Position numbers and translations under genes: made by a program. From positions 1 through 29,172 of IMG/VR virus record IMGVR_UViG_3300037585_000179: a DNA stretch of 29,172 nt. One strand, written 5' to 3'. The notes under the pieces were generated by a model. That model did not search any database. It saw only the letters and a list, made by a program, of their open reading frames with translations, and had not been told where the DNA came from. Below are positions 1-29,172 of the stretch, piece by piece (the first letter of the stretch is position 1; each line of letters begins with the position of its first letter). The stretch comes from a virus.

Positions 1-214
1 AAGAATGTATAGTCCTAAAAAATGTTAAGTCTTCCTGAGTCAAATCAAAACGGTCACTTGCACGCTCTAGTGCTTCGTTTGCAGCTTTTTTAGTAAATGC
101 TAAGTAACCTATCTTATGTGGTGCTATACCACCCTTTAGATAATCCTCAGTTAGATTTAATAATTTAGTTGTTTTACCAGTGCCAGGTGGACCAAGAATT
201 ATGTTCCATGTCAT
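1..214 (-). CDS. SF1 DNA helicase (UvrD/Dda-like), N-terminal part, cut by window edge
   Basis: Only the first 71 residues are in the window and the frame is still open at base 1. The protein begins MTWNIILGPPGTGKTTKLLN, a textbook Walker A (GPPGTGKT) only nine residues from the start. It is followed by GYLAFTKKAANEALERA, which matches helicase motif Ia of superfamily 1 (AFTxxAAxEAxxR), and by FFRTIHS, matching the TIH motif that follows in UvrD/Dda proteins. In phages such helicases act in replication fork movement or recombination; that role is inferred from family and position. The start ATG overlaps the stop of the upstream gene as ATGA, so it is translationally coupled at the end of the replication operon. 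RecD2-like or Dda-like subtype cannot be decided from this piece. Confidence 0.85.
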   Translation of the reverse strand, partial: MTWNIILGPPGTGKTTKLLNLTEDYLKGGIAPHKIGYLAFTKKAANEALERASDRFDLTQEDLTFFRTIHS

Positions 215-501
215 TCTGGGTCAAGTACTGCTTTCTTTAAATCTGGGTCTTGCATCACATACGCACCAGTCGGTTCACCTTCTTCTTCAGTAAATGTTCC
301 TTTAACTAATTCCTGCACTTCTTCTTTTGGGAGTTCCTCAGGTATGTCTATAGAACCATTAGTTAGTGGATCTTCGTTAAGTGCATCAGCTAAGTCCCCA
401 AGAATTAATAAAGCATTCCTGATTTGTACTCGTAAATGTTCAGGAGTAACTTGAGATTCGAGCAGTATTATATACTGCTCGACATTCGACCTCATAGACA
501 C
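211..501 (-). CDS. small acidic protein of the replication operon, unknown function
   Basis: About 96 residues, with an N-terminal half that looks helical (SNVEQYIILLESQ, then a leucine-rich stretch) and a Glu/Pro-rich acidic C-terminal half ending DLKKAVLDPE. I do not recognise the family. The GTG at 501 is chosen because it overlaps the upstream stop as TAGTG and has GGAAAG six bases before it; an ATG two codons further on (495) is the main alternative. The stop overlaps the start of the downstream SF1 helicase as ATGA, so the two are probably made together, and a helicase accessory role is possible but unproven. Confidence 0.6.
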   Translation of the reverse strand: MSMRSNVEQYIILLESQVTPEHLRVQIRNALLILGDLADALNEDPLTNGSIDIPEELPKEEVQELVKGTFTEEEGEPTGAYVMQDPDLKKAVLDPE

Positions 502-743
502 TAGAGTCTTTCCCAATAGTTTTTAGCATAAGTTTCTGGTTCATGGTCTATACTTATACCATTAAAACTTTGTGCTATTACTTCAATAAACTCTTCGGCA
601 TCTTTTACTAATGCTTCGTGAGCCTCTTGATCTGTAGCGTCACCATCTAGTGCGTCAAAATTATCGTGGTTAGCGTTAAAAAACAGGTCGCTAGTAAAAG
701 CATCGACCCAAGTTTTAGTTTCTTTTATATTCATTTCTGACAT
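501..743 (-). CDS. small acidic protein, unknown function
   Basis: Eighty residues, rich in Asp and Glu, beginning MSEMNIKETKTWVDAFTSD and ending ETYAKNYWERL. A clean ribosome binding site (AGGAG, seven bases before the ATG) supports the start at 743. No known domain is recognised; the acidity and small size are typical of early phage proteins that bind host factors or mimic DNA, but nothing in the sequence proves this. It lies between a tiny membrane-protein candidate and the acidic protein before the SF1 helicase, in the same transcription direction. Confidence 0.6.
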   Translation of the reverse strand: MSEMNIKETKTWVDAFTSDLFFNANHDNFDALDGDATDQEAHEALVKDAEEFIEVIAQSFNGISIDHEPETYAKNYWERL

Positions 744-874
744 ATTTTTCTCCTATTTATAATAAAAGAAGTTACTACCAATACAGCGCCACTGAGGTAG
801 TTTTGTGAAGAGGGGCTGAAAGATCCCTCGTAAACCTCGTTTTTATGTATCAGTAGTAACCCCATAGACATCAT
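731..874 (-). CDS. 47-residue putative membrane protein
   Basis: A short frame starting MMSMGLLLIHKNEVYEG, with a C-terminal hydrophobic stretch (YLSGAVLVVTSFII) and a basic tail (NRRKICQK), which fits a single-pass membrane protein. The strong Shine-Dalgarno AAGGAG lies five bases before the ATG at 874. Its end overlaps the start of the next gene by 13 bases. The frame stays open upstream to about base 1162, but that part runs across the neighbouring 79-residue gene and looks like a shadow. A caveat is that the same bases also read as a promoter (TTTACT, 17 bases, TATCAT) whose -10 overlaps this start codon, so the region could be a promoter rather than a gene start. Confidence 0.45.
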   Translation of the reverse strand: MMSMGLLLIHKNEVYEGSFSPSSQNYLSGAVLVVTSFIINRRKICQK

Positions 875-901
875 GATACTCCTTAACTTTTTAAAAGTAA
901 A
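873..901 (-). promoter_or_regulatory. possible internal promoter, same class as the operon promoters
   Basis: On the minus strand TTTACT (896-901) is followed after exactly 17 bases by TATCAT (873-878). These are the same two hexamers and spacing as the candidate promoter of the replication operon at 4507-4535, but the preceding TCC is absent. The -10 overlaps the start codon of the 47-residue frame, so a transcript from here would serve the 80-residue gene and the helicase rather than that frame. Confidence 0.3.
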
Positions 902-909
902 GTAGTTTA

Positions 910-1149
910 TTAATGTATTGTTTCGTAAACTTCTGTGTACTCTTCGAGAGCAGATTCTGTTGCGTGAACCACAACTAAACGTATTATGTCTGGTTCTATT
1001 TCCGACTTTAAACCAACACCCATCGCTGCCCAAACTAAAGCTATGATAAGTGCTTTGTCGTTCTTCTCTTCTTCTGACAATATAGTATAGATTTTTAAAC
1101 AAAGGGACTCTGCTAACTGCATAGCATGTTCGAGTTCTTCGTTGTCCAT
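910..1149 (-). CDS. hypothetical helical protein
   Basis: Seventy-nine residues, MDNEELEHAMQLAESLCLK onward, predicted mostly alpha-helical with a central hydrophobic helix (ALIIALVWAAMGVGL) and an acidic end (SALEEYTEVYETIH). No family recognised. The ribosome binding site is weak. About nine bases upstream there is TATGAT with TATACA 17 bases further up, which could be a promoter giving an almost leaderless message. The gene follows the primase by 41 bases in the same direction. The central segment could be a membrane helix or the core of a small helical bundle. Confidence 0.55.
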   Translation of the reverse strand: MDNEELEHAMQLAESLCLKIYTILSEEEKNDKALIIALVWAAMGVGLKSEIEPDIIRLVVVHATESALEEYTEVYETIH

Positions 1150-1190
1150 AAGTGTTTATCATAATTGTTATGTTTTTCTTTGTATAGTTT

Positions 1191-2705
1191 CTAGAATGGA
1201 TCTTGTTTCATATTCGGCAACTCTATGTCGACTTCCTCGTTAATAAATGCAGGTATAACCCAAGCATTTACACCTCTACCTCGTATGTTAAAAAATAAAT
1301 GTTCTGCTCCCATATCCTTTAACTTTACAACCACTTGATTAGTTTTCATTTCCATAAATCTGTGTCGTTGTAGATAATCCATTAAATCACGTATTCTAAA
1401 GTGTGTTTTATTTTGATCAGTCCAAGGTTTACCAAGTAACATTTCATCACGAGTAGAAGCTTGTGCTATATCTGTACAGAACGATTCTAACAATTCGTTA
1501 AACTGCCCTTCAATAGATGCGTCTTCGCTTACGCTTATAATTTCTAAACCATTTTCTAATAATGATTGTACTAAACCTTGCCAAGTTTGTTCTTTCATTT
1601 TAGGTGGCATGATGTTTAATGTTTCCATACACACACGTTGAAAACGTATTTGGTTTTGTAGTTGTTCGGTTGTTAGTTCTAGTCGTTTATCATTTACCGA
1701 CATAAACCACAGTGGTGGGTCAGTATTTAATTTAGCTAAACTAGAAAACAAAGGAGCATCGTGACCAGCACCTACACCAAACTTACACGTTCTACATTTC
1801 GTTGGGTTACAGTAGGATTTAATCGGTTCATCACTACACTTATAGTTATAATCTTTCTTTTTATGTTGTTGTATTAATGCAGATACTTCGTTAGCTGGTA
1901 GAGGTGGCATAAAGTATTTCCTGTTATAATCTTCTAACTTATCTTCCCAAGACTCAGGATGTGCTTTTTGTAAATACACCGCCACATTAAAGAGTCCATT
2001 ATTACGAGTACCTTCGGGGAAACCTTGCTTTAGTAGTATTTTTAAACAAGGTGGACCAAACTCTAAATCATCTACGAGTGTTGCTATCTCTACTTTATAT
2101 AAATCTTCTGCTGTTGCTAGTTGTCTTTCTATAGCGAAAGCTAAAAACTGTTCAACAGTTAATGCTTTACCTGCTTTTGAAAAACCATACCTAGTAGACT
2201 CTTCACCACCAAAATATGGCATGTTTAACCAAGAGCCTATATCACCTCTGTCCGCTAATACTTGTCGTTGTTTAGGGAATATTTCTAACCCACCAAAACC
2301 TAATCCTGCTGCTATCTCTCGTAGCTTGTCTTGCATTTCACCTGCTTCTACAGGTTCAGCTACAAACAACAGTATATGTGCTCCACCACTTTTACTTCTA
2401 CAGACAACTAAAGGTAACTTCTGTTCCTCTATTTTGTTTACCAATTCAGCTATATCTAATGGATAAACATCTACATCTATACAACCCCAATGACACTCGT
2501 TGTCATCGTCGATAGGAATTACTCCTAAACCATATTCTCCCTGTAAATGCTTTTCCCAAAATTGCACAGTTGGTCCAGAAGTCTTAATTGTAACTGCTTT
2601 TCCTTGTTTCTTTCCATCATTTCTATCTTGTTTAATTTCAAAATGACCATGTGCTCTTTCAGATCCTTTAAATAGCTGAGAAAACTGCTCTGCTATTTTT
2701 TCCAT
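1191..2705 (-). CDS. archaeo-eukaryotic-type primase (AEP, TOTE-like) with zinc-binding and C-terminal domains
   Basis: A 504-residue replication protein that probably makes the RNA or DNA primers for phage replication. The N-terminal AEP core (about residues 10-200) shows the metal-binding pair in WGCIDVDVYPLDI (Asp77, Asp79), the SGGAH nucleotide-binding stretch (His110), and a third acidic strand followed by a conserved loop (LEIFPKQ near residue 141; GSWLNMPYFGG near 157-167). The last loop is typical of the AEPs known from TOTE conflict systems and phage primase-helicases. A cysteine cluster (Cys290, Cys299, Cys304, Cys307; CNPTKCRTC) is the usual zinc-binding element after the catalytic domain. 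The remaining 200 residues may hold a winged helix (RIRDLMDYLQRHRFMEM). No helicase motor is fused, so unwinding must come from the separate SF1 or SNF2 proteins. The last residues, MKQDPF, resemble the acidic tip of SSB. Confidence 0.8.
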   Translation of the reverse strand: MEKIAEQFSQLFKGSERAHGHFEIKQDRNDGKKQGKAVTIKTSGPTVQFWEKHLQGEYGLGVIPIDDDNECHWGCIDVDVYPLDIAELVNKIEEQKLPLVVCRSKSGGAHILLFVAEPVEAGEMQDKLREIAAGLGFGGLEIFPKQRQVLADRGDIGSWLNMPYFGGEESTRYGFSKAGKALTVEQFLAFAIERQLATAEDLYKVEIATLVDDLEFGPPCLKILLKQGFPEGTRNNGLFNVAVYLQKAHPESWEDKLEDYNRKYFMPPLPANEVSALIQQHKKKDYNYKCSDEPIKSYCNPTKCRTCKFGVGAGHDAPLFSSLAKLNTDPPLWFMSVNDKRLELTTEQLQNQIRFQRVCMETLNIMPPKMKEQTWQGLVQSLLENGLEIISVSEDASIEGQFNELLESFCTDIAQASTRDEMLLGKPWTDQNKTHFRIRDLMDYLQRHRFMEMKTNQVVVKLKDMGAEHLFFNIRGRGVNAWVIPAFINEEVDIELPNMKQDPF

Positions 2706-2725
2706 ATGTTGTTCTTCTTATAAAA

Positions 2726-2796
2726 TGCTGGTTGTTAGTAAGGAGTAACCAGCAAACTCCTGCCCAAAATTTGGGCGGAGTGCGATTTATTGCACT
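2726..2796. promoter_or_regulatory. three consecutive hairpins between the SSB-like gene and the primase gene
   Basis: Three stems lie side by side in a 103-base gap. They are TGCTGGTT/AACCAGCA (2726-2733 with 2747-2754), CTCC-T-GCCCAAA/TTTGGGC-GGAG (2757-2780, almost loop-free) and AGTGC/GCACT (2779-2796). Read on the minus strand the last hairpin before the primase ends in TTTTA, as in an intrinsic terminator; read on the plus strand the third hairpin is followed by ACGTTTTT. This could be an attenuator or terminator that lowers primase expression relative to the upstream genes, or a protected processing site. Confidence 0.5.
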
Positions 2797-2808
2797 ACGT
2801 TTTTCCAT

Positions 2809-3582
2809 TTAGAATGGTGCGTCTTCTTGACTTGCCTTAACAGAACCAGCATTTACATTTTGGCTAAACTGTTTGGCTGCAGAGTACACGAAACCATCCT
2901 CGGCTTTTAGTTGTTCACCTAAAGCTATGTCCCAACCATACCAAGATCCTTGATCGTTTTGTTCAACGACAGAAGTAAGTTGATATTTATGTGAGAATGT
3001 CGGTGGTGTAAACACATTACCATCTTTTGTTCTAATCTTTAAACCAGACATTATAGAATTCCATTTCTTAGATTTCTTAAGTTGACTTCCGCCAAAAGCG
3101 AGTATTGCTTGAGCGAAACCACCTTTATCGTCTAGCACTAACACATAATGGTTAGCTGTAGTAGATAGTAAGTTTCCATTCGGTAAATAATCCTGCCCTT
3201 TTTCACTCTTTACGACATCTTTCAATATCTCAGAGTTTTCGTGTACAGCAGCAAGACCTTTTCTTTCTGGCATCCATTCCAGATAGTTTCTTTTATACGC
3301 AACAGGTACTACTGTTACACCAGTCGCACCTTTGTAGAGTGTATTATCTACAGTATTAAAGATATCCCCTTGCTCACAGTCTTTGATGTATTTACCATCA
3401 CGAGCGTTTACTTGAGGACTCATAGCTTGTGTTATACGCAGGAAAGGTATTGCTAAATCTTCGGAAGTTACGTTTTCAAGACCTGAGTTCGCATCTTTTA
3501 ACATATCTGCCTCGGTAAAAGCAAGTTCATTCTTTTGTTGTTTTGCTATTGGTTCATTTTTATTTTCAGTTTTATCATTCAT
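2809..3582 (-). CDS. putative single-stranded DNA-binding protein
   Basis: A 257-residue protein with a charged, flexible N-terminus (MNDKTENKNEPIAKQQKNEL), a central beta-rich region (about residues 40-225) and a disordered tail ending SQEDAPF. A terminal acidic tip with Asp-x-Pro-Phe is the signature by which SSB-type proteins recruit replication partners. I have seen this family (IPFLRI...SPQV...GDIFNTV...VVPVAYKRNYLEW) as a conserved, usually unnamed gene next to phage primases. Position between a coiled-coil gene and the primase fits an SSB role, but there is no direct OB-fold proof. A recombination annealing protein is the other possibility. Confidence 0.5.
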   Translation of the reverse strand: MNDKTENKNEPIAKQQKNELAFTEADMLKDANSGLENVTSEDLAIPFLRITQAMSPQVNARDGKYIKDCEQGDIFNTVDNTLYKGATGVTVVPVAYKRNYLEWMPERKGLAAVHENSEILKDVVKSEKGQDYLPNGNLLSTTANHYVLVLDDKGGFAQAILAFGGSQLKKSKKWNSIMSGLKIRTKDGNVFTPPTFSHKYQLTSVVEQNDQGSWYGWDIALGEQLKAEDGFVYSAAKQFSQNVNAGSVKASQEDAPF

Positions 3583-3586
3583 TATT

Positions 3587-4153
3587 TTAACCTTTTGTTA
3601 TTTTAGTTTTTTGACCTACATATACATTAAAGGTCTCAAATGGGAGGTCAGTACCATTTTCAACCTGCTCTCGTGCAAACGCTTTCAGAGTCATTGGCTC
3701 TACCCAGCGTTTGTTAGAAGGCGAGTACCCTTGCGAAGTTAAACTTTGCAAGATGCCCTCAGCAGAATCATCTTCGCCACGACCAAACTGCAGAGACACA
3801 ACATTTTTTATAATGTCTTCGTGTCCGTTAGCTTTAAGCCAAGCGAAAGCTTCATCTTCCTTCTCTTTCCCTATACGAGCAGAATAAAACTGCTGTACAG
3901 AAACCTTTACTCCATCTGCCAACTTTATCTCAGATAAATTGCACTCACGCATGGCGTCTGGTAGTTTTTGTTCAGATATATCTTTAAGTTCTTTCTTAAG
4001 ATCTGCTAATTGTTCTTCAGCTACGGAAACTTCTTGAGTTAAACGTATCTGTTCTTGTGCCCAAAACGATACTTCTTTTAAAGATTCGTTTTTTAGTTCA
4101 CCCTTTATTTCAGGACTCGAGTCCTCTTCCCACATTTTTTCTATGTCGCTCAT
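3587..4153 (-). CDS. coiled-coil phage protein of the replication cluster, unknown function
   Basis: A 188-residue protein. The N-terminal third has a long heptad-like helix (about residues 25-65, EEQLADLKKELKDISEQKLPDAM). The rest has alternating helices and strands and finishes with a basic-aromatic segment (WVEPMTLKAFAREQVENG, then FNVYVGQKTKITKG). A good AAAGGAG precedes the ATG. This arrangement, directly before a putative SSB, is common in phages of marine alphaproteobacteria as far as I recall, where it has no assigned function. A structural or DNA-replication accessory role is possible. Confidence 0.6.
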   Translation of the reverse strand: MSDIEKMWEEDSSPEIKGELKNESLKEVSFWAQEQIRLTQEVSVAEEQLADLKKELKDISEQKLPDAMRECNLSEIKLADGVKVSVQQFYSARIGKEKEDEAFAWLKANGHEDIIKNVVSLQFGRGEDDSAEGILQSLTSQGYSPSNKRWVEPMTLKAFAREQVENGTDLPFETFNVYVGQKTKITKG

Positions 4154-4164
4154 GGTTTTCTCCT

Positions 4165-4470
4165 TTATTTAAAATCTACACTAACAGGGAAATATTTATA
4201 CTCTCTATTATCCCATTTTAAAAACTTTACAACTCCAGAAGATTGTGCAGCATAGTGTGTTGCGATACCAATAGATATTGGATCACCTACTAATAACAAA
4301 TAATCTTCTTCTCCGAAGTCTTCTAGACCTGCTCGTATTTTACTTACAGCAGATTCAGTGGAAAACATTAGATTGGTGTTTGGGGGTAGTAAGAATTCTA
4401 ACTCGCCGTAGTTTGTAGCTGCAAGGAGATTCTTTCCTGATGCTTCTTGTATCGCATATACTTTTGCCAT
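4165..4470 (-). CDS. conserved hypothetical, first gene of the replication operon
   Basis: A 101-residue alpha/beta protein beginning MAKVYAIQEASGKNLLAATN, with the hydrophobic motif LEFLLPPNTNLMFS and a Gly-Asp-Pro turn (LLLVGDPISIGIATHYAA). Its size and the VGDPISIG turn resemble other small phage proteins placed before replication genes, but I cannot assign a function. AGAGGAAAG lies before the ATG, and a promoter of the TTTACT-17-TATCAT type ends about 37 bases upstream, so this is the first product of the leftward transcript. Confidence 0.6.
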   Translation of the reverse strand: MAKVYAIQEASGKNLLAATNYGELEFLLPPNTNLMFSTESAVSKIRAGLEDFGEEDYLLLVGDPISIGIATHYAAQSSGVVKFLKWDNREYKYFPVSVDFK

Positions 4471-4506
4471 TCTTTTTTCTTTCCTCTAGTTTCTATTAAG
4501 AGTTAG

Positions 4507-4535
4507 ATGATAAACTTAATTAACAGAAAAGTAAA
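4507..4535 (-). promoter_or_regulatory. promoter of the leftward replication operon
   Basis: On the minus strand TTTACT (4530-4535) and TATCAT (4507-4512) are separated by 17 bases, a sigma-70-like layout. The 11-base sequence TCCTTTACTTT around the -35 is identical to that of the promoter candidate at 17937-17947. Transcription would begin near 4500 and reach the first start codon at 4470. Confidence 0.55.
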
Positions 4536-4543
4536 GGATATTT

Positions 4544-4691
4544 GCTATTGGCTTCATGAGCAGTTATTTTTGTGAAATATTTTTTATAAAAGTTGTCAAA
4601 CAGCCAATAAGCCAATAACATAGCAGTCAAACATGCAAGAGTAAAGAGATTTCAGACTATTAACTCTTCCCTATTAGGTGACTATTACCTA
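4544..4691. promoter_or_regulatory. repeat-rich divergent control region, operator or origin candidate
   Basis: The 263-base gap between the divergent replication operons holds several short repeats. AGCCAATA occurs twice in exact tandem (4602-4609, 4610-4617) and once inverted (TATTGGCT, 4546-4553). GTCAAACA occurs at 4595-4602 and 4626-4633. TAGGT and ACCTA form an inverted pair around GACTATT (4675-4691). Between the first and second AGCCAATA copies is a very AT-rich stretch (about 4565-4591). Such iterated sites beside an AT-rich segment, flanked by replication genes, suit a repressor operator array or an initiator-binding origin. Confidence 0.4.
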
Positions 4692-4708
4692 CACATATTA
4701 AATAGTCC

Positions 4709-4738
4709 TTTACCTTATATGTAAAGTCAGTATATGAT
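4709..4738 (+). promoter_or_regulatory. promoter of the rightward SNF2 operon
   Basis: TTTACC (4709-4714) and TATGAT (4733-4738) are 18 bases apart and preceded by TCC as in the other two copies. The -35 lies in an inverted repeat CTTTAC-7-GTAAAG (4708-4726), so a dimeric regulator could cover it. The predicted transcript starts near 4745, which rules out a start codon at 4734 and supports the ATG at 4761. Confidence 0.55.
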
Positions 4739-4760
4739 AGCAGTAAGAAAGGAGAAACCT

Positions 4761-5246
4761 ATGAATATATTTTACGTCAATGAAAACCCTACTGACGCAG
4801 CGATTTGTCTACCTGATAAACTCGTTGTAAAAATGCCTCTAGAATCTGCTCAAATGTTATCTACTGCACATCGTGTACTCGACGGCGACGAGCGTGCCGA
4901 TAGTTTAGGTTTATATAAAACTGCTATGAAAAACCATCCCTGTACGATATGGGTGCGTGAAACTAGCGACAACTATATGTGGCTTTACGAACATTTTTAC
5001 GCACTATGTAGCGAATACACTACACGCTATGGTAGAGAGCATTTAAGTTTTACTAAACTAAACGACAATTTATCTAAGCTACCTTTAAACATAGCTATAT
5101 CGCATAAAACAACTATGCCTCAAGCTATGCCTGACGAGTATAAGTGCCAAGACCCTATAAAAGCATATCGTGATTATATGGTAAACGAGAAACATTACGC
5201 TAAATGGAATAAAATACCTGAGCGACAACCTATGTGGTGGTCTTAG
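4761..5246 (+). CDS. conserved phage protein of the 'AQMLSTAHR' type, function unproven
   Basis: A 161-residue protein starting MNIFYVNENPTDAAICLPDK. The start is chosen for the strong AAAGGAG six bases upstream and because the predicted promoter lies over the earlier in-frame codon. Conserved-looking stretches are KMPLESAQMLSTAHRVLDG, NHPCTIWVRETSDNYMWLYEHF, and the tail DYMVNEKHYAKWNKIPERQP. This family is widespread in marine phages; the N-terminal part recalls the pyrimidine-dimer glycosylase-like (Pyr_excise) fold, but the match is from memory and no catalytic residue is proven. It is the first gene of a two-gene operon with the SNF2 helicase, so a DNA repair or remodelling role would be coherent. 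Confidence 0.6.
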   Translation: MNIFYVNENPTDAAICLPDKLVVKMPLESAQMLSTAHRVLDGDERADSLGLYKTAMKNHPCTIWVRETSDNYMWLYEHFYALCSEYTTRYGREHLSFTKLNDNLSKLPLNIAISHKTTMPQAMPDEYKCQDPIKAYRDYMVNEKHYAKWNKIPERQPMWWS

Positions 5247-5247
5247 T

Positions 5248-6690
5248 ATGAAACAAGCATTCGTTTTTAAAACTGAACCATACGAACATCAATTAACTGC
5301 GTTAGAAAAAAGTTGTGATACAGAAAACTACGCATACTTTATGGAAATGGGAACAGGTAAATCTAAAGTTTTAGTTGATAATGTTACACATCTATATGCT
5401 AAAGGTAAAATAAATGCTGTATTAATTGTAGCACCTAAAGGAGTCTATCGTAATTGGGCAAAACGAGAAATACCAATACATTTACCAGACTTTATAGAAA
5501 GACAGATATATCTGTGGACTCCTGGGGAGTCAGCTAAACTATTAAAAGAAAAAGAAGATTTAATAAAACCTTCTTCCGAGATAAAGTTTTTAGTTATGAA
5601 CGTAGAAGCATTGAGTACACCTAAAGGTGTAAAATATGCATGGAAGTTTATAGCCAACCATGACACACTTATGGCAGTTGATGAGAGTACAACTATAAAA
5701 AACCCAACAGCAAAACGTACAAAAAATATAGTTAAGATAGGAAAGTATTGTTATTATCGTAGAATTCTTACTGGTTCACCTATAACTAGATCACCTTTAG
5801 ATATCTACACACAATGCCAATTCTTAGACCCAGCATTACTGGGTTTTAGTTCTTATTATTCGTTTAGAAATCGTTATGCATTGCTCGTAGACAGGAGTGC
5901 AGGTGGTCGTTCCTTCAAACAAGTAGTCGGTTTTCAAAACTTAGACGAACTAAATGGATTAATGCAACCTTTTAGCTATCGTGTTCTAAAAGAAGATTGT
6001 TTAGATTTACCAGATAAAGTCTACACTCGACGAGAGATAGAAATGTCTCCTGAGCAAAAAAAGATATATAAAGAGATACAGAAATATGCTATATCAGAAC
6101 TGTCCGTAGGTACAGTTTCTGCTTCTTCAGTAATTACACAGATTATACGTTTGCATCAGATTGCCTGTGGTTTTGTATCTACTGACGACAGTGTAGTTAC
6201 AGATATTAAAAATAATCGCACTGAAGAATTAATGCAGATACTAGAAGAAACAGAAGGGAAAGCGATTATCTGGGCAAATTATCGACATGATATAAACAGA
6301 ATTTATAGTATGATCGTAAAAGAGTATGGTGAAGAAAGCGTAGGAACATATTACGGAGATACTTCGGATGCTGATCGAGAAGATTTAATTACAAAGTTCC
6401 AAGATAAAGATAGTCCTCTACGTTTTTTCGTAGGTAACACACAGACTGGTGGTTATGGTATTACGCTAACTGCTGCAAGCACTGTTGTTTATTTTTCTAA
6501 CAGTTACGATTTAGAAAAGCGTTTACAATCAGAAGATCGTGCTCATCGTATCGGTCAGACGAATAAAGTTACATATATTGATATAGTTTGTAAAGATACA
6601 GTAGATGAGAAAATTGTAAAAGCGTTAAGAAGTAAACTTAATCTAGCACAAACAGTTATGGGTGAAGACAACTGGAAAGACTGGTTATAG
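5248..6690 (+). CDS. SNF2-type superfamily 2 helicase/translocase
   Basis: A 480-residue ATPase with all expected SF2 motifs. These are Walker A MEMGTGKSKV (35-39), motif Ia VAPKGVYRNW (61-70), motif II VDEST (144-148), motif III ILTGSP (173-178), motif V TGGYGITLTAA (400-410) and motif VI QSEDRAHRIGQT (427-438) with its arginine finger. DRAHRIGQ is diagnostic for the SNF2 branch. Motif II is DEST instead of DEAH/DEAQ, a form I know from other phage SNF2-like proteins. Such enzymes translocate on double-stranded DNA; in phages they are thought to aid replication or clear bound proteins. It follows the upstream gene after one base and ends at a convergent terminator. Confidence 0.9.
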   Translation: MKQAFVFKTEPYEHQLTALEKSCDTENYAYFMEMGTGKSKVLVDNVTHLYAKGKINAVLIVAPKGVYRNWAKREIPIHLPDFIERQIYLWTPGESAKLLKEKEDLIKPSSEIKFLVMNVEALSTPKGVKYAWKFIANHDTLMAVDESTTIKNPTAKRTKNIVKIGKYCYYRRILTGSPITRSPLDIYTQCQFLDPALLGFSSYYSFRNRYALLVDRSAGGRSFKQVVGFQNLDELNGLMQPFSYRVLKEDCLDLPDKVYTRREIEMSPEQKKIYKEIQKYAISELSVGTVSASSVITQIIRLHQIACGFVSTDDSVVTDIKNNRTEELMQILEETEGKAIIWANYRHDINRIYSMIVKEYGEESVGTYYGDTSDADREDLITKFQDKDSPLRFFVGNTQTGGYGITLTAASTVVYFSNSYDLEKRLQSEDRAHRIGQTNKVTYIDIVCKDTVDEKIVKALRSKLNLAQTVMGEDNWKDWL

Positions 6691-6737
6691 TCATACACAC
6701 AAAGACTTTACACTTAGCTATAGCTTAACAACTACAC

Positions 6738-6765
6738 AAAAACCAACGCACACACGCGAGTTTTT
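6738..6765. terminator. bidirectional terminator between converging genes
   Basis: AAAAAC (6738-6743) pairs with GTTTTT (6760-6765), with an inner CGC/GCG pair around ACACAC. The A and T runs would act as U-tracts for both strands. It lies in the 73-base gap between the ends of the SNF2 gene (plus) and the virion cluster (minus). The stem is weak, so confidence is moderate. Confidence 0.4.
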
Positions 6766-8098
6766 ATCCTTTTAGTCCTTTTATCTTAGCTTCTAAGGTG
6801 CTTATTTTATTTTGTAGTTTTGTAAGATTTTTTACAGACATTAAACTTCCTTCTTGATTTAATTCACTTTGTAAATCTACAAGATCCCTGTTTAATGAAC
6901 TAAGTAGATTGTCTACTTCGTTTACTTGTGTACCTTCTATACCCACTTTTCTAAGGCTAACTAAGTACTCGTCATTACTTATGGGAACAGAACTAAAAGT
7001 AACTTTTTCACCATTAAGTGTGCCTTCTAAACGAACAGGAACATCAAAACGTTGATTAGACAAGAAGTTATCGCCTGTTACACCAGCGTCTTGTAGATCT
7101 CTTACTATACTGTCTATGGTTTCTGCTCCACTTACATTATTAGTACCTTTGACAGTAGCAGAAATTCTATTAGTACCACTAAATGTGTCAGAAACTTGTC
7201 CTGGCAAACGGCGACTACTGAGTATTGGTGAAAGTGTTTTAAGAGAAGCTTGTTGCATTGTTCTATTTTCTTGTACTTCACGTGCTATACGATTTCTGTT
7301 TTCAAAAGTTGTCCTAGATTTAGCTATCTCAGGACTTAACTCATTTCCTCTAGCAACGTCATCAGCATAATCTGCTAACCTGTCTTCGTTAGAAGCTATA
7401 AATTCATCTAACTCAGAATCACTCATGTTTTCTATGTTTTCTGTTTGTTTTTGTTTTAAGGTTTGTGTTTGTGTCTCCATTCTACTTCCTCCGCCAGTCA
7501 TGTTACCTGATCCTTTGGAAAAGTAAAGGGGTACATCGACACCTTCAGGAGTTACCATAGAACTACGCTCGATAGAAGGAACATTTTCTCTCATGAACTG
7601 TCCTATTCCAGAAACAGCTTCGTTACCTAAATCTGTAAAAGTTTTTCTGTTTGCAGCTGCAGCAACTGCTGGTGGTAAACCTGCCAGAGCAGCAGTAACT
7701 CCGCCAGCAACAGTTTCTCCTTTATCTACCATAGCTTTGGCATCGCCCATGAGCATACCTGATTCTAATAAACCAGAACTTAATGCCATTCTAGGAGCAA
7801 CTGAACCACCACCTGATAAAATCATTAATGCTTTATCTGCCATACCCAAGTCTGCCATATCTAACATGCTTTCACGCATAGGTCTAGATAAAGGTACGTT
7901 TATATTGCCTTCTTCGTCTCTAGGTAGTTCTGATCCATATTCTCGTTGTAAAAACTCTAAGTATTTATCTTCTTCGCTTTCACCTAATAATCCTTCACCA
8001 AGACGTTCACCTGTTTCACCTAACGCTTGTTGTAGTCTAAACCTAGCTTCGTCTCTCCACGATCTACGACCTCCTGGTGGTTTTAATTCTTGTGCCAT
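6764..8098 (-). CDS. virion-cluster protein, unknown function
   Basis: A 444-residue protein at the end of the leftward virion operon. The start MAQELKPPGGRRSWRDEA at 8098, one base after the upstream stop, is preferred to an in-frame codon 60 bases earlier that lies inside the neighbour. The protein has an N-terminal charged region, an Ala/Gly-rich hydrophobic stretch (about residues 120-150, GGVTAALAGLPPAVAAAANR), a Gln/Thr-rich linker (METQTQTLKQKQTENIENMS), and a C-terminal coiled coil (LNRDLVDLQSELNQ ... LQNKISTLEAKIKGLKG). This looks like an internal virion or ejection protein, but no family is recognised. Confidence 0.6.
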   Translation of the reverse strand: MAQELKPPGGRRSWRDEARFRLQQALGETGERLGEGLLGESEEDKYLEFLQREYGSELPRDEEGNINVPLSRPMRESMLDMADLGMADKALMILSGGGSVAPRMALSSGLLESGMLMGDAKAMVDKGETVAGGVTAALAGLPPAVAAAANRKTFTDLGNEAVSGIGQFMRENVPSIERSSMVTPEGVDVPLYFSKGSGNMTGGGSRMETQTQTLKQKQTENIENMSDSELDEFIASNEDRLADYADDVARGNELSPEIAKSRTTFENRNRIAREVQENRTMQQASLKTLSPILSSRRLPGQVSDTFSGTNRISATVKGTNNVSGAETIDSIVRDLQDAGVTGDNFLSNQRFDVPVRLEGTLNGEKVTFSSVPISNDEYLVSLRKVGIEGTQVNEVDNLLSSLNRDLVDLQSELNQEGSLMSVKNLTKLQNKISTLEAKIKGLKG

Positions 8099-8099
8099 A

Positions 8100-8378
8100 T
8101 TAACAATTCCAGTCTCTACGTGCCCAGTAGTTTGCACTACATCTATCTGTTGTTCCACTTATACCACCACTACGAGCACAGTAGCTTTTCTTTCTACTCT
8201 TGTCTCCAGGATGTTTACCTAATTTTTTGTCACCGAAAGTTATACGTTTCACTCTACCACCATCACTGCTACAGCCTTTGACAAAAACTTCTTTTCGTTT
8301 CTTACCATAGCCACCAGCACCTTTCGGTATCGGTCTTGGTTTATTGAGTGTTACTTTTTTACCTTGCCATTCTGCCAT
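8100..8378 (-). CDS. small basic phage protein (DUF6321-like)
   Basis: Ninety-two residues, strongly basic. A Gly/Lys-rich start (KPRPIPKGAGGYGKKRKEVF) precedes the conserved core VKRITFGDKKLGKH, KSYCARSGG and SANYWARRDWNC. That core, with its terminal aromatic-Arg-Trp-x-Cys ending and scattered cysteines, matches what I remember of DUF6321, a family seen in marine phages. The cysteines (about residues 36, 67, 80, 92) could bind zinc. Found beside virion genes; a DNA-binding or head-completion role is only a guess. The start overlaps the upstream stop as TAATG. Confidence 0.65.
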   Translation of the reverse strand: MAEWQGKKVTLNKPRPIPKGAGGYGKKRKEVFVKGCSSDGGRVKRITFGDKKLGKHPGDKSRKKSYCARSGGISGTTDRCSANYWARRDWNC

Positions 8379-8527
8379 TATTTACCTACCTTTGACATAG
8401 CTTTTTTATGAGAAGCTGTGAAAGAAGCACCTTTTTTCATTTCACTTTTCATAAAATTCATATGCTGTTTAGTGTGATGTTTTTCGTGTTTGTTTAAAAG
8501 TTCTTTTTGTTTTTTAGTTAATTCCAT
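8378..8527 (-). CDS. 49-residue Lys/His-rich phage protein
   Basis: A short gene reading MELTKKQKELLNKHEKHHTK and continuing with QHMNFMKSEMKKGASFTASHKKAMSKVGK. It overlaps both neighbours by one base (TAATG on each side), which is strong support for translation. Very similar short Lys/His-rich proteins (LTKKQKE..KHxKHHTxxHMNFMK) recur in marine phages among structural genes, always without assigned function. The composition suggests nucleic acid or metal binding. Confidence 0.7.
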   Translation of the reverse strand: MELTKKQKELLNKHEKHHTKQHMNFMKSEMKKGASFTASHKKAMSKVGK

Positions 8528-9462
8528 TATCTTTCTCGTGTGTTTAACATAGGGTCTCTAGCTGCAAAAGTTGTAGGAATCTGTGTATCAAACACAGGCA
8601 TACTGTTTTGCGGTACAAGGGTTTCTAATCCTTGAGGATTAACCATAGGTAAGTTTAGTGTTTGTACTTCAGGTGTAGAAACAAATTGTTCTTCTATTTG
8701 AAATGGTGTTACATATGGATTTGTCAAACTCAGTGTGTTTACTTGATCTAATATAGGATCAGGTACAGACTTGTATGTTACTGGTGTATCAACTACTGGA
8801 TCAGGTTCTGTCACAACTGGGGGTGGATCCATAGGTATGACACCACCAGAAATTAAACTGTTTCCTGTGTCAACAGGTTGATTTTCTGCAGCTTCTTCAT
8901 CTGCCATACCTATTGCTCTTTCATCTTCAGAACTCATGCCAAGTGTCGATGTTCCAACAACCTCAGGAGGTGTCATTATCCAGATACCTAAATCTGAGTT
9001 AAATTCAAAAAGTCCTGAAGCTATAGCTTCTTGTTCGTTTGCGTAGCCAAATGGTTCCCACCAATTTGTAAAACCTCCACCTGGTGGTGGACCTGTAACA
9101 TTATCATCGTCATCTGGTGGTGGATCTGTAACATTATCATCGTCATCTGGTGGTGGATCTGTAACATTATCATCGTCATCTGGTGGTGCGATTACACCAG
9201 CATTTACCAATAATTGATTAAAAGCGTTTGCCTGTTGGTTGGCTAAATTTTGAGCAGGAGTACTTACTTGACTTGCTCTTGTTCTTTGTTCTGCAGCTTG
9301 AGCTTGTATATCTGTAGGAGGAGAATATGTATTAACAAGAGTTTCTATACCTGTGTTATACTTAGGAGGAGGAGGTGTATATGCAGGCATTTGTTGAAGA
9401 TCTTCATAATCACCATACTGTTGGTTATTAAAACCCATTGTTCCAAAATTAATTCGTGACAT
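8527..9462 (-). CDS. low-complexity Pro/Asp-rich virion-cluster protein
   Basis: A 311-residue, largely disordered protein. The N-terminus is Gln/Pro-rich (YTPPPPKYNTG), followed by a helix around AQNLANQQANAFNQLLVNAG. Then come three exact 11-residue repeats PPPDDDDNVTD/G (about residues 92-125), an aromatic island GGGFTNWWEPFGYANEQEA, and further Pro/Val/Thr-rich linkers up to LNTRER. The repeats are encoded by a 33-bp tandem DNA repeat. The Asp clusters could bind calcium. Placed among virion genes; it could be a spacer or a decoration protein. Confidence 0.6.
   Translation of the reverse strand: MSRINFGTMGFNNQQYGDYEDLQQMPAYTPPPPKYNTGIETLVNTYSPPTDIQAQAAEQRTRASQVSTPAQNLANQQANAFNQLLVNAGVIAPPDDDDNVTDPPPDDDDNVTDPPPDDDDNVTGPPPGGGFTNWWEPFGYANEQEAIASGLFEFNSDLGIWIMTPPEVVGTSTLGMSSEDERAIGMADEEAAENQPVDTGNSLISGGVIPMDPPPVVTEPDPVVDTPVTYKSVPDPILDQVNTLSLTNPYVTPFQIEEQFVSTPEVQTLNLPMVNPQGLETLVPQNSMPVFDTQIPTTFAARDPMLNTRER
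9081..9188. repeat. 33-bp tandem repeat, about three copies
   Basis: The unit ATCTGTAACATTATCATCGT plus CATCTGGTGGTGG is repeated at 9091-9123, 9124-9156 and 9157-9189, with a partial copy (CTGGTGGTGG) just before. The copies differ at only two or three positions. It encodes the 11-residue Pro-Asp repeat of the protein above, and its near identity suggests recent slippage or strong concerted evolution. Confidence 0.9.
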
Positions 9463-12400
9463 TACTTTTCCTCATCTTCATAATTATTATAATCTTCATC
9501 ATTTAAACCTAAAAGTCCATTTTGTAGTTCTAATGTCATTTTTTCTAATTGATCAGGATCTACAGTAGAGTCTTCTGCTGCAATCTGTGCTATTATGTCA
9601 GCACCTAGTTGACCAGCAGCATAACCTGTTGCTCTGACACTAGGGTTTTCTATCATAGTCGTTAAATAACGTATGCCTGTAGGACTTGCTAACACCTTAC
9701 CTAATACATTTAATTTCACTAATGTAGACACGTTTTGTAAAGGGTTAAGTGCTACTTGAGCAGCAACTAAACCACCTGAGAACGAACCACTGCCTGTTGT
9801 TATAAATGCAGCTTTTTCTGCAAATCTTTCTAATGCTTGTGTAGTTTCAGCACCGAATGCTGCATTTAATCTTGCAGGTTCAGCACGCACAGCTTTCAAC
9901 AGTCTCTCACCATTCAGGACTACACCAACAGGATCTATTTTAGTTGTATCGTACACGTTATCTATAAGATTTACCATATACTTTTGCCTAAACTGTTCAA
10001 CGACTTCAGGTGCTTCTCTACTGTAGTAGTTTATAAAACCAGCTACATCATCTGAACTAGCTTTAGTGGTGAGCCATGGTATAACTTCTTCAGGTGAAAA
10101 ATTACCTATCTGTTTATTAAAATTAGCATCTAAAAATTTAAACTGTTCGTCAACAGTTTTAGTGTATTCTTTAACAACATTTGTAAACTCACCCATATTA
10201 CCAGAATCTAGTGCTTGTTGTAGTGAAGTCTTTATTCTTACAGCTTCTTCTTTAGGTATAATTTTTTGAGCATTGTTTAACTGTTCGAGTGATCTTAATA
10301 ATGTAGGTGCTCCATCTTTGTATAAAGCAGGATAACTGGTGCCTAACGCTTTTATTTGTTTTAAAACTGAAGAAGCAGAAAAATTACCTTCAACATCTGT
10401 TGCATTAGCAACCATAGAATCGAAATGTCCACTTTGTAACATTTTTCTTGCTGCATCTGGGTTGTCAGTAGCGTTTAAAAATTGATTTATTTTTACAGGT
10501 GAGTTTCTAGAGATAACTGTAGATATCAATAAATCAGGATCTACACCTTCTTTATTCGTAAGTCTTTTAATTAATCTGTTGTCAAAAACAGCTATCCCTT
10601 TACCATATGCACTTGTAGCTTCTTTTAGTTTTGCCAGTCCTGCTTTTGCTCTTTCAGATTCTTGTGTTGTTAACTTTCGTTCAGCTGAAACTAAATTACC
10701 ATTTGCATCTATGTAACGAACACCTTTTACACCATTACTAACAGCTAACTCAAAACCTTCATTTGCTGCAGCTTTTAACATGTTAAATTGTTTTTGACCA
10801 AAACCAGAAAGCATTTCGTCGGAGAAACCTGCATCACCAAACATAGTTCTAAGAGCAGACATGTGTGTAGCACTTATGTTAGCAGGCATGTTAACTATGT
10901 CTTGTAAAAGTTGTAAAGTTATTTGACTAACACCACCTACATACTGACCATCAGCAGTTTTAGGTATATCGTTTAATATGTCTTGTGCGTCTCGTTTTAA
11001 TGCACTAGTAGGAACTACTGCTTTATTGCCTAACAGTTGGTCAGCTTCGTTATACAAAGCAGTCGTTGCATCTTGAAACTCACCATACGCTTTATTTACG
11101 TTGCCTGAAAGTTCGCTACCTATGTTTTGTGGTACTTCGCCTGTGCCTACTCTACCAGCTAACGCGTCTTGTTCTGTTTTAACAGCACTTTTTAACGCTT
11201 CTAACGAAGTGTCTACAGCAGTTTCTAAAACTGATTTAGATTTTTCTCTTTGAAACTGTATTAATGCACCTAATTGTTCTTCACCTAACTTCGGAAAAAC
11301 TTTACCCATAAATGGGTCGAATGGTTCAGCACCAACTTCTGTTAAAAATCCATCTATTCTGTCTTGTAGATATTTAACATTAACGACATTCTTTTGTTGA
11401 TTGTATCCGAATATGTTTTCTACTAATCCTGAAAATCTACCTAATATTGGTCTGCCTGATGCTTTTGCTACATCGGGGATAGCACCTTCGTCTACTAATT
11501 CTTTAACTAATGTGAATGTTTCTCTGGCTCCTGGACCAGAAGCTGCATCTACACGAGGAGCATACGTATATGTTTTAAAATTAAATAAACCACGCTCACC
11601 TGTAGGAATACGTTTTTCAGCAGGAGAAAAAAGCATTTTACCACCACCGACTAACGCTCTACCACCTAGTTCTGCTGTAGCACCAAGTGCTGCTTCAGTA
11701 GCAACGTCTTTTCCTATTTCGCCTAAAGTTTGTTGTTGTAATCCAGCAAGAGTTTCTACTCCCTCTTCTGCACCTTTTGCTGTACCTGCAGCTGTGCCAC
11801 TAGCCAAAACTGCTGGACCCAAACCTAAGTTTCGAGTAGCAATACTTGCTAGTATCGTTGCTGTTATTTCTGGTGCACTACCAGCAAAATCAGCTATATC
11901 ACCACGTTCAAAAGTTCCAGGATTATCAATAGTAAGAGGCATATCTCCAGGAGTTCCTCCTAGTTGTTCACGGAACTCTGGCATAATCGCATAGCGACCA
12001 TATTTATCTTGAGTCCAACCAACACCTTGTGGTCCAACGTTCTTAGTAAGAAAATCTTCTTTTTCACCAGCAGTGTCCATAAAACTTAGACCTCTGCGTA
12101 ATTTATTATTTGGTAACCCAGAATAATCGAAATCCTTTTCCCGCATACCAGCGAATATTTCTTGAGCAAGATCTTGTGCTTGTGAACCTGCTACTGGCAT
12201 ATCATACATTGGCATACCTGTAGGATCTGTTGGAAAATCGCCTCCTGTCATAAAGTCTCTTCTAGCAGAACTAAAAGCAGTTTCAAACTCTTCGTCAGGT
12301 ACATTGAACTGGTTACTTAAACGCAGTTGCATGTTTATTAACTCGTTTTCGTTTAAACTAGCTAGAAATGATTGCTGGTTTGCAGCATCTAAACCTATGT

Positions 12401-12470
12401 ATGCGTTGTAGATATCATCTGTAATCAGAGGTTTAATCTTTAATGCTTCTGATACAGGATCTATCGCCAT
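9462..12470 (-). CDS. large virion protein, probable internal or ejection protein
   Basis: At 1002 residues this is the longest protein here. It begins MAIDPVSEALKIKPLITDDI. A hydrophobic, Ala/Gly-rich membrane-compatible section occurs at about residues 195-275 (APEITATILASIATRNLGLG, then AVLASGTAAGTAKGAEEG) and another near the C-terminus (SGGLVAAQVALNPLQNVSTL). The remainder is long helical, Gln/Lys/Ala-rich sequence, and it ends in an acidic tail (LNDEDYNNYEDEEK). Such mixtures of membrane-active segments and helical rods are typical of podovirus internal core proteins that form the genome-delivery channel. No lysozyme-like or transglycosylase motif is obvious. It starts two bases after the upstream gene and overlaps the next as TAATG. 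Confidence 0.65.
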   Translation of the reverse strand: MAIDPVSEALKIKPLITDDIYNAYIGLDAANQQSFLASLNENELINMQLRLSNQFNVPDEEFETAFSSARRDFMTGGDFPTDPTGMPMYDMPVAGSQAQDLAQEIFAGMREKDFDYSGLPNNKLRRGLSFMDTAGEKEDFLTKNVGPQGVGWTQDKYGRYAIMPEFREQLGGTPGDMPLTIDNPGTFERGDIADFAGSAPEITATILASIATRNLGLGPAVLASGTAAGTAKGAEEGVETLAGLQQQTLGEIGKDVATEAALGATAELGGRALVGGGKMLFSPAEKRIPTGERGLFNFKTYTYAPRVDAASGPGARETFTLVKELVDEGAIPDVAKASGRPILGRFSGLVENIFGYNQQKNVVNVKYLQDRIDGFLTEVGAEPFDPFMGKVFPKLGEEQLGALIQFQREKSKSVLETAVDTSLEALKSAVKTEQDALAGRVGTGEVPQNIGSELSGNVNKAYGEFQDATTALYNEADQLLGNKAVVPTSALKRDAQDILNDIPKTADGQYVGGVSQITLQLLQDIVNMPANISATHMSALRTMFGDAGFSDEMLSGFGQKQFNMLKAAANEGFELAVSNGVKGVRYIDANGNLVSAERKLTTQESERAKAGLAKLKEATSAYGKGIAVFDNRLIKRLTNKEGVDPDLLISTVISRNSPVKINQFLNATDNPDAARKMLQSGHFDSMVANATDVEGNFSASSVLKQIKALGTSYPALYKDGAPTLLRSLEQLNNAQKIIPKEEAVRIKTSLQQALDSGNMGEFTNVVKEYTKTVDEQFKFLDANFNKQIGNFSPEEVIPWLTTKASSDDVAGFINYYSREAPEVVEQFRQKYMVNLIDNVYDTTKIDPVGVVLNGERLLKAVRAEPARLNAAFGAETTQALERFAEKAAFITTGSGSFSGGLVAAQVALNPLQNVSTLVKLNVLGKVLASPTGIRYLTTMIENPSVRATGYAAGQLGADIIAQIAAEDSTVDPDQLEKMTLELQNGLLGLNDEDYNNYEDEEK

Positions 12471-12472
12471 CG

Positions 12473-14431
12473 TTAGCCACCTTGATTAGTCATGTTTAGT
12501 ATGTTTTGACGTAACTGGTTAAGTCTTTCTTCTGAGTTATCCTGACCTCTTGTATCTTCTTCAGTCATGCCAGGAGGCAGTTGGTAGTTTTCTAATTTAA
12601 AATTTATACCATCTAAGTTTCTATCAATAATGCTCATTATTTCTTTATGTCTAAGTTTTTTCTCAGTAAGATTAGCGAAATCACGACCTTTTATAAAATC
12701 TCTTACTAGCTTTCTATCTTGATCACTAAATCTAGCTTCTTTCAGTATTTCTTCTATTAAGTCGACTTCTGCTACACTACTAAAAACTTGTGTAACTGTA
12801 GCTTCTATAGGTATGTCGAATCCAGGAATAAGATCAGCAGCAATTCTTGCAGCATTTGTGTCAAACACGAAACCTGCAACACCAGTTACATTTTCAGGAA
12901 CTGCTTCTAGTATAGCACCCATCTTAGAGACTTTATCTTTTACGTTGTTTAATGCACCTAACCTGTTGACATCTTCTGTAGATGCATAAGGTAGTTGAGT
13001 TTTAGCTACATTTAATATACGGACTACTTCTGGGTTATCTAACGGGATACCAAGATCTTCTGCATAAGCTTCAACACTGAACTTAGCTAAAGGAAGACGT
13101 TGTTTTAAAATATCTCCTGCTGGTGTTTTCTCATTAATTTTTCGTGTAGTTTGTGAGTGAAGTAACGAATAGTTTCTAAGTTGTTTTATTTTTTCAGGTA
13201 AACTTAGTGCTTTTAATCTGTCTCTAAAATCTACAGTTTCCATGATATTTAAATCATTTTGTTGCTGTGCTTCAGTTGTGTTACCAACTGTCGGTGTCCA
13301 ACTGCCTGCATCTTTAGGTTCTAAAGAACTAAAATTACCAGATGCTTTAAACGCATCTACGCTTTCTGGTGTGTATGTTTCTAACAGTTCAAACATTTTA
13401 TCTATTGTCATACCACTGCCACTCTTAGCATTTGGTTTTCTTATCAGCACACTAGCGTCTTCTCTACCACCATCTTCATAAGTTTTCACAGAAGCAGGAG
13501 TAAATTCTTTTAAGAAATCAAGTGTAGTTGTACCTTTTTCTCCTTTGCCAGGAAGTCGAACTAAGTCAGCGTAATTGTTAGATTTTTGGTATTTAGATAC
13601 AGATTCTACAGTAAAATCTTTTAATAAATCACCTACGTCTTTTTGAGAAGTTATTAGTTGTAGATCGCTGAGTTTACCAGATTTTTCGTATTTAGCTAAA
13701 GATCCAGGTGTTACTTTACCAACTAACCCTACGAGACTTGTTGCTGTTGGTGAACCAGAAGCGAATAGATCTAGTGCTTTTTTCTTTATATCTAGTTCTA
13801 GTTTATCTTTGTTCGCTTTATTTTGAGCCCTTTGGTTAAACATAGTCTGAGCAGTTTTGCCTCTAGCTTTTAATATCGCTTGCCTCCAGTCTCCAGGCTC
13901 GTTCATCAAGAACGTACCGAACACAGACGCAGGAAGTGCCCAGTTAGGTATAGATTCTGTATTGTCACCATCCGTATACACATCTCTTACAAACTGTTCA
14001 ACAGCAGGTAAACCACCTGCTTGTATTAAATCTGATATACTCTTATAACCTTCTTCAACTTCAGGTGGCGTTGCTCCTGCTTCATCTAATGCAACTGCCG
14101 TTATAGCACGTATACCATCTTCTTCATTACCAGCTTGTGCGTTAAGTAGAACTTGACCAACTTCATCATTAACCAGTTCTCTTACTTGAGGATCTAAATT
14201 GTTAGATTCGTTTAAAAATTGTTGAGGGTCGAAACTAAGATCGTTTGAGCCACCTCCTGCGATTACATTAGATAAATCTAAATTTAAATCTGGTAACGCA
14301 CCTGCTTCAGAATATTGCGTAGGGTTAAATTGTGGTGTAAGCATATCAGTTATACCACCTGTTCCGTCAGATCGAACACCTTGTTGTTCCATTCTTAATG
14401 CTTGTTCTAATATTCTAGGATCTATTGCCAT
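12473..14431 (-). CDS. virion-cluster protein with four internal repeats
   Basis: A 652-residue protein sharing the opening MAIDP with its 1002-residue neighbour. Between about residues 235 and 375 a short motif recurs: VTPGSLAKYEKSGKLSDL, FTVESVSKYQKSNNYADL, FTPASVKTYEDGGREDAS and YTPESVDAFKASGNFSSL. It is spaced roughly 30-45 residues apart and each copy sits after a short helix. The C-terminal part is helical with an Ala/Val-rich stretch (VTGVAGFVFDTNAARIAADL). Not recognised as a named family; an internal virion or ejection role is inferred from position, size and composition. Confidence 0.6.
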   Translation of the reverse strand: MAIDPRILEQALRMEQQGVRSDGTGGITDMLTPQFNPTQYSEAGALPDLNLDLSNVIAGGGSNDLSFDPQQFLNESNNLDPQVRELVNDEVGQVLLNAQAGNEEDGIRAITAVALDEAGATPPEVEEGYKSISDLIQAGGLPAVEQFVRDVYTDGDNTESIPNWALPASVFGTFLMNEPGDWRQAILKARGKTAQTMFNQRAQNKANKDKLELDIKKKALDLFASGSPTATSLVGLVGKVTPGSLAKYEKSGKLSDLQLITSQKDVGDLLKDFTVESVSKYQKSNNYADLVRLPGKGEKGTTTLDFLKEFTPASVKTYEDGGREDASVLIRKPNAKSGSGMTIDKMFELLETYTPESVDAFKASGNFSSLEPKDAGSWTPTVGNTTEAQQQNDLNIMETVDFRDRLKALSLPEKIKQLRNYSLLHSQTTRKINEKTPAGDILKQRLPLAKFSVEAYAEDLGIPLDNPEVVRILNVAKTQLPYASTEDVNRLGALNNVKDKVSKMGAILEAVPENVTGVAGFVFDTNAARIAADLIPGFDIPIEATVTQVFSSVAEVDLIEEILKEARFSDQDRKLVRDFIKGRDFANLTEKKLRHKEIMSIIDRNLDGINFKLENYQLPPGMTEEDTRGQDNSEERLNQLRQNILNMTNQGG

Positions 14432-16155
14432 TACGTTTGTGCTCCATAGGTTTGACCGACAGCGTTCATAAAGCCACCAAGTCCTGAACTTAGATAATCT
14501 ACATTAGGTGTTTGAGTCATATTGTAACCAGTAGCACCAGCAAGAGGCGAGATACCTTGAGCAATACCTGAGTACTGTCCTAACAAGTTTTGTGGTAAGT
14601 TATACTGACCAACAAAATTTTGGTAAGCTAAGTCGTTGATTGCTTGATTCATACCACGATTCGCTCCACCTACTGAACCTAATAGACTTATATCTTGTCT
14701 TTGTAAGTTTCCTAAGTTGTTTCCGATAGCACCCATCTGATTACCAGTTGCTTGTTGTAGTGCACCAGATTGTACACCTGTTTGACCTAACGTAGAGCCA
14801 TAACGATTCAAAGCAGCACCACCCATTTGACCTAAATTTCCTAAAGTGTTTCCTAAGTTTTGATAAGCAGCACCTGTTGCTGCACCTAAGTTACCTACAC
14901 CAGATGCAATATTTTGACCAAGTCCAACACGTTGTCCTGTTAATCCTTGTATAGCAGAGCCAAGTCCACTTTGAGCACCACCACGCAACTGACCTAAATT
15001 AGCCATAGTTGTACCTAAGTTACCTAAAGTTGTTCCTGCTGCTTGTCCATAATTAGCGAATTGATTAGCTAAATTTTGACCAGCAGTTGCTTGTTGTCCT
15101 GCTAAACTACCTAAACCACCAGCAATATTACCGAGTTGACCAGCAGCACCTGCCTGTCTTCTTTGTTGATTTTCAAAAGCAGTTGATGCTTGACCTAACG
15201 ATTCACCAAAACCTGCTCTTCTAAGTTGAGAAACAGCATCTATTTCCGCACCTCTTTGTGCTTCAGCCAGTTCACCAGCTTGTAGTCTAGATCTTGAACC
15301 ACCAAATGCACCACTAGCTATCTCTCTTGCTCTTCTGCCTTGATCCGCTATTGAACCTTGCTCTCGAACATCACGTAGAGTTTGTTGAACTACTTGATCT
15401 TCATAAGGGTTCATAAATCTAGAGGCAGAAGCAGGATCGAACTCACGAGTAGCACCTAGTGATGTTCTAGCAGCATCTTGTAGTGTACCTCTAGCTGTTA
15501 AATCTGTACCACCTAACTGGCTTCCTAATAATCCGTAAGCACCTCTTGCTGTAGAAGTAGCATCTCCTAAACCAGCTAAACTTCTTTCAGCACCCATACC
15601 AGCAAGTCTTCCGCCTTGGTCAGCACCTCTAATTACAGATCCTGCTGCATCTCCATATAAGTTTTGTGCTTGGTTGAAACCATAATCTTGTGTATCTTGT
15701 AATCCTCTAAGTCTTGTTCCTGCTTCGCCATAACCAGCAATTTGAGAACCAAGTCCTTGTCTATTTAATGCGTCTGCTTCTGCTAAACCAGCTAATGTCA
15801 TGTCTTTACCTAGACCAGCTTGTGTTTGTTGTGCGGTTAGACCAGCTAAACCTGTTGCAAGACCTGCTTCATTTAATGCACTTTGTCTGTTTAAATAAGG
15901 TAAATAACTTCCTATAGCTTGGTCTGCCAGTTCAAAACCAGCAAGTTCTCTTGGGTCAAACCCAGCAATACGTTCTCCACCATAAGTGAAAGGTGTTGCT
16001 CCAGGTTGCCCCATTGTAGCAAACTGTTGATTTAACGATTGATTTAATAAAGGGAATAAACCAGCTACTCCTGAACCTTCGCCTCCCCCAGCTAAAAAAT
16101 CTTGTATGTATTGTGGTGGTAAAGTATAACTTGTACTTGTTTGTCCCTCAGCCAT
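14431..16155 (-). CDS. glycine-rich virion protein, conserved in marine phages
   Basis: A 574-residue protein dominated by Gly, Ala, Leu and Gln. The only strongly conserved island is FMNPYEDQVVQQTLRDVREQ followed by ASGAFGGSRSRLQAGE (about residues 245-295), which I recognise as recurrent in marine tailed phages. Around it are long runs of short amphipathic repeats such as LGNLGQ, AYQNLGNTLGNLGQMGGA and AGLGDATSTARGAYGLLG, with a period near 11 residues. These may form stacked helices that insert in membranes during DNA ejection. One-base TAATG overlaps on both sides. A tail-fibre role is less likely because there is no collagen-like G-x-y periodicity. Confidence 0.65.
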   Translation of the reverse strand: MAEGQTSTSYTLPPQYIQDFLAGGGEGSGVAGLFPLLNQSLNQQFATMGQPGATPFTYGGERIAGFDPRELAGFELADQAIGSYLPYLNRQSALNEAGLATGLAGLTAQQTQAGLGKDMTLAGLAEADALNRQGLGSQIAGYGEAGTRLRGLQDTQDYGFNQAQNLYGDAAGSVIRGADQGGRLAGMGAERSLAGLGDATSTARGAYGLLGSQLGGTDLTARGTLQDAARTSLGATREFDPASASRFMNPYEDQVVQQTLRDVREQGSIADQGRRAREIASGAFGGSRSRLQAGELAEAQRGAEIDAVSQLRRAGFGESLGQASTAFENQQRRQAGAAGQLGNIAGGLGSLAGQQATAGQNLANQFANYGQAAGTTLGNLGTTMANLGQLRGGAQSGLGSAIQGLTGQRVGLGQNIASGVGNLGAATGAAYQNLGNTLGNLGQMGGAALNRYGSTLGQTGVQSGALQQATGNQMGAIGNNLGNLQRQDISLLGSVGGANRGMNQAINDLAYQNFVGQYNLPQNLLGQYSGIAQGISPLAGATGYNMTQTPNVDYLSSGLGGFMNAVGQTYGAQT

Positions 16156-17699
16156 TAGGCTCTCCTCTCAAAATTATTCATCATTTCATACATTTTTTCT
16201 GCACCTTGTTTAATACTGCCGTTACCTGCACCACGAACAGCATCTGCAGTCATTACGAATTCGTTATTAGAAAGTTTTGCGTTAACCATGTCATCTTTTT
16301 CTCCGCCTGGACCTTGTACATATCCGCCACCCATAAACATACCTCTATCAGAACCTATAAAACCACCATTTGCTGCTGCATAAGCTGGTTGTTCAAATGT
16401 TGGGAAAGGTGTAGTTAAACTAGCTAATCCAGGTGTTTCAGGCAATGGACGTCTAGCAAGAGTTCCTGCTAGTAGATCTAACATTTCGTTACCTTTTGTT
16501 GTTTGAGCTATCGCAGAATCGTAAGGCGAGCCATTTTGAGGTAGCATAGCTGTATTACCTGCTCGATTGTCTGTTATGGTTGTGTTTGTAGGAGCGTTTA
16601 CACCTTGTTGAAATGAACGAGCATTTATGTTGTTTCCCATAGGTTGCATACCAGCTATACCAACATTACTTCCTTGAATATTTTGCATAGGTATCGCTCC
16701 ACCAGAAGTTAAACCTCTGCCCATGTAAGCTGCAGCACCTGCTCCCATTGGTCCACCCATACCACCTTGTTCTTGTGCTATTCCTGTTGCGACATCAAAT
16801 CCTGTTTGCACAGCCCATTGTTCTAATGGATTTAAACTAGCATACGCAGAACCACCAGCAGATAATACTCCTGGACCGAAAGCATTAGTTCCTAGTGTTC
16901 TTAGTACTGTTGGATCTGTTATACCTATCTGTTGTGCAGCAGTTACTGCGTCCATACCACCTTGCATTAATGCTGATACGTCTGCTGCTTGAGCACTGGT
17001 TAGTCCTGCATCAACTAATGTTCCTGTACCACCAAACCCCATGCTTCGACTAAAACCACCACCGATGTCTTGGAAAAATCCACCGACACCAGATGTTTCA
17101 CCAACACCCATAGGAGTCCAATTAGTGCCACTAAAAAACGCACCTACACCATCCCATGCTGCAGCAAACGGATTACTCCATCCACCAGCAGAACTTGCAG
17201 CAGTTTTTGCAGCACTTGCTGCATTGCCAACACCTGCCCCTTGTAACACGTTAGCACCACCATAAGCGATAGCCATGTTTCTTAGTATGTCTTCTTTAGG
17301 CATAGCAGAAGTTTTAGTTCCTATTCCTGCACCTATAGAAGCACCTACTGGACCACCAATCATGCCACCTACTATAGCACCTATAACTGGACCAGCTTTT
17401 TTAACTGTTTTTCTTACACTTTTCCAAGATTTACTTAACCAACCAAACTCAGGTAATCCTGTTTCAGGGTTGATAGACATGACACCAGAACCAACAACAT
17501 ATTGATCCATAGGTACGTCTTCATAATCGAAAGCGTTTTGTAAATCTTTTCGTAAATTAGGATTCTTGTCTAGAATCTCTTGAGGAATAATCGTTTCGCC
17601 AGCTGTTAAATGCGACAGCATTGTGTCGCCATTACGACCTTGAGCAGCGAGATATTCAGCAGCACCTGCAATCCCTTGTCTTGGGGCAGTGTTCTGCAT
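16155..17699 (-). CDS. tape-measure-like or ejection-like virion protein
   Basis: A 514-residue protein with two similar terminal motifs. The N-terminal one is GRNGDTMLSHLTAGETIIP (about residues 21-39) and the C-terminal one GPGGEKDDMVNAKLSNNEFV followed by MTADAVRGAGNGS and a helical tail. The C-terminal type is common at the ends of phage tape-measure or core proteins. A glycine-zipper membrane segment (AGPVIGAIVGGMIGGPVGAS, about residues 101-125) supports insertion into the host membrane. The middle is low-complexity Gly/Ala/Met sequence. Its start overlaps the upstream 34-residue gene as TAATG, and AGGAG before its stop serves the next gene. Confidence 0.65.
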   Translation of the reverse strand: MQNTAPRQGIAGAAEYLAAQGRNGDTMLSHLTAGETIIPQEILDKNPNLRKDLQNAFDYEDVPMDQYVVGSGVMSINPETGLPEFGWLSKSWKSVRKTVKKAGPVIGAIVGGMIGGPVGASIGAGIGTKTSAMPKEDILRNMAIAYGGANVLQGAGVGNAASAAKTAASSAGGWSNPFAAAWDGVGAFFSGTNWTPMGVGETSGVGGFFQDIGGGFSRSMGFGGTGTLVDAGLTSAQAADVSALMQGGMDAVTAAQQIGITDPTVLRTLGTNAFGPGVLSAGGSAYASLNPLEQWAVQTGFDVATGIAQEQGGMGGPMGAGAAAYMGRGLTSGGAIPMQNIQGSNVGIAGMQPMGNNINARSFQQGVNAPTNTTITDNRAGNTAMLPQNGSPYDSAIAQTTKGNEMLDLLAGTLARRPLPETPGLASLTTPFPTFEQPAYAAANGGFIGSDRGMFMGGGYVQGPGGEKDDMVNAKLSNNEFVMTADAVRGAGNGSIKQGAEKMYEMMNNFERRA

Positions 17700-17803
17700 T
17701 ATTTTTTCTTAGATTTTTTGTTCTTTTTGTCTTCTGCGTATTGACCTTTAGACCAGTCTTTTCCTGCTCTAATCGTTTCTCTTCTACTTCTCATTCCAGG
17801 CAT
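17699..17803 (-). CDS. 34-residue basic peptide, first gene of the virion operon
   Basis: The short frame MPGMRSRRETIRAGKDWSKG ends in a Lys/Asn-rich tail (DKKNKKSKKK). A GGAG six bases before the ATG and the TAATG overlap with the next gene support translation. It is highly basic and probably binds nucleic acid. It could also act as a leader peptide whose translation couples to the large protein downstream. Confidence 0.55.
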   Translation of the reverse strand: MPGMRSRRETIRAGKDWSKGQYAEDKKNKKSKKK

Positions 17804-17884
17804 ATTATTCTCCACTTATATGTTAGTTATTTTGAGCAGGCTATTTGCTGTACCTGAAAAGCTGCAGTAATATACTGTACTCTT

Positions 17885-17913
17885 ATCATACTTAAAAACT
17901 CCAGAATAATAAA
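17885..17913 (-). promoter_or_regulatory. candidate promoter of the leftward virion operon
   Basis: TATGAT on the minus strand (17885-17890) has TTTATT 17 bases upstream (17908-17913). The -10 is good and the -35 poor, and it lacks the TCCTTTAC of the other promoters, which may mark a later class. The leader to the first start codon is about 75 bases. Confidence 0.4.
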
Positions 17914-17939
17914 TAAAAAACATTGAAATAAAAAACTCC

Positions 17940-17967
17940 TTTACTTTCTTGTACAATAAAGTATGAT
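17940..17967 (+). promoter_or_regulatory. promoter of the metallopeptidase gene
   Basis: TTTACT (17940-17945) and TATGAT (17962-17967) are separated by 16 bases. The upstream 11-mer TCCTTTACTTT is identical to the one in the replication promoter at 4528-4538. The predicted start lies near 17974, followed by AGAAAGGAAA and the ATG at 18000. Confidence 0.55.
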
Positions 17968-17999
17968 AAGTGTATTAAGAAACAAGAAAGGAAAATATT

Positions 18000-18734
18000 A
18001 TGAGAGATAAACAAAGATCTAAAGTGTATGCTTGGGAAAACGCAGCAAGTTGGAGTGGTAAGAGTAAAAACGAACTAGACGACACTCAAGTTTTACATAT
18101 AATCAAACAATTAGATACTAAATTAAAACGTAAGCCAACCACTGTTAGGTTCAGCAACAGGAGACATCAAAATGCAACAGCTCAAGCTTGGGGCAACATT
18201 ATTACTCTGCCTAGATCTTGGGCAAGATGCTGGTCTGTTGTACTTCACGAGTATGCTCATCTGTTAGCAGATGAGTGTAAACATGGACCAGTTTTTGTAA
18301 CAACTTTCTGTGCTTTACTTAAAAACTTTCACCCAGATAAACCTACATATAAAGAACTAAGTGCATCGTTGCGAGAGCGTAACATAGACTTTAAATCTTT
18401 ACAAGACAGCAAGTACGAGAAAAAATGTAAGCGTATAAAAATTACACTAACTAATGCTAAAAAACCTAAAGACTACGATTTTTTAGAAAACACTTCAGTG
18501 CGTGTACCCATGGGCAGATCTAGTACATATTACACAAAAGGCAAGACTACTAGAGTCGAATGGATTTTACGTGAGATACAAGATGTGGTACAAGATGTAA
18601 AAGGACACACTGAGTTAGGTCGTTTTAGTTCTGTAAAAGCTAAGTATCTAATAGAAAATGTACAAGACTTAACAGTTGGGGATATAAAGTACCTGATTAA
18701 AACAGGTAGACTTATAGCAAAAGACTCCTGTTAG
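18000..18734 (+). CDS. zinc metallopeptidase (HEYAH, SprT/WLM-like)
   Basis: A 244-residue protein transcribed alone against the flanking virion genes. The catalytic helix is WSVVLHEYAHLLADECKHGP: HExxH at residues 83-87 with Glu84 as general base, and a third likely ligand at His95 in HGPVF. This is the arrangement of SprT/WLM-type proteases, which act on DNA-bound proteins. The first 80 residues (RKPTTVRFSNRRHQNATAQA) and the Lys-rich C-terminal 130 residues could bind DNA; the C-terminus (SSVKAKYLIENVQDLTVGDI) looks like a small helical domain. It has its own promoter of the early class and a terminator behind it, so it is probably expressed apart from the virion genes. The target protein is unknown. 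Confidence 0.75.
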   Translation: MRDKQRSKVYAWENAASWSGKSKNELDDTQVLHIIKQLDTKLKRKPTTVRFSNRRHQNATAQAWGNIITLPRSWARCWSVVLHEYAHLLADECKHGPVFVTTFCALLKNFHPDKPTYKELSASLRERNIDFKSLQDSKYEKKCKRIKITLTNAKKPKDYDFLENTSVRVPMGRSSTYYTKGKTTRVEWILREIQDVVQDVKGHTELGRFSSVKAKYLIENVQDLTVGDIKYLIKTGRLIAKDSC

Positions 18735-18736
18735 AG

Positions 18737-18749
18737 GGGTAGTTTACCC
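18737..18749 (+). terminator. small hairpin after the metallopeptidase stop
   Basis: GGGTA-GTT-TACCC is a perfect five-base stem with a three-base loop, three bases after the stop codon. No T-run follows directly, so it may be an RNA 3-prime-end stabiliser that works together with the larger terminator beginning 12 bases further on. Confidence 0.4.
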
Positions 18750-18760
18750 TTAGTCAGTAT

Positions 18761-18800
18761 AAAAAAAGTCCGTGGAAGCGATTTATGGACTCCGTTTTTT
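18761..18800. terminator. bidirectional intrinsic terminator
   Basis: AGTCC (18767-18771) pairs with GGACT (18787-18791), flanked by seven A on the left and six T on the right. It lies exactly between the converging ends of the metallopeptidase gene (plus) and the thermonuclease gene (minus), and would stop transcription from both sides. Confidence 0.65.
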
Positions 18801-19161
18801 ATCCCCAGACCTTAACTTTAGTACCACCCCAATATTCTACGGCATGCCCTTCATCTATAAGCATAGCACAGATATCTTCTCCGTCTATCGTGTGAGGTAT
18901 GCCAAGAATCCTGCCATACTTACCCTTCCCTAAAGACTTGACTTGAAGTTTTTTACCACATAGTTCTATTAATCTTTCTTTTGCTTTTAATCCTAGTGCT
19001 TTTTCTGCTAAGTTTCTAGTTCTAGATTCTGGAGTATCTATACCAGCTAAACGAACACGTTGTTTAGACAGTATTACATCAAAACCTAAATCAATATTAA
19101 CATCTATCGTATCTCCGTCTATGACTCTGTCTAATGTGCAATTGTAATAAAATGGTTCCAT
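18799..19161 (-). CDS. staphylococcal-nuclease-like thermonuclease
   Basis: A 120-residue calcium-dependent nuclease of the SNase family that cuts DNA or RNA. The catalytic set is present with the spacing of the Staphylococcus enzyme: VIDGDTID (Asp17), RVRLAGIDTPESRT (Arg37, Asp42, Thr43, Glu45) and KYGRILG (Arg84). There is no signal peptide, so it acts inside the cell or in the virion. As the last gene of the late operon, two bases after a tail-fibre-like gene, it may help degrade host DNA or be carried in the particle. Similar small SNase genes are known in marine phages. Confidence 0.85.
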   Translation of the reverse strand: MEPFYYNCTLDRVIDGDTIDVNIDLGFDVILSKQRVRLAGIDTPESRTRNLAEKALGLKAKERLIELCGKKLQVKSLGKGKYGRILGIPHTIDGEDICAMLIDEGHAVEYWGGTKVKVWG

Positions 19162-19163
19162 AG

Positions 19164-19493
19164 TTATAAAGTAATTGTTATATTTCCGTTGGTTTTTACT
19201 GATACTGCACCAACTTCAGCAGTAGCTTGATAGCCTTGTGGATTAGATGGTGTGCCTAAATCTACCCAATATTCCCCAGTGTATACTTGTAAGACACCTA
19301 CTGAAGTATTCCATATAAGTGTGCCTGGATTAAAAAATAATGTATCTCTTTCTGTTGTGTTTATTTGTCGAGTGTTGTCAGGATCGAACTCTCCTAGATT
19401 TATTTCAAGAACACGGACTAATCTGTTGTAAATATCTGAAGTTATCTCTGAACCTGCTGCTAACGGAAGACGAGAAGTCAGAAGTTTGCTCAT
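19164..19493 (-). CDS. small tail-fibre-like virion protein
   Basis: A 109-residue protein with an N-terminal helix (SEITSDIYNRLVRVLEIN) followed by NTTERDTLFFNPGTLIWNTS and VGVLQVYTGEYWVDLG. The pattern TTxERDxL...GTLIxNT...LQVYxGxxWVDL is the short beta unit that recurs in tail-fibre and adsorption proteins of marine phages. Start and upstream stop overlap as ATGA. Probably a minor structural or fibre-attachment protein rather than a complete fibre, given its length. Confidence 0.6.
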   Translation of the reverse strand: MSKLLTSRLPLAAGSEITSDIYNRLVRVLEINLGEFDPDNTRQINTTERDTLFFNPGTLIWNTSVGVLQVYTGEYWVDLGTPSNPQGYQATAEVGAVSVKTNGNITITL

Positions 19494-21355
19494 CTTCTGC
19501 CATCACCTCTTATTTCTAAACGTGTAGCACCTAATCGCCAGCCTACATCGTTATTAGCATTTGTATCATCGTCGTCAGACTCAAAACGTATAACTGCTTG
19601 TCTTGCTCTTGCTCGCATATCCTTTTTCTGTGTTGTGCTACTAAGTGCATCCGTGCTTTTAGTTGATAACGAATCGCCTGGATAATCTCTTGTTTTTAAA
19701 ACAAAATTAACTTGACCTGTTTCGCTGTTGTTTAAAAAACGTACATCGGGGATTAGTTTACTTATAAATGCAAACTCTTCGCCGTCTCCTATGTCTATGT
19801 CTGCACTTTCTATGTAAACATTTGTCATAGGACTACCATCATCGTTGTACCCAAACTCATGTTGGTATAAATAATTATTTGCTGTTGCTCTTGGGTAGTT
19901 AACAATTCCTTGGTCTAACCATGCTGTTCTGCTTAAATTTCCATATGTCCAAACATTATCAGCATAGTCATAACACACATAACGATCTATTTCTGTGCTG
20001 CTAGAAGAGCAATAAAACCAACCTACTTCATCAAATTGTGCATTACTGAATGCAAAGACTTTATATATTTGTCCTAAATTAATGTCATCAAACACGTAAC
20101 TATGTACAGAGCAAGGAAGTTTTTGAACACTGCCATTATACAGATAAAAATTATCAGAACTCATCCAAAACACTCCAGGTGCAACATTGATTGAGGCATT
20201 TGGGGAAGCTAATCCTGAGCCACTGTTTAATAAATTTAACCCAAATGTGTAAGGTGGTCCAATAAACTGCATGCTGTACAAAGACGTATCAGTCCAGATC
20301 AATATTTCTTGTCTTGCTTTTATACTACCAACAATAAGACTACCTTCTGATAGACGTAAACTTCCTGCTGTATTAGTTGTTAAAGGTTCAAAATCTAAAG
20401 CATTTTCTTGGTCGCTGAAAGCTATTAACATGGGATCTACTGACCCACTTCTACTGCTTCCTGATATAGGATCAGCACCTAATACTATTAGATGTCTATC
20501 TTTTTCAGAAACGATTACTTGTAGTCCTTTTGTCGGAACTAAGTTAGCACCAGATATGTCAGACAAAACAACTGCTCGATTACTTGTACCACTACTCTCA
20601 TCCCAATAATAGATACCTCCTGCTCTTGGATTCATAACTAAGTCTTCACCAAAATGATCATGACTCCACAATCTAAGTTGATTTGTTTCAGATAATGCTG
20701 AGGTTGATCCCCACGTAGATGCTCCCCATGTACCTGCACCCCAACCTGTGCTAGCCACGTATACATCTAAACCCACGTTTATTTGGTATGCTCCATCGAC
20801 ACCTGAGCCACCATTACCACTATCGCTTGCGTTAGCAGTTACAGTTACTCCTGAAGTGTTTACAGCTGTGAATGTGTATGTGTTAACAGAAGGTACTTGT
20901 GTTATTTCATACTCTTGGTTTAAAACTGCTGCTGTTACATTTCCTCCTAAACTAACTGCTCCTGATATAGTTACAAAATCACCTACCACTGCTCCATGGT
21001 TTGAATCAGTAGCTGTAATTGTTGATGAACCATCCGTTGCAGCAAAAGTAATACCATTCGTTGTAGTTGCTCGGATAGGTGTTATATCTGTATATGTAGT
21101 ACCACCTTCTTCTAGATAATACTTACTTGTTGTACCAAGACCTAAATATTTTGTTCCTTGTAATTCTACCCAAGCATGTAATGCACGACAAGTTCCTTTA
21201 AAGGTAGTCTCATTATCTTTACGCCAGCCACCTATTTTCTGTGGTCTTCCTCTGTTAAACCTAACAAGATTACTGTCGAACCAGCCTCCTTCGCTATCAT
21301 AAGAAGTTCCTTCTCTATCTATTCCAGGTTTTAGTACAAACTTAGCTAATGGCAT
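19490..21355 (-). CDS. beta-rich virion protein, possible tail or head-tail component
   Basis: A 621-residue protein. The ATG at 21355, which overlaps the endolysin stop as TAATG, is preferred. The opening PLAKFVLKPGIDREGTSYDS, then EGGWFDSNLVRFNRGRPQKI and GGW, and the ending RQAVIRFESDDDD ... GWRLGATRLEIRGDGRR recur in podovirus-like marine phages as a structural protein of similar length. Most of it is beta-strand with Thr/Ser/Gly loops, including repeated GTWGASTWGS-type turns near residue 200. It may form a beta-propeller-like tail or DNA-stabilisation protein comparable in role to P22 gp10; that comparison is inference. It lies in the lysis/late operon rather than in the main virion cluster. 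Confidence 0.65.
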   Translation of the reverse strand: MPLAKFVLKPGIDREGTSYDSEGGWFDSNLVRFNRGRPQKIGGWRKDNETTFKGTCRALHAWVELQGTKYLGLGTTSKYYLEEGGTTYTDITPIRATTTNGITFAATDGSSTITATDSNHGAVVGDFVTISGAVSLGGNVTAAVLNQEYEITQVPSVNTYTFTAVNTSGVTVTANASDSGNGGSGVDGAYQINVGLDVYVASTGWGAGTWGASTWGSTSALSETNQLRLWSHDHFGEDLVMNPRAGGIYYWDESSGTSNRAVVLSDISGANLVPTKGLQVIVSEKDRHLIVLGADPISGSSRSGSVDPMLIAFSDQENALDFEPLTTNTAGSLRLSEGSLIVGSIKARQEILIWTDTSLYSMQFIGPPYTFGLNLLNSGSGLASPNASINVAPGVFWMSSDNFYLYNGSVQKLPCSVHSYVFDDINLGQIYKVFAFSNAQFDEVGWFYCSSSSTEIDRYVCYDYADNVWTYGNLSRTAWLDQGIVNYPRATANNYLYQHEFGYNDDGSPMTNVYIESADIDIGDGEEFAFISKLIPDVRFLNNSETGQVNFVLKTRDYPGDSLSTKSTDALSSTTQKKDMRARARQAVIRFESDDDDTNANNDVGWRLGATRLEIRGDGRR

Positions 21356-21798
21356 TACACATTCTCCCATTCTTTAGCCTGAAAAAGTAATGCTTCTGCT
21401 TCCCTTCTTCTAACTAACCCATCAAGAACCTTACCACCAGCTTTATTCCATCGTTTTATTTGTGCAGGAACTTCGTCATACTTACCTTCATTAAGGACTC
21501 GTAACAAAGTAGATTCTTGTAGATTTGTTGGACCGAGGTTGTACACCCATGAGCATAACGAGTCAAACTCGCATTGACTTAGAGAAACTTTAACTAAATT
21601 TTCTATATATCCTTCGTATTCTAACATTTCTTCTTGTAGTAAATGTTCAGCTTCGTCTTTGTTTATTTTGTCACCTTCTTTGACTTCTTTAGTGTGACCA
21701 TAACCTATTGTCCACACACCTACACTGTCTTGATAAGCGTCTAACTCACAACCCTCAAATTTTTTAATTAATGCTATACCTTCTTGTGAGATTTTCAT
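21355..21798 (-). CDS. T4-type endolysin (lysozyme, GH24)
   Basis: A 147-residue muramidase that breaks the peptidoglycan glycan strand at the end of infection. The catalytic triad matches T4 lysozyme in both identity and spacing: Glu15 in LIKKFEGCELDAYQDS, Asp24, and Thr30 in VWTIGYGHT. The C-terminal part has the usual FDSLCSWVYNLG and GLVRRREAEALLF segments. There is no signal peptide or membrane anchor, so it is a classic holin-dependent endolysin. It follows the three-TM holin gene after two bases. Confidence 0.95.
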   Translation of the reverse strand: MKISQEGIALIKKFEGCELDAYQDSVGVWTIGYGHTKEVKEGDKINKDEAEHLLQEEMLEYEGYIENLVKVSLSQCEFDSLCSWVYNLGPTNLQESTLLRVLNEGKYDEVPAQIKRWNKAGGKVLDGLVRRREAEALLFQAKEWENV

Positions 21799-21800
21799 GA

Positions 21801-22274
21801 TTAATCTTGTTTTTGCGAAGCACCAAAATAAAAACTGATAATAGCAGAAGCTAGTCCACCTAAATAACCAAGCACTAAATTAATTAAAGCTTCACTGTTC
21901 TGTTCTGGTGGTTGGATAGTTACCAAAAAGATATACCCCATAAATCCACCTACTACAAAAATGCCTATGATTCGTGCAGTCCAGTCTTTACCAAATTTTC
22001 CTCTTGCATCTTGTATATCTGCTGTTTCTAGTGCAAACAAATCAACATCAAGTTCTTTCATCTTGATTTCAAAATCAGTCTCAACTTTTTTTAACTCAGC
22101 TAACTGTTCAGGTGTTGCCTGTTCAATAGCTTTTTGTATTTTCTTAGGTTCAGGATCACAACCTAATACCTCGGATATCATATTAGCTGCCATCCCACCC
22201 ATTGGTCCACCTAAAGCAGTTCCAAGTGTAGGTGCTACAGCACCAATTACATTTTTAATTAAATCAAATTTCAT
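21801..22274 (-). CDS. three-TM holin, gene-transfer-agent type
   Basis: A 157-residue protein resembling the GTA_holin_3TM family, which makes pores in the inner membrane to release endolysin. Features are a Gly/Ala-rich hydrophobic N-terminal segment (VIGAVAPTLGTALGGPMGGM), a long charged middle (EQATPEQLAELKKVETDFEI) and two clear membrane helices, IIGIFVVGGFMGYIFLVTI (about 101-120) and INLVLGYLGGLASAIISFYF (about 131-150). Start and cyclase stop overlap as ATGA, so holin synthesis is coupled to the end of the cyclase gene. The next gene is the endolysin, which strengthens the call. Confidence 0.8.
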   Translation of the reverse strand: MKFDLIKNVIGAVAPTLGTALGGPMGGMAANMISEVLGCDPEPKKIQKAIEQATPEQLAELKKVETDFEIKMKELDVDLFALETADIQDARGKFGKDWTARIIGIFVVGGFMGYIFLVTIQPPEQNSEALINLVLGYLGGLASAIISFYFGASQKQD

Positions 22275-24010
22275 AGCGTATATATCTCCAATGACTTACT
22301 TTTACCTTTTACTTCTATAGGGTTTAATAAGTTTAGCTTAATTTTACAGTTTTGTTTAGTGCTTTCACCTATAATTAAATCTACACCGACTTGTTTAGTT
22401 GCACTCTCAAAACGTGCTGCTGTATTAACAGCGTCACCTATAGCTGTGTAATCAAACCTAGAAGCACTTCCCATGTTACCTATAACTGCGTAACCACTGT
22501 TTACACCAACTCCAATCTCTACACCTATATCTGCTTCTTTAATATTTTTCTGTATCTCTATTGCTGTAAGAACAGCCTTATGCTCATGTTCTTCTAAGTC
22601 GAGGGGTGCATTAAAAATAGCCATCATTGCGTCACCAATGTACTTGTCGACCATACCACCATATTTTTGAACAGCTTCTTGTTGTATTGTAAGAGCCTTA
22701 TTCATAATTTTAGTTACTTCTTCTGGTTCTAATTTTTCAGACATAGCTGTAAAACCACGCACATCTGTGAATAAAAACGTACAGTATCTTTTTTCACCAC
22801 CTAGCTGTAATAAATCAGGATTTTTCTGTAATTCTTTAATTTGTCTTGGATCAAGATAGTGTTCAAACTGTTTCTTTATCTGTTGTCTTAGTTTGTATTG
22901 CTCTCTAAAACGCAAGTAAAAAGCTACAGTTGTTGTTACAAACTGGCTTATCAACGACCATGTAACATCTACTAAAATATTTTGTTGTATTGTCCAGTAG
23001 CCATAAAAAACTGTGCTGCCCATAATCAAAACTGCTGCGAAAACACCTGTAGTTGTACCTAAATATGTGATTAGTGACCAAACTAACAAAACTGTTGAGA
23101 ATAAAATCAAAAGTTCAACAGCTACAGCATAATCAGGTATGTATGGACTATTTTCTATGAGTATTGACTCTGCGAGTGCAGTTTGTATTTTATGTGGTTC
23201 TAGTAAACCAGCAGGTGTAGCAATCTGTGGCATGATTCCTTTTGCTGTAAAACCTACGAACACAAATTTATTTTCCACATCCATTTCTTTTAAATTTGTT
23301 TGTGGTGTGTCTACCCAACTTACCCATTTACGACCTAGCGAATCTACAGGAACAGGGGGCAAACCTTTAACTCTTATTTCTTCGAGTCCGTTTTGATTAG
23401 TCTTTATAACATATGTATCAGCACCTGCTAGTATTTTAAGAACCTCTGTTCCATATGCTGGTGCCCAACCATCTGGTGTTCGCAACAGTAAAGGCAGTCT
23501 ACGAACTAAGCTGTCTACATCTGCTCTTGCAACAGCTAATCCTTGACTTGCATTATGCTTTAGTACGTCTATATTTTGTACAACTCCTTGAGCTTCGATG
23601 CCACCAACATCCTCGCCTAATATAACTGTGCCTGTTGTAGCTGGGTACTCATTGGTGTCGTTTTCGTACATAGCTAACACACTTGGTGCGAATGAGAGTG
23701 CTTCAGTAAACTCAAGGTCGCCACCAAATCGATCAGGTTGAGGGAATGCAACAACCCACCCCACACCTATAGCACCTTTTCGTAAAAGATTTATTTGTAT
23801 TTGTGCTAAAGTTTGTCTTGATAAAGGGTAGCCACCTTCATTAGTTATGTCTTCTTCTGTTATGTTTAGTATTGTAAAATACCCTGAAGGTTGTTGTTTA
23901 GGTACAAAAGCATCAAAAGTTTTTAGTTTCAATACATCTAAAACTGTTGACTGATTAACTACAGGTATCGTAAAAATTACAAGTAAACATATAAAAATTA
24001 TTTTTTTCAT
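22271..24010 (-). CDS. CHASE2-domain transmembrane class III adenylate cyclase
   Basis: A 579-residue receptor cyclase. An N-terminal signal anchor (IIFICLLVIFTIPVV) is followed by an extracytoplasmic CHASE2 sensor (about 25-285) with YFTILNITEEDI, SRQTLAQIQINLL, NKFVFVGFTAKG and TPAGLLEPHKIQTALAESIL. Three membrane helices lie at about 297-366, and a cyclase domain fills the rest. The cyclase has both metal aspartates (Asp416 in FTDVRGFT, Asp460 in KYIGDAMMA), the adenine-selecting pair (Lys456, Asp520) and the transition-state pair (Asn529, Arg533 in GDAVNTAARFE). It should therefore be active and make cAMP in the host cytoplasm in response to an event in the periplasm. ATG overlaps the FecR stop as TGATG and has AAGG six bases upstream. 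In bacteria CHASE2 cyclases often neighbour FecR-domain genes. Confidence 0.92.
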   Translation of the reverse strand: MKKIIFICLLVIFTIPVVNQSTVLDVLKLKTFDAFVPKQQPSGYFTILNITEEDITNEGGYPLSRQTLAQIQINLLRKGAIGVGWVVAFPQPDRFGGDLEFTEALSFAPSVLAMYENDTNEYPATTGTVILGEDVGGIEAQGVVQNIDVLKHNASQGLAVARADVDSLVRRLPLLLRTPDGWAPAYGTEVLKILAGADTYVIKTNQNGLEEIRVKGLPPVPVDSLGRKWVSWVDTPQTNLKEMDVENKFVFVGFTAKGIMPQIATPAGLLEPHKIQTALAESILIENSPYIPDYAVAVELLILFSTVLLVWSLITYLGTTTGVFAAVLIMGSTVFYGYWTIQQNILVDVTWSLISQFVTTTVAFYLRFREQYKLRQQIKKQFEHYLDPRQIKELQKNPDLLQLGGEKRYCTFLFTDVRGFTAMSEKLEPEEVTKIMNKALTIQQEAVQKYGGMVDKYIGDAMMAIFNAPLDLEEHEHKAVLTAIEIQKNIKEADIGVEIGVGVNSGYAVIGNMGSASRFDYTAIGDAVNTAARFESATKQVGVDLIIGESTKQNCKIKLNLLNPIEVKGKSKSLEIYTL

Positions 24011-25128
24011 CAACTGCCTTGTTTAATTGTTATTGTGTTAGAAGAACCTCCGTTCACCTTAACTATGTTTTCTACTCCATTTTGAAAAAGAATAACAGTA
24101 TAAGCATTAGAACCATCTAAATCAAGTCTGACAGATTCTCCTACATTTCTACGCAGACTAATTATCTGACCTGTTATTATCGTTGTTATTTGCGTAGCTT
24201 TGTCTTGACCTATCTCTGTTCCAGCAATACGAATACCTACACCACCTTGTTTAAGCTGATCCTCTTCTTCTGATATAGCTAATGCATCTATAATATTTAA
24301 TAAATCTTCAAGAAAATTTACATCTAAATAGTTTATGTCTAATTCTGTAAACTCTAGGTCAGCTTCGTTATCTAGAAAATCTTCTGCTAAAAAATCTACA
24401 TCTAAATCTGAAAAATCTAAATAATCTGCTGTAGTTTGTAATTGAGTTTCTTGTAACGATGCATCTGTTTCTCTTGGTGGATTTACTATCAACATATTGT
24501 CTATAAGATCAAGACTGATGTCGAGTATAACTGGTTTAGAAGGAGATTGATTGTATGTTTGCGTAGTTGTTGCTTGAAATGCTTGATTAAGTAATACCTC
24601 ACCCATAGCTGTTTTTACCAATATTTCACCAGAAGGGTTTCCGTATTTATCTGGTAAAAGTATAACTAATGATGAACCTGTTTCTGGTGTTGTTGTGATT
24701 GTGAAATCTGTTCCTCTTACAAACACATCAGCACTTTGCGTTTTTATGTGTATAGCTTTTTTATTATTAAATTTACCTGTAACAAATCTTGCAGTACCTG
24801 ATGCAAAACGTAGTGCCATTTCTGATTTATTAGGGTTTGCATCGTACACATACGAATCAATCACGAGTTTACTGTGTGGCATAACACGTACGATAGTTTC
24901 ATCAACAAAAGTAACAGCTAACTTTCCCCCTTCTGTTTTTATATTGTCTAACTGTTGTATTGGAAAAGCTAGTTCTGCTCCGTATGGTTTATCCCTGACA
25001 ACTTGAGCATTGCCATTTAATTCACTGATATTTCCTATATCAGCAACTTGTGCCTGTACCTTGGTCGTTTTGAATGATACAAACAGTGCTAGTAGTAGTA
25101 CCAACACTCTGAACTTTGAGCCAGTCAT
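24010..25128 (-). CDS. FecR-domain periplasmic protein with curlin-like C-terminus
   Basis: A 372-residue exported protein. The signal peptide is SKFRVLVLLLALFVSFKTTK ending VQA-QVAD (cleavage about 26/27). A FecR-type beta domain follows (about 45-160; IKTQSADVFVRGTDFTITTT is the conserved core). Next is an acidic Leu/Asp/Phe-rich segment (about 236-290, with LDVDFLAEDFL, LDINYLDVNFL). The last 40 residues read like two curlin repeats: VILFQNGVENIVKV and VNGGSSNTITIKQ. Domains like this usually sense or relay signals in the periplasm next to CHASE2 proteins, so it may couple fibre assembly to the cyclase. The first 89 bases overlap the curlin-like gene in another frame; the start is kept because only it gives a signal peptide. 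Its ribosome binding site is weak. Confidence 0.8.
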   Translation of the reverse strand: MTGSKFRVLVLLLALFVSFKTTKVQAQVADIGNISELNGNAQVVRDKPYGAELAFPIQQLDNIKTEGGKLAVTFVDETIVRVMPHSKLVIDSYVYDANPNKSEMALRFASGTARFVTGKFNNKKAIHIKTQSADVFVRGTDFTITTTPETGSSLVILLPDKYGNPSGEILVKTAMGEVLLNQAFQATTTQTYNQSPSKPVILDISLDLIDNMLIVNPPRETDASLQETQLQTTADYLDFSDLDVDFLAEDFLDNEADLEFTELDINYLDVNFLEDLLNIIDALAISEEEDQLKQGGVGIRIAGTEIGQDKATQITTIITGQIISLRRNVGESVRLDLDGSNAYTVILFQNGVENIVKVNGGSSNTITIKQGS

Positions 25129-25753
25129 TGTCTTGTGTAGATGCCTGTGTTATGTTAAATGTACGATTAGAACCATCATGATCTAGCCAGAAATAACCAC
25201 CTGCGTATCCAGTTCCAGCATACGTAACTGCGTTGTCATTTCCATCCAAATTAATGTAGTTAGTCGCACCATCTACATTAACTCCTGCTGTTATAGTGTT
25301 ACTTGAACCATTAACTATCCAGTCTAGATCAAGAGTTCCTGCTAAAGCAGTTGTTGCATGATTTAAAGTAAATGTGTTTGTACTTCCTGTTACATCAACA
25401 TTGACATTAGAACCATCTGCCCCATACGTATTACTTGGATCTGTTTGCATATTAAAAGTGTTTGTGTCTCCATCAAACTCAAAAAATCCTATGTAATTGT
25501 CTGCCCAAATATCTCCTAAGAATTTATTTGTGTTTCCTATTTGATTTATGTCCAATGTCATAACTGTGCCATCTAAGTCTAGTGCAGTCATAGAACCTGC
25601 AGCAGCTGTAGTTCCACCGATAAGGTTGCCTGAGCCTAACTGTTCAAAATCAAAATTTGAATTACTAGACCCTGAACTCTGGTCTATGTAAATTTCGTTG
25701 TCTGCTCCAAACATAGGTGTAGACAACATTAATAATAGTAAAAGTTTTTTCAT
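25040..25753 (-). CDS. curlin-like repeat protein, probable secreted fibre subunit
   Basis: A 237-residue secreted protein, rich in Gly, Asn, Asp and Thr, very poor in Lys and Arg after the signal peptide (KKLLLLLMLSTPMFG-ADNE). Short strand-turn-strand repeats follow the curlin pattern hydrophobic-x-Q-x-G-x-x-N-x-hydrophobic: FDFEQLGSGNLI, LDINQIGNTNKFL, FEFDGDTNTFNM, VDVTGSTNTFTL, WIVNGSSNTITA, INLDGNDNAVTY and LDHDGSNRTFNI. The first two are closest to canonical curlin; later ones replace Gln by Asp or Val. Cys225 and Cys237 near the end could form a disulfide. It starts as ATGA on the CsgG stop with the strongest ribosome site of the operon (GGAGG, eight bases upstream), as expected of the most abundant product. 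CsgG and CsgF just upstream would export it. Confidence 0.75.
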   Translation of the reverse strand: MKKLLLLLMLSTPMFGADNEIYIDQSSGSSNSNFDFEQLGSGNLIGGTTAAAGSMTALDLDGTVMTLDINQIGNTNKFLGDIWADNYIGFFEFDGDTNTFNMQTDPSNTYGADGSNVNVDVTGSTNTFTLNHATTALAGTLDLDWIVNGSSNTITAGVNVDGATNYINLDGNDNAVTYAGTGYAGGYFWLDHDGSNRTFNITQASTQDNDWLKVQSVGTTTSTVCIIQNDQGTGTSC

Positions 25754-26565
25754 TCTTTTAACCTCCAGTAGTTGTTCTTAACACCTTCTTTTATCGTCTC
25801 AAGAACAGCTGTTTCTATTGCCATTTGCAAAGCAATACTAATTGGTTCATTTTTAACTGAACCCCCTTCTATCTCTACTAATTCCGTTCCTTCAGAGATA
25901 AACCTAAATATATCGTTGTCTAAAGAAACAGAAAGAATAGTTTTAGTTACTAAAACTTCTATCAATACTTTTCCTGTACTTACTGACACAGTTCGTAAAC
26001 CTACAGTAAGTGTATCTGATCTGTACTGTTTTGACAAACCGATTCCTAAATATCTTGCTCCTGTTCCACCACTAGCTGTGTTTGCTTGATAAGACAGTAC
26101 TCCTCCTGTCATTATCATATCAGCAAATTTTAATGGCATTAATTTTTGATCTTCATCAAATGTTTCCCTTGTTGATCTTATCAACTGTCTTTCTTTTGTT
26201 ACTGCATCTAGAGAAACTCGCTCAACTACTTCAAAAAATCCATCATTTTCAACACCTGCTTGTTTTAATGCTCTTATTAAGTATGCATGAGGAGCCTGTG
26301 TAACTGCTGTACTAAATGTTGCGTATGTACTGTTGGATCTGCGTTGTCCTGTTTGATCTGTAAAGTTCTCAGCATACACAGCGATTACTGGTTTTCTAGT
26401 TGGTTCTAACACATAAGCTAAGTCTGTGTACAGAGCGTCAACAACTGCTGTTTTAGTTCTTTCCGTTGGTGGAAGATTATTCTCTAGAGGGTCTATCATT
26501 ATTGAACAACTAGAAAGTAAAACTGCCCACAGGAACACTGATTTCTGTAACATTTCCTTCTTCAT
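25750..26565 (-). CDS. csgG: CsgG-like curli secretion channel, outer-membrane lipoprotein
   Basis: A 271-residue protein, close to the 277 of Escherichia coli CsgG, which forms the nonameric outer-membrane pore for curli subunits. The lipobox is WAVLLSSC with Cys20 as the lipidated residue and Ser after it, which favours outer-membrane sorting. Close matches to the family are FTDQTGQ, FSTAVTQAPHAYLIRALKQA, LSYQANTASGGTGARYLGIG, VGLRTVSVSTGKVL, TKTILS and FRFISEGTELVE followed by NEPISIALQMAIETAV. At the channel constriction the phenylalanine is kept (Phe84, equivalent to Phe56 of mature E. coli CsgG) but the preceding asparagine is Thr83. The start at 26565 overlaps csgF by 56 bases; Met5 (26553) is an alternative start. 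Confidence 0.93.
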   Translation of the reverse strand: MKKEMLQKSVFLWAVLLSSCSIMIDPLENNLPPTERTKTAVVDALYTDLAYVLEPTRKPVIAVYAENFTDQTGQRRSNSTYATFSTAVTQAPHAYLIRALKQAGVENDGFFEVVERVSLDAVTKERQLIRSTRETFDEDQKLMPLKFADMIMTGGVLSYQANTASGGTGARYLGIGLSKQYRSDTLTVGLRTVSVSTGKVLIEVLVTKTILSVSLDNDIFRFISEGTELVEIEGGSVKNEPISIALQMAIETAVLETIKEGVKNNYWRLKE

Positions 26566-26974
26566 CTGTTATTCTTACTGTGACTGTTTCTTCGTTTATT
26601 TCATACTCAATAGTGTTTCCTTCTAGCACCATTGAGCCAAAATTAGATTTTGTTTCGCCAAATAAATTATCTTCTATCTGTCTAGCTAAGTTTGCATAAA
26701 TTCTAGATGTTAAGTTCCTCATAAATCTAGCTTCTACTGTGTTGTCTTTTTCTCTTTCTATCTCATCTTTAAGTGCTTGTATCTCATCTTTAATCGCTTG
26801 TTTTCTCGTAGCCTCTTGATTCTCTATAGTTAAGTAATGACTTGATGTGCCAACACCTGAAAAACTTGGATTCTTAAACTTGTGAGTCATTTCATCTGCT
26901 GTAGCACTTGTAGCAACAACTAATAAAATTACTACAATACCTGCTATTGCTAAGTATTTATCCCAGTCAGTCAT
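26510..26974 (-). CDS. csgF: CsgF-like curli assembly factor
   Basis: A 154-residue exported protein. The start at 26974 (ATGA overlap with the upstream stop) gives a good signal peptide, WDKYLAIAGIVVILLVVATS then ATA-DE, whereas a longer in-frame start adds an unlikely extension. The mature N-terminus DEMTHKFKNPSFSGVGTSSH matches the CsgF segment that plugs into the CsgG pore (E. coli TMTFQFRNPNFGG). A Lys/Glu coiled coil (about 55-80) replaces the Gln/Asn-rich linker. The C-terminal domain keeps the family order: a helix FMRNLTSRIYANLARQIED, then GSMVLEGNTIEYEINEETVT and VRITDEEGNVTEISVPVGSF. CsgF exits through CsgG and holds the nucleator at the cell surface. Confidence 0.88.
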   Translation of the reverse strand: MTDWDKYLAIAGIVVILLVVATSATADEMTHKFKNPSFSGVGTSSHYLTIENQEATRKQAIKDEIQALKDEIEREKDNTVEARFMRNLTSRIYANLARQIEDNLFGETKSNFGSMVLEGNTIEYEINEETVTVRITDEEGNVTEISVPVGSFTF

Positions 26975-27312
26975 AAAAACTTTGCCCAAACTAAAACCCC
27001 TATACATCCTAGCAAAGCTAACAAAATAAATGAACAAGATGTAATTTCAATAGTTCTTCCTAATTTATTTAAATAAATCATATCTTGTTTAGAATTAAAC
27101 CTTTCGTCTTCATAAATATACTTATCACGCGGAAACGGTCTTTTAGGCATAGGTTCAAATATTACGTTATCTATTGATACTAACTGTTCTTCTTCTATTC
27201 TTTTTACTTCTTGCTCCTGAAACTCTGTCCATTTTTTGCCGTACTTTTCAAACATAATGTTTTTAAAATCCGCATCTAAAAAGTCTTGATCCTCAGTCTT
27301 TTCTTTGGTCAT
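26971..27312 (-). CDS. membrane-anchored protein before csgF, unknown
   Basis: A 113-residue protein with a charged N-terminal part (TKEKTEDQDFLDADFKNIMF, EKYGKKWTEFQEQEVKRIEE) and a C-terminal membrane helix (SCSFILLALLGCIGVLVWAKFL), that is, a tail-anchored topology. The ATG at 27312 is chosen because AAAGG lies eight bases upstream; the TTG six codons earlier is less likely. It overlaps the preceding gene by 20 bases and csgF as ATGA. No relation to CsgE is visible. It could be a spanin- or holin-like helper or an accessory of the curli module. Confidence 0.6.
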   Translation of the reverse strand: MTKEKTEDQDFLDADFKNIMFEKYGKKWTEFQEQEVKRIEEEQLVSIDNVIFEPMPKRPFPRDKYIYEDERFNSKQDMIYLNKLGRTIEITSCSFILLALLGCIGVLVWAKFL

Positions 27313-27643
27313 CTCTATCTGCCTTTGCAATCTTGTTACTGTCTATAAGTTGAGGAACACCTAAAATAGTTTTTATTAATGTGTCTTGTCTAATGATCTC
27401 ATTATCTAGTGATCTAACCCTGTCGATAAGAGCAACTAATATACCATGCTGTGAGTCTAACTTTGTACCTAGCCTTTGTTCCATTTGTTCTATTTGGTCT
27501 GCTACCTTATCATCTAAAACATCAAGCTTTGTTTCCATACCATCAATAATTCTGTTGATAAGTTTCCATATAAAAAACCCTAAACCTAATGCAGCAGCAA
27601 TCGGAAACCCTACTTCGTTTATAAAGGTGACCGCTTGGTCCAT
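27293..27643 (-). CDS. holin-like protein with one TM helix and a coiled coil
   Basis: A 116-residue protein with an N-terminal membrane helix (FPIAAALGLGFFIWKLIN, about residues 13-30) and a long heptad-type helix (ETKLDVLDDKVADQIEQMEQ, to about residue 85). Small single-TM coiled-coil proteins of this type (UviB/BhlA-like) are common near phage lysis genes. Start overlaps the upstream stop as TAATG. A second holin or an antiholin is possible alongside the three-TM holin further down the operon. Confidence 0.6.
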   Translation of the reverse strand: MDQAVTFINEVGFPIAAALGLGFFIWKLINRIIDGMETKLDVLDDKVADQIEQMEQRLGTKLDSQHGILVALIDRVRSLDNEIIRQDTLIKTILGVPQLIDSNKIAKADRDDQRKD

Positions 27644-27822
27644 TAAAGATACCTAGTCGCTAATAAACAAGTTATAACTACTGGATAAACACCCCACAAC
27701 AAGGCTTCTAACCTTTTAAATTTACTTGAACCTTCATCAAGACGTTTTTCAATGAATTCAAACCTAAGAGCACATTCCCTTTCAAAAGCTGAAGAAGAGA
27801 CCTTTTTACTAGAGGTTTTCAT
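27643..27822 (-). CDS. 59-residue protein with one C-terminal membrane helix
   Basis: The sequence begins MKTSSKKVSSSAFERECALR with an amphipathic charged helix (EFIEKRLDEGSSKFKRLEAL) and ends in a membrane segment (LWGVYPVVITCLLATRYL). Its start overlaps the stop of the preceding gene and its stop overlaps the next start (TAATG), so it is very likely translated. Topology resembles a cytoplasmic-domain, tail-anchored partner for the neighbouring coiled-coil TM protein. No family recognised. Confidence 0.6.
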   Translation of the reverse strand: MKTSSKKVSSSAFERECALRFEFIEKRLDEGSSKFKRLEALLWGVYPVVITCLLATRYL

Positions 27823-27995
27823 TTCTTCTTTTTAGGTCTGCCTTTTTTCTTTTTAACTTTAACAGTGGTATAGGCTTCATTTACATCAGGAGTAGACTTA
27901 TCGTCTGCAACAAACTTTCCTTCTTCTGTTCTTGCTCTAACAGTTTTTTCTTCTATGCCTCGAACATTCTGCCAAAGTTTTTTAAACCAACTCAC
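27819..27995 (-). CDS. 58-residue basic protein with AT-hook-like tail
   Basis: Starts at a GTG that overlaps the upstream stop as TAGTG and has a good in-frame run to the next ATG. The N-terminus is (V/M)SWFKKLWQNVRGIEEKTVRA and the C-terminus is a lysine cluster with a GRP core (KVKKKKGRPKKKK), the form of an AT-hook that binds the minor groove of AT-rich DNA. It is surrounded by membrane proteins, so a membrane-peripheral role via the basic tail is equally possible. Confidence 0.6.
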   Translation of the reverse strand: MSWFKKLWQNVRGIEEKTVRARTEEGKFVADDKSTPDVNEAYTTVKVKKKKGRPKKKK

Positions 27996-28135
27996 TATTT
28001 ATCCTTGGCCTTACCAATATTTAAAGCTAAGAAATCTATAACTTTATAAAGTTTCGCTAACCATTTATCTCCTTGAGGAGTTGGTGTAACCGCAGCTACA
28101 AGTGAAGCTATAGCTATAATTGCTGTTATCCACAT
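27995..28135 (-). CDS. 46-residue membrane protein
   Basis: Reads MWITAIIAIASLVAAVTPTP followed by QGDKWLAKLYKVIDFLALNI and GKAKDK. The N-terminal hydrophobic helix then a Pro turn and an amphipathic helix are characteristic of a tiny single-pass protein that recurs near marine and alphaproteobacterial phage lysis genes. Function unknown; possible holin-like or regulatory. It starts seven bases after the 2OG oxygenase stop. Confidence 0.6.
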   Translation of the reverse strand: MWITAIIAIASLVAAVTPTPQGDKWLAKLYKVIDFLALNIGKAKDK

Positions 28136-28142
28136 AAATAAA

Positions 28143-28862
28143 TTAATCCACATCATTTTCTTTCTCCGTTGTTAATGATTCTACTGGAACATCCCAACAA
28201 TTTAAGTTAGATGCTACTGTTCTTCTTTCACCCTCGCCTTTGAAGGGATATACCATGTGTTGTAACCAAGAAGGAAATACTAATAGTTTTCCTACCTGTG
28301 GTTGTATAACAAAAGACTGAGGTGGTCTAAGTCTTTCTGTATTCATCAATTCGTTTCTACCATAATTAAAAGCAATGTAGCCATCGCAATCGCCAGACGT
28401 ATTATATAAGGAGTAGTTTGGCGACCCAGCTATAGGTTGATTTAGTATTTGTTGTGGCACTTTAGTCCAACCAGTCGTAGATATTCCCATAATGGTTTTA
28501 GTACCATGATCGTGTATTGGATTATAGTCGCCTTCGTAACTATGTACTGACCATGTTTCATCTATGGCTACTGCCTTAGGAGAAGAAAGGCGTGAACCTG
28601 TATTGTTGCTAAAAAAATTTATGTAATCAGCACCCAAACTACAGATAAAATCAGAATATTCTTTTACTCTAGGATCATCGTTATCCATCAACAGTTGTTC
28701 GCCCTGTGATATTTGTCCTACTAAAGTATCTGCTAAAGATTTTTTATTTTCATCTTCTAAATATTCATCAAGATAATCGTTAAGATCATTAACCATACTT
28801 ATAGGCATTTCTGTTTCCATAACGTAAACAGAAGGCATATTATGTACTGTGACTTCTGCCAT
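28143..28862 (-). CDS. phage 2-oxoglutarate/Fe(II) oxygenase
   Basis: A 239-residue member of the phage 2OG-Fe(II) oxygenase group (TIGR02466-like). The iron site is in WSVHSYEGDYNPIHDHGT (His117, Asp118, His119) and FPSWLQHMVYPF (His202); the 2OG-binding arginine is Arg213 or Arg214 in GERRTVASNLN. The usual His-x-Asp is replaced here by His-Asp-His, so which residues bind iron is uncertain. These enzymes hydroxylate protein, nucleic acid or small molecules; in marine phages they sit beside structural genes and the substrate is not known. One-base TAATG overlap with the upstream gene. Confidence 0.8.
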   Translation of the reverse strand: MAEVTVHNMPSVYVMETEMPISMVNDLNDYLDEYLEDENKKSLADTLVGQISQGEQLLMDNDDPRVKEYSDFICSLGADYINFFSNNTGSRLSSPKAVAIDETWSVHSYEGDYNPIHDHGTKTIMGISTTGWTKVPQQILNQPIAGSPNYSLYNTSGDCDGYIAFNYGRNELMNTERLRPPQSFVIQPQVGKLLVFPSWLQHMVYPFKGEGERRTVASNLNCWDVPVESLTTEKENDVD

Positions 28863-29172
28863 TAACTAGGTACGTTAAAATCGTTATCTGGTGCGCTTGC
28901 TGTTGGAGGGTTGGTTATAACACTATCTACTTGACTAGCGAATACTGTGTCCCATTTAGAGACAGGACAAATAGCAACTAAATCTGCGTTACTCCAACTG
29001 CCTTTGGCTTTGAGTGTAAAGTTAGTTGTTACATTACCCTTTGGGTCGGTATCTTTTTGATTTACTGTGGTAGAAAAAGTAGATGTGTAATAAGTAGAAT
29101 CACCTTCACTATCGTTTTTATATGTCATTTCTATATCCCATTTGTCAACCTTGCTACTGCTATTAACGTATG
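28862..29172 (-). CDS. Ser/Thr-rich structural-like protein, C-terminal part cut by window edge
   Basis: The frame is open to the right edge (reading VNSSSKVDKWDIEMTYKNDS and on), so the true start may lie outside; the internal ATG at 29128 has only a weak ribosome site (GGGATA). About 103 residues are visible, rich in Thr, Ser, Asp and Asn and apparently beta-stranded (GDSTYYTSTFSTTVNQKD), ending PPTASAPDNDFNVPS. No family recognised. The composition suits a phage surface or tail protein; it is coupled to the 2OG oxygenase by a TAATG overlap. Confidence 0.5.
   Translation of the reverse strand, partial: YVNSSSKVDKWDIEMTYKNDSEGDSTYYTSTFSTTVNQKDTDPKGNVTTNFTLKAKGSWSNADLVAICPVSKWDTVFASQVDSVITNPPTASAPDNDFNVPS

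Follow-up and report, generated by a model that had tools for sequence, protein, structure and literature searches.

A two-arm repeat array between divergent replication and repair genes of an uncultured marine phage and its twin ahead of the late operon

Introduction

In phage lambda, cosB is a terminase recognition site with repeated sites close upstream of the gene for the terminase small subunit (TerS). In phage phi29, protein p4 folds its operator region, with the early promoters A2c and A2b and the late promoter A3, into a hairpin (according to the available part of PMC3100819). Phage SPP1 has two origins of like build, 12-13 kb apart, one within a replication gene and the other among the late genes, and its packaging site pac overlaps late promoters (available parts of PMC6316719 and PMC3485210). 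For pelagiphages of the HTVC023P type, an auxiliary curli cluster has been described (available part of PMC9599517).

Here we analyse a stretch of 29,172 nucleotides from an uncultured virus (IMG/VR record IMGVR_UViG_3300037585_000179), hereafter the window. An array of the unit TATTRG (complement CYAATA), which we call site A, lies in this window between two divergent sets of genes. Related genomes carry a second copy, site B, upstream of TerS and ahead of the terminase/late operon. The candidate binder is HTH95, a 95-aa helix-turn-helix (HTH) protein resembling sigma region 4, whose gene lies beside that of DNA polymerase A in related genomes, in a stretch outside the window.

The locus resembles the phi29 p4 system, as far as the available part of PMC3100819 describes it, in that its repeated sites form two separate groups, with a small phage protein (here a candidate) as DNA binder, A-tracts and a link (here a proposed one) between early and late operons. 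In both, the repeated sites are common to early and late promoter regions, 'early' and 'late' being assigned here by gene content only. In contrast, phi29 has a single such region, flanked by neighbouring early and late promoters, where we find two distant copies; the inverted-repeat sites of p4 (CTTTTT-15-AAAATG) overlap the early -35, whereas TATTRG lies outside the -35 hexamers; and p4 is described as a novel fold, whereas HTH95 has a common HTH. With oriL and oriR of SPP1, according to the same partial sources as above, the arrays share two distant sites with repeats, one in replication genes and one among late genes; the AT-rich stretch of SPP1 has a counterpart at most A sites and at the B sites of the larger clade, but not at the B sites of the window's clade. 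However, oriL lies inside the initiator gene, whereas both copies here stand at operon heads and are built as two opposed arms. Repeated sites close upstream of TerS, present in 24 of 28 HTH95 loci with a recognisable TerS, are also a feature of pac (as far as the SPP1 sources extend) and cosB, from which our arrays differ by a second full copy about 20 kb away and by a distance to TerS of up to 8-10 kb. Pelagiphages of the HTVC023P and HTVC027P type have a homologous helicase, and HTVC023P also shares the primase, gp33, gp34 and the terminase large subunit (TerL). In contrast, these phages gave no HTH95 match, TerS of HTVC023P has no array before it, and the composite is missing from relatives whose region on the helicase side is compact.

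The exact repeats were not found in the published literature covered, which lies largely outside the subscription journals. Nor did the papers listed for iteron origins, for late promoters in pelagiphages or for repeat arrays near phage terminase genes point to a description of them, judging from these listings, and the word 'promoter' does not occur in the available main text of PMC9599517, PMC12753301 and PMC10149686. A coupled, paired origin/operator design for pelagiphage-like viruses is likewise not described in the literature searched.

Results

Gene context and predicted promoters

The intergenic stretch 4471-4760 separates a leftward operon from a rightward gene pair (Table 1). The leftward operon comprises genes like gp32, gp33 and gp34 of phage Pam3 and a gene for an AEP-type primase, followed by small genes and a UvrD-like helicase gene at the window edge. 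Of the rightward pair, the first gene encodes a homologue of pyrimidine-dimer glycosylase and the second an SNF2-type helicase. The likely start of the glycosylase gene is the ATG at 4761, preceded by AAGGAG; the listed open reading frame start at 4734 falls within the -10 box. Elsewhere in the window, a curli (type VIII) secretion cluster is found on the minus strand at 22271-27037 (CsgF, CsgG, a repeat protein, FecR and a CHASE2-adenylate cyclase), which matches the cluster of the HTVC023P-type pelagiphages.

Table 1. Positions of genes, predicted promoters and array elements around site A of the window.
Feature	Position	Strand	Details
gp32-like gene, first in leftward replication operon	4165..4470	-	Pfam Pam3_gp32, E 3.1e-24
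Predicted leftward promoter, gp32-gp33-gp34-primase operon	4507..4535	-	TTTACT (4535-4530), 17 nt, TATCAT (4512-4507)
Array A in whole	4545-4687		Between two outward-facing promoters
Unit 1, CTATTGGCT	4545..4553	+	Immediately upstream of leftward -35; relatives keep part (some TATCG or TATTA)
AT-rich run into arm 1	4554..4601	n/a	Terminates in AAAAGTTGTCAAACAG
Arm 1, tandem pair AGCCAATA AGCCAATA	4602..4617	-	Reads TATTGGCT on minus strand; period 8 nt
Inter-arm spacer	4618..4657	n/a	40 nt; similar length in close clade; ATAGCA part kept in close relatives
Arm 2, three opposed units	4658..4687	+	TATTA at 4658, 4672 and 4683; spacing 14 and 11
Predicted rightward promoter, glycosylase-SNF2 helicase operon	4709..4738	+	TTTACC, 18 nt, TATGAT; kept in relatives
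Pyrimidine-dimer glycosylase-like gene	4761..5246	+	Pfam Pyr_excise, E 2.8e-10
SNF2-type helicase gene	5248..6690	+	Pfam SNF2-rel_dom, E 6.4e-21; phrog_62 DNA helicase, E 4.9e-125

The predicted leftward promoter scored 9 out of 12 in a consensus scan, and the aligned relatives mostly keep TATCAT or TATGAT. The scan is weak by itself, because it returned four promoter-like sites where 2.6 were expected. A CTTTAC-type promoter, as in the leftward promoter, recurs across these genomes, and the promoters flanking the array resemble array-free promoters elsewhere in the same genomes. Furthermore, CCTTTACTTTT followed by a spacer and TATGAT or CATCAT recurs before many genes (at 902, 4536, 4708 and 17939 in the window, and also in contigs G001, G007, G012 and G004); this is probably the general promoter type of the clade.

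The array units lie outside the -35 and -10 boxes of both promoters. The gap between arm 2 and the -35 varies among relatives (about 12, 24 and 40 nt), and the internal geometry of the composite is more constant than its distance to the promoter. Units within the spacer of early promoters were considered as direct repression sites; four such sites over seven contigs (two in G007 and two in G001, one of other kind) are not a general feature.

Structure of the array

The three copies of AGCCAATA in the original prediction are all present, as a tandem pair at 4602-4609 and 4610-4617 and as the complement TATTGGCT at 4546-4553. The array is larger than this count, with at least six units whose five-letter cores start at 4546, 4605, 4613, 4658, 4672 and 4683. 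The two copies of GTCAAACA (4595-4602 and 4626-4633) and the inverted repeat TAGGT-7-ACCTA (starting at 4675) are also there as predicted; the second copy of GTCAAACA and the inverted repeat are not conserved in the aligned relatives and probably arose by chance. The AT content over the 50 nt preceding arm 1 was 74%, the 93rd percentile of the window. An RNA element was rejected, as the sole Rfam match (17.3 bits) fell far below the gathering score of 174.8 and was taken as chance.

Three copies of an 8-mer within 150 nt are not rare, since eight other 8-mers do the same in the window when the coding repeat at 9081-9188 is excluded. The latter is an in-frame tandem repeat encoding DDDDNVTDPPP within a 311-aa gene. 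The AGCCAATA triplet is weak evidence by itself, and it takes the comparison with relatives to make it decisive. TATTRG occurred four times in the intergenic stretch of 290 nt, compared with 0.71 expected (p 0.02, dinucleotide shuffles). Over 25 A regions, among them the sites from which the unit was defined, 107 units were counted vs 23.5 expected with dinucleotide content kept, and 19 regions reached p < 0.05. Over 20 B regions there were 113 units vs 17.5 expected, with 18 regions at p < 0.05; near-duplicates were merged at 85% similarity for both totals.

In each of the eight phage contigs scanned, the densest TATTRG cluster per 150 nt was site A or site B, a scan that is blind for B and not for A, because TATTRG was defined from site A of the window and its relatives. 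The observed maximum was reached by 0 to 5% of 40 resamples per contig. A profile built solely from seven B sites found 4555-4689 as its single clear match in the window (24.1 bits, E 3.3e-7); the next match in the window had 0.3 bits, and the best of 100 Markov resamples (2.9 Mb) had 7.9 bits.

Conservation at site A

Relatives of the helicase were taken from IMG/VR as the best 80 of 283. When the window was aligned with the four loci of 84-96% helicase identity (L002, L025, L005 and L003), the units were kept while their surroundings drifted. In columns 201-270 of this five-sequence alignment, the three TATT words of arm 2 are among the few invariant columns. More distant loci (L004, L008 at 62% and L021 at 59%) also have CYAATA/TATTRG units in the homologous intergenic region, and the two-arm layout is kept down to about 56% helicase identity. 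Hence, the conservation that the original prediction depended on is found in close and distant relatives alike. In most other relatives among the best 80 of 283 we found a compact region, mostly of 45-120 nt, and not the composite.

Where examined, the A composite is oriented toward the helicase. In L004 (contig G003), about 0.9 kb of extra, apparently coding sequence at about 4600-5400 is inserted between array A and the glycosylase gene, which implies that the array stayed with the leftward operon. The GenBank records MN698241, MN698239 and MW574966 all terminate no more than about 80 nt upstream of the match to the homologous helicase, at a cut point that may have been chosen.

The second array ahead of the late operon

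Sites A and B align as one composite, consisting of TATTR, an AT-rich stretch, a AAAAGTTGTCAAACAG-like sequence, two tandem CYAATA, about 40 nt and three opposed TATTR. AATA was invariant in both units of arm 1 in an alignment of ten rows from A and B. The cluster in the window is one of two matching, long-conserved arrays in a large group of uncultured marine phages.

The distance between A and B in the near-complete contigs G001, G012, G005 and G013 was about 20, 20, 21 and 24 kb, respectively. The B composite was oriented toward the terminase in the 18 loci examined. In G013, G015, G016 and G018, TerS lies about 8-10 kb from array B, and the array still stands ahead of late genes. Scanning IMG/VR for AACAGCYAATARNCYAATA yielded 31 loci. 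Ten of these were strong composites, of which nine lie at TerS and the other at site A; two of these ten are on contigs already sampled. Four others lie at TerS of distant phages (36-38% identity), five come from the group with the array between TerS and TerL, to which the four contigs just named belong, and 12 seem unrelated sequence, mostly coding.

The AT-rich stretch before arm 1 had a median percentile of 95 in 26 A sites and of 96 in 17 B sites; in the six B sites of the window's own clade, the percentile was only 45-79. In many members of the larger clade, arm 2 is followed at A and B alike by a second conserved word, (T)AGAGGGCAYRRGRAA, which may belong to the element. It occurs upstream of TerS in L192, L194, L204, L208, L211, L216, L217, L220, L221, L231, L237 and L239, and at A sites such as L245-L249 and L253-L262.

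The candidate binder HTH95

Proteins common to the array-bearing contigs and without a match in HTVC023P were taken as the candidate pool. Among those scanned, HTH95 was the one protein with a convincing HTH besides TerS. It matched Sigma70_r4 with 27.3 bits, above the gathering score of 24.1, and showed a weaker similarity to the Mor-activator (Mor/C) family (19.4 bits, below the cut-off of 24.9). The segment T..IG...KQR..QI was invariant in 10/10 sequences, whose overall identity to the first goes down to 31%. The predicted structure is a helical HTH (mean pLDDT 83), and a fold search against the PDB gave no match below E 0.001.

HTH95 was present in ten of 15 contigs searched. Neither HTVC023P nor the fragments (the window, G003, G006 and G018) gave a match. 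It was also not found in any of 26 further records, a set that held no positive control and was searched with an alignment that does find IMG/VR relatives. These records were 24 helicase relatives in which no array was observed plus G003 and G006, fragments that carry the array at site A. In isolated phages, tblastn found no HTH95. A host search in genome contigs gave eight weak matches, one of them on a 10.5-kb contig of a Marinimicrobia MAG.

From an alignment search of IMG/VR we took the best 80 of 241 HTH95 relatives, with 73 loci of at least 9 kb. With near-identical loci counted separately, here and in the TerS and helicase counts below, a cluster of at least four TATTRG was found in 37/73 HTH95 loci vs 4/44 helicase relatives taken as HTH95-negative (those of at least 9 kb minus L021 and L025, plus HTVC pieces, with absence checked in the 26 records only). 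At least four units lie within 390 nt upstream of TerS in 24 of the 28 HTH95 loci with a recognisable TerS among the best 80 of 241; the exceptions are L228-L230 and L241.

A prediction set beforehand was that HTH95-bearing phages carry the array upstream of the helicase. Of 25 HTH95-bearing contigs searched, 23 have the helicase and 21 its full upstream region. At least four TATTRG were present in 17/21, and the two-arm layout was recognised by eye in 19/21, including L250 and L257, in which the units are degenerate. L263 and L264 (G047 and G048) carry HTH95 and a short A region without the composite, and so offer a natural case for asking if the protein depends on the array. Co-occurrence of HTH95 and the array is phylogenetically confounded, since HTH95 is one of several genes shared by the clade.

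Contig G001 (L095/L103) encodes, at about 19171-23383, a protein with a 5-hmdU DNA kinase helical domain and a thymidylate-synthase homologue, which suggests hypermodified thymine in the DNA of this phage. If true, the modification could affect how a protein reads TATTRG.

Discussion

The paired arrays are probably a shared control switch. More specifically, the array at 4545-4687 and its twin may form a paired composite operator for HTH95 that couples the replication and late operons, a tentative reading to which we assign a probability of roughly 0.48. HTH95 would bind the TATTRG units cooperatively, in two opposed arms separated by about 40 nt. Once occupied, the arms would bend or pair the DNA, and the resulting nucleoprotein complex would alter the activity of both outward promoters. 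Bound also to the twin at the head of the terminase/late operon, HTH95 would couple replication-gene with late-gene expression. The binding of HTH95 to the array, its action on transcription and the sign of this control are what we infer from sequence comparison.

In favour of the operator reading, the composite recurs within a genome, at the heads of two operons. With units placed outside the -35 and -10 boxes, activation or loop-type control would be likelier than simple blocking, and the steadier geometry compared with the promoter distance points to a self-contained nucleoprotein complex. Against an operator, the distance from arm 2 to the -35 varies, which is unusual for an activator in contact with RNA polymerase, promoters like the flanking ones occur without an array, L263 and L264 have no composite, and 4/28 TerS genes have no upstream units.

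The original prediction left the choice between an operator array and an origin between divergent replication operons. The flanks are indeed replication and repair genes and the repeats are conserved; given the twin ahead of the late operon, a single origin is less likely than a control element that acts at both places. A pair of origins, in which iterons and an AT-rich melting segment would serve a phage initiator as in oriL and oriR of SPP1, is the most serious of the alternatives and a possible one, though less likely than the operator. SPP1 shows that a phage can have two similarly built origins with direct repeats and an AT-rich region, and here too repeats and an AT-rich stretch occur at two sites, separated by about 20-24 kb and one of them among replication genes, with an internal geometry steadier than the distance to promoters. 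However, the twin site in the window's clade is not AT-rich (45th-79th percentile), both arrays stand at operon heads, and we identified no initiator candidate. The GC skew, a check proposed with the original prediction, is mixed. Raw cumulative skew had no minimum at the array; among the four near-complete contigs, the detrended minimum lay within about 0.5 kb of site A in G001 and G012, but elsewhere in G005 and G013. Gene direction also switches at site A, which confounds the skew.

The two functions might also be combined. One HTH protein would then build the same two-arm structure at two places about 20 kb apart, bridging or co-timing them, so that replication and late transcription or packaging would be coupled via a paired origin/operator. 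We regard this as rather improbable.

Improbable to a somewhat greater degree is that the units are TerS binding sites of the pac/cosB type that also occur, as another copy, close to the replication genes. TerS binds DNA and is here an HTH-type protein (Terminase_2). In 20/28 loci, the TerS match is preceded at 202-309 nt by the densest unit cluster of the locus (at 355 nt in L179 and L181), a placement like that of pac and cosB, and pac of SPP1 overlaps late promoters. However, this explanation is made less likely by the array lying about 8-10 kb from TerS in G013, G015, G016 and G018, and by the copy between the replication operons, which it leaves unexplained. Moreover, in G001, G012 and G005 even the nearer end of the contig is about 10-21 kb away from array B, so that no fixed terminus is seen there.

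A host DNA-binding protein whose sites the phage exploits is slightly less probable again. The flanking promoters look like host sigma70 promoters. In contrast, at least four units occur in only 4/44 of the helicase relatives taken as HTH95-negative vs 37/73 of the HTH95 loci, though hosts may differ, and the recognition segment of HTH95 is invariant. Chance repeats in AT-rich intergenic DNA, suggested by the 8-mer triplet being unremarkable alone, are ruled out for practical purposes by the recovery of site A with a profile from B sites and by the unit counts with composition kept.

Regulation in uncultured HTVC023P-like marine phages looks little studied. The paired element and its one candidate binder offer a concrete handle on the timing of replication and late genes in these phages. 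Furthermore, the array together with the HTH95 gene provides a sequence signature by which fragmentary metagenomic contigs of the clade can be sorted.
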